Assembly (NCBI GenBank): GCA_011390155.1
Contig: JAABSW010000006.1
Location: 62,001 to 126,000 of the forward strand
Direction: 5' to 3'
Length of the DNA stretch: 64,000 nt
Source of the DNA: Clostridiaceae bacterium
Lineage (GTDB): Bacteria; Bacillota; Clostridia; Peptostreptococcales; Tindalliaceae
Shown here: piece after piece, positions 1-64,000 of the stretch
Position numbering within the stretch: position 1 is the first letter of the stretch
Layout of the letters: the number at the start of each line of letters is the position of its first letter
Translations under genes and position numbers: made by a program
Notes under the pieces: generated by a model
Told to the model about the DNA's origin: nothing
Databases searched by the model: none
What the model saw: the letters and a program-made list of their open reading frames with translations, nothing else

Positions 1-642
1 CAGCCTCTTCTTAAATGAATCAGGAATATCCTCATTGGTGATAATGCCTGCACTTAAGCTATCCTGGATATCATGACATAAATACGTGATACGGTCTGCA
101 ATTTTTACCAGTTTTCCTTCCATCGTCACAGGGACCCCTTGACCTGTATGATTCAGTATGCCATCTCTTACTTCATAGGTTAGGTTTAATCCTTTGCCCT
201 TTCTTTCCAACTCATCAACCACACGAAGACTTTGTTCATTGTGTGCAAAATGTCCTGTGAGATGATCAAGTACTTCCTCACCGCTATGGCCAAAACATGT
301 ATGTCCAAGATCGTGGCCTAATGCAATGGCTTCAATTAAATCTTCATTCAGCCGCAGTGCCCTGGCAATGGTCCGGGCAATCTGACTTACTTCCAGAGTG
401 TGTGTCAGACGACTACGATAAAATTCATGCATCTGGATAAACACCTGAGTTTTTCCCTTTAATTTTCGAAAAAACTCAGAATGAATAATTCGGTCACGGT
501 CACGTTGGTAAGCCGTTCGAATCTCACATGGTTCTTCATCGATTAACCTTCCTTTGCTTGCACTGCTGAGCTGTGCCCAAGGTGACAAAAATACCTTTTC
601 ATTGTTTTCCGTCATTAACCGAATTTTACTATCCTGTGACAA
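1..642 (-). CDS. dgt: dGTP triphosphohydrolase (dGTPase), 5' part only
   Basis: HD-superfamily dNTP triphosphohydrolase, which cleaves dGTP to deoxyguanosine and triphosphate in the cytoplasm. The frame is open to the left window edge, so only the N-terminal 214 residues are present, against roughly 330 in the family. It is not in the ORF track; I translated it by hand. It shows the family opening [15 protein letters not shown], then [15 protein letters not shown], the metal-binding H in RLTHTLEV (residue ~81) and the HD pair in [13 protein letters not shown] (~110-111). The TTG start at 642 is chosen because AGGTGA lies six bases upstream; an ATG at 615 is the alternative. A promoter lies just upstream. 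In Clostridia dgt is often followed by dnaG and rpoD, which would lie outside this window. Confidence 0.9.
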
Positions 643-686
643 ATTGCATCACCTCTCTGGTATATCAATACCCTCATAAGTAGTAT

Positions 687-715
687 ATTATATCAAAATT
701 GATAAATAATCTCAA
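687..715 (-). promoter_or_regulatory. Promoter for dgt
   Basis: On the minus strand TTGAGA, a 17-base spacer and TATAAT, about 45 bases upstream of the chosen dgt start. A sigma-A type promoter read from sequence only. Confidence 0.7.
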
Positions 716-744
716 TTGTTTTTTGTTCAATCGTGTTAGATTTC

Positions 745-783
745 CGAAAAAACAATCCTGCTGTCAGTTATAACAGCAGGATT
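745..783 (-). terminator. Terminator after ppdK
   Basis: Read on the minus strand, AATCCTGCTGT and its complement form an 11-bp stem followed by GTTTTTT. It sits 27 bases after the ppdK stop and separates the glyQS-yqfL-ppdK unit from dgt. Confidence 0.85.
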
Positions 784-809
784 ATCAACGATGTTGTATT
801 TTCCTCTCT

Positions 810-3431
810 TTATGAAGGATAGCGTATAGCAGCCTGGGCCGCAGCCAAACGTGCAATAGGTACTCTAAAAGGTGAACAGGAGACATAATCCAATCCTATC
901 ATATGACAGAATTCAACAGAACTTGGGTCACCACCATGTTCTCCGCAGATACCCAATTTCAAATCAGGTCTGGACTCTTTACCCAACTTGACAGCTGTTT
1001 TCATCAACTCTCCTACACCTCGTCGATCAATTTGCTGGAATGGGTCTTTTTCCAGAATTCCTTTATCACGGTATTCCTTGATAAATTTTCCTGCATCATC
1101 CCTGGAAAATCCGTAGGTCATTTGGGTTAAATCATTTGTGCCAAAGGAGAAGAACTCAGCGTCCCTGGCAACATCATCGGCTGTGATGGCTGCCCGAGGA
1201 ATCTCGATCATTGTTCCAATCATGTAAGGCACTGTCTGTCCGCTTTCTTCAGCCACCCTTTTGATCACTCTAAGTACCAGCTCTTTCACAAATTGCAGTT
1301 CTTTCACTTCACCAATGAGCGGTATCATGATCTCAGGAATAACTGCATGACCTTCACCCTTAAGAATGGTGGTAGCTTCCATAATTGCCTGTACCTGCAT
1401 CTCGTAAATTTCCGGATAAGTTACTGCCAGTCGGCAGCCACGGTGCCCCAACATTGGATTAACCTCTGCCAATTCCCGCACAGTTTCTTTTAATTGTTCA
1501 ATCGAAACCTCCAGTTCACTGGCCAACCGTTCAATGTCCTTGGCTTCTGATGGCAAGAATTCATGTAGAGGAGGATCCAGCAAACGAATGGTTACGGGTC
1601 GGTCTCCCATCACTTTGAAAATTTCGACAAAATCCTGACGTTGCATTGGCATCAGTTCTGCCAGTGCTTTCTTTCTGGCTTCCAGGGTACGTGACAAGAT
1701 CATTCGCCGCATCACAGAGATTCTGTTCTCCTCGAAAAACATGTGCTCTGTTCGACAGAGCCCGATGCCTTCTGCTCCAAATTCCACAGCTTTGGCAGAG
1801 TCTCTGGGTGTGTCTGCATTGGTGCGCACTTTTAGTGTGCGAATGGCATCTGCCCACTCCATAATAGTCACAAAATACCCGCCCAACCTGGCTTCACGGG
1901 TGGCAATATTCCCGGCATACACATTGCCAGTGTTTCCATCCAGGGAAATAAAGTCACCTTCATGAAAGGTATCCGTTTCATTCTTAAAATATTTCTCCTG
2001 TTCGTTTATGTTTAATTCACCTGCACCTGACACACAACATTTACCCATACCTCTGGCCACAACAGCTGCATGGGATGTCATGCCACCCTTTGCTGTGAGA
2101 ATACCCGCCGATGCCACCATTCCTTCAATGTCTTCAGGAGATGTTTCGTTTCGCACCAAGATAACAATTTCACCAGCTTCCTTCGCTTTGACAGCAGCCT
2201 CTGGAGTAAAACACACTTTTCCGGAAGCAGCCCCTGAAGATGCCGGCAATCCTTTTGTCAAGACTTTTGCGTCTGCCAGTGCCTGTTCGTCAAAGGTCGG
2301 ATGCAATAGTTGGTCAAGGTCTGATGGATTAAGCCTCAGCAAAGCTTCCTCCTTTGTGATCAAACCCTCCTCAACCATATCCACCATTGCTCTTATAGCA
2401 GCATGAGCCGTTCGTTTTCCAGTACGGGTTTGCAACATAAATAATTTGCCACGATCCACGGTAAATTCGATATCTTGCATGTCACGATAATGTTTTTCAA
2501 GCAACTGTGCCACTTCCGTGAATTGCTGGTAGGCTTCAGGTAAAAGCTCCTTCATTTCATTAATGTCTTTTGGTGTGCGGATACCCGCTACCACATCTTC
2601 TCCCTGGGCATTTACCAGAAACTCACCATATAGTTTATTTTCTCCTGTTGATGGGTTTCTTGTGAAGGCTACACCTGTTCCAGAATCATTACCCATGTTT
2701 CCAAAAACCATCACCTGAACAGTTACAGCGGTGCCCAGGTCATGGGGAATATCATTATGCTCACGATAAATCCTTGCCCTTGGATTATTCCATGATTTAA
2801 AGACGGCTTCCACCGCCATCAAAAGTTGCTCATGGGTATCCTGCGGGAATGGTTTTTTTGTTTCCTTTTGAACCACTTGTTTATAGGAATCCACCAATGC
2901 CTGAAAATCTTCTGTGGCGAGTTCTATGTCAGATGATACATTTTTTTCGTTTTTCTTTTTTTCCAACAAACTTTCAAATTTGTATTTGGGTATTTCCAGA
3001 ACAACATCGCCAAACATCTGGATTAATCGCCGATAACTGTCATAGGCAAACTTAGGATTACCTGAAAACCGTGCCAATCCCTGGACTGTCTCATCATTTA
3101 ACCCCAGATTAAGGATTGTATCCATCATACCAGGCATCGATATAACTGCACCAGAACGAACTGAAACGAGTAATGGATCAGCCAAATCGCCAAGTTTTTT
3201 ACCCATCTCTTCTTCCAACTCCTGTAGCTTGTTTAGCATTTCAGCTTTTAAATCGTTCCAAATCTTATTGTCTTGCTGATAATACTCAATACAGGCTTCT
3301 GTGGTAATGGTAAAACCACCTGGAACAGGAAGGCCAATGCGTGTCATTTCCGCAAGATTGGCTCCCTTTCCCCCAAGCAATGGTTTCATCTCTTTGGACC
3401 CTTCACGAAACGCGTACACAAACTTTTTCAT
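810..3431 (-). CDS. ppdK: Pyruvate, phosphate dikinase
   Basis: Cytoplasmic enzyme that interconverts pyruvate + ATP + Pi and PEP + AMP + PPi. In anaerobes it commonly works in the glycolytic direction with PPi. At 873 aa it has full family length. The N-terminal nucleotide-binding domain opens with LLGGKGANLAEM; the swivelling phosphohistidine domain carries GGMTSHAAVVARGMGKCCV near residue 450, whose His carries the phosphate and whose neighbouring Thr is the regulatory target; the C-terminal PEP/pyruvate TIM barrel includes FFSFGTNDLTQ and CGEHGGDP. It lies 23 bases behind its own regulator gene, so the two are probably co-transcribed from the glyQS T-box promoter. No key residue appears missing. 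Confidence 0.97.
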   Translation of the reverse strand: MKKFVYAFREGSKEMKPLLGGKGANLAEMTRIGLPVPGGFTITTEACIEYYQQDNKIWNDLKAEMLNKLQELEEEMGKKLGDLADPLLVSVRSGAVISMPGMMDTILNLGLNDETVQGLARFSGNPKFAYDSYRRLIQMFGDVVLEIPKYKFESLLEKKKNEKNVSSDIELATEDFQALVDSYKQVVQKETKKPFPQDTHEQLLMAVEAVFKSWNNPRARIYREHNDIPHDLGTAVTVQVMVFGNMGNDSGTGVAFTRNPSTGENKLYGEFLVNAQGEDVVAGIRTPKDINEMKELLPEAYQQFTEVAQLLEKHYRDMQDIEFTVDRGKLFMLQTRTGKRTAHAAIRAMVDMVEEGLITKEEALLRLNPSDLDQLLHPTFDEQALADAKVLTKGLPASSGAASGKVCFTPEAAVKAKEAGEIVILVRNETSPEDIEGMVASAGILTAKGGMTSHAAVVARGMGKCCVSGAGELNINEQEKYFKNETDTFHEGDFISLDGNTGNVYAGNIATREARLGGYFVTIMEWADAIRTLKVRTNADTPRDSAKAVEFGAEGIGLCRTEHMFFEENRISVMRRMILSRTLEARKKALAELMPMQRQDFVEIFKVMGDRPVTIRLLDPPLHEFLPSEAKDIERLASELEVSIEQLKETVRELAEVNPMLGHRGCRLAVTYPEIYEMQVQAIMEATTILKGEGHAVIPEIMIPLIGEVKELQFVKELVLRVIKRVAEESGQTVPYMIGTMIEIPRAAITADDVARDAEFFSFGTNDLTQMTYGFSRDDAGKFIKEYRDKGILEKDPFQQIDRRGVGELMKTAVKLGKESRPDLKLGICGEHGGDPSSVEFCHMIGLDYVSCSPFRVPIARLAAAQAAIRYPS

Positions 3432-3454
3432 GGTTGATGGTCACCTCCGCAGTT

Positions 3455-4288
3455 TTACTTCTTCATTAAGCCGACATCGTATCCAATTTCTCTGCAAATT
3501 TCCAAAATAATGCTTGCACTTTCTTCCACCGCCCGAGCGGAAACGTCTATGACAGGACAGCCAAATTTTCTCATTAGTGCATCTGCATACTCCAGTTCTT
3601 CGATGATCCGCTGTATACTTGCATAGTTGGCATTATCCTGTAATCCCAGAGCTTTAATACGCTCTTTACGTATTTCAATAAGCTTGTAAGGATCGGTGGT
3701 CAGTCCGATGATCTTTTGAGGTTTTACCTCAAACAATTCTTTGGGCGGTAATACTTCCGGCACCAATGGCACGTTGGCCACTTTGATGTTACGGTGTGCC
3801 AAGTACATACTCAGTGGTGTTTTAGAAGTGCGCGAGATTCCGATAAGCACAATATCTGCTTTTTGCAACCCCCTGGGGTCTTTTCCATCATCATACTTAA
3901 CAGCAAATTCAATGGCTTCAATTCGTCTAAAATACTGTTCGTCGAGTTTTCTGATAGAACCTGCCTCGCCAATGGGTTTCATGCCCAGTCTTTGTTCGAA
4001 TAGTTCCATTAGGTTCGACATTAAATCCACCGATGCCAAATTTCTTTTTTTTATCTCTTCCAGAAGAAGTTGCCTGATTTCAGGCACTACTACGGTGAAC
4101 ATGATGATGCTATTTTCATCTGCTTCATCCATCAATTCCAACACTTGGTCTCGATCAGCAACAAAAGAAAACCGACGGATTTCATAATTCTGGAATTCAA
4201 ATTGGCTAAGCGCCGCTCTCACAACAAGTTCAGCTGTTTCACCCACTGAGTCTGACACAATAAAAAGTTTAAGTTCCTGGGGTTTCAT
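3455..4288 (-). CDS. yqfL: PPDK regulatory protein (bifunctional kinase / Pi-dependent phosphorylase)
   Basis: DUF299 family protein. Known members inactivate PPDK by ADP-dependent phosphorylation of a Thr next to the catalytic His and reactivate it by phosphorolysis. The 277-aa length is normal. The N-terminus LFIVSDSVGETAELVVRAAL and the P-loop-like GISRTSKTPLSMYLA (residue ~150) are both diagnostic. The start has a strong upstream GGAGG. The target, ppdK, is the next gene, 23 bases on, and the GlyRS gene ends 11 bases upstream, so the three form one transcription unit. The symbol follows the Bacillus subtilis homologue. Confidence 0.95.
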   Translation of the reverse strand: MKPQELKLFIVSDSVGETAELVVRAALSQFEFQNYEIRRFSFVADRDQVLELMDEADENSIIMFTVVVPEIRQLLLEEIKKRNLASVDLMSNLMELFEQRLGMKPIGEAGSIRKLDEQYFRRIEAIEFAVKYDDGKDPRGLQKADIVLIGISRTSKTPLSMYLAHRNIKVANVPLVPEVLPPKELFEVKPQKIIGLTTDPYKLIEIRKERIKALGLQDNANYASIQRIIEELEYADALMRKFGCPVIDVSARAVEESASIILEICREIGYDVGLMKK

Positions 4289-4299
4289 AGATCTCCTCC

Positions 4300-5688
4300 T
4301 TAAAAACCAAGTTTTCCCGTCATATAAAGCACCAATTGATTAATTGATACCCTTTCCTGTTCCATTGTATCACGATGACGCACAGTTACACATTCATCCT
4401 CCAGAGAATCAAAATCAAAGGTGATACAATAGGGCGTACCAATTTCGTCATTTCTTCTATAACGTTTACCAATACTGCCTGCATCATCATAATCAACTGT
4501 AAAATGCTCTGAAAGCAATTCGTACACTTTAATCGCCTCTTCACCCAGCTTTTTCGACAAGGGCAATACCGTTGCCTTTATCGGCGCCAAGAATGGGTGC
4601 AAACGCAGTACAACCCTTGTATCCTTTTCATCTATCACTTCTTCGTCGTAGGCATCCACCAAAAACGCCAGCGCAACCCTGTCTGCTCCCACTGAAGGTT
4701 CGATGCAATAAGGAATGTATTTTTCGTTGGTGATTGGGTCCTGGTAGTGAAAATCAGTGCCTGAGTGTTCAGCATGCTGTTTTAAGTCAAAATCAGTACG
4801 ATCCGCAATGCCCCATAATTCCCCCCATCCGAAGGGGAATTTATATTCAATATCAGTGGTGGCGTTACTGTAATGTGACAGTTCTTCTTTTTCGTGTTCT
4901 CTCAAACGAATGTTATCCTTAGTAAGACCAAGTTTCAGTAACCATTGGTGGCAAAAATTTGTCCAATAATCAAACCACTCTAAATCTGTTCCAGGTTGGC
5001 AGAAAAACTCCAGCTCCATTTGTTCAAATTCCCTGGTTCTAAACGTGAAATTTCCTGGCGTAATCTCATTGCGGAAGGATTTTCCTATTTGGCCTATGCC
5101 GAATGGTACTTTTTTACGGCTGGACCGTTGGACGTTTTTGAAGTTTACAAAAATACCCTGTGCTGTTTCTGGTCTTAAAAAAATTTCCGTGCTGCTGTCT
5201 TCCGTCACGCCCTGAAATGTCTTGAACATAAGGTTAAACTGCCGAATGGATGTAAAATTTTTGGCACCACAATCCGGACAGACAATGCTTTCCTTTTCAA
5301 TGTATTCGCTCATTTTTTCTGTGCTCCAACCATCAACAGCTGCATCACCGGCAGCTTCTCCCAGGTGATCTTCTATCAACTTATCGGCACGAAATCTTGA
5401 TTTGCATTCACGGCAATCCATTAAGGGGTCGCTGAATCCACCCACATGACCGGAAGCTTCCCATGTTTTGGGGTTCATCAAAATCGCTGAATCCAATCCC
5501 ACATTATGTGGGTTTTGCTGCACAAATTTTTTCCACCATGCTTTTTTAATGTTGTTTTTTAGCTCAACACCCAGTGGACCATAATCCCATGTGTTTGCCA
5601 AACCTCCGTAAATTTCTGATCCAGGAAACACAAACCCCCTGGATTTTGCTAATGAAACGATTTTATCCATGCTTTTTTCCACTGCCAT
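4300..5688 (-). CDS. glyQS: Glycyl-tRNA synthetase, single-chain (alpha2) type
   Basis: Class II aminoacyl-tRNA synthetase that charges tRNA-Gly. At 462 aa it is the homodimeric, archaeal/eukaryotic-like form, not the two-subunit GlyQ/GlyS. Motifs: the N-terminal [21 protein letters not shown]; a zinc-type Cys cluster (CRECKSRF, then CPDCGAKNF) in the insertion around residues 90-150; class II motif 2 in [21 protein letters not shown]; and motif 3 in [14 protein letters not shown]. The C-terminal anticodon-binding domain follows. AGGGG precedes the ATG. A glycine-type T-box leader lies directly upstream, so expression should rise when tRNA-Gly is uncharged. Confidence 0.97.
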
Positions 5689-5731
5689 TGTAAAACCCCT
5701 TTCTCATTATGAAATTTAGCTACTTTTACAT

Positions 5732-5912
5732 AAAAAAATGCCTTCAGTCCCTTGTTAGGGACGAAAGCATGTTGCTTCACTTCCGCGGTTCCACCCTTAT
5801 TGGGATTTGTCTTGCAAATCCCCACTTTCAATCAGATCAGCTCCCAGGTTCCCTTCATCACGTATCAATACCAGGCTTTCACCCTCCCCGGTTCGCTGAA
5901 ATCAATAACTGT
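5732..5912 (-). promoter_or_regulatory. T-box leader (riboswitch) of glyQS
   Basis: On the minus strand the leader carries AGCGAACCGGGGAGGGTGAAAGCC (typical of the distal part of stem I), a separate hairpin GGGATTTGCAAGACAAATCCC, the T-box AAGGGTGGAACCGCGG (5783-5798) that pairs with the tRNA acceptor end, and a competing terminator ATGCTTTCGTCCCT with its complement followed by seven T (5732-5770). The 5' limit is uncertain and seems to reach the recO stop. Gly specificity is inferred from the downstream gene; I could not fix the specifier codon. Confidence 0.9.
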
Positions 5913-5914
5913 GA

Positions 5915-6793
5915 TTACTCTTCCTGTTCATTGCCGAAGGCCTTATCTTCATCTTCATTGAATGTATCAAATTTGGCTTCTTCTGTCAATCCATGAGCTG
6001 CTGATCCGGTCTCTGGTTGTCTGCTTTTGGCAGATGGCATTGGCAGCAGGTCATCCACCTGGGGTAAAAGTTTAAGGCTTTTAAACTGATATCTTCCCAT
6101 ATGGTACAGCAAGTATGCCTTGTTGATCTGCTGTAGTTCCTCGTTTAACCGCGGGTGAATTTTCAAATGCTGAGAGTCAGTGATGTCTTTGGTTTGAAGA
6201 TACCTGGCTAACTTAAGGCATGTTCCAGAGATCAGCAGCGTATCTTTTTCTTTTGAGCGACATTCATTACAGATGAGACCGCCTTGTGATAAGGAAAAAT
6301 ACCATTTCTTATCCTTGCTTTTCTGACAATGAGTGCAGTGAAATAAATTTGGTTCATAACCACAGACAGTCATAAACTGAAGTTCAAATGACCTAATTAG
6401 TGTTTCAATTTCTGTTGTTTCATCGCTGAGTAGAGAAAGGGCTTTCCCAAACAGGTTAAAGAGCTTTGGATGACTTTGCTCCTCACTAATTTCTATCTCA
6501 ATCAATTCAACGATGTACGAAGCGTAGGTGAGTCTCCGATAATCTTCACGCAGAGGATAAAAAGTTTTCAGTGTGTCAACTTGGTTGACTGTATACATAC
6601 TCCTGCCTTGGTACAGTAGAAAATGGGAGTAGGAAAATGGTTGTATCCCAGCCAACATTTGACTTTTCGCCCTGCGCGATCCCTTTGCGACAGCACTGAT
6701 TCTTCCCAATTTACGGCTGAAAAGAACAAGCAAGCTATCAGCCTCATTGTATTTACGACTCTTAAGAACAAAAGCATCTGTGTTCATCAGCAT
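5915..6793 (-). CDS. recO: DNA repair protein RecO
   Basis: RecF-pathway recombination mediator that helps load RecA on SSB-coated DNA. The N-terminal OB-fold reads AFVLKSRKYNEADSLLVLFSRKLG; the central helical part includes ELIEIEISEEQSHPKLFNLF; a four-Cys zinc site CTHC...CNEC lies near residues 150-180. The 292-aa length is slightly long because of an acidic tail (FNEDEDKAFGNEQEE). The second in-frame ATG (6787) is an equally possible start. It is the last gene of the phoH-pgpH-ybeY-dgkA-DUF3048-cdd-era-recO run and abuts the T-box leader. Confidence 0.95.
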   Translation of the reverse strand: MLMNTDAFVLKSRKYNEADSLLVLFSRKLGRISAVAKGSRRAKSQMLAGIQPFSYSHFLLYQGRSMYTVNQVDTLKTFYPLREDYRRLTYASYIVELIEIEISEEQSHPKLFNLFGKALSLLSDETTEIETLIRSFELQFMTVCGYEPNLFHCTHCQKSKDKKWYFSLSQGGLICNECRSKEKDTLLISGTCLKLARYLQTKDITDSQHLKIHPRLNEELQQINKAYLLYHMGRYQFKSLKLLPQVDDLLPMPSAKSRQPETGSAAHGLTEEAKFDTFNEDEDKAFGNEQEE

Positions 6794-6818
6794 GGTTTAT
6801 CCGCAGCTTTCTGTTGTC

Positions 6819-7709
6819 TTATTCATCATATCCAAAGTCACGCAAAGAAGATGGTTGATCCCTCCATCCTTCTTTTACTTTCACCCAAAGTTCCAAAAAC
6901 ACTTTCGTACCCAAAAACCGCTCCATGTCTTCCCGGGCACTTTTTCCTATACCTTTTAATTTTCGGCCATTTTTTCCGATGATCATCCCTTTATGCGATT
7001 TTTTTTCGCAGAAAATAGTAGCCTGTATTTCCATAAGTTGTTTTTCTTCATTCAAACGCATGCGCTCAGTGACTACTGCAACACCATGAGGCACTTCCTG
7101 TTCAAGGTACTGCAATAGTTTTTCACGTATCAACTCAGCCATAATGACACGTTCAGGCTGATCTGTGATCATGTCTTCAGGAAAATACCTGGGACCTTCC
7201 GGTAATAAAGCTTCAATTTCACGCAACACCTGTTCCAAATTAACACCCAATGTGGCAGAGATGGGAATGATTCGCTGAAACTGGTTCATCTTCTCGTAAA
7301 GCCCGTAACAATGATCAAGTTGATCACTGTCTGATATATCTATTTTATTAATGACCAGAATTACCGGTGTTTTGATGTCTTTAAGCAGTTCCATAATATA
7401 GCGGTCACCCGGTCCTATATCGTTTTCCGGTTCAACCAAATACAGAATGGCGTCAACATCCTTAAGTGTGTTCAGTGCACTGTCCATCATAAAATCACCC
7501 AGTTTATTCTTGGGTTTATGCAAACCAGGCGTATCAACCAATACCATTTGACTGTTTTCTCTGTTTAAAACACCTCGGATACTGTTTCTGGTTGTTTGAG
7601 GTTTTGATGACATGATTGCCACCTTCTCGCCAATCAGTTGGTTCATTAACGTTGATTTTCCTACATTTGGCCGACCAACAACGGCCACAAAGCCTGATTT
7701 AAAACTCAT
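6819..7709 (-). CDS. era: GTPase Era
   Basis: Ribosome-assembly GTPase that binds the 3' end of 16S rRNA. At 296 aa it is standard. G1 is GRPNVGKST (residues ~12-20), the G2 region is QTTRNSIRG, G3 is DTPGLHKP, G4 is NKID, and the C-terminal KH domain carries GMIIGKNGRKLKGIG. The start overlaps the cdd stop in an ATGA arrangement, indicating translational coupling. Confidence 0.97.
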   Translation of the reverse strand: MSFKSGFVAVVGRPNVGKSTLMNQLIGEKVAIMSSKPQTTRNSIRGVLNRENSQMVLVDTPGLHKPKNKLGDFMMDSALNTLKDVDAILYLVEPENDIGPGDRYIMELLKDIKTPVILVINKIDISDSDQLDHCYGLYEKMNQFQRIIPISATLGVNLEQVLREIEALLPEGPRYFPEDMITDQPERVIMAELIREKLLQYLEQEVPHGVAVVTERMRLNEEKQLMEIQATIFCEKKSHKGMIIGKNGRKLKGIGKSAREDMERFLGTKVFLELWVKVKEGWRDQPSSLRDFGYDE

Positions 7710-8125
7710 GAACTTCCTCCTTTATTATCTGCTGCCTCCAGGTCCTTTGGGGTAAATGAATGGGGCAGCAACTGGTCCAAGGTAAATACCTGGTAATCAT
7801 TTTCTGTTCTGGCAACAATCACCTCTAAGTCTGTACCAAATTCCACCAACACCTGCCTGCAAATGCCACATGGGAATGTGTACGTTGCCGGATCTCCCAC
7901 CACAGCAATGGCTTTGTATTCTTTTTCTCCCTCAGAAACAGCTTTGAACAGAGCCGTGCGTTCTGCACAGTTTGTACCGCCATAAGAAGCAGATTCAACA
8001 TTGCATCCTGTATAGACTTTGCCAGAAGCTGCCAACAGTGCGGCCCCCACTTTGAAGTGGGAATAGGGTACATACGCGTTTTCTCTAACTTCGAGGGCTT
8101 TTCTGATCAATTCTTCTCGCGTCAT
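7706..8125 (-). CDS. cdd: Cytidine deaminase
   Basis: Zinc enzyme that deaminates cytidine and deoxycytidine to uridine forms for pyrimidine salvage. The ATG at 8125 is preferred over the ORF-track start because AAGG lies nine bases upstream; this gives 139 aa, the normal homotetrameric size. Zinc and catalytic residues are in NCAERTA (Cys53, Glu55) and PCGICRQ (Cys86, Cys89); the substrate motif is YVPYSHFKVGAAL. It overlaps era by four bases. Its place between the membrane kinase genes and era is the Bacillus order. Confidence 0.95.
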   Translation of the reverse strand: MTREELIRKALEVRENAYVPYSHFKVGAALLAASGKVYTGCNVESASYGGTNCAERTALFKAVSEGEKEYKAIAVVGDPATYTFPCGICRQVLVEFGTDLEVIVARTENDYQVFTLDQLLPHSFTPKDLEAADNKGGSS

Positions 8126-8169
8126 GAATATCATCCTTCCCTTGAATTGTTCAAGAAGATACAAATCAA

Positions 8170-9297
8170 TCATTCCTGGTTATTCGCCCATGTAAGCGTC
8201 ACTGTCTGTCGTTGCGGGACAATGGCTATGTAGGTTTTGCCCGGGTTCATGTTCAAAGGTTTGCCTGTTTTTACATCAACATATAGGGTGGGTTCATCAT
8301 ACGCAGCTTTTGACCATTCGATGGACACGGCCCGTCCGTGAGAGATATAATAACCCGTTCCTTTTCCGATTATTTTCACTTCACGCCTTCCGGCATCATC
8401 ACCCGGAATCACGTACATTTCTGTATTTTGCACGAGCAAATTTGTAAAGCGCAGGGGTTCATCGACCAACGCATCCATATGCAACTCACCTGCACTGTAT
8501 TTTATATATTCCCTGGTTTCATAATCATATTCAAAACTGGACACATAAGTACCGGAAAAAGGAATGGTTATAAAATCAGCACGTTGTCCAAATGGGGCCC
8601 TGCCTTCTTTTCGAAAAAGAAAACCACTGGCAAAATCTTCTCTGACATCTTTTCGGTATCCTATGGCATCCCATGCCTCATCAATTAATTTTCTACTTGT
8701 GTAGACGCTGTGTTCAAGCATTTTGGGAATTTTCTTTCTTTCCGGGTCTCTCCAGCTCAAAACCCCGTCAGCCCGGGTTATGCCATCAAGACTGGGGGCT
8801 TTTATTTGATTGATGTAGGCATATGCCTGGGGGCTCCCACCATAATGCATATAGACAGCATCATGACTGGCTGCCATGTCCAGGTAATAATGACGCGCAC
8901 TTCTTATTGGTCCAATTTTTTCTGCATCGTATACATGAAAGACAGCCAACAATCTGGTAATATTTCCCTCAGCCAGGGTTTCATAAATGATGTCAGCCTG
9001 GGTAATGCCGCTCTGTGGGTATGCAACACGTATATTGTTAACCTGCATTGCCACAGGTCTGCGTGTGATCATTTCTTCCGGAATCAACATGCCTGTTATG
9101 GGGCTTATGGCCATTCCATCTGGTAATTCATCTTCCTCAACCACTTCAACAATTTCTTCAGCTGTTATCTCTTCCTCCGTTTCTTCCACAATCTCTTCTT
9201 CAACAACAGGATCATTGGAACTACAGCCGGTTATTAACACCATCACCAACATAATGATCAATAAGCTATGCAGCAGCATTTGTTTATTGCTTTTCAA
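8170..9297 (-). CDS. DUF3048 (YerB-like) lipoprotein
   Basis: Exported lipoprotein of unknown biochemical role. The TTG start has AAAGGAGG upstream. A signal peptide ends in the lipobox LITGC (Cys ~25), followed by a very acidic spacer rich in E/V repeats (residues ~28-57), then the DUF3048 N-terminal domain (RRPVAMQVNNIRVAYPQSGI; HYYLDMAASHDAVYMHYGGS) and its C-terminal domain (ISHGRAVSIEWSK, LNMNPGKTYIAIVP). It sits between dgkA and cdd, where Bacillus has no such gene. The acidic linker probably spans the wall; this is inference. Confidence 0.88.
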   Translation of the reverse strand: MKSNKQMLLHSLLIIMLVMVLITGCSSNDPVVEEEIVEETEEEITAEEIVEVVEEDELPDGMAISPITGMLIPEEMITRRPVAMQVNNIRVAYPQSGITQADIIYETLAEGNITRLLAVFHVYDAEKIGPIRSARHYYLDMAASHDAVYMHYGGSPQAYAYINQIKAPSLDGITRADGVLSWRDPERKKIPKMLEHSVYTSRKLIDEAWDAIGYRKDVREDFASGFLFRKEGRAPFGQRADFITIPFSGTYVSSFEYDYETREYIKYSAGELHMDALVDEPLRFTNLLVQNTEMYVIPGDDAGRREVKIIGKGTGYYISHGRAVSIEWSKAAYDEPTLYVDVKTGKPLNMNPGKTYIAIVPQRQTVTLTWANNQE

Positions 9298-9357
9298 ACA
9301 AGTCGTCCTCCTTTAGGGTCAGTATCGTTTTGTAAGAAGTTTTCGCGGTGGTAATCA

Positions 9358-10056
9358 TCATATAAACAGTTGGAAAAGCAATACGGTTAATACGGTACCC
9401 AGCAACGCACCTGCCACCACTTCCAACAAGCTGTGAATCTTGCCTTCAATCCGGCTTTGTGATACTAAAAGAGCCAGTACAAAAGACAGGCTGGCTACCA
9501 ATATATGGTTTGAAATAAACGCAATGGCTGTCGCCGTTGCAAATGCCACTGCTGAGTGCCCGCTGGGCATTCCCCCAGACATGGGGGTTCCACGTCCAAA
9601 ATAAGCTTTCGCTGCAATTGTGGAGAAAATAACCACCATCAATACAATAAAGGTAATGTGTATATCTGATTGGCGCACTGTTTCCAGTACTTGTTTTGAT
9701 AATGGGTTTAAATGCTTAAAAAAGAGAAGATACGCCACCACAATGGCATTGATAGCTGCGATCAGCACTGCACCTGCGGCTACATTTTTTGCAATTTTTG
9801 CGAATATGTTATACTGATCTGTCATCAGGTCAATGGCAGCCTCAATGGCCGTATTGATCATTTCCGTTACCAATACCAGCGCGATGGTGGCAATCAATAA
9901 TACCAGCTCCACACGCGTCAGATGAAAGAAAAGACTCATAAGTAAAATGATTATCGTTGCAAACACGTGGATCTGCATGTTTCTCTGTGTTTTTAGTGCA
10001 TAAATAATCCCTTGAAAAGCATAGTTAAAGCTATCCATTAAATTTCTAGATTTCAT
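9358..10056 (-). CDS. dgkA: DgkA-type lipid kinase fused to a PAP2 phosphatase
   Basis: Membrane protein with two enzymatic parts. Residues ~1-115 match the prokaryotic diacylglycerol/undecaprenol kinase family (SFNYAFQGIIYALKTQRNMQ, then VLVTEMINTAIEAAIDLM, which holds the catalytic Glu). Residues ~125-232 form a PAP2 phosphatase domain with GMPSGHSAVAF and SRIEGKIHSLLEVVAGALLG, close to the C2/C3 signatures. In Gram-positives the DgkA homologue phosphorylates undecaprenol, and PAP2 enzymes often dephosphorylate undecaprenyl pyrophosphate, so a role in lipid-carrier recycling is likely; the substrates are inferred. It is the dgkA of the conserved ybeY-dgkA-cdd-era row. Confidence 0.9.
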   Translation of the reverse strand: MKSRNLMDSFNYAFQGIIYALKTQRNMQIHVFATIIILLMSLFFHLTRVELVLLIATIALVLVTEMINTAIEAAIDLMTDQYNIFAKIAKNVAAGAVLIAAINAIVVAYLLFFKHLNPLSKQVLETVRQSDIHITFIVLMVVIFSTIAAKAYFGRGTPMSGGMPSGHSAVAFATATAIAFISNHILVASLSFVLALLVSQSRIEGKIHSLLEVVAGALLGTVLTVLLFQLFI

Positions 10057-10074
10057 AAGGTGCCTCCTGCTTTA

Positions 10075-10527
10075 TCAGCAACCTAATGACAGTTGCTCCA
10101 TGATCAGCTCTTCCTTTTGGCGCATTTCGTTTTTATCATCTTCATTCATGTGATCATAGCCTATCAAGTGCAATGTGCTGTGAACAATCAGGTAAATCAA
10201 TTCTCGCTGCAGGCCATGACCAAACTCTTCGGCCTGTTCCATCATTTTTTCAACAGATATGACGATGTCACCCAACAACTTTTCCGGTGCATTTTCAGGT
10301 CCGTCCATTGGAAACGAAAGCACGTCCGTTGGTAGATCTTTGCCTCTGTAGTATTTATTCAGTTCCTGTATTTCGTTATTTAGCACAAATGACAGACTGA
10401 TCTGGTAGTCTAAAGAAATTCCTTCCATTTTGTAGCAGGCTGAAATAGCTTCATGAATCAACTTTTCATCCTGAGGTTGCAGTGAGTATATGCTTTGCCG
10501 ATGATCAATGTCCAATAGAAGTTTCAT
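10075..10527 (-). CDS. ybeY: Endoribonuclease YbeY (rRNA maturation factor)
   Basis: Zinc-dependent single-strand endoribonuclease acting in 16S rRNA 3' processing and ribosome quality control. 150 aa, standard. The signature HSTLHLIGYDH (residues ~115-125) supplies the three zinc His. DVLSFPMD and LGDIVIS are also family-typical. The ATG overlaps the pgpH stop by four bases (ATGA), implying translational coupling. Confidence 0.96.
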   Translation of the reverse strand: MKLLLDIDHRQSIYSLQPQDEKLIHEAISACYKMEGISLDYQISLSFVLNNEIQELNKYYRGKDLPTDVLSFPMDGPENAPEKLLGDIVISVEKMMEQAEEFGHGLQRELIYLIVHSTLHLIGYDHMNEDDKNEMRQKEELIMEQLSLGC

Positions 10528-12641
10528 TCTAATTTTCCTTTCAATTCTTTAATATCCATTTCTGGGTACTTGATTCTCTCATGCATAATACCCGATAGTA
10601 TCTGGGTGAATATTGTTCGAATTTGTTTTAATTCACTCAGCGTTAATGGACATTCTTCCAGTTGTCCATCATCCAGTTTTCCTTGTATTATTTTTTGTAT
10701 CATTTGTTCAATTTTATCTCTTGTGGGGTTTTCCATACTTCTAACAGCCGCTTCGACAGAATCTGCCAGCATAAGTATTGCCGTTTCCTTTGACCGGGGA
10801 ATTGGCCCGTTATAACGATACCTTTGTTCATCGACTTTATCCGGCTCAAGTGAGCTGGTTTTGGCTTTATGGTAAAAATAAGCCACAAGGGTCGTTCCGT
10901 GATGCTCCTCAATAAAAGCCCTTATTTGTTTAGGAAGTTTGTTCTTCTCAGCAATTTCCATGCCATCCTTCACATGGCCAGTAATAATCAATGCACTTAA
11001 CGAAGGGGCCAGCTTGTCATGAGGATTGTCCATCATATATTGGTTTTCCTTGAAAAAGAAGGGGCGCTTCAATTTTCCGATATCATGATAAAAAGCCCCT
11101 GTTCGTACCAGCAATCCATCCCCGCCCACTGCATTAACGGCAGATTCAGCCAAATTTCCCACCACTACGCTGTGATGATAAGTACCTGACGCTTCCATCA
11201 GCAATCTTTTTAGTAATGGATGAGAAGGGTTAGCCAGTTCAATTAGTTTAAGTGGTGTCAGGATTGAAAAAGTATATTCCCAAAATGGCAATGAACCAAT
11301 GGTTAATATTGCGCAAAGAATACCATTAAAAAATGCATACAATATATCAATCCACAAATGAATACTGTCATGCATCCCCAAGAGTTTGAACAGGGTGATG
11401 ATCGTCACATTGGCAGCACCCACGATGACGCCGGAAATAAAAATATTGCCTCTTTGTTGCAGGTTCACCATACTTAAAACGCCTGCGGTTCCTCCGATCA
11501 GTCCCATAAGCAACACTACTGTATCATTTCCCGTAATCATTCCCACCAATAGTGTGATTGCAACATTTACCAAAATCGCCAAACGGGGATCTATCAGCAT
11601 GGACAACAGCATTGCGCCCACAGCCACGGGTACCAGGTAAGGGGATATTTGGGATATGGGTTTGGCCATTGCAACAATAATGACAACAATTAATGCCAAG
11701 AGCAGTAATTTATCCACCTGTTTCAACAGATGCCGCTGAAACTCCCATAGATAACCAACAACCAACAGCATTGTCAGTAGTACCATGAGAAATATTCCTG
11801 TAAACAGTGCAAAGTTCGGTTGATAGGCTTCTTCCAGAAGACCAAATTCCCTCATGATTTCCAGTCGATCTGCTGTAACTCTTTCTCCTTGCCTAACAAT
11901 TAATTCTCCTCTTCTTATCACAACAGGTTCTATGGTTTCTTCTGCTTCAATTTTAGCTTCTTCTGTTGCCTCCACATCCAGAAACTCATTTGGACGAATG
12001 GAAGCATTGATGATGGTTGCCGCTGTCTCTCGCACATCTTCATCAAATTCTGTCAATGTATTCATGTATTCACGAATCTGGCTTTTTTCCTGCTGTAAGT
12101 TAGCTACTTTTATACCATCATTCATTCTCTGTGCTGTTATTTCATTTAGGTAGTTTTGTAGGTTTTCCAATCGCTCTATAGGTTGATCCAGTAACACAAG
12201 CAACTGTAAGCGAGGTATCCCAAGCACATTGTCTTCCAGTTCCTGCGCCATGTTCTCTTCTGTAACAGGGTTCTCTGATTGTTCAGCTTGGCTGCGCACT
12301 TCAAACAACGTATCAAAAAAGAGATCAATGTCTTTTTTTACTTCTGGATAGATGTCCGCATCCAATCGATAGACGGGCTCAACAGCATTAACAGCTTCCA
12401 TTCTTAACTGCCTCGTCTGGTATTCATCTACTAATAATTTCGGCGAAATAATATCTTCAGGAGCCAATTGCCCAACTCTTAAATCGTAGCGTACTGGCTG
12501 CAAACTTGTCAGCAAAACATAAAATAGAATGGCGAATGTCAATATGGCCAGCATGACCGTCAAAAAAATTCGTTTATCACTCTTTACAGTCCCCACTTTA
12601 CCTCTATTGAGATTCTTCAGCCATTTCACAATGAGCTTCAT
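10524..12641 (-). CDS. pgpH: Cyclic-di-AMP phosphodiesterase PgpH (7TM-HD)
   Basis: Membrane phosphodiesterase that hydrolyses c-di-AMP, with roles in osmotic and wall homeostasis. The ATG at 12641 with GGGAGG upstream is preferred (705 aa). Order: an N-terminal membrane segment (IFLTVMLAILTFAILFYVLL), an extracellular 7TM-HD sensor domain (residues ~55-270), seven membrane segments (~280-470), then a cytoplasmic HD domain with HHSVVVGNLAE, FYHDIGKLKRP and EEHHGTTLVAYFYHKA. It lies between phoH and ybeY as in Bacillus (yqfF). Confidence 0.95.
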   Translation of the reverse strand: MKLIVKWLKNLNRGKVGTVKSDKRIFLTVMLAILTFAILFYVLLTSLQPVRYDLRVGQLAPEDIISPKLLVDEYQTRQLRMEAVNAVEPVYRLDADIYPEVKKDIDLFFDTLFEVRSQAEQSENPVTEENMAQELEDNVLGIPRLQLLVLLDQPIERLENLQNYLNEITAQRMNDGIKVANLQQEKSQIREYMNTLTEFDEDVRETAATIINASIRPNEFLDVEATEEAKIEAEETIEPVVIRRGELIVRQGERVTADRLEIMREFGLLEEAYQPNFALFTGIFLMVLLTMLLVVGYLWEFQRHLLKQVDKLLLLALIVVIIVAMAKPISQISPYLVPVAVGAMLLSMLIDPRLAILVNVAITLLVGMITGNDTVVLLMGLIGGTAGVLSMVNLQQRGNIFISGVIVGAANVTIITLFKLLGMHDSIHLWIDILYAFFNGILCAILTIGSLPFWEYTFSILTPLKLIELANPSHPLLKRLLMEASGTYHHSVVVGNLAESAVNAVGGDGLLVRTGAFYHDIGKLKRPFFFKENQYMMDNPHDKLAPSLSALIITGHVKDGMEIAEKNKLPKQIRAFIEEHHGTTLVAYFYHKAKTSSLEPDKVDEQRYRYNGPIPRSKETAILMLADSVEAAVRSMENPTRDKIEQMIQKIIQGKLDDGQLEECPLTLSELKQIRTIFTQILSGIMHERIKYPEMDIKELKGKLE

Positions 12642-12655
12642 ATTGAACCTCCCAG

Positions 12656-13633
12656 TCACTTATTTGATGCCCGCTCCTGATCGTGCTTCTCATAGGCTTT
12701 TATAATTTTCTGTACCAGACTATGACGCACCACGTCTTTTTCACTTAAATAAACTATTCCAATTTCTTCTATTGCAGATACAATTTCCAACGCTTGAATC
12801 AGTCCTGATGACTTTCCTCTTGGAAGGTCTATTTGTGTAATATCTCCTGTGACAACGGCTTTTGAACCCACTCCAAGTCTTGTGAGAAACATTTTCATTT
12901 GTTCTCTTGTGGTGTTCTGGGCTTCGTCCAGAATAACAAAGGCATGGTCTAGTGTTCTGCCCCTCATATACGCTAAAGGAGCTACTTCAATGAGCCCACG
13001 TTCCATGTATTTCTGGAATTTATCATAACCCAGTATGTCAAACAGAGAATCATAAAGAGGTCGAAGGTATGGATCTATTTTGTCTTTCAAATCACCTGGC
13101 AAGAACCCCAAGCTTTCACCCGCCTCTATGGCTGGTCTTGTGAGAATAATTTTTTCCACATCCCGGTTACCAAAAGCTTTAACAGCCATTGCTACCGCTA
13201 GGTATGTCTTTCCTGTGCCAGCAGGTCCTATGCCAAAGGTTAGGTCTTGTTTTTGCATCATCTGAACATAATTGGCCTGACCAAGGGTTTTCGATTTTAT
13301 TGTTTTGCCTTTGGCAGTCATGTAAACTGACTCTCCAACAAAAGAATCCACTTTCTCTAATTGGTCATCCTTTACCAAACTAATCAAATAGGATACTTTT
13401 TGAGCATCAATAGGTTCCGCTTTATTCTTTTCTTTAAGCAAACTCTCCACCACTTTTGCGGCACTATCAAGGCTTTTCTTTTCTCCAAGGAGTAAAACCG
13501 ACCCTCGACGCGCCACCATTTCCACATTAAAAGCTTCTTTTATTAGTCTGGCATGCTCATCCTGAGAACCGAATAATTCCTGCATCCACTCAGCATGTGA
13601 CACCGTGATTGCTAATTGTTCCGTCCGACTCAA
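12656..13633 (-). CDS. phoH: PhoH-like ATPase
   Basis: Cytoplasmic P-loop ATPase of the PhoH family, with a proposed role in RNA metabolism because it is regularly next to ybeY. The ORF-track ATG (13648) has no good ribosome site. The TTG at 13633 has GGGAGG seven bases upstream, so 325 aa is chosen. An N-terminal KH-like part (residues ~1-100) precedes Walker A GPAGTGKTYLAVAMAV and Walker B VILDEAQNTT. It is the first gene of the phoH-to-recO operon; a promoter lies about 60 bases upstream. Confidence 0.95.
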   Translation of the reverse strand: MSRTEQLAITVSHAEWMQELFGSQDEHARLIKEAFNVEMVARRGSVLLLGEKKSLDSAAKVVESLLKEKNKAEPIDAQKVSYLISLVKDDQLEKVDSFVGESVYMTAKGKTIKSKTLGQANYVQMMQKQDLTFGIGPAGTGKTYLAVAMAVKAFGNRDVEKIILTRPAIEAGESLGFLPGDLKDKIDPYLRPLYDSLFDILGYDKFQKYMERGLIEVAPLAYMRGRTLDHAFVILDEAQNTTREQMKMFLTRLGVGSKAVVTGDITQIDLPRGKSSGLIQALEIVSAIEEIGIVYLSEKDVVRHSLVQKIIKAYEKHDQERASNK

Positions 13634-13687
13634 TGACAGTCCTCCCATCTATTTTCACCCGTAACGGGTTATAACACATTTACACCT

Positions 13688-13716
13688 ATTATACCTTATC
13701 AGACTATGATCAACAA
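13688..13716 (-). promoter_or_regulatory. Promoter for the phoH operon
   Basis: Minus strand TTGTTG, 17-base spacer, TATAAT, about 55 bases upstream of the TTG start of phoH. Confidence 0.65.
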
Positions 13717-13800
13717 CCAAGAACAACCAAGGTCTAAGCGCATACATAAACAGGATTCCATAAGTAGATGACTCAAATGTACCATTTGGTGGCAGATACT

Positions 13801-13870
13801 TAGTTTGTTCACCCAGAGACGCGCCGCTAAGACTCCCTCTTGCAGAAGAAGTCTTAGCGGTGTTAGTCAT
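13801..13870 (+). repeat. Structured intergenic repeat, copy A
   Basis: A 70-bp element beginning TAGTTTGTTCACC and ending TTAGTCAT. It contains an 11-bp perfect inverted repeat (CCGCTAAGACT at 13824-13834 and its complement at 13850-13860) around the loop CCCTCTTGCAGAAGA. A second, inverted copy lies at 62612-62686 with the same ends and loop. It sits between the phoH promoter and the terminator of the upstream gene. No coding capacity is apparent. Confidence 0.8.
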
Positions 13871-13878
13871 CGGATACA

Positions 13879-13921
13879 CAAAAAGAAGGTTGCAATAACT
13901 CATCAGAGAGCTATTGCAACC
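13879..13921 (-). terminator. Terminator after the 170-aa gene
   Basis: Minus-strand stem GGTTGCAATA with its complement, followed by TTCTTTTTG, six bases after the stop of the upstream hypothetical gene. Confidence 0.8.
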
Positions 13922-13926
13922 CCTTT

Positions 13927-14439
13927 TTACGAACGCATGGATTTGGGTTTGCCTATCACTTCAGAGAAAATAATACCATTAAGGATTGCTTCCTCCGTCA
14001 TGTCAAATCCGACTTCAAATGACTGGTCTTTGATCTCATCTTTATAAACAGGACTTTTTTTGTTTGTGAAACTTGGTTTTATCGGCTTCTTTTCTTTCAA
14101 TGTGCGCGCTGAAGGTGCATCAATACGGGGATCTGTACTTTCATAAGTGAACGTGGCTGCAGACTTTTCTTTTTTCTGGATTGCTGGAGCAGATTGTTTT
14201 TTCTTGTCTCCTGCCAGTTCAGTGACTTTCTTATATTCAGACTCAACTTCCTGTTGCATCTCACGGAACAGATCCTGCAGGGTTCTCTTCCCTGGTTTTT
14301 GTTGCGTTGTCTTACTGGGTTGGGTTTGTGTCTGGCGCTTTTGTTGCTGGCGTTGCTTATGTTGTGCCTCTTTTCGTTTGTTTGCAAAGGAACTTACTAC
14401 AACAAAGAGGATAAAAATCAGGATGCTTTCTATTTGCAT
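13927..14439 (-). CDS. Hypothetical membrane-anchored protein next to floA
   Basis: I do not recognise a named family. 170 aa: one N-terminal membrane segment (ESILIFILFVVVSSFA), then a long Gln/Lys-rich charged stretch (QRQQQKRQTQTQ) and a disordered-looking middle. A short conserved-looking C-terminal helix AILNGIIFSEVIGKPKSMRS resembles the ends of small uncharacterised proteins I recall from other Firmicutes. It is the third gene of the nfeD-floA unit, 35 bases after floA, where Bacillus carries yqfB/yqfC/yqfD, and a terminator follows. A role with the flotillin membrane domain is a guess from position only. Confidence 0.75.
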   Translation of the reverse strand: MQIESILIFILFVVVSSFANKRKEAQHKQRQQQKRQTQTQPSKTTQQKPGKRTLQDLFREMQQEVESEYKKVTELAGDKKKQSAPAIQKKEKSAATFTYESTDPRIDAPSARTLKEKKPIKPSFTNKKSPVYKDEIKDQSFEVGFDMTEEAILNGIIFSEVIGKPKSMRS

Positions 14440-14474
14440 GGCATCACTTCCTTAATGGTACATGTTTTTTGGGT

Positions 14475-15464
14475 TTACTCCTGGTTATTTTCTTTGGGAT
14501 CTTTTTTGATTTTAGATATGGCATTACGCATATCAGTATCGGACATGACATTTTTCATGTTGTAATAATCCATTACACCCAGGTTTCCTTCTCTCAGGGC
14601 TGATGCCATGGCTCTTGGAACTTCGGCTTCTGCTTCAACCACTTTTGCACGCATTTCTTCGACAGCAGCTTTCATTTCCTGTTCTTTTGCCACAGCCATT
14701 GCACGACGTTCTTCTGCTTTCGCCTGTGCAATTCTCTTGTCAGCTTCAGCCTGGTCTGTTTGTAACTGAGCGCCAATGTTTCTGCCAATATCGATATCTG
14801 CAATATCGATGGATAAAATTTCATAAGCTGTACCAGCGTCCAGTCCTTTATTCAGCACTGTACGAGAAATCAAATCCGGGTTTTCAAGAACATCTTTATG
14901 GGTTTCAGCAGAACCAACAGTGGTAACAATACCTTCACCAACACGGGCAATGATGGTTTCTTCACCTGCACCCCCAACAAGTCGTTCTATGTTGGCACGA
15001 ACCGTTACACGGGCTTTAGCAATGACTTCGATACCATTTTTTGCTACTGCTGCAATTTTTGGTGTTTCAATAACTTTAGGGTTAACGCTTACCTGAACTG
15101 CCTGAAGCACGTCTCGGCCAGCAAGGTCAATGGCTGCAGCTCTTTCAAATTCAAGGTTGATTTCTGCACGCTGTGCTGCGATGAGCGCATCGATCACCCG
15201 GTTCACATCTCCTCCAGCCAAAAAATGGGCTTCTAACTTGTCAATGTTCAGATTCAATCCAGCCTTTGTGGCTTTAATAAGAGGGTTAACGATTCTTGAT
15301 GGTGCTACACGTCTGAACCTCATACCAATGAGGGTAAAGATGCCCACCCTTACCCCTGAGAAAAACGCTGTGATCCAAAGCCCAATAGGTACAAAGCTTA
15401 AAAAAACGGAAATGGCTACAATGACAACTGCTACAATAATGATTAAACCGATTAATCCTTCCAT
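14475..15464 (-). CDS. floA: Flotillin-like protein FloA
   Basis: Scaffold of functional membrane microdomains (YqfA/FloA family, formerly UPF0365). 329 aa, normal length. An N-terminal hydrophobic region ([19 protein letters not shown] and [15 protein letters not shown]) precedes a PHB/SPFH-like domain ([46 protein letters not shown]) and an Ala/Glu-rich coiled coil with EA repeats ([19 protein letters not shown]). AGGAGG lies ahead of the ATG. It follows the nfeD partner gene by 12 bases, the standard pairing. Confidence 0.96.
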
Positions 15465-15476
15465 GCAAAAACCCTC

Positions 15477-16775
15477 CTAGTCTATTTTCTTTACCACAAT
15501 TCGTCTTCCTTCACTGCGAATCACTTTAACACGTGTGCCAGTTTCTACATAGGTCCCTTCTGAAACCGCGTCAACTTTTTCACCATCGATATCAACAGTA
15601 CCTGCTGGATGCAGATAACTGGTAACAATCCCTTCCTTTCCCACCAGCTCCTCCTTTCCTGCTGTTGATACATACCCTTGCTCACTGGTCATTTCAGTTA
15701 CCAATGTTAGACGATCAAAATACTTGCTTTTAGGTGCATATTTCAAGATTAGCACCAAGGCTATAATGGATGCAATAAGCGCTGCCACGAGGGAGACCAT
15801 TGCACTGGTAAAACTGCTGGAAGCCATGACAATGCTGGCGATTACCAGTAAGATGCCCCCTACACCAGGAAAACCAAATCCAGGGGCAAAGGCTTCAATT
15901 AACAAAAGTACTATCCCTGCCAAAAAAACAAGTAACACTGCTGTTCCTGCATTTCCCACCAGTATACTGCCCCCAAAATAAAGGGAAAAAGCGATCAGGC
16001 TGATGGTGCCTCCAAATCCGAAACCTGCCGTAAGAATTTCGATCATAAACCCGATAAATCCAATGGACAACAACACCGGTGCAATATAAGTACTGGTGAG
16101 TATTTGTGCCAGACGAACAGTTCTTGAAATTTCAATTTCCACCAACTGTACCTCTGTCATGTCCATAAGCTGTGTCACATCGTTCACATTAGCGGCGGTC
16201 ATGTCTGATAAACCAACTTCCAGTGCCTCTGAAGCTGTGAGGTTTAATAATTTACCACTTGCTACTACATCTTCGATTTCGATGCTCTGGTCCGCCATGG
16301 CGGCAACCAGTTCCGGGTCGCGTCCCTTTTCCTCAGCGACCGAACGTAAAACCCCTGTCCAGGCTGATAAAGCTTTTTCAGTATCTGGTATGGTTTCTGC
16401 AGATCCAATGTTACTGCCTGGTGCCATGGCAATATAATCCGCTGAAATGGTCAACAGCACACCTGCAGAAATGGCCCTTGGGTTCACATAAGCAGCTGTT
16501 GGAAAATCCAGGGCAGTGATCATGTCACTAATTCTTTCAGCAGAATCAACTCTTCCACCGTAGGTATCAACCGTAAAGATAACCCCTGATACACCAGGAT
16601 TTCTTTCTAATTCAGTGATGGACATAGCCACAAATTGTTCCATGGCCACACCAACTTCTCCCTCCAAAGGTATAACATATACCTGCTCATCTTGGGCATA
16701 AATTGGTGAACCCAGCAGCGCAACTAATGAAACAAATATCAGACCATAATAAAATAAACACTTTTTAAGTCTCAT
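15477..16775 (-). CDS. nfeD: NfeD-family membrane serine protease (long form, YqeZ-like)
   Basis: Membrane protein that partners flotillin-like proteins. The ATG at 16775 with AAAGGAGC upstream is preferred (432 aa). A signal peptide (LFYYGLIFVSLVALLGSPIYA) precedes a ClpP/SppA-like protease domain with the Ser motif NPRAISAGVLLTISADYIAMAPGSNIGSA (residues ~105-135), about five membrane segments (~230-345), and a C-terminal OB-fold NfeD domain (GKEGIVTSYLHPAGTVDIDG). It is first in its unit with floA; no convincing promoter was found upstream. Confidence 0.93.
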   Translation of the reverse strand: MRLKKCLFYYGLIFVSLVALLGSPIYAQDEQVYVIPLEGEVGVAMEQFVAMSITELERNPGVSGVIFTVDTYGGRVDSAERISDMITALDFPTAAYVNPRAISAGVLLTISADYIAMAPGSNIGSAETIPDTEKALSAWTGVLRSVAEEKGRDPELVAAMADQSIEIEDVVASGKLLNLTASEALEVGLSDMTAANVNDVTQLMDMTEVQLVEIEISRTVRLAQILTSTYIAPVLLSIGFIGFMIEILTAGFGFGGTISLIAFSLYFGGSILVGNAGTAVLLVFLAGIVLLLIEAFAPGFGFPGVGGILLVIASIVMASSSFTSAMVSLVAALIASIIALVLILKYAPKSKYFDRLTLVTEMTSEQGYVSTAGKEELVGKEGIVTSYLHPAGTVDIDGEKVDAVSEGTYVETGTRVKVIRSEGRRIVVKKID

Positions 16776-16934
16776 AACATGCTCCTTTCTCACTGCAATC
16801 AAAACAGGATTAAAAATAACCCTTGGTGTCAAATTTCCTTTATTATCATATATATCTTTCCCCACTACATTTAAACGCACCAGACAACAATATAGACGAT
16901 TATAACGCGATTATGTTTCTTTTTTACTTGCAAT

Positions 16935-16960
16935 AGTAAAAAACCCGGCATTGCCGGGTT
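16935..16960 (-). terminator. Terminator after yqeY
   Basis: Stem AACCCGGCA / TTGCCGGGTT (16942-16960) with TTTTTT on the minus strand side. It ends the rpsU-yqeY unit; the plus side (TTTTATTT) could also work. Confidence 0.85.
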
Positions 16961-16964
16961 TTAT

Positions 16965-17411
16965 TTAGGAAGACAGGTGCTGTCGTACCAATTGGTTAAC
17001 AGCTTTTCCATCTGTTCTACCTTTTGCTTTTTCCATTACCAAAGACATGACCTTACCCATATCTTTCATCGTCTCAGCGCCTGTCTCAACCACTGCTTCC
17101 TTTACAATCGACGCAAGCTCTTCCTGAGAAAGTGGTTCAGGTAAATACGATTCAAGCATGGTAATTTCTTGCTCTGTCTGTTCAACCAAATCCTGTCGGT
17201 GGCCCTGTTCAAAGGCCTCCAAAGCATCTTTGCGCTGTTTAACCTGTTTTATAATAACCGACATCACTTCATCATCAGTACAGGTCTTGCGCTCATCAAC
17301 CTCAACCTGCTTAATGGAGGAACGAATCATTGTTACAACATCCTTGCGGACCTTGTCTTTGTTTCTCATGGCTGATTTTAAATCTTCAGCCAATTGTTCC
17401 TTTAATGACAT
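16965..17411 (-). CDS. yqeY: GatB/YqeY domain protein
   Basis: Small protein related to the tail domain of Asp/Glu-tRNA amidotransferase subunit GatB, thought to bind tRNA. The ATG at 17411 with AGGTGA five bases upstream is chosen (148 aa). Typical sequence: LKEQLAEDLKSAMRNKDKVRKDVVTMIRSSIKQVE, then LESYLPEPLSQEELASIV and DMGKVMSLVMEKAKGRTDGKAVNQLV. It is immediately downstream of rpsU as in Bacillus and Clostridium. Confidence 0.95.
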   Translation of the reverse strand: MSLKEQLAEDLKSAMRNKDKVRKDVVTMIRSSIKQVEVDERKTCTDDEVMSVIIKQVKQRKDALEAFEQGHRQDLVEQTEQEITMLESYLPEPLSQEELASIVKEAVVETGAETMKDMGKVMSLVMEKAKGRTDGKAVNQLVRQHLSS

Positions 17412-17454
17412 TTGCTTCACCTAATTCTGTAAATTTTCATTTCATGACAATCAT

Positions 17455-17637
17455 CTAAAACTTCTTATTATTCTTTCTGCGAGCTGCTTCCGCTTTCTTC
17501 TTACGGGCAACACTGGGCTTCTCATAATGCTCTCTTTTTCTAGCCTCGGATAACACACCGGATTTTGCGCATTGACGCTTAAAACGACGAAGAGCACTGT
17601 CCAGTGTTTCATTGTCTTTCACTTTAATTTCTGACAT
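17455..17637 (-). CDS. rpsU: 30S ribosomal protein S21
   Basis: Small-subunit protein bS21, 60 aa, very basic, with [18 protein letters not shown] and the Arg/Lys-rich tail [17 protein letters not shown] strong GGGAGGGAGAAG ribosome site precedes it. It has its own promoter between hinT and itself, so it can be expressed apart from the chaperone operon. Confidence 0.98.
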
Positions 17638-17728
17638 TGACTTCTCCCTCCCTCCGCTGGCACAGGCAGTGCATGATCTGTAACAGGTTGTGGCTGTGGT
17701 TAATGCGGGGTTGATTGAACATGTTCCA

Positions 17729-17757
17729 ATTATAACCTATATTAGCAGGTTGTGCAA
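17729..17757 (-). promoter_or_regulatory. Promoter for rpsU-yqeY
   Basis: Minus strand TTGCAC, 17 bases, TATAAT, about 90 bases upstream of rpsU and directly after hinT. The long 5' leader might hold regulation; I saw no clear structure. Confidence 0.75.
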
Positions 17758-17766
17758 TAAACATTT

Positions 17767-18114
17767 TTAGCCTGGAGGCCACTGCATAGAACGGCCGCCC
17801 AATAAATGGAAATGCAGGTGATTGACCGTTTGTCCCCCTTCTTTCCCTGTATTGGACACAACGCGGTAACCTTTGTCATCCAAACTCTCCTTTTTCACCA
17901 ACTCATCAATGGCGTCATAAATTTTCGGAAGCAGGTTTGAACGTTCAGATTGTCCCAGTTGCGAGAGTGATTGAATATGTTCCTTTGGTATCACAAGTAT
18001 GTGAGTTGGTGCAACCGGTGCTACGTCACGAAATGCAATGACATCCTTCGTCTCATAAACAACTTCTGATGATAACTCCTTTTGTGCGATTTTGCAAAAG
18101 ATACAGTCATCCAT
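17767..18114 (-). CDS. hinT: HIT-family nucleotide hydrolase (HinT-like)
   Basis: Histidine-triad purine nucleoside phosphoramidase-like protein. The ATG at 18114 is preferred (AAAGGAGC upstream), giving 115 aa rather than the 145 of the ORF track; the extra N-terminus has no family similarity. It opens with DDCIFCKIAQKELSSEVVYE (zinc-type Cys pair) and ends with the triad HLHFHLLGG. It follows mtaB by about 115 bases. Confidence 0.94.
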   Translation of the reverse strand: MDDCIFCKIAQKELSSEVVYETKDVIAFRDVAPVAPTHILVIPKEHIQSLSQLGQSERSNLLPKIYDAIDELVKKESLDDKGYRVVSNTGKEGGQTVNHLHFHLLGGRSMQWPPG

Positions 18115-18228
18115 ATGAATGCTCCTTTCGAAATGTTCATAATTAAAAAAAACTGATGTAATTACTAAATTATTAATACTTCCTTGCACAATACACTTCT
18201 TCACTAAATAAAAAATCCCTGCTTTTTG

Positions 18229-19584
18229 CTACAATAAAATGCTCTTACAGTAATCCTTGACTACTTCGGTGATTCTAACCTTCACTTCATGTTGAAGTAG
18301 TTTTTTCTCAAAAGGGACCAAAACCCGTACATAATGTCTTGTATGACCTTCCATAAAATGATTGTCCAGTGAGGACACCTTTTCTATCAACACATCTGTT
18401 TCCTGACCAATGAATTGTGCCAAGTATTGAGCTTTCATGGTATCCACTGCCGTGTTCAAACTTTTGCTGCGTTTATTTTTTTCTTCTTCAGCGACTTGCG
18501 CTTCATATAAAGCAGCCGGCGTTCCTTCCCTTGCAGAATAGCGAAAAACGTGGACATCAGCAAAACCAATTTTTTGGGCAAATGCCAATGTATGATTGAA
18601 ATCTTCATCAGTTTCTCCAGGAAAACCCACGATTATATCAGTGGTAATGGCTGCTGTAGGGGCAACCTGTCTGATTAAATTAACTGCTATTTCATAGTCT
18701 TCTGTGGTATATTTCCGGTTCATCGCCTTAAGTGTCTTATTGCATCCGCTTTGTAATGACAAATGAAAGTGCTGGCACAAGGTTGTGAGCTTCATCAATC
18801 TTTCAACAAAATTGATCTGCATTAACGTCGGTTCCAATGAACCCAATCGCAAACGCTTTAATCCATCAACTTTATCAATGGACTCCAAAACGTCAATGAG
18901 TTCATGGGAATTTTTCTTTTCTTTTCCGTATGATGCTAAATGTATGCCCGTTAACACAACTTCCTGGTACCCATGTTTCACAAGTCTTTCAACTTCTTCT
19001 ATCACTTCCCTTTTATCCCTGCTTCTAATAGAGCCTCGGGCGTAGGGTATAATGCAATAACTGCAAAACTGATTGCAACCATCCTGTATCTTCACGTAGG
19101 CACGCGTCATTTCCTTTGTCTTTTTGACAGATAATGGTTCAAATGTTTCACCTTTTTGGTGAGATTCCACCAGTACGACAGGGCTTTCCTGCATTGGGAG
19201 AACAGCCTCGACAGCGTCCAAAAGTCGATGTCGCTGGCTCGTTCCAGCAATCACCTGAACCCCTTTTATTTTTTTTACTTCTTCAGGTGATAACTGGGCA
19301 TAACAACCTGTAACGGCAACTACAGCCATTGGATTGAGTTTTCTGGCTTTTCGAATCATTTGCCTTGATTTGCGATCACTCATACTGGTGACAGTACAGG
19401 TATTAATGATGAACACATCAGCCCCTTCATCAATGGACACCGATGCGTAGCCTGCTTCTTCAAACATTTCAATCAGTGCCTGGGTTTCATATTGATTGAC
19501 TTTACATCCCAGTGTGTATGTTGCCAGTTTTTTTTGTTGGGTATTTTCATTGTTTTGATTGTTATTATTCTCTTCCCTGCTCAT
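18229..19584 (-). CDS. mtaB: tRNA t6A37 methylthiotransferase MtaB
   Basis: Radical-SAM enzyme that converts t6A37 to ms2t6A37 in tRNAs reading ANN codons (YqeV). 451 aa. N-terminal UPF0004 domain (YTLGCKVNQYETQALIEMF, residues ~22-130), radical-SAM CNQFCSYCIIPYARG near residue 170, and a C-terminal TRAM domain (DVLIEKVSSLDNHFMEGHTRHYVRV). Odd point: the first ~20 residues are low-complexity and Asn-rich (ENNNNQNNENTQQKK). It lies five bases after rsmE, in the same unit. Confidence 0.95.
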   Translation of the reverse strand: MSREENNNNQNNENTQQKKLATYTLGCKVNQYETQALIEMFEEAGYASVSIDEGADVFIINTCTVTSMSDRKSRQMIRKARKLNPMAVVAVTGCYAQLSPEEVKKIKGVQVIAGTSQRHRLLDAVEAVLPMQESPVVLVESHQKGETFEPLSVKKTKEMTRAYVKIQDGCNQFCSYCIIPYARGSIRSRDKREVIEEVERLVKHGYQEVVLTGIHLASYGKEKKNSHELIDVLESIDKVDGLKRLRLGSLEPTLMQINFVERLMKLTTLCQHFHLSLQSGCNKTLKAMNRKYTTEDYEIAVNLIRQVAPTAAITTDIIVGFPGETDEDFNHTLAFAQKIGFADVHVFRYSAREGTPAALYEAQVAEEEKNKRSKSLNTAVDTMKAQYLAQFIGQETDVLIEKVSSLDNHFMEGHTRHYVRVLVPFEKKLLQHEVKVRITEVVKDYCKSILL

Positions 19585-19589
19585 GCAAG

Positions 19590-20360
19590 TTACGCCTCCA
19601 ACACTCCCATTTCGTATAACACAACCGCTAACAAAGCAATGCCAGCAGTCTCAGTTCTTAAAATTCTGGGGCCTAAACCTATGGTTTGAAGCCCGGCTTC
19701 TTTAACAATCTCAATTTCTTCCTGAGAAAAGCCGCCTTCAGGTCCAATCCACAATTCTACCCCTTCATAGTTCCTTAGTGCATCTGGCGCAATCAGCTCC
19801 CTGAGAGAGATGCCAGATTCCTTTTCATAAGCCAATAACCTCAACCAACGTCCCTCCATTTTCCTGGAGTCTTTGATGTATGCTTCCAATGGTATGGGTT
19901 TTTCAATGAATGGAATTGTTGTGCGCTTGCTTTGTTTTGATGCTTCTGTGGCAATTTTTTGCCATCTGTCTTGTTTCTTAACAGCGTCCTGTTCAGTTGG
20001 ATACTTAACGACTGTAAACTGAGTGGTGATGGGTTGAATTGCAGCTATACCCATTTCCGTATTTTTCTGTATAATCCAATCCATTTTGCTGCCTTTTGCA
20101 ACCCCCTGAACCAACTTAACAGGTAGTATTCTTGCTGATTCAGAAGTTGCTATCATTTCATGTAATGATATGTCTACCTGGTTTTCCATTATTTTCTGTA
20201 TCATGGCAGTGTAACGTTTACCCCTCCCATCAGAAACAGAAATTTTGCTTCCTGCAGAAAGACGCAAAACGTCAACAATGTGGTGCATATCAGAACCAGC
20301 GATAAAGCCAGATTTATTATTCCAATCAATTTGTGATGCTGCTATTATAAAATGATGCAT
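19590..20360 (-). CDS. rsmE: 16S rRNA m3U1498 methyltransferase RsmE
   Basis: SPOUT-class methyltransferase. The ATG at 20360 with GAGGGAG upstream is preferred (256 aa). An N-terminal PUA-like part (HHIVDVLRLSAGSKISVSDGRGKRY) precedes the knotted SAM site WIGPEGGFSQEEIE and LGPRILRTETAGI. It sits behind prmA, the usual order. Confidence 0.96.
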   Translation of the reverse strand: MHHFIIAASQIDWNNKSGFIAGSDMHHIVDVLRLSAGSKISVSDGRGKRYTAMIQKIMENQVDISLHEMIATSESARILPVKLVQGVAKGSKMDWIIQKNTEMGIAAIQPITTQFTVVKYPTEQDAVKKQDRWQKIATEASKQSKRTTIPFIEKPIPLEAYIKDSRKMEGRWLRLLAYEKESGISLRELIAPDALRNYEGVELWIGPEGGFSQEEIEIVKEAGLQTIGLGPRILRTETAGIALLAVVLYEMGVLEA

Positions 20361-20469
20361 TTTCTCCCTCAACTTCCTCATTGTTCAATATAACTAAACA
20401 CTATACTTTACCTTAGAAGCTAAGAAAGGACCTCTTCTCCAAAGGTCCTGGTACCTAAAACTGTCAACT

Positions 20470-21414
20470 TTACTTTCCCGGAACAGCAGCCGTGATCACT
20501 GCCCATTCACCCATTGTTCTTGTTTCCAGCAACTCCAACCCTGCTGAAATCATGGCTTTTTCAACAACCGATACTTTTTCTTTGATAATGCCGGAAGCAA
20601 TCCAAATACCGCCGGGAATAATGTATTGAGTTACATCCGGACACATTTTTACAATGATTTCTGCGATGATATTGGAGACCATCAATTCCGCTTTTCCGTC
20701 CAGAACATCCATCAAATTTCCATGACGTATATCCACAGAATCATCAACATGATTCAGAGTGGCATTACGTTGTGAAATCTCCACTGCCATTGAATCAAGG
20801 TCAACGCCAATGGCTTTTTTACAACCCAACAACGCTGCAGCGATAGCTAAAATACCGCTTCCACAACCGATGTCCAACACTGTTTTGTTGTGGTCAACAT
20901 GTTTTTCCAACTCTTGCAGGCACAAAATCGTGGTTTCATGTGTGCCGGTGCCAAAAGCCATACCCGGATCAAGTTCAAGCACAACTTCACCTTTTACAGC
21001 TTGATATGCTTCCCAAGTTGGTTTTATCACAATGCAGTTACCCGGTTTTTGAGGTTTGAAGTATTTTTTCCACGCTTCACTCCAATCTTCTTCATCAACT
21101 GGTTGCATGGTCACCTCTCCGACACCAACATCTAAACCAAAGCTTGGTAACAGATCCACTGCTTTTCTGATTAAATCCACCTGACCTGCCACTTCTGGTG
21201 AATCAGGAATATATCCTTTGACAACAGCCCCTTCAAAATAGTTGTCTATGAGTGTTTCGTCCACCAGTTCCCAGGCATCAACTCCTCGATCAAGCAGTTG
21301 AAGATCCCGCGGGTCTTCGATCGCCACACCGTTTACCCCTGCATCATAGAATACATTTGCCACTGCTTCAACGGCTGCTGTGGTCGTTTTAACGGAAACT
21401 TCAATCCACTTCAT
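20470..21414 (-). CDS. prmA: Ribosomal protein L11 methyltransferase PrmA
   Basis: SAM-dependent trimethylation of ribosomal protein L11. The ATG at 21414 is preferred (AGGAAAGG nine bases upstream), giving 314 aa; the longer ORF-track N-terminus runs into the dnaJ end and lacks similarity. An N-terminal substrate domain (MKWIEVSVKTTTAAVEAVANVF) precedes LELDPGMAFGTGTHETT and the SAM motif VLDIGCGSGILAIAA. Located directly after dnaJ. Confidence 0.96.
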   Translation of the reverse strand: MKWIEVSVKTTTAAVEAVANVFYDAGVNGVAIEDPRDLQLLDRGVDAWELVDETLIDNYFEGAVVKGYIPDSPEVAGQVDLIRKAVDLLPSFGLDVGVGEVTMQPVDEEDWSEAWKKYFKPQKPGNCIVIKPTWEAYQAVKGEVVLELDPGMAFGTGTHETTILCLQELEKHVDHNKTVLDIGCGSGILAIAAALLGCKKAIGVDLDSMAVEISQRNATLNHVDDSVDIRHGNLMDVLDGKAELMVSNIIAEIIVKMCPDVTQYIIPGGIWIASGIIKEKVSVVEKAMISAGLELLETRTMGEWAVITAAVPGK

Positions 21415-21454
21415 CACACCCATCCTTTCCTGCGGCTCAATGAATGTTCTCTGA

Positions 21455-22600
21455 CTATACGTTAAACATGTCCTTGACTTTACCGAAAAATGACTTGCGT
21501 TTTTCGTGGGAATCTTCATTGCCTGCAGCCGCAAATTTTCGCAAAAGATCTTTTTGTTCATCCGATAGGTTTTTGGGAGTCTCGATCACCACTCTGACAT
21601 ATTGATCTCCTTTGCCAAACCCTCTTGGATTGGTCACACCTTTTCCTTTCATTCTGAAAACTGTTCCACTTTGTGTACCTTCAGGAATTTTATGCTTTAC
21701 TTTTCCTTCCAGCGTGGGCACTTCAATGGTATCACCTAGGGTTGCCTGCACAAAAGTGATGGGCACCTCACAAACAATATCGTTGCCTTCCCTTACAAAT
21801 AAAGTATGAGGTTCAACCGTCAGCACAACATACAAGTCTCCCGGAGGGCCGCCTTTTTCGCCAGGAGCGCCTTCACCGGCAACATTAATAATAGATCCAT
21901 TGTCGACACCTGCTGGTATATTGATTTTAATTTTTTTCTTTTTGCGCACCTTGCCACTGCCATTGCACACGGTACAGTGTTCTTCGATAATCTTACCTTC
22001 ACCATGGCAGTGATCGCAGGGACGCACATTGACAATTTGCCCCAATGGTGTCCGTTGTGTAAACCTTATTTCACCTGTTCCATTACAATGGGTGCATGTG
22101 CTGGTATTACTGCCAGGTTCTGCACCGTCGCCGCCACAATGATCACAACTATCCTGTTTATTTACCTGTATGGTTTTTTCTTTTCCAAACACCGCTTCTT
22201 CAAATGTTATGGTCATTTCATACTGAAGATTCGGGCCTTTTTGGGGGCCTCTTCGTCGTCTGGATGAAGAAAAACCGCCACCGCCGAACATGTCAAAAAT
22301 ATCACCGAATATATCTTCAAAACCACCGGCTCCACTAAATCCTCCAAAGCCACCCTGCCCACCGGCGCCATTGGCGCCTAAACCAGCATAACCAAACTGA
22401 TCATAGAGTTTTCTTTTTTCAGGGCTGCTTAATATCTCATAGGCTTCGTTGGCTTCTTTGAATTTTTCGCTTGCTTGCTGATCGTCCGGATTTCTGTCAG
22501 GATGGTATTTCATGGCCAGTTTTCTGTATGCCTTTTTAATCTCATCCTGCCCAGCGTTTTTTTCTACACTTAAAATCTCATAACAGTCTCTTTTTGCCAT
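21455..22600 (-). CDS. dnaJ: Chaperone protein DnaJ
   Basis: Hsp40 co-chaperone that stimulates DnaK ATPase. The ATG at 22600 ([10 protein letters not shown]) with GGTGGTGAGA upstream is chosen, 381 aa. J domain with the HPD tripeptide (YHPDRNP), a Gly/Phe-rich region ([15 protein letters not shown]), four CxxCxGxG-type zinc repeats ([32 protein letters not shown]) and the C-terminal substrate domain. Part of the hrcA-grpE-dnaK-dnaJ operon. Confidence 0.98.
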
Positions 22601-22713
22601 TCTCTCACCACCCCAACTCAACATTCTCTATCTATTCTGCAAAAACTGTTCTTCACAACTGCATTCCTATTATAAAAAACTTTTCAACAAGATTCAACAG
22701 TTGAGTGAAAGAC

Positions 22714-22743
22714 AACCGCATGACAGTTTGCTGTCATGCGGTT
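22714..22743 (-). terminator. Stem-loop in the dnaK-dnaJ spacer
   Basis: A 13-bp perfect inverted repeat (AACCGCATGACAG and complement) with a four-base loop lies eight bases after the dnaK stop. The minus strand has only GTCTTTC behind it, so it is more likely a partial terminator or mRNA-stability element that lowers dnaJ relative to dnaK. Confidence 0.6.
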
Positions 22744-22750
22744 CTGTTTT

Positions 22751-24583
22751 CTACTTGTCGTCATCTTCCACTTCTTCAAACTCAGCGTCCACAACGTTTT
22801 CATCCGCTGTTGATTGTGTCTGTTCTTCTGCCGGAGCCTCTTGCTGCGAAACATTCTCATACATTTTTTGAGAAATTTCATGGAATACAGTGGTGACAGC
22901 TTCAATGCCTGCTTTCATACCATCCAAGTCATCCGCTTCAAGGGCTTTTTTAAGGTTTTCTATTTCAGAATTTACATTTTCTTTTTGTGAAGCATCAATC
23001 TTATCCTCAACTTCTTTTAATGTCTTTTCTGTCTGGTAAATCAGGGAGTCTGCCTGATTTCTCGTCTCAATTTTTTCCTTCTTCAACTTGTCTTCTTCAG
23101 CAAATTTTTCTGCCTCTTTCACTTTTTGGTCAATTTCTTCCTGTGACAGATTGGTTGAAGAGGTAATGGTAATCTTTTGTTCTTTTCCAGTCCCTAAGTC
23201 TTTCGCAGAAACATTTACAATACCGTTGGCATCAATGTCGAAACTTACTTCTATTTGAGGAATCCCCCGTTGTGCTGGCGGAATGCCCGAAAGCTCGAAA
23301 CGACCCATGGTAATGTTGTCAGCCGCCATTGGTCTTTCACCCTGCAACACGTGAATGTCCACTGATGGTTGATTGTCGGCAGCTGTTGAAAAGACCTGGC
23401 TTTTCTTAGTAGGAATCGTGGTGTTTCTTTCGATTAATTGTGTAAATACGCCTCCCAGGGTTTCAATACCCAATGATAAGGGTGTGACATCCAGTAGCAA
23501 GACGTCTTTCACTTCACCAGTCAGAACCCCACCCTGGATTGCGGCTCCCAATGCAACTACTTCGTCAGGATTAACACCTTTGTGTGGGTCTTTACCGGTG
23601 ATACGTTTAACCGCTTCCTGTACAGCGGGTATACGGGTTGACCCGCCTACTAAAATCACTTTATCAATATCATCTGATTTAAGTTTGGCATCAGCCAAAG
23701 CTTTTTTCATGGGATCAACTGTTTTATCCACCAGATAACCAGTTAATTCATCAAATTTTGCACGGGACAGGTCAATATTAAGGTGCTTTGGTCCTTCATT
23801 TGTAGCTGTTATAAAGGGAAGATTGATGTTTGTGTTCATGGTGCTGGACAATTCTTTTTTCGCTTTCTCAGCAGCTTCTTTTAAACGCTGAAGCGCCATT
23901 TTATCTTTTCGCAGATCGATACCTTCCTGCTTTTTAAACTCATCCGCAATGTGTTCTATCAACACCTGGTCAAAATCGTCACCACCAAGATGGTTGTTGC
24001 CATTGGTTGCCAACACTTCAAATACGCCATCCCCAAGTTCCAGAATAGAGACATCAAAAGTGCCTCCGCCTAAATCGTAGACCAGTACTTTCTGTTGCTG
24101 CTCAGTTTTGTCCAACCCATAGGCCAAAGAAGCAGCTGTTGGCTCGTTGATAATCCGTAAAACGTTTAAACCTGCAATACGGCCAGCATCTTTTGTGGCC
24201 TGACGTTGACTGTCGGTAAAATAGGCGGGCACAGTAATGACCACATCTTTTACGGTTTCACCCAAGTAGCTTTCTGCATCAGCTTTAAGCTTTTGTAAGA
24301 TCATGGCTGAAATTTCCTGTGGTGTGTAATTTTTGTCATCAATCACTGTTTGATGGTCTGAACCCATGTGTCGCTTAATAGACATAATGGTTCTTTCTGA
24401 GTTGGTAACTGCCTGTCTTTTCGCAGGTTCCCCAATAATTCGCTCTCCATCCTTACTGAAAGCTACAATGGATGGTGTGGTTCTGTTACCTTCAGAATTT
24501 GTGATAACGGTGGGTTCCCCACCTTCCAATACTGCTACGCATGAATTAGTGGTTCCTAAATCAATCCCAATAACTTTACTCAT
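22751..24583 (-). CDS. dnaK: Chaperone protein DnaK (Hsp70)
   Basis: ATP-dependent Hsp70 chaperone. 610 aa. The nucleotide-binding domain opens with [18 protein letters not shown] and includes [14 protein letters not shown] and [14 protein letters not shown]. The interdomain linker region [19 protein letters not shown] precedes the substrate-binding beta domain. The C-terminal lid ends in an acidic tail ([12 protein letters not shown]), typical of Firmicute DnaK. AGGAGG precedes the ATG. Confidence 0.99.
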
Positions 24584-24644
24584 GTTTGTTTCCTCCTTTG
24601 TTGATTATCAATGTTTATTTATAAAACTTTAATCAATGTTGACT

Positions 24645-25238
24645 CTATAATTGAAAAACTTTTACCATGCTTGGACGAAGTACCCGGTTTTTTAGTTTAT
24701 ACCCTTTTTGCATCACATCAGCGACGGTGTTATCCTGCTCTTTACTCTCGCATGGTTCTGTCATAACCGCATGATGAAGATGCATATCAAAAGGTTGACC
24801 TATGGCTTCTATTTCAGTAATTTCATGTTTGCTCAGCACTTGAAACAGCTGGTTCTTAATCATGTCAATCCCTTGATAGACTATATCATCCTGCTCCTTA
24901 AAAGTATTTAGAGCCCTTTCGAGATTGTCGATGACCGGCAGCAGGTCTTTTGCCAACTCTTCACACCCAAAGGCGTACAAATCAACCTTTTCTTTTTCAA
25001 CCCGGCGCTTATAGTTTAAAAACTCTGCCTGAAGTCTCAATAATCTGTCTTTCGATTCCTCTAATTCCTTTTCACAGGACTTTTGAATGTCGATGCTGTC
25101 CCCCTGATGGTTGCCTTCAGAACCAAGTTCTTCTTCCCCGATCTCAGGCTCAATCCCGGCTGCCATATCAGGGTTTTCTTCCTTTTCCATCGTATCTTGT
25201 GCTTTTTTGTTTTCTTTTTCAGTCTTTCTGCTCACCAT
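24645..25238 (-). CDS. grpE: Nucleotide exchange factor GrpE
   Basis: Releases ADP from DnaK. 197 aa: an acidic variable N-terminus, a long coiled coil (SKDRLLRLQAEFLNYKRRVEKEKVD) and the C-terminal beta domain PFDMHLHHAVMTEPCESKEQDNTVADVMQKGYKL, the classical signature. Between hrcA and dnaK in the standard order. Confidence 0.97.
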   Translation of the reverse strand: MVSRKTEKENKKAQDTMEKEENPDMAAGIEPEIGEEELGSEGNHQGDSIDIQKSCEKELEESKDRLLRLQAEFLNYKRRVEKEKVDLYAFGCEELAKDLLPVIDNLERALNTFKEQDDIVYQGIDMIKNQLFQVLSKHEITEIEAIGQPFDMHLHHAVMTEPCESKEQDNTVADVMQKGYKLKNRVLRPSMVKVFQL

Positions 25239-25340
25239 TTGACACCCGCTTTCTATTTCATTTCATATCTCTGCACAGGGAGAGCGCAAAGCATGGTTAC
25301 TCCACACTCTTCTTACCACTCACAGTATTCAAACAGACAA

Positions 25341-26369
25341 TTAATATTTATCTTTTAAAGCCTGGTTCATTAATCGGCTCATTTGGTCCAGCACATCTAT
25401 GACATGTGCATAATCCATTCGGGTCGGACCTATGACACTGAGCCATCCCACCGTTTGATTATCCATGTGGTAAGAAGCAGTGACAATACTGCATTCATGA
25501 GCTTTTTGTATGGAATTTTCGCTGCCAATTGAAATTTTAAGCTGTCCGCCCCCTGGATCTGTGATTAATTGGCTGATAACCTGTTTTTCTTCCAGTAACG
25601 TCAGAAAATCTCTGGCCTTACTTAAATCGCTGAACTCAGGAAAATTAAAAATATTTGTTGTGCCGCTTAGGTATAATCCCATGTCACTCATCTGCTCCAA
25701 GGCGTGAAAAAGCTCTGGCATCACCGAATGAACAGCTGAATGAAATCTCTCAAGTTCTTCTTTCAGCGTTCCTGCCAAACGATTTTCTATTTCTTCCAGG
25801 GGCATACCCACAAATTTTTGGTTCAGGAAATTGGCAATTTTTTCCAGTTCATCACTACTTAGTTCTGGTGGTACACGGAAAATGGGATTTTGTATTAGCC
25901 CTGTATTTGTTACAAAAACTGCAAGCATATTTTCTTCGTCAATGCGCGCCAGTTTAATCTCTTTTAACCGGCTTTTTTTCACCTGAGGAGCCAAAACAAT
26001 AGATGTATAATTGGTAAATTCGGATAATAACTTTGAAGTATACTGAAGCATTTGTTCCAATTCATTATACTGGCGTAACAACTCAGTTTTTAAATGAATT
26101 CTCGTTTTATCAGCTGTTCTTTTAATTTCCATTAACTGGTCTACATAAAGTCGATAGCCTTTATCAGAGGGCACTCTCCCCGCTGAAGTATGAGGTTGCT
26201 TGATAAAACCCAGTTCTTCCAGATCTGCCATTTCATTTCGAATGGTGGCAGGGCTGATGCCCAGATTATACTTTTTGGACAAACTTCGAGAGCCCACCGG
26301 TTCAGCGGACTCAATATAATCTTTAACAATTGCTTGAAGTATCATCATTTTTCGATCGTTAAGGGTCAT
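25341..26369 (-). CDS. hrcA: Heat-shock repressor HrcA
   Basis: Repressor that binds CIRCE and controls this operon. The ORF-track start (26459) is wrong because it places the CIRCE operator and promoter inside the gene. The ATG at 26369 (MTLNDRKMMIL) has AGGTGA five bases upstream, giving 342 aa, the family length. An N-terminal winged HTH (LQAIVKDYIESAEPVGSRSLSKKYNLGISPATIRNEMADLEELGFI) precedes a GAF-like domain. The first gene of the chaperone operon; self-regulated. Confidence 0.97.
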   Translation of the reverse strand: MTLNDRKMMILQAIVKDYIESAEPVGSRSLSKKYNLGISPATIRNEMADLEELGFIKQPHTSAGRVPSDKGYRLYVDQLMEIKRTADKTRIHLKTELLRQYNELEQMLQYTSKLLSEFTNYTSIVLAPQVKKSRLKEIKLARIDEENMLAVFVTNTGLIQNPIFRVPPELSSDELEKIANFLNQKFVGMPLEEIENRLAGTLKEELERFHSAVHSVMPELFHALEQMSDMGLYLSGTTNIFNFPEFSDLSKARDFLTLLEEKQVISQLITDPGGGQLKISIGSENSIQKAHECSIVTASYHMDNQTVGWLSVIGPTRMDYAHVIDVLDQMSRLMNQALKDKY

Positions 26370-26392
26370 ACTCATCACCTGCGTCTGAATTG

Positions 26393-26419
26393 TTAGCACT
26401 CTATTAAGGTGAGTGCTAA
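26393..26419 (-). promoter_or_regulatory. CIRCE operator (HrcA binding site)
   Basis: Perfect TTAGCACTC-N9-GAGTGCTAA, matching the consensus, located between the promoter -10 and the hrcA start. Confidence 0.98.
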
Positions 26420-26430
26420 TTCTTGATAAT

Positions 26431-26459
26431 AAAGTACCATTTGCGCAGCGATTTGTCAA
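26431..26459 (-). promoter_or_regulatory. Promoter for hrcA-grpE-dnaK-dnaJ
   Basis: Minus strand TTGACA, 17 bases, TACTTT, with the CIRCE element starting 11 bases downstream of the -10, so HrcA binding would block initiation or early elongation. Confidence 0.8.
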
Positions 26460-26491
26460 CCCCGATCCCTAAGATTTGTTTTTATGGTGTG

Positions 26492-27652
26492 TTATCCATC
26501 CAACAATAATGCTTCAAATACCTGGTTTGATAAATCAATTCCCTTTTCTGTTAACCTTATGGAACCATCAGCCTGTTCAAGCAATCCACGTTCAATTAGT
26601 TTGGAAATCTCCACAGGGAACACATCAAATAAAGAACTGCCATATCGGTTTGAAAAAAGTTTATTGGAAATACCTTCCCGCATGCGCAACCCTAGAAAGC
26701 AGGTTTCACTGATCGATGCACTTTTACTGATCTCCTGGTGTATAATTATGGGTTTTTCATTGCTTGAAATCAAATCAAGATACGCTTTCAGTGACGTTGC
26801 ATTTTCTGTTCTAATTCCATCTACAAACCCATGGGCACCGGCTCCCAGCCCAATATATTCCTGGTTTTTCCAGTAATTAATATTGTGTTTGCATTCATAG
26901 CCAGGTTTAGCGTAGTTGGAGATTTCATAGTGGTTGTAGCCCATCCTTTGCAACCATTCAATTGCGTGGCGAAACATTAACCATTCATGCTCCTCTTCCA
27001 CAGGTTTAAACACATTGTTCTCCATCTGAGTTGACAAAGGTGTCCCTTCCTCATATGTCAGCCCATAACAGGATAAGTGTGGCAGATTAAGGGCAACCAC
27101 ATCTGACAAACTATCTTTCCATTCCTGTAGTGTCTGACCAGGTATCCCGAAAATCAGGTCTCCGTTAATGTTGTGGATTCCAGCTTTTCGTGCCCACTCA
27201 ACACCTTTATAAAAATCATTTACCGTGTGCATTCTACCAAGAAATTTAAGTAAGTGTTCATGGGTTGACTGCAAGCCAATACTCAAACGGTTAATGCCAG
27301 CGTCAGCATACTGGCTGACCTTTTCTTCCCATAGAGTTTCCGGATTAGCTTCCAGGGAAATTTCAGCTTCCGGCAACTTGTGTGACACTGACGTAATGGC
27401 ATCAAGAATGGTCTTGACTTCAACACCAGATAAAAGAGACGGTGTGCCCCCGCCAAAAAAAACCGTGGAGACCTGCCTTTCGGCAAGAACTCCCCGGTAT
27501 AAATTAATTTCACGGAGCAGGCTATCTACATATACAGGTATTGCCTCCTGATGATCAGACCAGGATAGAAAATCACAATAACTGCATTTTTGACGACAAA
27601 AAGGCACGTGTATATACACACTGATGGTTGAAGATGAAACAACCGTGTTCAT
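26492..27652 (-). CDS. hemW: Radical-SAM heme chaperone HemW
   Basis: HemN-like radical-SAM protein; characterised HemW proteins bind heme and pass it to respiratory enzymes, and are not coproporphyrinogen oxidases. The ATG at 27652 with AAAGGATC upstream gives 386 aa. The radical-SAM motif CRQKCSYCDF lies near residue 20, FFGGGTPSLL and IGLQSTHEHLLKFLGR follow, and the C-terminal HemN domain includes YLDLISSNEKPI. It lies 38 bases after lepA. Confidence 0.94.
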   Translation of the reverse strand: MNTVVSSSTISVYIHVPFCRQKCSYCDFLSWSDHQEAIPVYVDSLLREINLYRGVLAERQVSTVFFGGGTPSLLSGVEVKTILDAITSVSHKLPEAEISLEANPETLWEEKVSQYADAGINRLSIGLQSTHEHLLKFLGRMHTVNDFYKGVEWARKAGIHNINGDLIFGIPGQTLQEWKDSLSDVVALNLPHLSCYGLTYEEGTPLSTQMENNVFKPVEEEHEWLMFRHAIEWLQRMGYNHYEISNYAKPGYECKHNINYWKNQEYIGLGAGAHGFVDGIRTENATSLKAYLDLISSNEKPIIIHQEISKSASISETCFLGLRMREGISNKLFSNRYGSSLFDVFPVEISKLIERGLLEQADGSIRLTEKGIDLSNQVFEALLLDG

Positions 27653-27690
27653 GTTGATGATCCTTTCACATCCTAAATTCAAAAACAGTG

Positions 27691-29499
27691 CTAACTATCC
27701 AGTTTAAGCACAGACATAAAGGCCTTTTGTGGCACTTCCACATTTCCCACCTGTCGCATACGGCGTTTGCCTTCTTTTTGCTTTTCCAGAAGTTTTTTCT
27801 TTCTGGAAATGTCGCCACCATAACACTTCGCTGTTACATCTTTACGAAGGGCTTTCACCGTTTCTCGGGCAATGACCTTTTGACCGATGGATGCCTGAAT
27901 GGGAACAGCAAACTGATGGCGGGGGATTTCATCCTTCAACTTTTCACACATTAACCGGCCTCTTTCATAGGCTTTACTTGTGTGCACAATAAATGACAGT
28001 GCGTCCACTTGTTCACCATTGATGAGTATGTCCAGCTTCACCAGTTGTGCTTCCCTGTAGCCCAGCATTTCATAATCCAGTGAGCCATACCCTCTGGTTC
28101 TTGATTTTAGTGCGTCAAAGAAATCATAAATAACTTCATTCAGCGGCAGTTCGTAATTAATGTTTACCCTTGTTTGATCCAGATAATTCATATCTTTCAT
28201 CATTCCCCGTCGTTCCTGACATAATTCCATGACAGAACCAACGTATTCATTTAACACCATAATGCCTGCTTTCACAATTGGTTCCTTGATCATTTTAATT
28301 TCCTGTGGCTGCGGTAAATTTGCCGGATTTTGAATCATGACCACTTCACCATCCGTTTTATGCACTTCATAAATAACACTGGGAGCTGTTGTCACCATGT
28401 CCAGATCAAATTCTCTTTCCAAACGTTCCTGAATGATTTCCATGTGTAGCAAACCGAGAAATCCACACCTGAATCCAAAGCCAAGGGCGGCTGATGTTTC
28501 ACTTTCAAAGACCAGTGCGGCATCATTGACCTGAAGGCGCTCCAACGCATCCTTCACATCTCCAAACTTTTCCCCTTCCGCCGGATAAATACCACAATAA
28601 ACCATGGGAGTCACTTTTTTATACCCTGGAAATGGTGTAAGCGCTGGTCGCTTAACTTCCGTAATGGTATCTCCCACCCTGCAATGGCGAACTTCTTTAA
28701 TGCTGGCTGCCACGTATCCAACATCACCCGCACTCAGCACGTCTCTCTCAATAGGGCCTGGTGAAAAGACTCCAACCTCGGTGACTTCAAATTCTTTTTT
28801 ACCAGCCATCATTTTGATCCGCGTACCTTTTTTCAGTTCACCGTCCACCATGCGGATATAACCGATAACGCCTCTGTAATTATCATACAGCGAATCGAAT
28901 ATCAGCGCTTTCAATGGCTCATCCTCATCCCCTCTTGGATGGGGAACCCGTTGCACAACAGCTTCAAGGACATCTTCAATGTGCAGTCCTTCTTTTGCGG
29001 AAATCAAAGGTATGTCCGTTGTATCCAAGCCAATGATGTCTTCGATCTCTTTTTTTACTTCATCAATGCGTGCACTGGGCAAATCAATTTTATTAATCAC
29101 AGGAATAATTTCCAGGTTCTGTTCCAATGCCAGGTAAACATTGGCCAGGGTTTGGGCTTCTATTCCCTGGGCAGCATCAACCACCAAAATAGCACCTTCA
29201 CATGCAGCTAGACTACGGGAAACTTCGTAAGTAAAATCAACGTGTCCTGGGGTATCAATGAGGTTTAATTGATATTCCAACCCATCCTTGGCTTTGTAGT
29301 TCAAACGAATTGTCTGCAACTTGATGGTGATGCCTCGTTCACGTTCCAGTTCCATGTTATCAAGCAATTGCTCTTTCATTTCACGACTGCTAACCAGCCC
29401 GGTCGTCTCGATTAATCGATCGGCCAGGGTGGATTTTCCATGGTCAATATGGGCAATGATGCTAAAGTTACGAATTCTATCTTGACGTACTGAAGACAA
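27691..29499 (-). CDS. lepA: Elongation factor 4 (LepA)
   Basis: Ribosome-binding GTPase involved in back-translocation or ribosome biogenesis. 602 aa. The TTG start has AGAAGGAGG upstream. G1 is [17 protein letters not shown]3 DTPGHVDF, G4 NKIDLP; the C-terminal EF4-specific domain ends [21 protein letters not shown] with VPQKAF, as in the family. First gene of the lepA-hemW pair with its own promoter. Confidence 0.98.
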
Positions 29500-29539
29500 C
29501 GAAATTCCTCCTTCTAATAGTGCGACGCTTAACGAGGGA

Positions 29540-29569
29540 ATTATATCACACTGTTCACCTCTTGTTCAA
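29540..29569 (-). promoter_or_regulatory. Promoter for lepA-hemW
   Basis: Minus strand TTGAAC, 18-base spacer, TATAAT, about 40 bases upstream of the lepA TTG. Confidence 0.7.
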
Positions 29570-29570
29570 T

Positions 29571-29615
29571 GATCTTTCTCTTCTATAATCTTTCTCTCCC
29601 ACTGTGATCTTTCTC
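29571..29615. repeat. Three direct repeats upstream of the lepA promoter
   Basis: The ten-base motif (G/A)ATCTTTCTC occurs at 29571, 29587 and 29606, spacings 16 and 19, just upstream of the lepA -35. It may be a regulator site or simple sequence drift. Confidence 0.45.
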
Positions 29616-29730
29616 TTCTGCTTCAAGTTGATTAATGTCTTTCCACTCAAATACTAATCTATTTATGTTCCCATCCACTCTCTTCGTGCACCGTTTTAAT
29701 AATTGCTGAAAACCGTTAACGATTTTACTA

Positions 29731-29759
29731 TTGATTTTTAACCCTGATTTTGGTATAGT
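29731..29759 (+). promoter_or_regulatory. Promoter for rpsT
   Basis: TTGATT, 17 bases, TATAGT, 34 bases upstream of the rpsT TTG start. Confidence 0.8.
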
Positions 29760-29793
29760 TAGAATGTTAATGAGGCATAAGGAGGTGAACTGA

Positions 29794-30057
29794 TTGGCTA
29801 ATATTAAATCTGCAATGAAACGTATTCGTGTGATTCGCAAAAAATCCGCCCGGAACAAAATGATAAAGTCTCAGCTTAAGACTGCAGTCAGACGTTTTGA
29901 AGAAGCACTGGATCAGAATCAGTTTGATGTTGCAAAAGAAAAACTTCGATTTGTTGACAAGAAGTTAAAACAAGCTGCTTCTAAAAATGTCATTCATAAA
30001 AACAATGCGTCCAGAAAACTGTCACGTTTGACAAAAAGATTAAACAAAACTGTTTAA
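29794..30057 (+). CDS. rpsT: 30S ribosomal protein S20
   Basis: Primary 16S-binding small-subunit protein bS20, 87 aa, highly basic (ANIKSAMKRIRVIRKKSARNK, then HKNNASRKLSRLTKRL). The TTG start is preceded by AAGGAGGTGAACTGA. S20 genes commonly use weak starts linked to autoregulation. Monocistronic, with its own promoter and terminator. In Bacillus gpr and spoIIP separate rpsT from lepA; neither is present here. Confidence 0.98.
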   Translation: MANIKSAMKRIRVIRKKSARNKMIKSQLKTAVRRFEEALDQNQFDVAKEKLRFVDKKLKQAASKNVIHKNNASRKLSRLTKRLNKTV

Positions 30058-30084
30058 CTTAACAGACTTATCAACGAAATCATT

Positions 30085-30121
30085 AAAAAAAGCGTACTGA
30101 ATCTTCAGGAACGCTTTTTTT
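30085..30121. terminator. Bidirectional terminator between rpsT and holA
   Basis: Stem AGCGTACTGAA with TTCAGGAACGCT, T7 on the plus strand and A7 on the other flank, so it can serve the convergent rpsT and holA. Confidence 0.9.
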
Positions 30122-30126
30122 ATGTT

Positions 30127-31164
30127 TCAGGACCTGCACAGGTCAGCTATTAATAACTCCATAGCAGTTTGGGCATCCATCCTTCCCTGCTTCATCTGCC
30201 TGTCCAAGGTTAGAAACCCATTCAGGAGACGAAGAAGGTCATCTTCATGAAATCGTTGACTGTAGGCCAATGTCTTTTTCATGGCATAGGGATGCTGCTT
30301 AAGTTTTGTGGCCAGCTTAGATGCTGTATATCCCTGTTGGGATAATTCCTTCACCCGCAACATTAACTTAAATTGATTGCGCAGGTAGCCAATGATTTTC
30401 ATTAAAGGCTCTCCATTACTTAACAATTCGTGCAAACGCATCTGGGTTTCTGCCCCTCTTTTTTTTGCAAAACTCTCAATTAACATAAATATATCATTCT
30501 GAAAAGCTGCAATGGTGGTTTCTTCAACCTGCTTTAACCCTATACGATTTTCATCTCCCATGTACGCCAACAATTTCTGTATTTCATGATAGACGTCCAG
30601 CAAGGTTTGGGTTGCATTACCTCCGAAATAATCAAAACTCTCAGCAAATTTTTTCAAAGCAGGGCCTTCAATCTTTTTTCCAGTCTGCTGAATTTCATCA
30701 TTAATAAAATGCCTCAATTCAGGTTCTTTAAGCCTTGGAAAATCTTCCATGCGAGCCATTTTTTTTATGGCTTTCAGTATTTTTTTTCTACCATCAGGCT
30801 TCTTTGTGCAGTAAAAGACCACACAGGTTCCAGGAGAAGGCTGTTTGAGGTAATGAGTCATTTGCCTTTCCTCTTTGTCCGTCAATGATACACCTTTTGT
30901 TTCCAGAAAAGATGGGTTTTTCACAACCACCAGTTTTTTTTCCGACATCACCGGCAGGGTTTCAAAAGACTCCAAAAGTCCTTCCATGGTAAAATCTTTG
31001 CCTTCAAAATTCATCAGGTTTAAATCATGCAAACCTTGAGGCACCACTTTTTCTGTTAAAGTAGCAAGGTAACGTATCATCAACAACTCTTCTTCACCCG
31101 TGATGAGGAATACTGCCGGTATTTGGTCCGCAGGTGTGTCTTTCAATCTTTTCAGTTCCAACAT
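30127..31164 (-). CDS. holA: DNA polymerase III subunit delta
   Basis: Clamp-loader subunit that opens the beta clamp. 345 aa. The N-terminal AAA-like fold contains VFLITGEEELLMIRYLATL, LETLPVMSEKKLVVVKN and CTKKPDGRKKILKAIKK; the C-terminal collar helices end AQTAMELLIADLC. It is convergent with rpsT and downstream of comEC (with a hydrolase gene between), close to the Bacillus comEC-holA-rpsT order. Confidence 0.94.
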   Translation of the reverse strand: MLELKRLKDTPADQIPAVFLITGEEELLMIRYLATLTEKVVPQGLHDLNLMNFEGKDFTMEGLLESFETLPVMSEKKLVVVKNPSFLETKGVSLTDKEERQMTHYLKQPSPGTCVVFYCTKKPDGRKKILKAIKKMARMEDFPRLKEPELRHFINDEIQQTGKKIEGPALKKFAESFDYFGGNATQTLLDVYHEIQKLLAYMGDENRIGLKQVEETTIAAFQNDIFMLIESFAKKRGAETQMRLHELLSNGEPLMKIIGYLRNQFKLMLRVKELSQQGYTASKLATKLKQHPYAMKKTLAYSQRFHEDDLLRLLNGFLTLDRQMKQGRMDAQTAMELLIADLCRS

Positions 31165-31167
31165 AAA

Positions 31168-31734
31168 CTACCCTCTTCTCTTGACGTCAAAACCCATCAC
31201 AGATTTAAAATGATCAAGGGCCACTTCATGTGCCTTCTGGTTAAAACTTGCAACGGCTGACTCGTCAATGACCACTTGAAAACCCTTGTTGTAAGCATCA
31301 ACGGCGGTATGAAAAACACAAATATCTGTGCAAACGCCTGCCAGTTCTATCTCATGAATGTTCTCCTGTCGGAGAATCAGTTCAAGGGGTGTTCCACAAA
31401 AAGCAGAATACCTGCGCTTGTCCAGGCGGATCACTTTACCCGGATTTTCTTCCTCCATTTGATTCAATACCTCATCCACTTCTCCAAACAACTTTCTTCC
31501 TTCAGTTCCTTCAATGTTATGAGGAGGAAACAGAGAGTGTTCTGGGTGACGGTTGTCGTGCTCATTGTGAAGGTCATTGACAACTAACACCAAACCTTCT
31601 TTTGTAATTGTTTCTCTGATTTTTGAAACAATTGATTTTTCCAATTTTTGTCCCGGTTCACCCACAGTCAATTTGCCATCAGCTGCAACAAAATCAATGG
31701 TGTAATCAACAAGAATAAACGCTTTCTTACTCAT
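31168..31734 (-). CDS. Isochorismatase-family cysteine hydrolase (nicotinamidase-like)
   Basis: Cytoplasmic hydrolase of the PncA/isochorismatase superfamily. 188 aa. The triad is visible: Asp in ILVDYTIDFV (residue ~9-13), Lys in IRLDKRRYSAF, Cys in AGVCTDICVFHT. The metal-type region is LHNEHDNRHPEHSLFPPHNIEGT. Nicotinamide deamidation for NAD salvage is the most likely activity, but other amidases share this fold. It stops three bases before the holA start and follows comEC, so it is inserted into the usual comEC-holA pair. Confidence 0.85.
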   Translation of the reverse strand: MSKKAFILVDYTIDFVAADGKLTVGEPGQKLEKSIVSKIRETITKEGLVLVVNDLHNEHDNRHPEHSLFPPHNIEGTEGRKLFGEVDEVLNQMEEENPGKVIRLDKRRYSAFCGTPLELILRQENIHEIELAGVCTDICVFHTAVDAYNKGFQVVIDESAVASFNQKAHEVALDHFKSVMGFDVKRRG

Positions 31735-31752
31735 ACCTGAACAACTCCTTTC

Positions 31753-33249
31753 TTAGGCTTGTTTCATAGTATACACAGGATTTTTTTTACATTTAATGGC
31801 TGCTAAAAACAGTGCCATGTAATACAAGAGATACCAGATAACATGTGTTGAGTAGTTGATTTGTATTTCTGAAATAGGCCATTGATGAAACCATGTGATG
31901 ACCAACAACATATACCGCAAACCACCAAGAACAAACAGTGCTATCATTTTTGCAAGATGGTTAAAGAGCACACTGGCCATCACCATGATCAAGGCCATGG
32001 GCATGATTAGTGCAATCAACGGAACTACCAATAGGTTTGCCGGTAAGGAAACCACCGAAAAAGTACCAAAATGCCAAACAATTACTGGCCATGTTCCCAG
32101 TTGAACAGAAAATGTAACCAACAACAGTTTAACAATAGGGTTGTTGCCACCTTTTACCTTATGAAGGATACGTGGGTACAGCCAAAGCAAACTGGCTACT
32201 GCCGCAAAGGATAACTGGAAAGAAACAGTGAAAAGACTGAGTGGGTTAAACCACAAGAATCCCATACCACTCCACAATAACACACTTTTTGCGTCATAAT
32301 GCCTTCTTCCATAAAAAGCCATGACAAACAGGGTGTACATCGTGGCCGCTCGAATAATTGAGACTGGATAACCGGCCATGGCAGCATAGAACCATACCAT
32401 CAGTATTGTTAAACCCCTTGACAGGAATTTTCCTGAACCCAGCTTTTCCAACACAAACTGGGCACTTAGAGTGAGTATACCCACATGCAATCCTGAAACA
32501 GCTATCAAATGAGCCGTACCAGTTTGTGTGAACAGGTCTCTCAGGGATGGGGGCAGGTAACCCTGACTGCCAAAAAAGAGACTTTTTAATACACTGTTTT
32601 CTGGTTCGGGCAGTAACCCGTCGATAATCCTTTCTGAATGTTTTCGAAACTGGTACGCTGCATGACGGATCACACCATCCACAGCCGGCGAATGAATATG
32701 CGTTGCCTTTGTCTCTAATACAGCTTTAAAACCCTGGGAACGCCAATGTTGCAAATATGGTTCCTGCTGCTGATAACGAAGGTCATGAGTCAATTGATGG
32801 TTGTTCATCACAATTCTGCCGCCGGGTTCGATGACATTGCCCATACCTTCATAATCCCTCACTGAGAGAATGACCGGGATGCGGATAGCCATTTGCTTTC
32901 TGCTATCAGTCATATTGCTGAGCAGCACCTCATAACGGGTGTTATTGGCATTGACTGACCTTATGTCTAAAACCAGACCTTCAATCAGCATATCCGTGCT
33001 ATGCCCGCCATAAAAATCCTGAAGCTCACCTCTGTGATCAAAGCCGGTTTGTTGCTGCATACGAAAAATACCCAGGAGCAATGCGAGTATAATAAAACCC
33101 ATCACTACCCACTTGTTTTCACAGAGGAAAGTAACTATACAGGTAATGATTAACCCAACCATGATCAACACTGGATTTATAGCTATGAAGTTGGCAACAC
33201 AAATGCCCGCCACAAAAGCCGGTGCTATTACAGACGCAGGTCTTTTCAA
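31753..33249 (-). CDS. comEC: ComEC/Rec2 competence channel lacking the C-terminal MBL domain
   Basis: Polytopic membrane protein for uptake of single-stranded DNA. 498 aa, against about 750-800 in full ComEC. An N-terminal DUF4131/OB-like region (residues ~1-190, including FDHRGELQDFYGG) precedes the Competence domain with the hallmark GTAHLIAVSGLHVGI and about eight membrane helices. The C-terminus stops after the last helix (HVIWYLLYYMALFLA) with only a short basic tail; the MBL-type nuclease domain is absent. The TTG start has GGGAGG upstream. A separate MBL lipoprotein of the missing type lies at 37.4 kb. Confidence 0.92.
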   Translation of the reverse strand: MKRPASVIAPAFVAGICVANFIAINPVLIMVGLIITCIVTFLCENKWVVMGFIILALLLGIFRMQQQTGFDHRGELQDFYGGHSTDMLIEGLVLDIRSVNANNTRYEVLLSNMTDSRKQMAIRIPVILSVRDYEGMGNVIEPGGRIVMNNHQLTHDLRYQQQEPYLQHWRSQGFKAVLETKATHIHSPAVDGVIRHAAYQFRKHSERIIDGLLPEPENSVLKSLFFGSQGYLPPSLRDLFTQTGTAHLIAVSGLHVGILTLSAQFVLEKLGSGKFLSRGLTILMVWFYAAMAGYPVSIIRAATMYTLFVMAFYGRRHYDAKSVLLWSGMGFLWFNPLSLFTVSFQLSFAAVASLLWLYPRILHKVKGGNNPIVKLLLVTFSVQLGTWPVIVWHFGTFSVVSLPANLLVVPLIALIMPMALIMVMASVLFNHLAKMIALFVLGGLRYMLLVITWFHQWPISEIQINYSTHVIWYLLYYMALFLAAIKCKKNPVYTMKQA

Positions 33250-33288
33250 TGTTTGTCCTCCCTGGATGCAAGTTATGCCATGACTACC

Positions 33289-34428
33289 TTAGGTTGATTT
33301 TTTTAATAAAAACGCACTGACCATCACTGTTAAAGGAATTGTTAAGAGTAACCCTATACTGCCTGAAAGGGCTCGCACAATTTCCGTGGCAATCAGGTCA
33401 AGGTTCAGTATTTTAACCATCGAGGTTTCGTAAGCCATAAACAAAAGCATCAGCGGTAAGGCCGCTCCTGTATAGGCAAGGATTAATGTGTTCGACATTG
33501 TTGTCATTATGTCCCTGCCCACATTCATACCGGATATTATTAATTGCCGGGAATTCACCTCAGGATTGACCCGGTATATTTCTGTCATGGCTGATGAAAT
33601 GGACATTCCCACGTCCATAACAGCCCCCAAAGCACCCATGATGATTCCTGCAAAAAGTAAATCCCTAAAATCAAAGTTGACATTTTGGGGAATGTACATG
33701 AGCATCACTGCTTCCTCGCTGGATAAACCGGTTAATCGCACTTGACTGCCCGCAATAAACATCACCAAGCCTGCTGCCAGTAAACCGCCAAATATTCCGG
33801 TGATTGCCGCAATGCTTTTTACATTAATGCCATTGATTAATACAATGGTTGCCAACGTGATGACAAAAGACACGCCCACCGTTAAAAGGATGGGAGGGTA
33901 TCCTCTAAGCATTCCAGGCAACAGCACCTTTACAATCATAAACATGGTCAGCGCCAGTGTAAGAATGGTCTTTAGACCTTTCCACCTACCTATGAGGATA
34001 AGCAATGCTAAAAAAACCACCAATATCCATAATGTATAGGTATCCCGCACATAGTCTACCATGTAGATCTCTGTTTCTCCGGATTCCATTACTTCCTGAA
34101 CCAACAAAACCCTGTCTCCAGGCTCCACCACAATATCATACACCGGGTGATCCGATAAATGATTTTCTACAGTGATGATTTCTCCCTTTAGTTCACCGGC
34201 ATAGACTTCCAGCGTGACCCATTGTGATTGAAAAAAACTGTCAGAATCTGGTCGATCCTCTACCGACAACACTCGTCCCCGCATGTTGTTTTCCCAAATT
34301 TCCTCTGCCGCTAATGAATCATCCGATGTATTCACTGAATTATTGGCTCCATAAACAGGCAAAGTAAAAACCAAAAATAAGAAGAATGCCAGGCTTATGG
34401 CTGCCCAGTTTATCTTTTTGCGCTTCAT
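33289..34428 (-). CDS. YibE/F family membrane protein
   Basis: Membrane protein of the YibE/F family, function not well established. 379 aa. Signal or first membrane segment INWAAISLAFFLFLVFTLPVYG; an extracytoplasmic beta-rich part (residues ~30-130, WVTLEVYAGELKGEIITVENHL); then about seven membrane helices with the family motif FAGIIMGALGAVMDVGMSISSAM near residue 260. It lies between the TPR gene and comEC on the same strand, so it may be co-transcribed with both. Confidence 0.87.
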   Translation of the reverse strand: MKRKKINWAAISLAFFLFLVFTLPVYGANNSVNTSDDSLAAEEIWENNMRGRVLSVEDRPDSDSFFQSQWVTLEVYAGELKGEIITVENHLSDHPVYDIVVEPGDRVLLVQEVMESGETEIYMVDYVRDTYTLWILVVFLALLILIGRWKGLKTILTLALTMFMIVKVLLPGMLRGYPPILLTVGVSFVITLATIVLINGINVKSIAAITGIFGGLLAAGLVMFIAGSQVRLTGLSSEEAVMLMYIPQNVNFDFRDLLFAGIIMGALGAVMDVGMSISSAMTEIYRVNPEVNSRQLIISGMNVGRDIMTTMSNTLILAYTGAALPLMLLFMAYETSMVKILNLDLIATEIVRALSGSIGLLLTIPLTVMVSAFLLKKST

Positions 34429-34473
34429 ATCAGTACCTCCAGAAACTCTCGTAATGTGATGATGCCCTACTTG

Positions 34474-35757
34474 CTACTGGTCCACTCGGCTGCGGTGATT
34501 TTTTCCATGACCTATACGGCGATGACCATCTTTTTTCAGCATCTGTATCGCTTCATGAACCGGATTGTAATATGGCATCAACCGGCGGGCTTTGTATAAA
34601 TGCCATCGCGCTTTTTCCATTAGTTGTAAATCCATGTAAATCAGGCCAATATGATAGTGAGCATAACCATTCTCTGGCATGGTATCCAATATTTTCTTAG
34701 TGTATTTCAACGCTTCTTTTGATTGATTGAGTTTGTAAAAATATAACTGGGCCAGGCTGATCAATGTATATGAATCATCCGGGTTTAAGTCAATCACTTT
34801 GAGATAGTGTTTTAAGGCTTTTTTATACAGTCCTTCTTCATAATAGCAGGCTGCAATGCCACTATGCAGATCACTTGCCAATTCTTTATAAAGTTCTTCA
34901 TTGATTAATCGAATCGCTTTTTTAAAGCACCTCACAGCTGTTTCATTTTCTTCAATCTCATAAAAAACGTCTCCCAGCATTTTCCAATAAACACCGTTTT
35001 GGAGATCTTTTTCCAGCGCCTTTTTGAGAAGCATAATAGCCTCATCAAAATTGCCAATATTAGACAAGGCTATGACAAGGTTACTCATGAGATAAGGATT
35101 TGATGGATGTTTGGAGAATGCTTTTTTCAGCAAAACAATGGCTCGTTCTTCCATACCATTAATAATATAAAAACTGCTTATATTTAAATAGGGTTCAGGC
35201 GAATCAGGTCTGATGCGAATTTGAAGTTGAAAGCACTTAATTGCCTTGTGAATGTTTCCAATCGCCTCAAAATGATACGCCAGGTCTTCCAGAATAAAGT
35301 AACGCCTATATTTTTTCAGAAAGAAAGGATTAAGCCTCAAAAGTAATAGGATTCCATGATATGAAGTATTGGCACGGCCTTCCTTCAAATGTCCTTTGAT
35401 TTCATCTAAAAATAACCGGGAAGCCTCTTCCAAATTTTCCTCTGAAAAAGAATATTTTTCCATCCATTTTGTTTCAAGTTGAGCACCTGCCAGTTCTCTA
35501 ACAGGATAAAACACCTGGTTATTCATTCGATGAGGAGGTAATTGGTTCATCACACGATGGTATAAGTGGATGCCTTTCTGATTGCGATTAAAGTGCACAG
35601 TAAGCCAATATCCAGGTATATGCTGAAAACTTTTTTGGCTTTTCATGCTTTTTATCCCCTGTACAGTTGTCTGAGGATTTTCCTGATCTTCCTGAAAATA
35701 CTGTTGAATTAAAACCTTTCTTTCATTTTTTGATGCAGAAAATATATGAAGAACCAT
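34474..35757 (-). CDS. Tetratricopeptide-repeat protein
   Basis: 427 aa, not assigned to a named family. Residues ~1-130 have no recognisable domain. From ~145 to ~410 there are about seven TPR-like units (for example AIKCFQLQIRIRPDSPEPYLN, AIMLLKKALEKDLQNGVYWKM, ALKHYLKVIDLNPDDSYTL). No signal peptide is visible, so it is probably cytoplasmic, and the scaffold suggests protein-protein contacts. The tail is basic and His-rich (HRRIGHGKNHRSR). AAGGAGG lies upstream. It lies 103 bases after a lipoprotein gene and 45 before YibE/F. Confidence 0.8.
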   Translation of the reverse strand: MVLHIFSASKNERKVLIQQYFQEDQENPQTTVQGIKSMKSQKSFQHIPGYWLTVHFNRNQKGIHLYHRVMNQLPPHRMNNQVFYPVRELAGAQLETKWMEKYSFSEENLEEASRLFLDEIKGHLKEGRANTSYHGILLLLRLNPFFLKKYRRYFILEDLAYHFEAIGNIHKAIKCFQLQIRIRPDSPEPYLNISSFYIINGMEERAIVLLKKAFSKHPSNPYLMSNLVIALSNIGNFDEAIMLLKKALEKDLQNGVYWKMLGDVFYEIEENETAVRCFKKAIRLINEELYKELASDLHSGIAACYYEEGLYKKALKHYLKVIDLNPDDSYTLISLAQLYFYKLNQSKEALKYTKKILDTMPENGYAHYHIGLIYMDLQLMEKARWHLYKARRLMPYYNPVHEAIQMLKKDGHRRIGHGKNHRSRVDQ

Positions 35758-35859
35758 GACTGGCCTCCTTCCCTTAAAATAACATGCTTCTTATCCATCG
35801 AGGAATGTAGCACCTCGCATAAAAACCTTCTTAACACTATACCATACTCCTGTATAATT

Positions 35860-37278
35860 CTAAAGGTCAACAAAATAGAGTTGTTTTTCACCCTGGCTGG
35901 TTACAACAGTGATTAGGAGCCAATCACCCCATCTGTCGATGCCTGCTAATTGTGTGTTGTTTTGAATTTTTAATACAGAGCGATGACTTCCATCTTTTGC
36001 CTGCATCACAGTGCCATCTTTCATATAGTAAACGCCTCCATCCCAACTCTTTTCAAACCAGTGTAGGCTTTTGTCCTCATTTATCCAATAATCAATAGGG
36101 CCAATGATTTCTGTCAATTCAGATGAGATGTGATGAATTATTAATTGATGGTCACCTTTTGAACGCGCGGTAACGACGAGAATTCTATCATTCATAAAAC
36201 CCCATTGATCTGTTTCAATAACCATTGTACTCTCAGGTAACAATATGGCCTGCTGTAGCTGTTGGACTGTGTGATAAATGATTAACCTGGATTCCTGATC
36301 ATTCTTGATTGGATAAATAAAATACGCACTCTCCTCACTAAAGAGGGGAGATCTGTAAAGCGAAAACTCATTGGCTATTTGATTGAAAAAAACAATGTCT
36401 TTTGTTTCTAATGAATACATTCCCAATTGCTGTTTTTTTACTTTCTCAGATTCATCTGAAGACGTTGTTTCATCGTCTAAAAGTTGAAAAATAATTTGCT
36501 GATCCGCGAAATCCCATCTGGGGTCTATTCCAGGCAAATCATCACGAATTAACCTTCCTGTATCTGCGCCAATTATGATAAACTGAATAGGATTTCCCCT
36601 GGTACATTCCACCTTTAGGTATGTTAGATAACCACCTAAAGGAGATACGTTTATTTGTTGCACCCAGTCACCACAAAATTGATCATCTGTTAATCCGGGA
36701 AAGGGCGTTATTCTTCCGGTTTCAGTATGATACGCACTTAAATGACTTTCCGGAAGCTTTCCATAGACAACCTTACTTTTGTCCTGACTGATGATATACT
36801 GTGGCATTTCCTTTGATTCGATTATGAGCCATTCCAACTGTCCATCCATTATTTTCTGAAGATGAGCAAGACCATAAAGCCCATGATCATCTTCAGTCAC
36901 AAGAAGCAGCCCTTTTTTAACTGTAACAACCTCCTGGATCACAAATGCTTCCTGAAATGCTTCTTTATCGTGCCAGGATAATGGTGTTGACTGGATTTTC
37001 TGGCTTTTTGGCTGCAGGTCCAACCTGTAAGATAAATCCTGTGCCAGCGCATACAATCCAGTTTCGTCCTCCATTAGAATCCATTCCTGGCCTGGCCATT
37101 GGAAAAGGAAACCTTCCTTTTCTTGCGTTATTCCAGCCTGCTCTTCCACAGGCAGTAATATTGGGTCAAGGTTTATTTCTGGAAGTTCAGTCTGAGGGTT
37201 CTCTTCCTGTTTATCATATGTGCAACCAGAGATAGACAGCATTGTAATGATCAACACAATCACAAAAATATTCTTCAT
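35860..37278 (-). CDS. Uncharacterised lipoprotein, probable beta-propeller
   Basis: 472 aa. A signal peptide ends in the lipobox SISGC (Cys ~19). The body has many short repeating beta-strand blocks (for example SWDGGVYYMKDGTVMQ, DRWGDWLLITVV, EESAYFIYPIKNDQESRLIIYHT) that look like WD40/YVTN-type propeller blades; this reading is from pattern, not from a recognised domain. No catalytic motif was seen. Divergent from the MBL lipoprotein gene across about 80 bases. Confidence 0.7.
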   Translation of the reverse strand: MKNIFVIVLIITMLSISGCTYDKQEENPQTELPEINLDPILLPVEEQAGITQEKEGFLFQWPGQEWILMEDETGLYALAQDLSYRLDLQPKSQKIQSTPLSWHDKEAFQEAFVIQEVVTVKKGLLLVTEDDHGLYGLAHLQKIMDGQLEWLIIESKEMPQYIISQDKSKVVYGKLPESHLSAYHTETGRITPFPGLTDDQFCGDWVQQINVSPLGGYLTYLKVECTRGNPIQFIIIGADTGRLIRDDLPGIDPRWDFADQQIIFQLLDDETTSSDESEKVKKQQLGMYSLETKDIVFFNQIANEFSLYRSPLFSEESAYFIYPIKNDQESRLIIYHTVQQLQQAILLPESTMVIETDQWGFMNDRILVVTARSKGDHQLIIHHISSELTEIIGPIDYWINEDKSLHWFEKSWDGGVYYMKDGTVMQAKDGSHRSVLKIQNNTQLAGIDRWGDWLLITVVTSQGEKQLYFVDL

Positions 37279-37357
37279 AAGTTCTCCTTCTTTCAGCCTT
37301 TGTCAAAAGGTGTCTATCAATTAATATTCTGTTTTGTTCTGTGAGAGGAGCTTGTCA

Positions 37358-38224
37358 TTGAGAAAAAACAGCCTGCCAGCATTGTTATCCACTACCTTGT
37401 TCCTTTGCCTGTTACTTATCAGCGGATGTTCCGCACCAGAACCTTCTCCGCTTCTATCGGTACATATGATTGATGTAGCCCAAGGTGACAGTCAGCTCAT
37501 TATCACTCCACAGCAAAGCGTTATTCTCATTGACGCTGGTGATTCACTACAGGGTGACCGGATAGCGGCATATTTAACCCGTCATGATATCAATCAAATT
37601 GACCATTTTATTTTAACACATCCCCACGGCGACCACATTGGTGGTGTTCACACCATTCTTGAACAGTTTCATGTCTCAAAGGTATACCTGCCGCCCGTTG
37701 TGCATATAAGCCAACTTTATGAAAAAACACTGGACTATCTGTCAACCCATAAAATACCAACTACCATTGTCAGGGATGCTTCATCCATTTTGAAAGAAGA
37801 TCATTTAGAAGTCAATATCTTATCTTCCGGCCAGGATTTCCAACGGCATCTAAACAACTGGAGTCTGGTCACCCATGTCTCCTACGGCTCACAAGGATTT
37901 CTGTTCATGGGAGATGCAGAAATAGAAGCAGAGGAGGCGCTGATGTCATCTTTCCATTCAACCCAGCTTAAAGCAAGCGTGTTAAAGGCTGGTCATCATG
38001 GCAGCAGCACTTCTACTTCCGAACCGTTTCTTGACGTTGTCATGCCAGACATTGTGCTGATTTCCTGTGGGGAAGATAATCCTTATTTTCATCCTCACCC
38101 TGAACTTATAAAACGTCTTGAAAATCGTCAGGTATGGATCTATCGCACCGACCTTCAAGGCTCCATTGTCCTTCACAGTGATGGCAGCAGAGTGTTTTCA
38201 CATCAGCCACCGGTAAACCAATAA
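37358..38224 (+). CDS. Secreted MBL-fold lipoprotein of the ComEC type
   Basis: Extracytoplasmic metallo-beta-lactamase-fold protein. The TTG at 37358 is chosen (GAGGAG seven bases upstream), 288 aa. The signal peptide ends with the lipobox LISGC. The domain is the one found at the C-terminus of ComEC: VHMIDVAQGDSQLI, metal site LTHPHGDHIGG (residues ~95), GDAEIEAEE, and LKAGHHGSSTSTSEPFL...ISCGEDNPYFHPHPELIKRL. In characterised ComEC-like domains this fold is proposed or shown to degrade DNA. The local ComEC lacks this domain, so the protein may supply it in trans. Its stop abuts the convergent methyltransferase stop. Confidence 0.9.
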   Translation: MRKNSLPALLSTTLFLCLLLISGCSAPEPSPLLSVHMIDVAQGDSQLIITPQQSVILIDAGDSLQGDRIAAYLTRHDINQIDHFILTHPHGDHIGGVHTILEQFHVSKVYLPPVVHISQLYEKTLDYLSTHKIPTTIVRDASSILKEDHLEVNILSSGQDFQRHLNNWSLVTHVSYGSQGFLFMGDAEIEAEEALMSSFHSTQLKASVLKAGHHGSSTSTSEPFLDVVMPDIVLISCGEDNPYFHPHPELIKRLENRQVWIYRTDLQGSIVLHSDGSRVFSHQPPVNQ

Positions 38225-40444
38225 CTATTTTTCTTTATTCATCATCTTCTTCCGCAAAAAGTCTATATGGGTAAGCAGCTCACTGCATTGGGAGGGATCT
38301 ATATCGAACCAGTTAAAGAATTGATGATCCACTTCACGGGCCAACTCCAACAATAAATAGTCATTTCCCTGTGCCTGGGTAATCTTCTTGTACTGTGTTT
38401 GCACCCATATCTCCGCCTGTTCTGACGGTGATGCCGGTATGGGTACCTGTTTTAGAGGCGTGGCATAAAGTTCCAGGTCTTTCCCTTTCATTTTTCCATA
38501 GTAACTAAGCCAAGCATAACAAAGGGCTGAATTCAACCATAACAACAAATACTCATTTGAATAAAAACAAGTATTTCTTCTCTGAATGAAATACACATCA
38601 GCACTGGCGTACCACGGATCAATAGCATAGCCAAATATATTGAGTGCAGAGCGTTGTGGTGCCACAATTTTCTCTTTTTCAAATATAACCGCATTTCTTG
38701 GCCAATGGAGGGAATGCCATTTGCGTATTCCTTTTTTCACTTCTCGTCTTTTTGACAATATGGGTTTGAATGGCACTAAATGACGTTTCAGCGGCTCACT
38801 CCACTCAATGGACGGCATATTTTCATCCGTCAGGTACAGCAGCCATTGATTGGTCTCACCGGATACAAAATAAGGTGAAATTTGACTGTTTTTATAAAAG
38901 GGTTTAAGGTATTTTCCCATTGATGGTTCGCGTTCATCCAATTCTTCCTTTTCCTGTTGATTTAGAACAAATATTCCTCGACCAGCCTCATAAAAACCAA
39001 CCACCTTCTCATGTTGTTTTGTCATTTTATCTGCCCCGGAAACAATGCCCTGGTTAATGGTGCATACATCCTGGAGCTGGAGGGTGCTTACACAACTCAT
39101 TTTCCCCAGAATATGCCTAACATTTACTGGCGACCTGATGAGAAGTTGTCCTCGCTGGTCAAAGAGTTGTGATGAATCTTTGAATAGTGTAACCCGATCA
39201 TCAATACCCATTGATAAATTCATGGCAGGAAGGCTTTCGATAAAACAGTCCCTGGTCATGGCATCAACCTGGTGGAGAAGCACAGGGTTGGTGATATAAT
39301 AACTTTCCTTGCGACTCAAACAATAGACTAGGTTATGCTGCCCTTTGGCATGCGGAAATAAGGTGATGCTTTCCGGATATACCAACCAGTGAAACAATGC
39401 TTGTTCCTGCAATCTTTTTCGAAGTATTTTTGCTCCATCCGCCGTTGCAAAATAACTGGTGGTGACGTAACATAACACACCATCCGGCGCCAATAAATCC
39501 AATCCTTTGTGTAAAAAATAATAGGAAAAATCCATGTTTTTCTCATAATAGTTTTTCCCAAAAGTTAAGTCTTTTGCCTGATTAAACAAATTTGCATTTC
39601 CTTTTTCACCTATGTAAGGCGGATTTCCCAATATTAGTGTGTACTTCTTTTCGGTGGAGGTGTCTTTACCGTGATCGTTCCAGCAAAGGGCATTTTCGCA
39701 ATGGATGTCCGGTTCAATCCCCGTCAGACACAGGGAATCTTCTCCATGGCCCCTGCCAATTTGCTGGATTTTCAACTTCATTAGGATTTCTGCCAACAAT
39801 CGGGTATCCGGCTGAAACTCAATGCCGGTAATTCTCTCCTCAACGCATTCTTTCATAAGATCTTGTATGTTTTTATGACGTTCATTGGCATTAAATATAT
39901 ACATACCTGCTTCCACCAGCGCCTCAAAGGCATGACGAAGAAACACGCCGCTTCCACAGGATAAATCCAATACATATAAAGATGAAAACCAATCAATTAA
40001 TTCGGTATGAACGTCTTCAGGAATCCATGCTTTGCCATTTCCCACAGATTGAATTATGGTATTCGCAAGGGGAAAATAAGCAAGTGCCCTTTCGCTGACA
40101 TGATACCGGTAATGTGTTCTTAAGGATTCCCGCACCATGAATGCAGCTAAGTTGTCAGGGGTGTAAAAACTGCCTGTGTCTGTCCTTACCCTTGGACCTA
40201 TGTATTTTTGGTACAATGTTTCAACCTCTTCAATTTCAGGTAGAAGTATATCATCAACAGCAGATAACACATCCTTCAACCTGTGTTCATCACTATTGAT
40301 ATCGGTAAACACTTTATCCAAAACGGATTTCATCCCCAGGCGATGGCACAGGACATGAAGAAAGAAACTTGATAATGCCTGGGTTTGATAATGACGATGA
40401 TCATTATGATAAAATTTGGTTATACACTCATCCCATTGGTTCAT
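38225..40444 (-). CDS. N6-adenine DNA methyltransferase with C-terminal specificity domain (Eco57I/TaqI-like)
   Basis: 739 aa from the ATG at 40444 (AAGGTGG upstream). SAM motif I is VLDLSCGSGVFLRHAFEAL (residue ~160); motif IV is ILGNPPYIGEKG (~285), the gamma-class amino-methyltransferase signature; YYFLHKGLDLLAPDGVLCYVTTSYF follows. The C-terminal half (~450-720) resembles a TaqI-like target-recognition domain (YSNEYLLLWLNSALCYAWLSYYGKMKGKDLELYATPLKQVPIP). No PD-(D/E)XK or other nuclease motif was seen in the N-terminus, and no endonuclease gene lies adjacent. It is therefore either an orphan methylase or the modification part of a system whose nuclease I do not recognise. Confidence 0.88.
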   Translation of the reverse strand: MNQWDECITKFYHNDHRHYQTQALSSFFLHVLCHRLGMKSVLDKVFTDINSDEHRLKDVLSAVDDILLPEIEEVETLYQKYIGPRVRTDTGSFYTPDNLAAFMVRESLRTHYRYHVSERALAYFPLANTIIQSVGNGKAWIPEDVHTELIDWFSSLYVLDLSCGSGVFLRHAFEALVEAGMYIFNANERHKNIQDLMKECVEERITGIEFQPDTRLLAEILMKLKIQQIGRGHGEDSLCLTGIEPDIHCENALCWNDHGKDTSTEKKYTLILGNPPYIGEKGNANLFNQAKDLTFGKNYYEKNMDFSYYFLHKGLDLLAPDGVLCYVTTSYFATADGAKILRKRLQEQALFHWLVYPESITLFPHAKGQHNLVYCLSRKESYYITNPVLLHQVDAMTRDCFIESLPAMNLSMGIDDRVTLFKDSSQLFDQRGQLLIRSPVNVRHILGKMSCVSTLQLQDVCTINQGIVSGADKMTKQHEKVVGFYEAGRGIFVLNQQEKEELDEREPSMGKYLKPFYKNSQISPYFVSGETNQWLLYLTDENMPSIEWSEPLKRHLVPFKPILSKRREVKKGIRKWHSLHWPRNAVIFEKEKIVAPQRSALNIFGYAIDPWYASADVYFIQRRNTCFYSNEYLLLWLNSALCYAWLSYYGKMKGKDLELYATPLKQVPIPASPSEQAEIWVQTQYKKITQAQGNDYLLLELAREVDHQFFNWFDIDPSQCSELLTHIDFLRKKMMNKEK

Positions 40445-40481
40445 CAACGCCACCTTACGCACCACCCTCATATTTTGTTCT

Positions 40482-40490
40482 ATTATAGCA
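40482..40490 (-). promoter_or_regulatory. Extended -10 promoter for the methyltransferase gene
   Basis: Minus strand TGCTATAAT (extended -10, TGN-TATAAT) with no clear -35, 37 bases upstream of the chosen start. Confidence 0.5.
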
Positions 40491-40584
40491 CAGACATGTT
40501 TATTCGGCTGCAGGTTGGGTCCATTAATGCCGATAAATACTGTAAGGAATCCTTTTTTTACCAGCAGTTAGGGGAGGTGCTCTT

Positions 40585-41253
40585 ATGGCCAGTGTGTCAT
40601 CGGTCAATCGTCACCGTATAAATACCTATCAGGTTAATCGAAAAAACAATACGTTAGATGTCGTGCAGGTGGATGAGTTGCAGCCAGTAAACCCTGTTTC
40701 AAACAATGCAGCCAGTGCCAACGACAATTTTGCCATGTTTTCAGAAATATTCTATGGCAAGCTGATGGACCTGAAATCATTTTATAAACGTTTTTATCAG
40801 CATGAACAGGCATTGGAAGATGTCATCCGCCGTTTCAAAAGTAATGACAACGCATCTATCCCAACAGGAATAAAGGATTTAATCATCGAACTGGTTGATA
40901 AATACAACAGCGCTTTTCAAAGTTTGAACACATTTGAAAAGGAAATCGGACTTCAACACAGCCGTTCGCTGATAAAAATCATTCGAAAATATGAAATACA
41001 CATTAATCGGTTAGGGATTAAACTGCTGAACACAGGTCAGTTAAGGGTTGATGTACCTATTCTGGAAAGAAGCCTGGCGTACCATCCAGAATATTTACAA
41101 TTCCTTTTGAATAGTAATGCAGGCTTACTTTATGAGCTGAATCATCAGTTCAAAGCCGTTCAAACCCAACCAAATAAGAGCCAATTTCAGCAAATTAATC
41201 GTTCCATCTCTGAAACCATGGCCAAAGGCAGCCTGGTGGATGAAAAATCATAG
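40585..41253 (+). CDS. Hypothetical helical protein with FliD-C-terminal-like pattern
   Basis: 222 aa, no confident family. Predicted mostly helical from residue ~50. The stretch LIIELVDKYNSAFQSLNTFEKE, then LIKIIRKYEIHINRLGIKLLNTGQLRVDVPILERSLAYHPEYLQFLL, follows the pattern of the FliD (flagellar cap) C-terminal domain (YN..L...L, LGI, G.L..D, AL..NPE.V..L), but the protein lacks the rest of FliD and no flagellar gene is nearby. A good GAGGTG site precedes the ATG. It is followed by alaX after 19 bases, so the two are likely co-transcribed. Could be a FliD-derived filament or cytoskeletal element; uncertain. Confidence 0.6.
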   Translation: MASVSSVNRHRINTYQVNRKNNTLDVVQVDELQPVNPVSNNAASANDNFAMFSEIFYGKLMDLKSFYKRFYQHEQALEDVIRRFKSNDNASIPTGIKDLIIELVDKYNSAFQSLNTFEKEIGLQHSRSLIKIIRKYEIHINRLGIKLLNTGQLRVDVPILERSLAYHPEYLQFLLNSNAGLLYELNHQFKAVQTQPNKSQFQQINRSISETMAKGSLVDEKS

Positions 41254-41272
41254 ATTGCAGGAGGGTTATACG

Positions 41273-42511
41273 TTGACAACAAAACTTTACTGGCAAGATC
41301 CGTATCAAAAAGAATTTCACGCCCACATAAAAGACGTGAGGCCGTCCCAAACCCCTGACAGTGTTGAGTTGCTCCTGGACCAAACCGCATTTTATCCTGA
41401 AGGAGGAGGTCAGCCTTCCGACCAGGGCAACCTCAACCAAAGTCCCGTCACATACGTCTACTCCGAGGGCAGCTTCATTTGGCACGTTGTCAAAGCAGCA
41501 GAGCATACGTTTAATGTTGGTGATCAGGTGAAAGGTGTTTTAGATTGGAAGAGAAGGTTTGACCATATGCAGCAACATCTGGGACAGCATATTCTTTCAT
41601 CCGTCTTTGATAATCCTTTCGAAGCTGGTACCATTGGTTTTCACCTTGGCGAACACAACGTTACCATAGATTTGGACAAAGGGCCCTTCACTCAGAAAGA
41701 ATTGATCAAGGCTGAAAGAATGGCAAACGCTATCGTATTCCACAATCGGCCGGTACAATCAACCTTGGTCACAGATGACGCTTACCAAGCACTGGACTTA
41801 CGTAAAACACCGGACATCACCGATGAAATCAGATTGGTGGAAATCCCTGGTAACGATTTATGTGCCTGCAGTGGCACGCATCCCCTGGCAACAGGTGAAG
41901 TTGGGCTTATTAAAATCACTAAATCTGAAACGTATAAAGGCGGATGCCGTCTCACATTTTTGTGTGGCTGGAGAGCACTGGAAACATTTCAACAAATTCA
42001 GTTCCAGGCACAGCAGGCTGCTGCCGGGCTATCCGTTGGTTGGCCAGAACTAACAGAAACGGTGGATGGATTAATCAATGAAAGCAAACATCTTTCAAAA
42101 GAAAGCAAAGACATTCATCAACTTTGGAGTTCTCTTCAACGAGATCAGATGTTATCAGAAGCAACTGTAATCAATGGTGTTTCCATTGTGATGATGTGTG
42201 ATGATCGCATGGAATATAAGCGCCTCACTTTCCTTTCAAATTCATTTCGGGAAACCTCAAACTGTGTTGCCCTCTTGGGTATTACAAATCCGTCACCACG
42301 TTTTGTCTTGCTTAACAACACACTGTTTCCTGCCCTTTCCATGCAAAAATTGTTAAAAGAAAGTATCCATCTCATCGATGGCAAAGGCGGTGGCAACGCT
42401 GTCAGTGCCCAGGGTGGGGGGAATCGATCGGAAGGCCTGGCACCCATGCTGTCAGAAATACAGGCTGCTGTCATATCCACGTTGACACAAGCTCTGTCAA
42501 TAGAAAATTGA
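41273..42511 (+). CDS. alaX: Alanyl-tRNA editing protein (AlaX, long form with DHHA1)
   Basis: Free-standing trans-editing enzyme that deacylates Ser- or Gly-tRNA-Ala. The ORF-track ATG lies inside the previous gene; the TTG at 41273 has AGGAGGG eight bases upstream and gives 412 aa. An N-terminal beta barrel with DQTAFYPEGGGQPSDQG, zinc site HLGQH (residue ~100) and CACSGTH (~200), and a C-terminal DHHA1-like domain (DGKGGGNAVSAQGGG near ~385). This is the AlaX-L architecture. Confidence 0.92.
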   Translation: MTTKLYWQDPYQKEFHAHIKDVRPSQTPDSVELLLDQTAFYPEGGGQPSDQGNLNQSPVTYVYSEGSFIWHVVKAAEHTFNVGDQVKGVLDWKRRFDHMQQHLGQHILSSVFDNPFEAGTIGFHLGEHNVTIDLDKGPFTQKELIKAERMANAIVFHNRPVQSTLVTDDAYQALDLRKTPDITDEIRLVEIPGNDLCACSGTHPLATGEVGLIKITKSETYKGGCRLTFLCGWRALETFQQIQFQAQQAAAGLSVGWPELTETVDGLINESKHLSKESKDIHQLWSSLQRDQMLSEATVINGVSIVMMCDDRMEYKRLTFLSNSFRETSNCVALLGITNPSPRFVLLNNTLFPALSMQKLLKESIHLIDGKGGGNAVSAQGGGNRSEGLAPMLSEIQAAVISTLTQALSIEN

Positions 42512-42517
42512 TTTTTC

Positions 42518-42550
42518 TGGGTGGCTTTATGGGTCGCCCATTTACTTTTT
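42518..42550 (+). terminator. Terminator after alaX
   Basis: Stem TGGGTGGC/GTCGCCCA with a seven-base loop, then TTTACTTTTT; starts seven bases after the stop. Confidence 0.65.
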
Positions 42551-42602
42551 GACTTTTTACGACTGAACCTCTTGGAACTTACACAAACTAGACTTTCACC
42601 AG

Positions 42603-42637
42603 CAACAAAAAAACCAACATACTAGTATGTTGGTTTT
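42603..42637 (-). terminator. Terminator of tRNA-Leu(GAG)
   Basis: Perfect palindrome AACCAACATACTAGTATGTTGGTT followed on the minus strand by a T run; eight bases past the tRNA 3' end. Confidence 0.9.
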
Positions 42638-42644
42638 GACATTC

Positions 42645-42731
42645 TGGTGCGAGAGATGGGACTTGAACCCACACGTTCATTCGAACACATGGCCCTCAAC
42701 CATGCCTGTCTGCCGATTCCAGCACTCTCGC
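42645..42731 (-). tRNA. tRNA-Leu, anticodon GAG
   Basis: 87 nt class II tRNA. Acceptor GCGAGAG pairs with CTCTCGC; CCA is encoded. Anticodon arm CATGG-TTGAGGG-CCATG gives GAG. A long variable arm (TGTTCGAATGAACG) and T arm GTGGGTTCAAGTCCCAT are present. Confidence 0.97.
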
Positions 42732-42797
42732 TTTATAAACAGGATGTTTAGCTTCTGGATGTTTAGAATGCGTTATTCGATGACTATCACCCTGAAC

Positions 42798-42826
42798 AGT
42801 ATAAACTGTTTTACATTGGCTGTCAA
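42798..42826 (-). promoter_or_regulatory. Promoter for tRNA-Leu(GAG)
   Basis: Minus strand TTGACA, 17 bases, TATACT, about 67 bases upstream of the mature tRNA. Between it and the tRNA a ten-base direct repeat GGATGTTTAG occurs twice (42742, 42757). Confidence 0.85.
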
Positions 42827-42894
42827 CCATTCCATCTTCTTAATTTTCTAATTTTCTAATGCCTAGGTTCCTTATAGAATGAACAGCTGACTGG

Positions 42895-44517
42895 TTACTC
42901 TTCTTCAGCTTTTTCGGAAACTGATTCTTGAGGCTTTATGAGATAAGCTGTCTCTATACCGTTAAAAATGTTGTATTGAGTGGGCGAAAGTTCCCCTCTT
43001 AAAGTTGTTCTATAAAGCACAGCTTTTTCTTTGTAAAACAAACTTATATAGGGAAGTTCTTCCTCCAGGTAATTCTGTATGCCGTGCCATGCCATTTCCT
43101 TTTCTTCCCGGTTCGGTGCAAAGAAAGCCGTTTCAAGAAGTATATCCAATTCTTCGCTTGAGTAACCAATGAAGTTCCCCATTTCTTCCTGGGTTGAATG
43201 AAATGCAAATGAAAGGTCAGGGATCAATGAGAAATGCCAGCCAGTCAGCACCATATCGAAATCCCCTGTCATCAACCGATCCTGCATCTCATCCCACTCA
43301 ATTGCCTCAATCCTTACCTTCAGCCCTACTTCTTCTAACATAGGAACAATGGTTTCAGCCGTCTTCACTCTTAAGGGGTTTTCCGAATTTGTCAGTAATA
43401 CAAATTCTCTCTCTTCAGGAAGTTGAATTCCTTCAATTGTTTCTACGGTTTCATCTGCTTCGATTTCCTCTTCCGTTGCCTCAGGTTGCCGGTAGAGCCA
43501 GGAAATCGGATGCACTGGCACATTTGTAGCTGTGCCATGCCCAAAATAGATTGTATCTATTATGTCTTCTTTAGCGATTGCACGATCAATGGCTTGCCTT
43601 ACTTCTTTCTGTTGCCAAAGTTCATCACGAAAGTTTAATCCTATAAATTCATAGTGTGATGAAGAAAAGCTGATCCCTTTTACCTGTTCATTATCAGTGT
43701 ATTTCAACCAGTCGACTGCCATGGGTTCCACCAGATCAATTTCACCATTTTCAAACATTGATATTTGAGCTTCTCTGTCAGGTACAAGGCTTATATTAAT
43801 TTCGTCAATGTATGGCTTGCGGCCCCAATAAGAAGCGTAATAACGCAACGTCATTTCCCGGGATGCATCATAGTCTTCCAACTGGTACCGTCCTGTCCCA
43901 ATAATTGGAAAATCATTCGACGTAAGCAGCACATCATCTGTGCTTTCAAAGAGATGTTGGGGTAATATGGGGAATACCAGGGTTTCCAATGCATTGCTGT
44001 AGGGCCGGGTAAAGGTGAAGGTGACACTGCTGTCCCCTGTTTTGCGTACATCTGATACCTGTTGAAGGTTTGTTGTGTATAAATTAGGATATTCGATGGC
44101 ATTTATATGATTTCGCAAAACCTGAAAAGAGAAAACAACATCCTCAGGTTTAAACAGTTCACCATCGTGCCATGTAACATCCTGGCGCAAATTAAATGTC
44201 ACACGACTGCCACTGTCATCCAATTCCCAACTCTCTGCCAACTGGGGAACCAAGTCCATGTTTTCGTCAAAAGCAACAAGGCTTTCGTAAACTAAGTGAT
44301 ATAACTGGTACAAGGTATCGTTGGCATTAAACAATGGGTTTAGCTGTGTTGGCCGGATGATTGCCAGGCGTAACGGCAAACTGTCCTCAGGGTTATAATC
44401 TTCAGTAACGACCTCTTCTGGCACTTCAATTTCTTCGGGTGGTTGTTGTTCACAGGCAGATAAGCTCAGGGTAATGGCCAATAAGACCATTAACCATATT
44501 AATGTCCTTTTCTTCAC
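42895..44517 (-). CDS. Peptide/nickel-type ABC substrate-binding lipoprotein (family 5)
   Basis: Solute-binding protein of the OppA/DppA family. The GTG at 44517 has GAAAGGAG upstream (540 aa). Lipobox SLSAC; an acidic spacer (PPEEIEVPEEVVTEDYNPEDSL); SBP_bac_5 domain with LVYESLVAFDENMDLVPQLAESWELDDSGSRVTFNLRQDVTWHDGE and PEDVVFSFQVL. Ends at an acidic tail. No permease or ATPase gene is adjacent, so it must work with components encoded elsewhere or act as a sensor. Ligand unknown. Confidence 0.9.
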   Translation of the reverse strand: MKKRTLIWLMVLLAITLSLSACEQQPPEEIEVPEEVVTEDYNPEDSLPLRLAIIRPTQLNPLFNANDTLYQLYHLVYESLVAFDENMDLVPQLAESWELDDSGSRVTFNLRQDVTWHDGELFKPEDVVFSFQVLRNHINAIEYPNLYTTNLQQVSDVRKTGDSSVTFTFTRPYSNALETLVFPILPQHLFESTDDVLLTSNDFPIIGTGRYQLEDYDASREMTLRYYASYWGRKPYIDEINISLVPDREAQISMFENGEIDLVEPMAVDWLKYTDNEQVKGISFSSSHYEFIGLNFRDELWQQKEVRQAIDRAIAKEDIIDTIYFGHGTATNVPVHPISWLYRQPEATEEEIEADETVETIEGIQLPEEREFVLLTNSENPLRVKTAETIVPMLEEVGLKVRIEAIEWDEMQDRLMTGDFDMVLTGWHFSLIPDLSFAFHSTQEEMGNFIGYSSEELDILLETAFFAPNREEKEMAWHGIQNYLEEELPYISLFYKEKAVLYRTTLRGELSPTQYNIFNGIETAYLIKPQESVSEKAEEE

Positions 44518-44556
44518 GAATGAAACTCCTTTCAACGAATTGCAGGGCAATTCTCG

Positions 44557-45186
44557 TTAATTCTTTTTTATTTCTTGGTACTTTTCAGATACAATACAGC
44601 TTAGTGCTTCGTGATCACTTTCATTGATTATAATCACATCGGATTTGTGAAGCTTCGTTTCTTCTGATTCCTGGGATCTTATTCGTTTAATGGATTCGTC
44701 ATAGGACAATTCATTGCGCATCATCAGTCTTTCAACTCTGACGCTAAAAGGTGCTGTGACAAACCAAACCTGGTCTACCAACTGGTTTAGCCCAGTTTCA
44801 AAAAGAAGTGCTGCTTCAATCACCAAAATTCCAGGTTCTGGTTGATTCCTAAACTCATCAAACATACCACTTAACACATCCCGAATGCGTGGATGTGTGA
44901 TATTGTTTAGTTTTTCCAAGCTTTCATTGTTACCAAATACAATGTTTCCCAACACCTTCCGATTAAGGGTTCCATCAATGTTTAGTATTTTTTCTCCAAA
45001 TGCAATCACCAACTCTTGTAACGCTGGTGTTCCAACTTCAACCACTTGACGCGCCACCTGGTCTGCATCAACAACTTTTGCTCCCAGTTGACTAAGTATT
45101 TTCCCCACCGTACTTTTTCCAGAGGCAATGTTTCCTGTAAGTCCGATGATGATTTTTTTTCCATGCTCTTCTGCTTTTCCACTCAT
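44557..45186 (-). CDS. coaE: Dephospho-CoA kinase
   Basis: Last step of coenzyme A synthesis. 209 aa, standard. P-loop IGLTGNIASGKSTV (residues ~14-27), VVDADQVARQVVEVG, HPRIRDVL and a C-terminal lid region. The ATG overlaps the polA stop as ATGA, the common polA-coaE coupling of Firmicutes. Confidence 0.96.
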   Translation of the reverse strand: MSGKAEEHGKKIIIGLTGNIASGKSTVGKILSQLGAKVVDADQVARQVVEVGTPALQELVIAFGEKILNIDGTLNRKVLGNIVFGNNESLEKLNNITHPRIRDVLSGMFDEFRNQPEPGILVIEAALLFETGLNQLVDQVWFVTAPFSVRVERLMMRNELSYDESIKRIRSQESEETKLHKSDVIIINESDHEALSCIVSEKYQEIKKN

Positions 45187-47864
45187 TTTGCATCAAACCA
45201 GTTCTCTGCGATGGATAAATCCACTTTTAATGGTACATCCAGTTTCATGGCTTCTTCCATTGATTTTCTCAATAGTTTGGCCACTGCGTCAACTTCATCT
45301 TCCGGTGTTTCAACAATCAATTCATCATGTACTTGTAAAACAAGACGCGCCTCATACGCTCCCTTTTTAAGTTCCTCCGCCACCTTTACCATGGCAATTT
45401 TAATGATGTCTGCCGCGCTGCCCTGGATGGGGGTGTTCATGGCCATACGTTCACCAAAAGAGCGTACATTGAAATTTCGGGAGTTAATCTCCGGCAAATG
45501 CCGAATGCGATGAAGCAGTGTGGTGACATAACCCTTTTCTTTCGCAGATTCAACCATTTGATCCATAAAGTCCTTCACCTTAACATACCTTTCAAGATAG
45601 CTGTCGATGTATTTGCGAGCCTGCTGCCTGCTTATGTTTAAGTTGTTCGATAAGCCAAAGTCACTGATGCCATAGATGATTCCAAAATTGACAGCTTTGG
45701 CACTGCTTCGCATTTCAGAAGTAACGTCCTTCTCTTCCACACCAAATATTTCTGCTGCTGTTCTGATATGAATGTCCGCTTCATCCTGGAAGGCTTTAAT
45801 AAACCCTGGGTCCCCTGATAAATGGGCCATGATGCGCAATTCAATTTGTGAGTAATCGGCGTCCACCAGTCTCCATCCATCCCGGGCGACAAAAACCCTT
45901 CGCAGCTGCCTTCCCATTTCGGTTCTGATGGGAATGTTCTGCAGGTTTGGCTCTGTACTTGAAATACGCCCGGTGGCAGCCACGGTTTGGTTAAAGGTGG
46001 AGTGAATTCTACCGGTATCCGGGTTGATAATGGCCAGCAATCCGTCAATATACGTGCCCTTTATTTTTGTCATTTGCCGGTATTCCAGTATAAGGGGAAT
46101 AATCTCATGTTCATCTTTCAGTTTTTCCAGCACTTCCACATCTGTTGAGTAGCCAGTCTTTGTCTTTTTCACAGGTGGAAGCCGGAGTTCCTCGAAAAGA
46201 ACTTCACCCAGTTGTTTTGGGGAGTTGAGATTAAAATAATGACCTGCGATCTCCTCAATTGTAGTTCTCACTTCATCAATTCTCGCACCATAGCTTTCTT
46301 CAAAGGATTTTAACAGATCAGCATCCACCTGGATCCCGTCCATTTCCATTTCTGCCAGCACATTTGCCAGAGGCATTTCAATATCAAACATCAACTTATC
46401 CATTTCCAGTTGATGTAATTCTTCTTCCAATTTTGGATACAGTTGATGTATCAATTGGATACGTTCACCCAGTGCTTTACCCATGGTATTTAAGTCCAAG
46501 TCATGGGCATGTATTTGTTTTCGTCCTGTACCCCAAAGATCTTTTTCAGATTGTATTTTATTGCCATAATGGGTGAGTGACAGGTCATCAATCGTATAAC
46601 TTGATTTTGATGGGTTGACCAGATAATCCGCAATCATAATATCAAAGGTTTCACCCTGAAGATCAGCACCCAGGCTTAGCCAACTCCTCTTTTCCAGTTT
46701 TATGTCATGAACAACTTTTTTTACCGAGTCATTTTTTAACCATTGACGACACTGGCTGAGCATGTCTTCATTCGCCGATCGCAGGTCGATCCACCAACCC
46801 GCTTTTTCATCGCATGCAAAGGCAACTGCCACCATTTTTGATTGACCTTTATCGATTCTTTCCACAAGGGAATGCCAAATTAACAATCGATTGCTGTCAA
46901 TTATTTTATTGACAGGTTCAAAATCTTCCATATTCTCTAATCGTTCGAAGCTAAACCCTTGGTTTTCCTTGTGATTTACACCAGAAGAATCTCCTGAAAT
47001 TCTCTCCAATAAACTTGTAAACTCATAATGCTTAAACAACTCAACTGCTTTTTCCGTTTTCAAATCACCAATTTTCATCGAAGCCAGGTCCATTTCAACA
47101 GGTACTTCTGTCATAATTGTTGCCAGTTTTTTACTTAAAATAGCATCTTCTCGGTATGTTTCAATTTTATTCCGCAATTTATTATTGCTAATATCCTGGG
47201 TGTGATTCAACAGGTTTTCAATGGTTCCATAGACTTTCAAAAGTTTTGTGGCTGTTTTAGGACCAATACCGGGTATCCCTGGTATGTTGTCAGAACTGTC
47301 TCCCATAAGGCCTTTCATGTCAATAAAATGAGCCACCGGCATTTCATACTCCTCTTCAAATTTTTCAGGGTTATAGGTTTCAATTTGTGAAATGCCTTTT
47401 TTTGTAATCAACACCTGGGTTTGGTCCGTGACCAGCTGTAACACGTCACGATCACCGGAAACGATGGTGATTTTCTTGCCGTTGTTTTCTGCTTGCCTGG
47501 CCAATGTGCCAATGAGATCATCTGCTTCAAACCCTTCCAATTCAATACGGAATAAACCCATTGCATCCAAAACATCTTTCAGTGGCTGGATTTGTTCAGC
47601 CAGCTCTGGTGGCATGCGCTTTCGTCCTGCTTTGTACTCCTTATATGAATCGTGTCGAAACGTTGGTGCTTTTAGGTCAAAAGCAACAGCAGCATAATGG
47701 GGTTTAACTTCATCCATCGCCTTAAACAACATGGTTAAAAACCCATAAACAGCGTTGGTGTGCTGGCCTTCTCGGTTGCTAAGGGGTGGCAAGGCATAAA
47801 AAGCCCGGTTAATCAGGCTGTTTCCATCAATAATGAGCAAATGTTCTCTGGCTTCCTCATTCAT
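45183..47864 (-). CDS. polA: DNA polymerase I
   Basis: Replicative gap-filling and repair polymerase. 893 aa. The N-terminal 5'-3' exonuclease (IIDGNSLINRAFYALPPL, SGDRDVLQLV, GIPGIGPKTATKLL; residues ~1-290) precedes a 3'-5' exonuclease-like domain (~310-470) in which the metal-binding acid pattern seems degraded, as in Bacillus Pol I. The polymerase domain includes DYSQIELRIMAHLSGD, RSSAKAVNFGIIYG and VLQVHDELIVE. It has its own promoter and is translationally coupled to coaE. Confidence 0.98.
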   Translation of the reverse strand: MNEEAREHLLIIDGNSLINRAFYALPPLSNREGQHTNAVYGFLTMLFKAMDEVKPHYAAVAFDLKAPTFRHDSYKEYKAGRKRMPPELAEQIQPLKDVLDAMGLFRIELEGFEADDLIGTLARQAENNGKKITIVSGDRDVLQLVTDQTQVLITKKGISQIETYNPEKFEEEYEMPVAHFIDMKGLMGDSSDNIPGIPGIGPKTATKLLKVYGTIENLLNHTQDISNNKLRNKIETYREDAILSKKLATIMTEVPVEMDLASMKIGDLKTEKAVELFKHYEFTSLLERISGDSSGVNHKENQGFSFERLENMEDFEPVNKIIDSNRLLIWHSLVERIDKGQSKMVAVAFACDEKAGWWIDLRSANEDMLSQCRQWLKNDSVKKVVHDIKLEKRSWLSLGADLQGETFDIMIADYLVNPSKSSYTIDDLSLTHYGNKIQSEKDLWGTGRKQIHAHDLDLNTMGKALGERIQLIHQLYPKLEEELHQLEMDKLMFDIEMPLANVLAEMEMDGIQVDADLLKSFEESYGARIDEVRTTIEEIAGHYFNLNSPKQLGEVLFEELRLPPVKKTKTGYSTDVEVLEKLKDEHEIIPLILEYRQMTKIKGTYIDGLLAIINPDTGRIHSTFNQTVAATGRISSTEPNLQNIPIRTEMGRQLRRVFVARDGWRLVDADYSQIELRIMAHLSGDPGFIKAFQDEADIHIRTAAEIFGVEEKDVTSEMRSSAKAVNFGIIYGISDFGLSNNLNISRQQARKYIDSYLERYVKVKDFMDQMVESAKEKGYVTTLLHRIRHLPEINSRNFNVRSFGERMAMNTPIQGSAADIIKIAMVKVAEELKKGAYEARLVLQVHDELIVETPEDEVDAVAKLLRKSMEEAMKLDVPLKVDLSIAENWFDAK

Positions 47865-47895
47865 CTTAATCTTCCTTTCCTGAAGGCTCTATGTC

Positions 47896-47924
47896 ATTGT
47901 ATCATTTTGTCATCATAAGGTAAA
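47896..47924 (-). promoter_or_regulatory. Promoter for polA-coaE
   Basis: Minus strand TTTACC, 17 bases, TACAAT, about 32 bases upstream of the polA ATG. Confidence 0.6.
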
Positions 47925-47987
47925 CGAAGAAACCAGGATGTTACCTTGAAGGTTTCTGTACGTGACACATCGAAGAACAAAATCTTC

Positions 47988-48016
47988 TTGACTTTCTTAT
48001 TTTTATTTGGTATTAT
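47988..48016 (+). promoter_or_regulatory. Promoter for tRNA-Leu(CAA)
   Basis: TTGACT, 17 bases, TATTAT, with the mature tRNA beginning 15 bases after the -10. Confidence 0.85.
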
Positions 48017-48030
48017 TTTCTTCGTACCAT

Positions 48031-48117
48031 GCCGCGGTGGCGGAACTGGCAGACGCAGCAGACTCAAAATCTGCCGATGGAAACATCGTGGGGGTTCGAT
48101 TCCCTTCCGCGGCACCA
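48031..48117 (+). tRNA. tRNA-Leu, anticodon CAA
   Basis: 87 nt class II tRNA. Acceptor GCCGCGG pairs with CCGCGGC; CCA is encoded. Anticodon loop CTCAAAA between GCAGA and TCTGC gives CAA. Variable arm CGATGGAAACATCG; T arm GGGGGTTCGATTCCCTT. Confidence 0.97.
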
Positions 48118-48130
48118 TAGAATGACTAAA

Positions 48131-48158
48131 CTTCCAGATCATCTGGGAGTTTTTTTTC
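48131..48158 (+). terminator. Terminator of tRNA-Leu(CAA)
   Basis: Stem CTTCCAGAT/ATCTGGGAG followed by eight T; 13 bases after the CCA. Confidence 0.9.
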
Positions 48159-48162
48159 TAAT

Positions 48163-48191
48163 AAAAAAGGTTCCACTTCAAAAGTAGAACC
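48163..48191 (-). terminator. Terminator of the ynzC-degS-degU operon
   Basis: Minus strand GGTTCTACTT/AAGTGGAACC stem followed by TTTTTT, about 50 bases after degU. Confidence 0.85.
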
Positions 48192-48241
48192 AAGCCTGCC
48201 ATGTGCTCCACTGGCGGTTTTTTTATATGTCTTTTAAACTG

Positions 48242-48901
48242 CTAAATACTTTTGATCTTATTGCGGTAAGCATAGATGGCTGCTTGCGTACGATCGTTTA
48301 CTTTAATCTTTTTAAAGATGTTTGAGACATGATTTTTTACTGTCTTCTCACTGATGAACAGAGTGTTGGCAATGTCTTTGTTGTTCATGCCATCAGCTAT
48401 CAATGTTAGAATCTCATATTCCCGCTTGGTCAGCTTAACAGTAGGGGAATCCGTACCACTTATTTCACCTTTCCGAAGCATGTTAAGCTGATTCTCATCA
48501 CCTTCAGCCATGGTAGGATAAACATAGGATACTCCGTTATAAACTTCACGGATTCCATGGATCAACACATCGCTTTCTGCGTCTTTCACTATGTACCCAT
48601 TGGCACCCAGGTTAAAGGTTTCAAACAGATATTCAATTTCTTCATGGAATGTTAAAATGATCACTTTTGTTTCCTGGTTCATGTCTTTTAGTTTTCGTAA
48701 CGCTTTAATACCATTAACATTAGGCATATTGATATCCAGCAATGTCACATCCGGCTTTAAATCTTTGACTTTTTGCAGGCATTCTTCCCCATCTTTGGCC
48801 TCGCCAACCACTTCAAGGTCAGGTTCAAGTGACAATATTTGGCTAAGACCCTGTCTCACCAACGAATGATCGTCTACAATCAACACTTTAATTTTACTCA
48901 T
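48242..48901 (-). CDS. degU: NarL/FixJ-family response regulator (DegU-like)
   Basis: DNA-binding response regulator. The ATG at 48901 has AGGAGGGATATA upstream (219 aa). Receiver domain: IKVLIVDDHSLVRQG (Asp pair), phospho-Asp in VTLLDINMPNVNG (residue ~55), Lys in IVKDAESD. The C-terminal LuxR HTH is LTKREYEILTLIADGMNNKDIANTLFISEKTVKNHVSNI. The start overlaps the end of the kinase gene, so the two are translationally coupled. It closely resembles DegU in domain order and in its linker. Targets are not known from the sequence. Confidence 0.92.
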   Translation of the reverse strand: MSKIKVLIVDDHSLVRQGLSQILSLEPDLEVVGEAKDGEECLQKVKDLKPDVTLLDINMPNVNGIKALRKLKDMNQETKVIILTFHEEIEYLFETFNLGANGYIVKDAESDVLIHGIREVYNGVSYVYPTMAEGDENQLNMLRKGEISGTDSPTVKLTKREYEILTLIADGMNNKDIANTLFISEKTVKNHVSNIFKKIKVNDRTQAAIYAYRNKIKSI

Positions 48902-50060
48902 TATATCCCTCCTGATGTTGTAGTGGCAGCACAGCGGTGAGTGTTGTTCCCTGGCCGTCACCTGACGCGATGCGTAAATTGCCATTTAGTAATTCAATTC
49001 GTTCTTTCATGTTCATAATTCCAAACCCACCATCTTTATGCATGCGCACACTTTTAACATCAAACCCAATACCATTGTCTTGAATTTTTAAAAGGATCTG
49101 ATGTTCATCCTGTTGTAATGATATGCGACATTTCGTGGCATTGGCATGTTTGTGAACATTGTGCAGCGCTTCCTGTACAACGCGAAACAACGCCAATTTC
49201 TGTATTGTGTCTTCAAGAACCAGGTCATCTATTACATCGAACTCAATATGAATGCCAGTGTCTGCTTCAAAATCTTCGACGTACCGTTTAAGGGTAGGCT
49301 CCAGCCCCAAGTCATCAATGGCCATGGGTCTTAGATTGTAGATGATTTTACGTATTTCTTTGGTGCTGTTACGGACAATTTGTTTAAGTGAGGCCGTTTC
49401 TACTTTTGCCCGTTCCGGGTCAACGCCCATCAACTTTTCACACAGGTCAATTTTCAACAGAATGTTAGAAAAAGTTTGGGCGGGTCCATCATGGATCTCC
49501 CGAGATACCCGCCTGCGTTCCTCTTCTTGTACCTGGATAATTTTCCGTCCCAGCATTTGGCGCTGTTCAAGGTCTGTTATGGTGTTGCTGAAATCCTCCA
49601 TGTTGCCTTCAAGGAATTCCAATGCCACGCTAAATTTTGTGGTCAGCCTTTCAGCCCTTTCCAGGGTACTTCTGGTGTTTCGCAATAACGTCTCGATGTC
49701 TCTTCGCTCTCTGGAAAGCTCCTCTTCTTCCTGTCTTTTAATGATCAGTTGAATTTGCAGGTCATTGGCCTGTTCATAGGCACTTCGTATTTTTTCTTCA
49801 CTGTGTTTCGAAAAGTCACGGCTCACATCCACCAGCACACGTCTGCTGAGTTTTTCCTTCTTTTCAAGTTTTTCAACTTCAGCAATAATGATTTTAATTT
49901 TCACATTAACGCCTTTAAGTTTATCTTCCAGACGGGCACATTCACGTTGTAACGTGTCTGCCATTTCAAATATTTCTTCTTTACTTTCTTCAATGGCTGT
50001 AAAAATACGGCTTAGCACATTATTCATTTTATCAGCATTATTGTTGTATTCCTGGCCCAC
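48894..50060 (-). CDS. degS: Cytoplasmic sensor histidine kinase (DegS-like)
   Basis: Soluble HPK7-family histidine kinase. GTG start with GGAGG eight bases upstream, 388 aa. The N-terminal half is a long coiled-coil sensor (residues ~1-180), as in DegS, with no membrane segment. HisKA_3 box VSREIHDGPAQTFSNILLKIDLCE (phospho-His ~190), then HATPase with ALHNVHKHANATKC, DNGIGFD and DGGFGIMNMKERIELLNG. Downstream of ynzC by 45 bases and coupled to degU. Confidence 0.93.
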   Translation of the reverse strand: MGQEYNNNADKMNNVLSRIFTAIEESKEEIFEMADTLQRECARLEDKLKGVNVKIKIIIAEVEKLEKKEKLSRRVLVDVSRDFSKHSEEKIRSAYEQANDLQIQLIIKRQEEEELSRERRDIETLLRNTRSTLERAERLTTKFSVALEFLEGNMEDFSNTITDLEQRQMLGRKIIQVQEEERRRVSREIHDGPAQTFSNILLKIDLCEKLMGVDPERAKVETASLKQIVRNSTKEIRKIIYNLRPMAIDDLGLEPTLKRYVEDFEADTGIHIEFDVIDDLVLEDTIQKLALFRVVQEALHNVHKHANATKCRISLQQDEHQILLKIQDNGIGFDVKSVRMHKDGGFGIMNMKERIELLNGNLRIASGDGQGTTLTAVLPLQHQEGYNE

Positions 50061-50105
50061 GCACCCTGCCTCCTGTCCAATAGAAGTATACGCTTACCCG
50101 AGGCA

Positions 50106-50276
50106 TTAGTCAGTCCATTCGATGTTTTCTAACTGATTGCGAAAGGATTTTCTAAATGATTTCAGGTACTCTTCACGTAGTATTTTTTGCTCTTCTGATT
50201 CCTCAGGGCTAAGCCCTTCATTCTTTTTTTTTCTGGCAAGCTCATTGATTCTTTGCATTTTCTTTTCATCCAGCAC
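50106..50276 (-). CDS. ynzC: UPF0291 / DUF896 small protein (YnzC-like)
   Basis: 56-aa gene missing from the ORF track. GTG start with AGGAG seven bases upstream. The translation begins MLDEKKMQRINELARKKKNE and continues GLSPEESEEQKILREEYLKS before FRKSFRNQLENIEWTD; this two-helix, highly charged pattern (INELA.K.K..GL...E..EQ..LR..Y...FR...) is the DUF896 signature. The family has an NMR fold but no settled function. It heads the operon with degS and degU. Confidence 0.93.
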   Translation of the reverse strand: MLDEKKMQRINELARKKKNEGLSPEESEEQKILREEYLKSFRKSFRNQLENIEWTD

Positions 50277-50394
50277 ATTACTCGCTCCTCTTTGATTTTC
50301 TACTAAAACATATCATACCATAATACAGGACTTTAGTGGTGGTAGTCCCAGAAAATACAAAAATATGCAACCGTAGTTCTAGTTACAAATTACT

Positions 50395-51795
50395 CTATTT
50401 TGCCAATAACTGCAAGGCTTTTGCATAAATCCGGGTGACCAATACCAAGTCATCCACTGACATGCATTCATTTTTCTGGTGAGCCAATTCCTCTCTGCCT
50501 GGAAGCAATGGCCCAAACGCCACGCCTCGTTTTAAAGCCCTTGCATAGGTGCCCCCACCAATGGTAATTGGATCATTTACCATATCGCCCGTTTCTTCCC
50601 TGTATACCTGCATAAGTTTTTGCACCAAATCATCCTCTTTCGGCACATAAAGAGGTGTCACATCTTCCACCAGTGTCAAATAGAAGGTTGATGACGCAAG
50701 TACTCCTTCAATTCCCTGAATCACTGACGCACCTTCAACGGTGATGGGATATCGGGTGTTGATTGTTAACGAAATGTGCTTTTCGTTTCCTTTTACCATG
50801 CCCACGTTGAAGATCAGTTTTCCAGAAACTTCATCTTCAAATCCACAACCAATCGATTGACCATTCAACTCCATGCCAATGTGATTTTTATAGAATTCCA
50901 ACACTGATTTTACCTGTTGTCCTAAGCCAGGGCATTGCCGTAAAAACAGCAGCAATTGAGCAATGGCGTTCTTTCCCTTTTCAGGCGTACTGCCATGAGC
51001 CGAAACACCTTTTGCAGTCACCACCAAGTCGTTATCCTTTCGATCAATATTTATCTTGTGACCTGTCTTTTCAACATAGGAACCCACGCTTTCCAACACC
51101 GCATTTTGAATATCTTCTTTTGCTGAAAGAACTGCTTCAGCATGGTCCGGCACCATGTTCGGTGCGTTACCACCTGTGAGGGATTTAAGAAGCACCTTGC
51201 CATCATTCTGCTCCCATTGGGATTCAAGTGTAAATATTTGAATTCCTTTTTCTCCATGGATTAACGGAAAACTGGCATCGGGAGAAAATCCAGTTTCAGG
51301 TTTAGGATGTTTTTTAAAATATACTTCTAAATCTTTCCAGCCAGATTCTTCATCTGTGCCAAATATAAGACGGATTTTTTTCTTTGGCTCAAACCCACTG
51401 TCTTTGAGTGCTTTCATAGCAAACAAGCTTGCCACAGCAGGGCCCTTATCATCTATGATACCTCTGCCATATAACTGTCCTTCATGTATTTCTGCCCCAT
51501 AAGGGGGATAATCCCAGTCTGCTCCCTCTGGCACCACGTCCAAATGAACCAGCACTGCCACGATTTCATCCCCTTGACCAAAATCTGCGTGTCCTGCATA
51601 ACCATCTGCGTTTATCGTTTCAAACCCTAACACTTCTGCCAAATCAAGCATGTAGTTCAACGCTTTGTTAATGCCTTCGCCAAAGGGCATACCCGGTTGG
51701 GAAAGGTCTTCCACACTCTTAATCTTCACCAATTCCTGGGAATGATGTATCATTTGGTCACGATATTTTTCGATTTGTTTTTCCGTGATTTGCAT
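50395..51795 (-). CDS. pepV: M20-family dipeptidase PepV
   Basis: Zinc-dependent cytoplasmic dipeptidase. The ATG at 51795 (AAGGGG seven bases upstream) gives 466 aa, the PepV length. Metal and catalytic motifs: VLVHLDVVPEG (residue ~90), GRGIIDDKGP (~120), IFGTDEESGWKDL (~155), and a C-terminal His in GGGTYARALKRGVAFGPLLPGREELAHQKNE. Monocistronic; no clear terminator seen. Confidence 0.94.
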   Translation of the reverse strand: MQITEKQIEKYRDQMIHHSQELVKIKSVEDLSQPGMPFGEGINKALNYMLDLAEVLGFETINADGYAGHADFGQGDEIVAVLVHLDVVPEGADWDYPPYGAEIHEGQLYGRGIIDDKGPAVASLFAMKALKDSGFEPKKKIRLIFGTDEESGWKDLEVYFKKHPKPETGFSPDASFPLIHGEKGIQIFTLESQWEQNDGKVLLKSLTGGNAPNMVPDHAEAVLSAKEDIQNAVLESVGSYVEKTGHKINIDRKDNDLVVTAKGVSAHGSTPEKGKNAIAQLLLFLRQCPGLGQQVKSVLEFYKNHIGMELNGQSIGCGFEDEVSGKLIFNVGMVKGNEKHISLTINTRYPITVEGASVIQGIEGVLASSTFYLTLVEDVTPLYVPKEDDLVQKLMQVYREETGDMVNDPITIGGGTYARALKRGVAFGPLLPGREELAHQKNECMSVDDLVLVTRIYAKALQLLAK

Positions 51796-51915
51796 TGCCA
51801 AACCCCTTTTCATGTAGTATAGTTTTTATCTGCCTATGCTTACCCAACTGTCAAGTTTTTAACCATACAAAGGTTATATACAAAGGGTTTCAGCGGTTTT
51901 TTTGATTATTTTCGT

Positions 51916-51943
51916 TTGCATTAGTGTCAATTTCATATATAAT
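51916..51943 (+). promoter_or_regulatory. Promoter for the M23 peptidase-bactofilin pair
   Basis: TTGCAT, 16 bases, TATAAT, 21 bases upstream of the gene start with AAGGAGGG between. Confidence 0.75.
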
Positions 51944-51964
51944 GGTTCCGTAAGGAGGGTTGCT

Positions 51965-52984
51965 ATGAAACCACATACCCAACACTTAGCTCACCGAAAA
52001 TTTAAAAAGGTGACTTTAGTAATAGTGCCAAATAACACTGGCAAAACTCGAAGAATGACGCTTTTGCCTTGGGTTTTCCAGACCATTGCTCTCGGCCTGG
52101 TGATCTTGATTGCTGCCCTGTCCATCAGTACTTATTATTTTTCTGATTCACTGAAACTTACGGAAAATGCCTTGGCTGAAGAACGTTTAAAGGTGGCTGC
52201 TCTAAAGGATGAACGGCAACAGCACGTAGCTGAAATTGATGAGTTGCACCGTCAGTTTGCTCAGGTTGATGAACGACTTGCAAGTTTAAACGAACTTGAA
52301 ACCAAAGTATTAACATTGGTCGGACTTGAATCTCCTGAAGCTGAAAACAAAAACACCCTGGATGAATCTTTGGACCAACCCAGTATGACGCCAGACCTGG
52401 CACCGGATTTGGAAAATGACTACTTTACATCACAATTCCTGCTGGTATCCCGTTCATCTGATTCCAGAACCATAGGACCGGTTTTGAATGACTATGAAGT
52501 TGATGTGGAACAATTGAGTCAACTGATTGAATCACAAACTTCAAACATGGAGCAGTTGGTTGAAGATGTTGAAGGGCAGTTGGAATTTTTGGATGCAGAA
52601 CCAAACCAATGGCCTGCCACAGGACGAATTTCTTCGCCTTTTGGAAACCGGATATCACCAACTAACCGCTACCGGACAGAATTTCACCAGGGAATTGATA
52701 TCGCCGGCCCATCGGGTTCTAGCATTATGGCTGCAGGCAGCGGCATTGTCACTTACTCTGGTTATAATGGTGGATATGGCAGAATGGTCATCGTCTCCCA
52801 CGGTTATGGTTACACTTCTGTTTACGCGCACAACAGTCAACTTCTTGTCGAAGTGGGTGACCGCGTTGGAAAAGGAGACCTCATTGCCAAAATGGGTCGA
52901 ACCGGTCGAGCAACAGGCACTCACCTGCATTTTGAAATCAGGGTGCACGGCGAACCTGTTGATCCATTAACTGTTTTGAAATAA
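51965..52984 (+). CDS. M23 (LytM) peptidoglycan endopeptidase, membrane-anchored
   Basis: Cell-wall peptidase. The ATG at 51965 with AAGGAGGG upstream gives 339 aa. An N-terminal basic cytoplasmic tail, one membrane segment (LPWVFQTIALGLVILIAALSI), a coiled coil (residues ~65-115, LAEERLKVAALKDERQQHVAEIDELHRQF), a linker, and the C-terminal LytM domain with FHQGIDIAGPSGSSI (His and Asp ligands) and THLHFEIRVHG (HxH ligand). Zinc residues appear complete, so it is likely catalytic. Paired with a bactofilin gene 60 bases downstream, a known shape-control association. Confidence 0.93.
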   Translation: MKPHTQHLAHRKFKKVTLVIVPNNTGKTRRMTLLPWVFQTIALGLVILIAALSISTYYFSDSLKLTENALAEERLKVAALKDERQQHVAEIDELHRQFAQVDERLASLNELETKVLTLVGLESPEAENKNTLDESLDQPSMTPDLAPDLENDYFTSQFLLVSRSSDSRTIGPVLNDYEVDVEQLSQLIESQTSNMEQLVEDVEGQLEFLDAEPNQWPATGRISSPFGNRISPTNRYRTEFHQGIDIAGPSGSSIMAAGSGIVTYSGYNGGYGRMVIVSHGYGYTSVYAHNSQLLVEVGDRVGKGDLIAKMGRTGRATGTHLHFEIRVHGEPVDPLTVLK

Positions 52985-53044
52985 CACCGCTTTATCATAC
53001 CATCTTGTTCAGTCACATAGATCAACACATTCAAGGAGGTTCCT

Positions 53045-53488
53045 ATGTTTTCAAAAAAACAGGAAAGTACCAGACCGCAATATGAAAAATTCGACACGTT
53101 AATTGGTAAAACCACCATCGTAGAAGGTGTCATAAAAACAGAAGAACCCCTTCGCATCGATGGGAAAGTGCAGGGAGAAGTGATCAGTAAATCCGATTTG
53201 ATCATAGGCGAAAAAAGTTATATCACCGGTGATGTAAGCTGCCAGAATGTCATGCTGGCCGGCACGGTACAGGGTAACATCACCGCAAAAGGACAACTGC
53301 ATATCACATCCTCCGGAAAATTGCATGGCGACGCAAGCATTGGTTCATTTATTGTTGATGAACGTGGTGTTTTTGACGGAAAATGTTCCATGATTCAGGC
53401 CCAGGATGATGATACGCTTTCGCTGGTGAGTGGAGAAAACAACGAAGAACTTACCAACAACCAGCGTTCCATTCGAAAGAAAAGATAA
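53045..53488 (+). CDS. Bactofilin (polymer-forming cytoskeletal protein)
   Basis: 147 aa with a central right-handed beta-helix domain (residues ~20-120): TLIGKTTIVEGVIKTEEPLRIDGKVQGEV, then GEKSYITGDVSCQNVMLAGTVQGNITAKGQLHITSSGKLHGD. Short disordered termini, typical of bactofilins. CAAGGAGG precedes the ATG. Likely membrane-associated scaffold for the adjacent M23 peptidase. Confidence 0.95.
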   Translation: MFSKKQESTRPQYEKFDTLIGKTTIVEGVIKTEEPLRIDGKVQGEVISKSDLIIGEKSYITGDVSCQNVMLAGTVQGNITAKGQLHITSSGKLHGDASIGSFIVDERGVFDGKCSMIQAQDDDTLSLVSGENNEELTNNQRSIRKKR

Positions 53489-53503
53489 CATTAATAAAGA
53501 ATT

Positions 53504-53529
53504 CACCGGTGGATACACCGGTGTTTTTT
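53504..53529 (+). terminator. Terminator after bactofilin
   Basis: Stem CACCGGTG/CACCGGTG with a short loop followed by TTTTTTG. Confidence 0.85.
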
Positions 53530-53534
53530 GTTGT

Positions 53535-54464
53535 TTATGTAAATAGGTTTCGCTTTCTTTTGTCTTCGCTGGGAACAATCATTGGGATGGTACGGGGGAG
53601 CATTGTAAAGGTAAGGGGTAAATAACCTCCCAGTTCTCCGTCCACATCCACATCAACCACTTCTGATGAATTCATTTTAAACTGATGTACACGGTAATAA
53701 GATATACCTTTAACAGGTTCCAGGTCATGATCCATCTGTCTGCGTAAAATATTTAAAAAAACATTGGCTACGTCAGGTAAATCTACTGATTCAACAATCA
53801 GTAATTCGATCAGTCCGTCATCAATTTTTGCCTTGGGCACCAGATTTCGAAAGCCTCCCACGTAAGGACTGTTGGATGCCAAGAAGAAAAGAATTTTCTT
53901 TTCCACCACCTGGCCGGCAATGTCCAACTGAATGGGAATTGGGTGAAAAAACTGTTTTGGAAATTCCCTTATTCCTTCAATGTAATAGGCAAATTTTCCA
54001 AGCACCGTTTTAGATTGCGACGATACTTTGTGTGCTAATTCAGGCAATAGTCCCCCTGCCGCAACGTTGAGAAAATAACGATTACCCACCTTTCCCAGGT
54101 CAACCATCATTACATGACTGTCTTCAAGCATGTTTGCAAATAACCGGATGTTTTGAGGAATGTTTAAATAGGTGGCAAAATCATTTACCGTTCCCATGGG
54201 ATAGATTGCCAGTGGCACCCTTTTCTCAATCTTCATTAATCCATTGACAACCTGGTTTACAGTACCATCTCCGCCCATTATGACCAACTGGGTTGCGTTA
54301 ATGGCATATTCTTCCACCACGGGTGTTAAATCTTCATCCGGTAAAGTAAAATGAATGTCCATTCTTACACCTCTGGCAGACATAATATCGCGTAATTCCT
54401 CACTCTTTTGTTTTGCTAGTTGCCTACCGGCATTGGGGTTTGCAATAAGGCCTATTTTTTTCAT
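53535..54464 (-). CDS. YegS/BmrU-family lipid kinase
   Basis: Diacylglycerol-kinase-catalytic-domain protein, 309 aa. Motifs IANPNAGR, VIMGGDGTVNQVVNGL (GGDGT, residue ~65), PMGTVNDFATYL, and a C-terminal beta-sandwich with VDVDGELGGYLPLTFTM. It could be DgkB-like (recycling diacylglycerol) or act on another lipid; sequence alone does not say. It is convergent with bactofilin and lies 28 bases after the MocR gene. Confidence 0.9.
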   Translation of the reverse strand: MKKIGLIANPNAGRQLAKQKSEELRDIMSARGVRMDIHFTLPDEDLTPVVEEYAINATQLVIMGGDGTVNQVVNGLMKIEKRVPLAIYPMGTVNDFATYLNIPQNIRLFANMLEDSHVMMVDLGKVGNRYFLNVAAGGLLPELAHKVSSQSKTVLGKFAYYIEGIREFPKQFFHPIPIQLDIAGQVVEKKILFFLASNSPYVGGFRNLVPKAKIDDGLIELLIVESVDLPDVANVFLNILRRQMDHDLEPVKGISYYRVHQFKMNSSEVVDVDVDGELGGYLPLTFTMLPRTIPMIVPSEDKRKRNLFT

Positions 54465-54492
54465 ATTATCCTCCTGGTTGTGTATAGGGTCA

Positions 54493-55962
54493 TTATAAGA
54501 TAGGATCTCTGTACCGATTCCTTAAGGTTTTTTCCTGGTGATCCAGTTTTAACCTTAACCGAATCAACTGGGACAAGAGTTTAATCCCTGCTTCAATCTG
54601 GTTGAATTTCACAGCAGCTATGCTGAGCCGAATGCAGTTTTCATCCGGTTTTCTTACATAAAACAGCTCACCCGGGGCAAAAATAAGTTGTCTTTCCATG
54701 GCAGACTTGTATAGCATCTGACTGTTTAATTGTTCCGGTAGCTTCAGCCAAAAATTCAATCCGCCTGTTGGCCTGATAAATTCCACATCATTGGGCATAT
54801 GGTGTTCCAGCATCCAGGCCATACGGTGAAATCGCTGGCGGTATTCGTTAAACAGAATCTGCAAGTTTTGCTCCCAGGCACCCGTGCTTAGGTATCTTTC
54901 CAGTGCCCGTTGCAGCAACCCCGATGTGGATATGTCAGAAGACTGTTTGGCAGCCAGTAGCTTTTCTGCCACTCTCATGGGCACAATCAAATACCCCAGT
55001 CGCAAGCCCGGCATGAACATTTTTGAAAAACTCTTTATGTATATCACCCTGTCATGCTGGTCAATTACTTTTAATGGTTCTGCCTGTTCATCGCCAAAAG
55101 ATAATTCATTCAGGTAATCATCCTCCAATATGAGAAAATTATATTTCTCACTCAGTTCAATGATTTTTTTCTTTTTATCAAGGGTATAAGAAATGCCTGT
55201 AGGGTTTTGGAAATTTGGCATCACATAAAGCAACCGCGGTCTTGTTTCGCGAATGGATAATTCCAAATCCTCCAAGGATATACCGTCTGGTTCCAGGGGC
55301 ACATCAACCACACGGGCATTTCTCGAAAAAAAAGCCTGCATGGCGCCACCATAGGATGGTCGCTCAATTAATACCGTTTCACCTGGATATAAAAGCCCTT
55401 TGGCTACTAAGTCAATCCCCTGTTGGGCACCTGAAATGATCTGAATATTTTCATTTTCGCATTGAATGCCCAGCTGTTTTGCCATTTTGCCAACTGCTGT
55501 GCGCAAGGGTTCATATCCTTTCGGATCCTGGTAGCCAAAAGCATATCCCTGGTCCCTGTCAAGTACTTCCAGCAAAGCTGTCTTGAAATCCCTTACGGGG
55601 AATAAATCCGGCGATGGTGTGGCACTCGCAAAATTTATAGTATCCGGGCTTATAAAAACAGATCGCTGTACATCATCTTCCATGAGTGTGTTTTCAACCG
55701 CGACAGGCCGGCCATAATCAACATAGGTGCCGCTGCCAGTAACTTTCCGGACCAACTTTTCTTTTTCAAGCAGGTCGTAGGCTTTGACAATGGTAACCGA
55801 ATTTACCTGTAGTAAAGCCGCCATGGCTCTAACGGAGGGCAACCGTTCTTCATATTGACATAGTCCCGATAAAATGGATTCTTTGATTTGGCGGTAAATT
55901 TGCATATATCTGTGTTCTGTGCTATGTTCATCCAGTGAAATCTGTTTTATCCAGTCTTTCAT
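54493..55962 (-). CDS. MocR-type regulator (GntR HTH fused to aminotransferase fold)
   Basis: PLP-dependent transcription factor. The ATG at 55962 with GGAGG upstream gives 489 aa. An N-terminal GntR HTH (YMQIYRQIKESILSGLCQYEERLPSVRAMAALLQVNSVTIVKAYDLLEKEKLV) precedes a fold type I aminotransferase domain; the PLP Lys is in IKSFSKMFMPGLRLGY and the substrate region is VMPNFQNPTGISY. MocR proteins often act on the divergent gene; here that is an ABC exporter only about 63 bases away. Confidence 0.92.
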   Translation of the reverse strand: MKDWIKQISLDEHSTEHRYMQIYRQIKESILSGLCQYEERLPSVRAMAALLQVNSVTIVKAYDLLEKEKLVRKVTGSGTYVDYGRPVAVENTLMEDDVQRSVFISPDTINFASATPSPDLFPVRDFKTALLEVLDRDQGYAFGYQDPKGYEPLRTAVGKMAKQLGIQCENENIQIISGAQQGIDLVAKGLLYPGETVLIERPSYGGAMQAFFSRNARVVDVPLEPDGISLEDLELSIRETRPRLLYVMPNFQNPTGISYTLDKKKKIIELSEKYNFLILEDDYLNELSFGDEQAEPLKVIDQHDRVIYIKSFSKMFMPGLRLGYLIVPMRVAEKLLAAKQSSDISTSGLLQRALERYLSTGAWEQNLQILFNEYRQRFHRMAWMLEHHMPNDVEFIRPTGGLNFWLKLPEQLNSQMLYKSAMERQLIFAPGELFYVRKPDENCIRLSIAAVKFNQIEAGIKLLSQLIRLRLKLDHQEKTLRNRYRDPIL

Positions 55963-56025
55963 GATTTCCTCCAGTCCCAACGATGAAATTCAAAGTTCAT
56001 TGATTCTTGATATGAGGTGACAACC

Positions 56026-57774
56026 GTGGATAGTTATAAAACGTTACTGCCGTTTGCCAAAAAAAATAAATGGGTCTATTTTTTTGGAGTGCTTTCTCTT
56101 CTAACAGTTGATGCCTTCCAGTTGATGATACCCGAAGTGCTTCGCAGGTTAACAGACAGATTGCAGGCCAACACACTGGATGGTCGCACTTTACTTCAAT
56201 ATGCTCTTTTTACCGTATTTATTGGTGTCATGATCATGGTATTTCGTTATGCATGGCGCATTTTAATCATCAATGCATCACGTCGTTTGGAATACGAGCT
56301 CAGAAATGAACTATTCACTCATTTGCTTAACCTTTCCACCTCCTATTATAGCAGAAAACGAACAGGAGATTTAATGGCTCATGCAACAAATGATATACTG
56401 GCGGTGCGTATGGCTGCCAGCGCCGGTGTCATCACCCTTACCGATGCCCTTTTTCTTAACATTGCCGCCATCACCATGATGCTGCTTACAACCGATGTCA
56501 GGTTAACGTTGGTAGCTCTGGTGCCAATGCCGGTACTTGCTTTCACCATTTACACCTTTGGCAGCGTTATCGGTGTTCAGTTTAAAATAGTGCAAGAGGC
56601 ATTCTCCTCGCTGACTGAAAATGTACAGGAAAACATTTCTGGTATACGAGTTATCAAATCCTTTGCAAGGGAAAACGATGAAATCAACCGTTTTGATGCC
56701 ACCAACCAGGACTTGTTTAAGAAAAACATGAAACTTGCTCTGATCTTTGGCAGTTATCACCCTGGCATCCAGTTTATCTCTGGTATCAGTTATGTTATTA
56801 CACTGGTCTATGGCTCCAGATTGGTGATGAACAGCACCATCTCTCTTGGAGATTTCGTTGCCTTTAATGCCTACCTGGCTTCTCTGGTATGGTCAGTCCC
56901 TGTGATTGGCTTTGTCATTAACATTTTACAACGTGGTGCCGCTTCTTTAACCCGCATTAACCAGGTGATGGCAGAAAAACCTGATATCAATGAACCTGCT
57001 GAACCATTAGCCCTGGAAGAATTCAACGGTCAAATATACTTTGAGAATGTTTCTTTCCGGTATCCTGGCAGTAACGAAGATGCCATTCATCATTTTTCAA
57101 TGACACTGCCTTCCGGGTCAAGCCTTGGTATTATGGGCAAAACCGGCAGCGGTAAAAGCACCATACCGGCTCTTCTTCTTCGGTTGTATGATACGACATC
57201 CGGCACAATTACCGTGGATGGCCTGCCTATCAACCAGGTATCGCTAATGGATTTGCGAAAACAAATTGGGTATGTGGAACAGAACAGCTTTATCTTTTCC
57301 ACTTCAATAGCCGAAAACATCGCTTTTGGGGTGGCCTCCGCCCCAATGGGAGACATTGAAGAAGCTGCTACATTGGCAGGATTACACGATGACATCCTGC
57401 AGTTTCCCAAGGGGTATGAAACCATTGTTGGGGAGAGGGGCGTTACCTTATCCGGCGGACAAAAACAGCGGCTTTCCATCGCCCGTGCATTGCTAAAAAA
57501 CCCTTCAATGCTTATTTTGGATGACGCCTTGTCTGCCGTTGATACACAGACAGAAAAAAACATACTCGATCAGCTAAAAGAAACCATTTCTACCCGCAGC
57601 ACCCTGATCATTGCCCACAGGGTTTCAACCCTTCAGCATTGTGATCAGATAATTGTTTTAGAGAATGGTGTATTGACAGAGTCTGGCACACATGAAGAGC
57701 TAATTCGTTTAAATGGATATTATGCGCGTCAGTACCAACGACAACAATTAGAAGATGAATGGTCTATGGAATAG
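56026..57774 (+). CDS. ABC exporter half-transporter, subunit 1 (degenerate Walker B)
   Basis: Heterodimeric multidrug-type exporter subunit. The GTG at 56026 with GAGGTGA upstream is preferred, 582 aa. Six membrane helices (residues ~18-300), then the NBD: Walker A MGKTGSGKSTIP, signature LSGGQKQRLSIARALL, Walker B MLILDDALSAVD with Asp in place of the catalytic Glu, and the H-loop AHRVST. The layout matches BmrC/YheI-type subunits. The second subunit starts 12 bases after the stop. Confidence 0.93.
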   Translation: MDSYKTLLPFAKKNKWVYFFGVLSLLTVDAFQLMIPEVLRRLTDRLQANTLDGRTLLQYALFTVFIGVMIMVFRYAWRILIINASRRLEYELRNELFTHLLNLSTSYYSRKRTGDLMAHATNDILAVRMAASAGVITLTDALFLNIAAITMMLLTTDVRLTLVALVPMPVLAFTIYTFGSVIGVQFKIVQEAFSSLTENVQENISGIRVIKSFARENDEINRFDATNQDLFKKNMKLALIFGSYHPGIQFISGISYVITLVYGSRLVMNSTISLGDFVAFNAYLASLVWSVPVIGFVINILQRGAASLTRINQVMAEKPDINEPAEPLALEEFNGQIYFENVSFRYPGSNEDAIHHFSMTLPSGSSLGIMGKTGSGKSTIPALLLRLYDTTSGTITVDGLPINQVSLMDLRKQIGYVEQNSFIFSTSIAENIAFGVASAPMGDIEEAATLAGLHDDILQFPKGYETIVGERGVTLSGGQKQRLSIARALLKNPSMLILDDALSAVDTQTEKNILDQLKETISTRSTLIIAHRVSTLQHCDQIIVLENGVLTESGTHEELIRLNGYYARQYQRQQLEDEWSME

Positions 57775-57786
57775 GAGCTGTCAACA

Positions 57787-59736
57787 ATGAATGAATTTCA
57801 TGAAGAGGAAAAACTTGAAAAAACCTATGACAGTCGGCTCATGATGCGTTTGTTGAGCTATGCCCGGCCCTATCTTGCGATTATTGTTCTATGCATTGTG
57901 TTGTTAGGACTTATTGCCGCAACCGATCTGGCTCAACCCTATCTTTTTAAAATTGCCATCGATGACCATCTTAACTATGCTGAAAAAATCTATCAACTGG
58001 ATGAAGAAACCGCTCCACACTTCACAGGTTATGATGTCTCTGAAGAAATAACCATTTTTCGCGAAGACAGCCAACTGCACTTTGTTGCAGAGGACGGTTC
58101 AAAGATACCACTGAACGAAAATGCTTCATCCGCCTTGCGGCAGCAAGACCACCAAGCAGTGATTGAATTGGCATTTATACTGGTTATGATATTGATGGCA
58201 GGGTTGTTGATGAATTTCGTTCAGGTATATCTCCTTAATTATGCAAGCAACCGTATTATCATGACCATACGACACCAGCTTTTCGGCCATTTACAACGCA
58301 TGTCCCAATCATTTTTCGACCGGCAGCCTGTAGGACGGCTGGTCACCCGTGTCACCAACGACACCGAAACCCTCCACGAAATGTACACCAGTGTACTGGT
58401 AAATCTGTTTAAAGACGTGTTCCTGTTAATTGGCATTGTGGTGATCATGCTGGGACTGGATGTGCGCCTGGCGCTGGTGTCATTCAGCCTGCTTCCCTTG
58501 ATTTTACTGGCCACCTGGTTCTTTCGGTCTCGCGTGAGAGAAGCTTACCGAGAAGTCAGGCTGCGTATGGCTAAAATCAATACCAGCCTCAATGAAAACC
58601 TTTCAGGAATGCGCACCATCCATGTGTACCGACAGGAACAACAACAGTTTAATCGCTTTGATGTAGTTAATGCTTCTTACCTGGAAGCCAACAAAAAAGA
58701 AAACCAGATATCTTCCGTCTTTAGGCCAGCGGTGGAATTGATCGGTTCACTGGCACTGGCACTGGTTGTTTATTTTGGAGGACACCAGGTATTGGCAGGT
58801 CGTATTGAATTTGGTGTGTTATTCGCTTTCATTAACTATATACGACAATTTTTTCAACCCATAAACAACCTGACAGAAAAATACAATATCCTGCAATCTG
58901 CCATGGCTTCTTCAGAACGAATATTTCAACTAATAGACAAAGAACCTGAGATTGAAGATTCACCAGATGCACAGACAATCAGTTCCTTAACCGGCCAAAT
59001 CAACTTTGATCACGTCTGGTTTGCTTATAATAAAAATGAATGGATCCTAAAGGACATTGATTTTAATGTTAAACCCGGTGAGTCCATTGCTTTTGTGGGC
59101 GCCACCGGCGCTGGAAAAACGTCTCTCATTCATCTCATTGCCAGGTTTTATGATATCCAGAAAGGCAGTATTCAACTGGATGGTGTCGATATCCGGGATA
59201 TCCGACAAGAAAACTTACGGCGACAAATAGGTATTGTGCTGCAAGATGTGTTTTTATTCTCAGGCAGTGTGGCAGACAACATAAGCCTTAACCATTCTGA
59301 CTTGTCAAGAGATCAGATCATTTCCATTGCCAAAGAAGTTAATGCGCATGGGTTTATCGAAAAGCTACCTTTGGGCTATGACCAACCCGTGATGGAACGG
59401 GGCAATAACTTTTCAACAGGTCAACAACAATTGATTTCCTTTGCCAGGACACTGGCAGCCAATCCATCCATATTGGTATTGGATGAGGCCACTGCACACA
59501 TCGACGCAGAAACGGAAGATTTAATACAAAAAGCGATCCCACGTCTGATGGAAGGCCGAACCACCATCGCCATTGCCCATCGTTTATCCACCATACAGCA
59601 TTGCGACCGGATCATCGTTCTTCACAGAGGCGAAATTGTTGAAACGGGAACACATCAGGAACTATTGAAAAAACGTGGTTACTACTATCGACTTTACCAA
59701 CTTCAAGTTCACTCTTCAGACGCCATTGTTTCTTAA
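57787..59736 (+). CDS. ABC exporter half-transporter, subunit 2 (degenerate signature)
   Basis: 649 aa partner of the preceding subunit. Between the first two helices there is a large extracytoplasmic insertion (residues ~55-110), typical of BmrD/YheH. NBD: Walker A VGATGAGKTSLIHL, signature FSTGQQQLISFARTLA (departs from LSGGQ), Walker B ILVLDEATAHID with the catalytic Glu, H-loop AHRLST. Thus one complete and one defective ATP site per dimer is expected. Substrate unknown. Confidence 0.93.
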   Translation: MNEFHEEEKLEKTYDSRLMMRLLSYARPYLAIIVLCIVLLGLIAATDLAQPYLFKIAIDDHLNYAEKIYQLDEETAPHFTGYDVSEEITIFREDSQLHFVAEDGSKIPLNENASSALRQQDHQAVIELAFILVMILMAGLLMNFVQVYLLNYASNRIIMTIRHQLFGHLQRMSQSFFDRQPVGRLVTRVTNDTETLHEMYTSVLVNLFKDVFLLIGIVVIMLGLDVRLALVSFSLLPLILLATWFFRSRVREAYREVRLRMAKINTSLNENLSGMRTIHVYRQEQQQFNRFDVVNASYLEANKKENQISSVFRPAVELIGSLALALVVYFGGHQVLAGRIEFGVLFAFINYIRQFFQPINNLTEKYNILQSAMASSERIFQLIDKEPEIEDSPDAQTISSLTGQINFDHVWFAYNKNEWILKDIDFNVKPGESIAFVGATGAGKTSLIHLIARFYDIQKGSIQLDGVDIRDIRQENLRRQIGIVLQDVFLFSGSVADNISLNHSDLSRDQIISIAKEVNAHGFIEKLPLGYDQPVMERGNNFSTGQQQLISFARTLAANPSILVLDEATAHIDAETEDLIQKAIPRLMEGRTTIAIAHRLSTIQHCDRIIVLHRGEIVETGTHQELLKKRGYYYRLYQLQVHSSDAIVS

Positions 59737-59790
59737 CTTTCCACAGAACATCCACCGAAGATTGCTGCAAGCTTTTATTTGTAACATGCA

Positions 59791-59835
59791 AAAGCGCCTC
59801 CACCCTTATTGAAAAAAGGTTAGAGGCGCTTTTTG
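59791..59835. terminator. Bidirectional terminator between the ABC exporter and the small Cys-rich gene
   Basis: Stem AAAGCGCCTC/GAGGCGCTTT with TTTTTG on the plus strand and a T run on the minus strand. It serves both convergent units. Confidence 0.9.
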
Positions 59836-59850
59836 TTATTGTCATTTAAT

Positions 59851-59991
59851 TTAGCTTTCCTGCATTAATGTTCGTTCCTGCAATTCACATGTATCCAAGG
59901 AACACGAACCCATAACTCGGTGAATGCATGTAATTACGCCACATTCTTGTTTTTTAATGTTTTTTTCGTTCTTCTTATCCGTTGTTTTCAC
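59851..59991 (-). CDS. Small four-cysteine protein (46 aa), not in ORF track
   Basis: A small gene read by hand. GTG start at 59991 with AAGGAGG eight bases upstream; a near-consensus promoter (TTGACA-18-TATAAT) lies 38 bases further up and a terminator just after the stop. The protein starts MKTTDKKNEKNIKKQ (basic) and then has C-x4-C-x7-C-x4-C (Cys 17, 22, 30, 35) within CGVITCIHRVMGSCSLDTCE, ending in a charged tail. The first three Cys spacings resemble DUF1540-type short Cys motifs of Firmicutes; metal binding is inferred. No signal peptide. Confidence 0.75.
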   Translation of the reverse strand: MKTTDKKNEKNIKKQECGVITCIHRVMGSCSLDTCELQERTLMQES

Positions 59992-60028
59992 GTGTACTTC
60001 CTCCTTCAAAATGAAACTTTATGGATTT

Positions 60029-60058
60029 ATTATAGCAGAATCAGGTTTTGTCTGTCAA
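60029..60058 (-). promoter_or_regulatory. Strong promoter for the small Cys-rich gene
   Basis: Minus strand TTGACA, 18 bases, TATAAT: both hexamers match the sigma-A consensus. Confidence 0.85.
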
Positions 60059-60107
60059 CTGAATTATGAAATTTATTTTATTCATCCTTCATTTTTAACG
60101 GTTTTCT

Positions 60108-60135
60108 GTGAACGTTTAAATGCAAACGTTTTCAC
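60108..60135. promoter_or_regulatory. Palindrome between two divergent promoters
   Basis: AACGTTT-N6-AAACGTT (60111-60130) with flanking GTG/CAC extending it. It lies about 50 bases upstream of the Cys-rich gene promoter and about 70 upstream of the PHP gene promoter. Candidate operator; the regulator is unknown. Confidence 0.5.
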
Positions 60136-60203
60136 TCCATTGTTAAGGCGCGATACTTTCATTGGTTTGATGTTATTGCAAGATTTCTTTCTTATATTTC
60201 TTT

Positions 60204-60232
60204 TTGACAATTATCCACCCTCCATGTACAAT
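60204..60232 (+). promoter_or_regulatory. Promoter for the PHP phosphoesterase gene
   Basis: TTGACA, 17 bases, TACAAT, 25 bases upstream of the ATG. Confidence 0.85.
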
Positions 60233-60257
60233 GAGATAAAATGAAAGGAGTTTGATC

Positions 60258-61064
60258 ATGTTCGACTTTCACGTTCACACACATCATTCCTTCGATGCAT
60301 CTCACCCTGCTGATGAATTGGTTGAAAAAGCCATCCAGCTAGGGCTTACTCATATCTGTCTGACAGACCACATAGATTACGATTATGATGGCGAAGGAAG
60401 TGAGTTTTCATTTTCATATCAACAATTCTTTGACGAACTCACCCGCGTACGTCAAACGTATCGCAACAAGATTAATATTTTGGCTGGTGTCGAATTTGGC
60501 ATGCAACCCCATGTTATCAAAGAATATGTGCGCGATGCAGATACATGGCCTTTTGACTACATCATTGGCTCTTTGCACAGTGTAAATAAGACAGACATCT
60601 ATACCGGTTCTTATTTCAAAACCAGAAACCAACAACAGGCTTATGTTGACTATTTTGATGATATGCTTCAGATTGTCAAAGCAAATGCCCCATTTAATGC
60701 CCTGGGTCATTTTGACATGATTAAGCGTTATGGTTCATTTGATACGTCTCTACCATTGAAAGATTATCAGGAGATCGCCACCACCATTTTTAAAACTCTC
60801 ATTCCTCAAGGAAAGGGCATCGAAGTAAACACATCCGGTTATCGATACGACTTGGGAGATGCTCATCCTTCACTCGATATTCTTAAACTGTACCGAGAGT
60901 GTGGCGGTGAAATTGTGGTGCTTGGCTCTGATGCCCACGCGACAACAGATATTGCCTACAAACTGAAAGATGTACTGGTCAACCTCCATGATTTGGGTTA
61001 TCAATACGTATCAACATTCAAGAACAGACAGCCGGAATTTCATAAAATTGAAAAACTTCTATAA
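60258..61064 (+). CDS. PHP-domain phosphoesterase (HisJ/HisK-like)
   Basis: The ATG at 60258 with AAAGGAG upstream gives 268 aa. Metal ligands of the PHP fold: FHVHTHHSFDA (residues ~4-14), LTDHIDYDYDGEG, GVEFGMQPH, LGHFDMIKRYG and LGSDAHATTDIAY. This is the histidinol-phosphatase (HolPase) type layout, but no his genes are nearby, so another phosphate ester may be the substrate. Monocistronic. Confidence 0.9.
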   Translation: MFDFHVHTHHSFDASHPADELVEKAIQLGLTHICLTDHIDYDYDGEGSEFSFSYQQFFDELTRVRQTYRNKINILAGVEFGMQPHVIKEYVRDADTWPFDYIIGSLHSVNKTDIYTGSYFKTRNQQQAYVDYFDDMLQIVKANAPFNALGHFDMIKRYGSFDTSLPLKDYQEIATTIFKTLIPQGKGIEVNTSGYRYDLGDAHPSLDILKLYRECGGEIVVLGSDAHATTDIAYKLKDVLVNLHDLGYQYVSTFKNRQPEFHKIEKLL

Positions 61065-61075
61065 GAAACACTTAT

Positions 61076-61121
61076 AAAAAAACGAGCAGCCGAATGGGCA
61101 CATAACCCACTACAGCTGCTC
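61076..61121 (-). terminator. Terminator after the TIM-barrel gene
   Basis: Stem GAGCAGC/GCTGCTC (61084-61121, with an inner GGG/CCC pair), followed on the minus strand by GTTTTTTT. It may also serve the convergent PHP gene weakly. Confidence 0.75.
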
Positions 61122-61160
61122 ATTTGTTTGTTATCATGGATTATATCCCCATGCTGCAGA

Positions 61161-61850
61161 CTAATCCAAACGATATTTTTTCATCGACTCCGTAAAAATT
61201 TCTCCTGTGGAAGGTGGCGTAAAAGTGATGGCATTGGCCCCAGCCTCAATGGTTTTTCGGATGCTTTCATTGGAATTACCACCGGTGGCAATGATGGGCA
61301 CTGTCTTACTGATGTCCTGCCTGATCTTTCTGACGATGTCTGCCGTTTGGGCAGCTCCGGAAACGTTAAAAACATCCGTGCCTGCTTCCAATCGCCCCAG
61401 GAAGTCATCGTTTAAAGTGGTCACCGTGATCACTACAGGTATATCGATGATTTCCTTCAGCTCACTGATAATTTCATTCGGTGTGGGTTTGTTCAGAACA
61501 ACGCCAATGGCACCTTGAAATTCAGCATGGAGGGCAATGTTCAATGATCGTTTTCCCGTGGTAATCCCACCGCCAACACCGCAAAAAACCGGTACGTCTG
61601 ATGCCAGTAACAATGCCTGGGAAATAACCAATTGGGGCGTAAAAGGATAAACTGCAATCACTGCATCTGCATTTGTATTTTTTATGATGGCAACATCCGT
61701 ACTAAAAAGGATGGATTTGATGCGTTTACCAAAGATTTTGATACCACTGGCATCAGCTATACAGGCAGGCAGTTCAATAAAATTGCTTCGCAGTGTTCCT
61801 CTAATTTCAGGAATAAACTTTTCTTTCTTCGTTCCATTCTGATTATCCAT
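61161..61850 (-). CDS. Uncharacterised TIM-barrel protein
   Basis: No named family recognised. 229 aa from the ATG at 61850 (AAGGGGG upstream, somewhat far); the ORF-track start would add 11 residues. The alternating strand pattern of a beta/alpha barrel is clear: ADAVIAVYPFTPQLVISQALLLASDVPVFCGVGGGITTG, VVITVTTLNDDFLGRLEAGTDVFNVSG, and a phosphate-binding-like VPIIATGGNSNESIRKTIEAGANAITF, as in many phosphosugar barrels. It lies 38 bases behind the GGDEF-like gene; its role is unknown. Confidence 0.75.
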   Translation of the reverse strand: MDNQNGTKKEKFIPEIRGTLRSNFIELPACIADASGIKIFGKRIKSILFSTDVAIIKNTNADAVIAVYPFTPQLVISQALLLASDVPVFCGVGGGITTGKRSLNIALHAEFQGAIGVVLNKPTPNEIISELKEIIDIPVVITVTTLNDDFLGRLEAGTDVFNVSGAAQTADIVRKIRQDISKTVPIIATGGNSNESIRKTIEAGANAITFTPPSTGEIFTESMKKYRLD

Positions 61851-61888
61851 GATACTGTACGCCCCCTTTATTCTCAAATCCATGATTC

Positions 61889-62518
61889 TTACTCGTATTT
61901 ATCGAACAAATCATGCAAAGCTTCCCTTAGCAAACCAGCTTCAGTCTTGTCCAATGTACGTGACAGCTGGTTTAACTGTTCAGCTGTTCCCCTTTTTAAC
62001 ATCACTCTTTTTTCTACCCAAACATCATTTTGAGCTCGCCGAACCCGGTTTTTCCCTTGCTTTTTTGCCTGATTCAAGGCGGTGCCCACTGCATCCATCA
62101 ATTGTTCAGGTGTTTTGCCATTTTCTGGAAAGGAGGCCACTCCCGCTGAAAACTGAATGCCGATTTCCTTTGCAGGATCCCCTACCAGCAGCAAGTGCTC
62201 ATCAAAATAGGCACGGATCTCCTCAATCATTAGAACGCCTGTTTCGCCACCAGTGGAGTTCATCAACACAGCAAATTCGTCTTTATAGGTTCGGCAAACA
62301 AGTGTTTCTTTGTTAAGATTGTTGACCAATACATGGGCCAGTTTTCGAATGACCTGGTCGCCAATGTATTCACCATAAAATCGGTTAACTGTTTCAAAAT
62401 TATCAATGTCCAGTTTGGCGATGGTCACTTCATTTGAATAGGTGTTCATCATATCTTTTACGGCTTCCATGAATTCTTTCTCTGTGATCAGTCCTTCAAT
62501 GGTTTTAATCACAACCAT
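61889..62518 (-). CDS. GGDEF-domain protein with degenerate active site
   Basis: 209 aa. A soluble GGDEF fold with LDIDNFETVNRFYGEYIGDQVIRKLAHVL and AGVASFPENGKTPEQLMDAVGTALNQAKKQGKN. The active motif reads RTYKDEFAVLM, so GGDEF is YKDEF, and loss of the two Gly should abolish diguanylate synthesis. The I-site is not evident. No membrane segment or sensor domain is present. The tail (residues ~165-209) has an extra helical region. The start is uncertain: ATG 62518, GTG 62512 or ATG 62536. The rest could serve as a c-di-GMP or GTP sensor; inferred. Confidence 0.85.
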   Translation of the reverse strand: MVVIKTIEGLITEKEFMEAVKDMMNTYSNEVTIAKLDIDNFETVNRFYGEYIGDQVIRKLAHVLVNNLNKETLVCRTYKDEFAVLMNSTGGETGVLMIEEIRAYFDEHLLLVGDPAKEIGIQFSAGVASFPENGKTPEQLMDAVGTALNQAKKQGKNRVRRAQNDVWVEKRVMLKRGTAEQLNQLSRTLDKTEAGLLREALHDLFDKYE

Positions 62519-62611
62519 CCACCTCCCATGATGCATTGATTCCGCCTATTAATACCCTTACTTATTATGTTCACACAGGTTATGTTGAGCACTCCTGTCC
62601 TCCCGTTACCC

Positions 62612-62686
62612 ATGACTGCCACCGCTATGGCTCTCTCTTCTGCAAGAGGGAGATAAGCGGTGCTACGTCCCTAGGTGAACAAACTA
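62612..62686 (-). repeat. Structured intergenic repeat, copy B
   Basis: A 75-bp element in the opposite orientation to copy A (13801-13870). Read on the minus strand it starts TAGTTTGTTCACC, has stem CACCGCT/AGCGGTG (62620-62662) and the same TCCCTCTTGCAGAAGA loop, and ends GCAGTCAT. Its first TAG is the stop codon of the MOSC gene. The stem arms differ from copy A but remain paired. Confidence 0.8.
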
Positions 62687-63124
62687 GTCTTTTGCCATTA
62701 CCTCTATGCTGTCACCTTCTTTAATGGTGCCGCCTTTTAGTACACGGGTAAAAATACCTTCTCTGGGCATCACACAATCGCCAACTTTCTTGAAGATCTC
62801 GCATCCATGATGGCATTTTTTCCCAATTTGAGTGACTTCCTGTATGGTCTCACCCACTTGCAGTTTTGTCCCGATGGGCAATTCGTATAATACGATGCCT
62901 TCTGTCAAAATGTTTTCAGCAAAAATACCTGCTTCAAGGTTATCTATACCCAGGGCTTTAATTTTATCCACACTCTCTTGCCCTAACAGACTGACCTGCC
63001 GATGCCAGTCTCCCGCATGTGCATCGTCCTGTAAACCATGATTTTCTAAAAACATTCCTTCTTTAACCGGTGTTTTAATGACACCTTTTTCCCGACTGAT
63101 ATTGACTGCCAGTACCTTTGCCAT
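62684..63124 (-). CDS. MOSC domain protein
   Basis: 146 aa, a single MOSC (molybdenum cofactor sulfurase C-terminal) domain: AVNISREKGVIKTPVKEG, the His/Asp region NHGLQDDAHAGDWHRQVSLLG, FAENILTEGI, and a Cys-rich KCHHGCEIFKKVGDCVMPREGIFTRVL. Bacterial stand-alone MOSC proteins are tied to molybdenum-cofactor or sulfur handling. It lies about 110 bases after a MoeA-type gene. Its stop codon is provided by repeat copy B. Confidence 0.9.
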   Translation of the reverse strand: MAKVLAVNISREKGVIKTPVKEGMFLENHGLQDDAHAGDWHRQVSLLGQESVDKIKALGIDNLEAGIFAENILTEGIVLYELPIGTKLQVGETIQEVTQIGKKCHHGCEIFKKVGDCVMPREGIFTRVLKGGTIKEGDSIEVMAKD

Positions 63125-63235
63125 AACTATTTCCTCCCTGATTTCACAACCTTTTCAATGCTATGTCCAGGTTGTTACATTTTAATTGATTTTATTATTT
63201 CATTTTACCATATAAGTCAATTCAACGTATCTGGT

Positions 63236-64000
63236 TTACAAGCTGATCTTTTCGATTTTACCTGCTTCTGATAAATCATAACCACCCAGTTCATTGACAA
63301 TTTTGTGAAAATCCGGATGTTGAATGACAGTCAACAGTTCTTGCAGCGCAGGTGTTTCCAATAGATGTGCTTCGCAAAGCAAGTCATAATCTTCCCAGTC
63401 CAGGTGAAGAAAATCCAGGTCCATGGAGACAGCCGCTGAGGCCACTCCCATTCCACAGTCGGCACTTCCACTTTTCACTGCCACTGCCACTGCCATGTGT
63501 GTTGTCATCTCCCGGTGATAACCCTGCAATGATTCAGCAGACAAACCTTCTCTTTTCAAGTAATAGTCCAGTAAAATTCTTGTACCTGCTCCCTTTTGCC
63601 GGTTCACCATGGATACATCTTTTCGGGCTAAATCGGCAATACCAGTGATTCTTTTAGGGTTTCCAGGGGCCAGCATCAAGCCCTGGCTCCGCTTCACCAG
63701 CTTGATCAAGGCCATTTCTTTCCCCGGGAAATACGTTTTTATCACTTGGTGGTTATAGGTGCCTGTTGCTTCATCCAATAAATGGACAGGGGCTACGTGA
63801 CATTCTCCCTGGCGCAGGGCAATCACACCGCCCATGCTGCCAGTATGAGCGGAAGACAGGGCCACGCCACTCCCCTGACTTTGCAGTTCGTTGGCCAGTA
63901 AATCCATCACCAGGTCGTGGCTGCCAATGGATACCAATGTGTTTTGTATCTCCGACATAGGTCTGGCAAGCCGCACAGGGACCACCGTACCTTTTTCATA
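63236..64000 (-). CDS. Molybdopterin biosynthesis protein MoeA fused to a PBP-like domain, C-terminal part
   Basis: The frame is open to the right window edge, so the 5' part is missing; the ORF-track GTG is internal. The first residues (YEKGTVVPVRLARPMSEI) fit the end of a MoeA C-terminal domain. What follows is a PBP-like (PF12727 type) domain: TLVSIGSHDLVMDLLANEL, LSSAHTGSMGGVIALRQGECHVAPVHLLDEATGTYN, NRQKGAGTRILLDYYLKREG, and SGSADCGMGVASAA. This pairing is known in Clostridia. It inserts Mo into molybdopterin, and the binding domain may sense or carry molybdate. Confidence 0.8.
   Translation of the reverse strand, partial: YEKGTVVPVRLARPMSEIQNTLVSIGSHDLVMDLLANELQSQGSGVALSSAHTGSMGGVIALRQGECHVAPVHLLDEATGTYNHQVIKTYFPGKEMALIKLVKRSQGLMLAPGNPKRITGIADLARKDVSMVNRQKGAGTRILLDYYLKREGLSAESLQGYHREMTTHMAVAVAVKSGSADCGMGVASAAVSMDLDFLHLDWEDYDLLCEAHLLETPALQELLTVIQHPDFHKIVNELGGYDLSEAGKIEKISL

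Follow-up and report, generated by a model that had tools for sequence, protein, structure and literature searches.

Two damaged copies of a modular and almost certainly mobile hairpin repeat found in many Clostridia

Copies A and B, two structured sequences in a clostridial genome, are damaged copies of one modular element. This element is almost certainly a mobile, non-autonomous, protein-less repeat. Both copies lie in the 64-kb stretch of DNA that was analysed as a whole (the window). The initial annotation described a two-copy structured repeat, and the similarity of A and B is real. The loop is identical, the ends match, and both copies fold better than shuffled sequences (z of -4.9 for A and -2.3 for B). 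Within the window the loop CCCTCTTGCAGAAGA has exactly two occurrences, 13835-13849 (+) and 62636-62650 (-), against a chance expectation of 0.12 with up to two mismatches allowed. The 32-nt ends at 13790-13821 and 62666-62697 form an inverted pair that is 78% complementary. A covariance model also placed only two copies in the window, but the genome holds tens of copies and copy B is on the opposite strand. Copy A had been placed at 13801-13870. Its true span is 13746-13876 (13746-13877 in the match to covariance model R1) and starts further 5', because a remnant of module 1 and a second hairpin module are included. The features are as follows.

13746-13876, plus strand: copy A, internally deleted, by alignment to the 187-nt family consensus and by an empty orthologous site in the same-genus genome G001
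13746-13758, plus strand: remnant of module 1, 5' end ATAAACAGGATTC, hairpin P1 deleted, by comparison with full copies
13759-13813, plus strand: module 2 hairpin CATAAGTAGATG...GTTTGTTCACC, optional, elsewhere also alone or nested
13814-13876, plus strand: module 3 of copy A, P3 hairpin and 3' end ..GTTAGTCATCGGATA
13822-13834 and 13850-13862, plus strand: arms of P3 in copy A, with the loop at 13835-13849
62606-62688, minus strand: copy B, 5'-truncated, the end of module 2 and module 3, by consensus alignment and covariance model
62636-62650, minus strand: loop CCCTCTTGCAGAAGA of copy B, the same as that of copy A
62684-62686, minus strand: stop codon (TAG) of the neighbouring gene 62684-63124 (-), supplied by copy B sequence, by the ORF list against the element alignment

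Copy A lies antisense between the genes 12656-13648 (-), putatively PhoH-like on reading its sequence, and 13927-14439 (-), which is small. Element copies can alter genes, as copy B gives a gene its stop codon. That gene is putatively MOSC-like, and its orthologue in G001 has a different end.

The full-length element is approximately 187 nt, modular, and has two or three hairpins. Module 1 (M1) spans 1-65 and contains hairpin P1, module 2 (M2) spans 65-120 and is itself a hairpin, and module 3 (M3) spans 120-187 and contains hairpin P3. The 131-nt core reads ATAAACAG-P1-TTATCCAGGGAC-P3-TAGTCATCGGATAA. P1 and P3 are joined by the invariant hinge TTATCCAGGGAC, the TTATCC of which is able to pair with the GGATAA of the 3' end. 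The consensus folded with z of -8.6 as RNA and -10.5 as DNA, and the opposite strand with -6.1 as RNA. At least five copies in the same genome have precisely lost M2, and others are reduced to M1 or to the outer ends. The copies are protein-less, and at none of the fetched loci did element ends enclose an ORF, as they would in an autonomous version. Pneumococcal BOX elements are similar in their combinable hairpin modules, variable module number and intergenic location, but differ in sequence, and the element described here spans many genera. M2 was also seen as a separate hairpin repeat, either alone or nested at CA^G in the hinge, a P3 loop or a P1 arm, including M2 within M2 (L090, L075 of G047 and L078 of G068).

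Further copies were sought by BLASTN and by covariance model, as the initial annotation had proposed. The genome (2.72 Mb, 125 contigs) gave 56 matching pieces by BLASTN and 57 covariance-model matches, some overlapping on opposite strands. The estimate is roughly 40-50 copies, complete or partial, of which eight are full-length. More were found in relatives, with matches in 17 of 78 genomes, often to single modules. Genome contigs of other bacteria were searched with the exact architecture pattern TTATCCAGGG-N30-60-TAGYCATCGGATA, estimated to occur at about 0.5 loci by chance, and at least 118 loci matched. The genera among the pattern matches listed were Clostridium, Haloimpatiens, Desulfosporosinus, Sporomusa, Pectinatus, Syntrophomonas, Thermincola, Petroclostridium, Tindallia and others. 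The core is thus found in many Clostridia and some Negativicutes. It was present in 25 of 291 genomes in a class-wide sample, and the highest single-genome counts were at least 150 copies. No match was obtained in plasmids and phages by a distant blastn search run without a positive control, and none in viral contigs by the exact architecture pattern. Rfam (4,227 families) gave no match to the window at the gathering threshold or to seven conserved loci at an E-value threshold. Literature searches by topic and by sequence fragment, with most subscription journals outside their coverage, returned no description of the element. As far as could be found, the family was previously uncatalogued.

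Movement was visible as filled and empty sites. Insertion sites were compared with 1.47 Mb of G001, which is approximately 80-95% identical around many element loci. Orthologous sites were empty in G001 at four loci. At L218 the empty site reads CTTATAA-GACG and the filled site CTCATAAACAGG...CGGATAA-GACG. The empty sites at L043 and L222 read GTATTTC-TCAAAGGAG and CTTTC-ATCAATTAAAC, and that at the copy A locus (L048) reads CACAAATAAAAGAAGG. Copy B was also missing from the orthologous region of G001. At L219 both genomes have copies, in opposite orientation. In a second species pair, a 197-nt copy in C. ljungdahlii (L134) was missing from C. ragsdalei (L128) between flanks that are 96% identical. 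The empty site there is TTCTTTATAATAAAATTTTG and the filled site TTCTTTAT-ATCAAGTG...GATCGGATAA-AATTTTG. One copy lay within an ORF among the loci tested; copies were otherwise intergenic. The suggestion of a REP- or MITE-like element is therefore supported by dispersed copies, insertion polymorphism against the sister genome, intergenic location and lack of coding capacity. Polymorphism, either between C. ragsdalei and C. ljungdahlii or between L197 and L350, was also seen for other, unrelated repeats of approximately 250-300 bp (L128:2977-3243 and 5904-6148, L197:5780-6085).

The two ends of the element behave differently. The 3' end is GGATAA, followed by random flank. Among 97 copies no host motif was found beyond the ends, except AA after GGATA in approximately 95%. 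At the 5' end each subfamily has its own pentamer, ATAAA or ATCAA, regardless of the site, so the 5' word is part of the element. In some subfamilies this pentamer is unlike the 3' copy, and the ends are therefore asymmetric, with no simple duplication. ATAA or a near variant is present in all empty sites, and the 3' ATAA is best read, from these sequences, as host target. In Haloimpatiens arrays 134-nt matches recur every 130 nt with 4 nt in common, and tandem neighbours therefore share one ATAA. If the element were an ordinary MITE, mobilized by a DDE transposase and duplicating a preferred ATAA(A) target, this would account for ATAA(A) at both ends of most copies and for the single ATAA-like word in empty sites. 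This reading is unlikely. The element has no terminal inverted repeats, its 5' end being ATAAACAGAG and its 3' end on the other strand TTATCCGATG. In the ATCAAGTG subfamily of the clostridial MAG 38_11 the 5' word is ATCAA, yet the 3' word remains ATA(A). The only empty-site pair that discriminates, C. ljungdahlii and C. ragsdalei, favours no target duplication, as the C. ragsdalei site fits the 3' word only. The ATAAA subfamilies may have a target duplication of 4-5 bp.

Single-strand transposition in trans of HUH/Y1 (IS200/IS605-like) type is the best explanation of the element, and is judged slightly more likely than not. Y1 chemistry is suggested by the hairpin ends, the lack of a terminal inverted repeat, the apparent lack of a duplication, and the short retained target. 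An HUH/Y1-type transposase supplied in trans would recognize, on one strand, the hairpins at the ends, cut the element out and join it beside TTAT, as in IS200/IS605. Insertion would be into intergenic DNA at ATAA (TTAT on the other strand), with one tetranucleotide kept and no separable duplication. Optional hairpin modules such as M2 would lodge in the hinge or loops. Old copies would degenerate through exact deletion of hairpins (M2, or P1/P3, as in copy A), through end truncation (as in copy B) and through arm-to-arm copying. IS200/IS605 miniature elements are similar in their imperfect hairpins near the ends, the lack of a terminal inverted repeat, a short AT-rich target beside one end, apparently with no separable duplication, and tandems that share the target word. 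They differ in that here no tnpA with these ends was found, two adjacent hairpins are joined by an invariant hinge, and the sequence is conserved across a phylum. Replication-strand bias, typical of Y1 elements, was absent over 111 loci (orientation against local GC skew, 55/111). The genome G316 showed a mild orientation bias (41/62 by hand count) in the direction opposite to the target side. No transposase carrying the ends of the element was found. In the genome under study the one PF01797 match, the only intact Y1 gene there, was an IS605-type tnpA beside tnpB with different ends, and PF01797 had no match in G001 (75% complete). The absent fork-direction bias and the absent carrier enzyme are evidence against the HUH/Y1 mode.

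A more speculative proposal is a phylum-wide two-hairpin family, chromosomal as far as sampled, moved by a hairpin-recognizing single-strand enzyme so far unlinked to any repeat. The enzyme could be an IS200 TnpA that accepts ends other than its own, or an ssDNA enzyme resident in the host. If true, conservation of that enzyme would have kept the sequence recognizable across Clostridia and Negativicutes. Short palindromic repeats of bacteria are usually confined to one lineage, and those that are understood are linked to RAYTs in Proteobacteria. Here one architecture extends across very different Clostridia and Negativicutes, and sister species still differ. With one architecture, ongoing movement and no assigned enzyme, the mover of clostridial hairpin repeats becomes directly testable.

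Covariation was examined with a 28-pair structure in 29 diverse copies. Standard pairs made up 93% of cells, and double changes occurred in 17 of the 28 pairs. On the main measures none of 500 shuffles scored as high and no slid control came near. The covariation across species is genuine. The stem pairs quoted for A and B in the initial annotation are correct, and the selection on structure drawn from them agrees with the covariation across species. The difference between A and B alone does not carry that conclusion. The 5' arm of A, CCGCTAAGACTCCCTCTT, exactly complements the family 3' arm, AAGAGGGAGTCTTAGCGG, and the difference there therefore reads as one arm-copying (template-switch) event and not as a series of separate compensations. 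As much of the A/B change consists of one arm rewritten wholesale as the complement of the other, the A/B covariation is no proof of RNA selection. Arm copying in the opposite direction was seen at L195 (GGGAGTAAAGAGCGG). Arm-to-arm template switching thus yields part of the covariation. Covariation of this origin in DNA palindromes is a caution for RNA-motif discovery pipelines. Imperfect features are also kept phylum-wide, namely the AGGG of the hinge facing AT and the TTAT/TCTTA interior mismatch, and their persistence argues, at the sequence level, for selection.

A structured RNA (sRNA or cis-regulatory) with a cellular function, duplicated incidentally, would fit the phylum-wide invariant hinge and the covariation across species. 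It would also fit the A-strand excess of G-U over A-C, counted by hand as 23 and 10 cells. This is improbable, as arm copying can make covariation without RNA selection, presence and absence differ between sister species, and scattered copies number up to at least 150. There is also no favored orientation or gene context. The strands of the upstream and downstream genes relative to the element were '--' at 39 loci, '++' at 31, '+-' at 17 and '-+' at 16.

Equally improbable is a REP/BIME element served by a RAYT (long Y1, TIRYT or subclass 2.1). Such REPtrons share short intergenic palindromes, high copy number, dimers and tandems with the element. They differ in that REP sequences are 20-40 nt whereas the element is 130-190 nt, conserved phylum-wide and not flanking RAYT genes. 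The GTAG/GTGG foot of REP is not conserved in it, the position reading GTAG, CTTA, CTAA, CTGT and others across species. Long-Y1 matches were more frequent in element-bearing genomes (17/25) than in others (72/266), one of the 17 (G000) being a dead homologue. An element was near a long-Y1 gene at three loci, and none was seen at the remaining long-Y1 loci sampled. Of 88 long-Y1 genes, 38 had terminal inverted repeats of their own, mostly of the GGGGAC/GGGGTCAG type known from TIRYT genes (PMC3733652) and unrelated to the element. A RAYT with matching ends, proposed in the initial annotation, is therefore unsupported, and RAYT as mobilizer was rejected despite the co-occurrence. The only long-Y1 gene in the genus is the dead homologue.

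The terminal inverted repeats of TIRYT genes carry GGGGWSAS (PMC3733652), and no REP partner was known for long Y1 of subclass 2.1 (PMC6006769). TIRtrons occur in the same clostridial genomes as the element, but their GGGGWSAS inverted repeats are unrelated to it. Clostridial TIRYT genes flanked by inverted repeats with GGGGACGGTTCTT or GGGGTCAGGCTTGAC were observed at L320-L328, L379-L405 and others, and such genes and repeats are clearly a TIRtron family in Clostridia.

The two copies in the window would suggest that an intergenic hairpin was duplicated just once in this genome, but this is refuted by the tens of copies in the genome and the 118 or more loci in other genomes. The outcome that the initial annotation named as refuting its reading, no further copies and vertical conservation of both loci, was not observed.

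Two further observations concern Y1 genes. At L368:2399-3762 (G316) two element copies interrupt a yifB/comM-like gene, into which a long Y1 gene runs. Outside the window, at L464:1450-2241 (G000:C1, approximately 210.6 kb), a RAYT-like gene present as a single copy lies beside a trxB-like gene. The RAYT-like gene escapes detection with PF01797 and is kept in G001, G002 and G005. Its HUH motif is NEYH and the catalytic Tyr motif is lost; apparently it is a domesticated, catalytically dead Y1 homologue.
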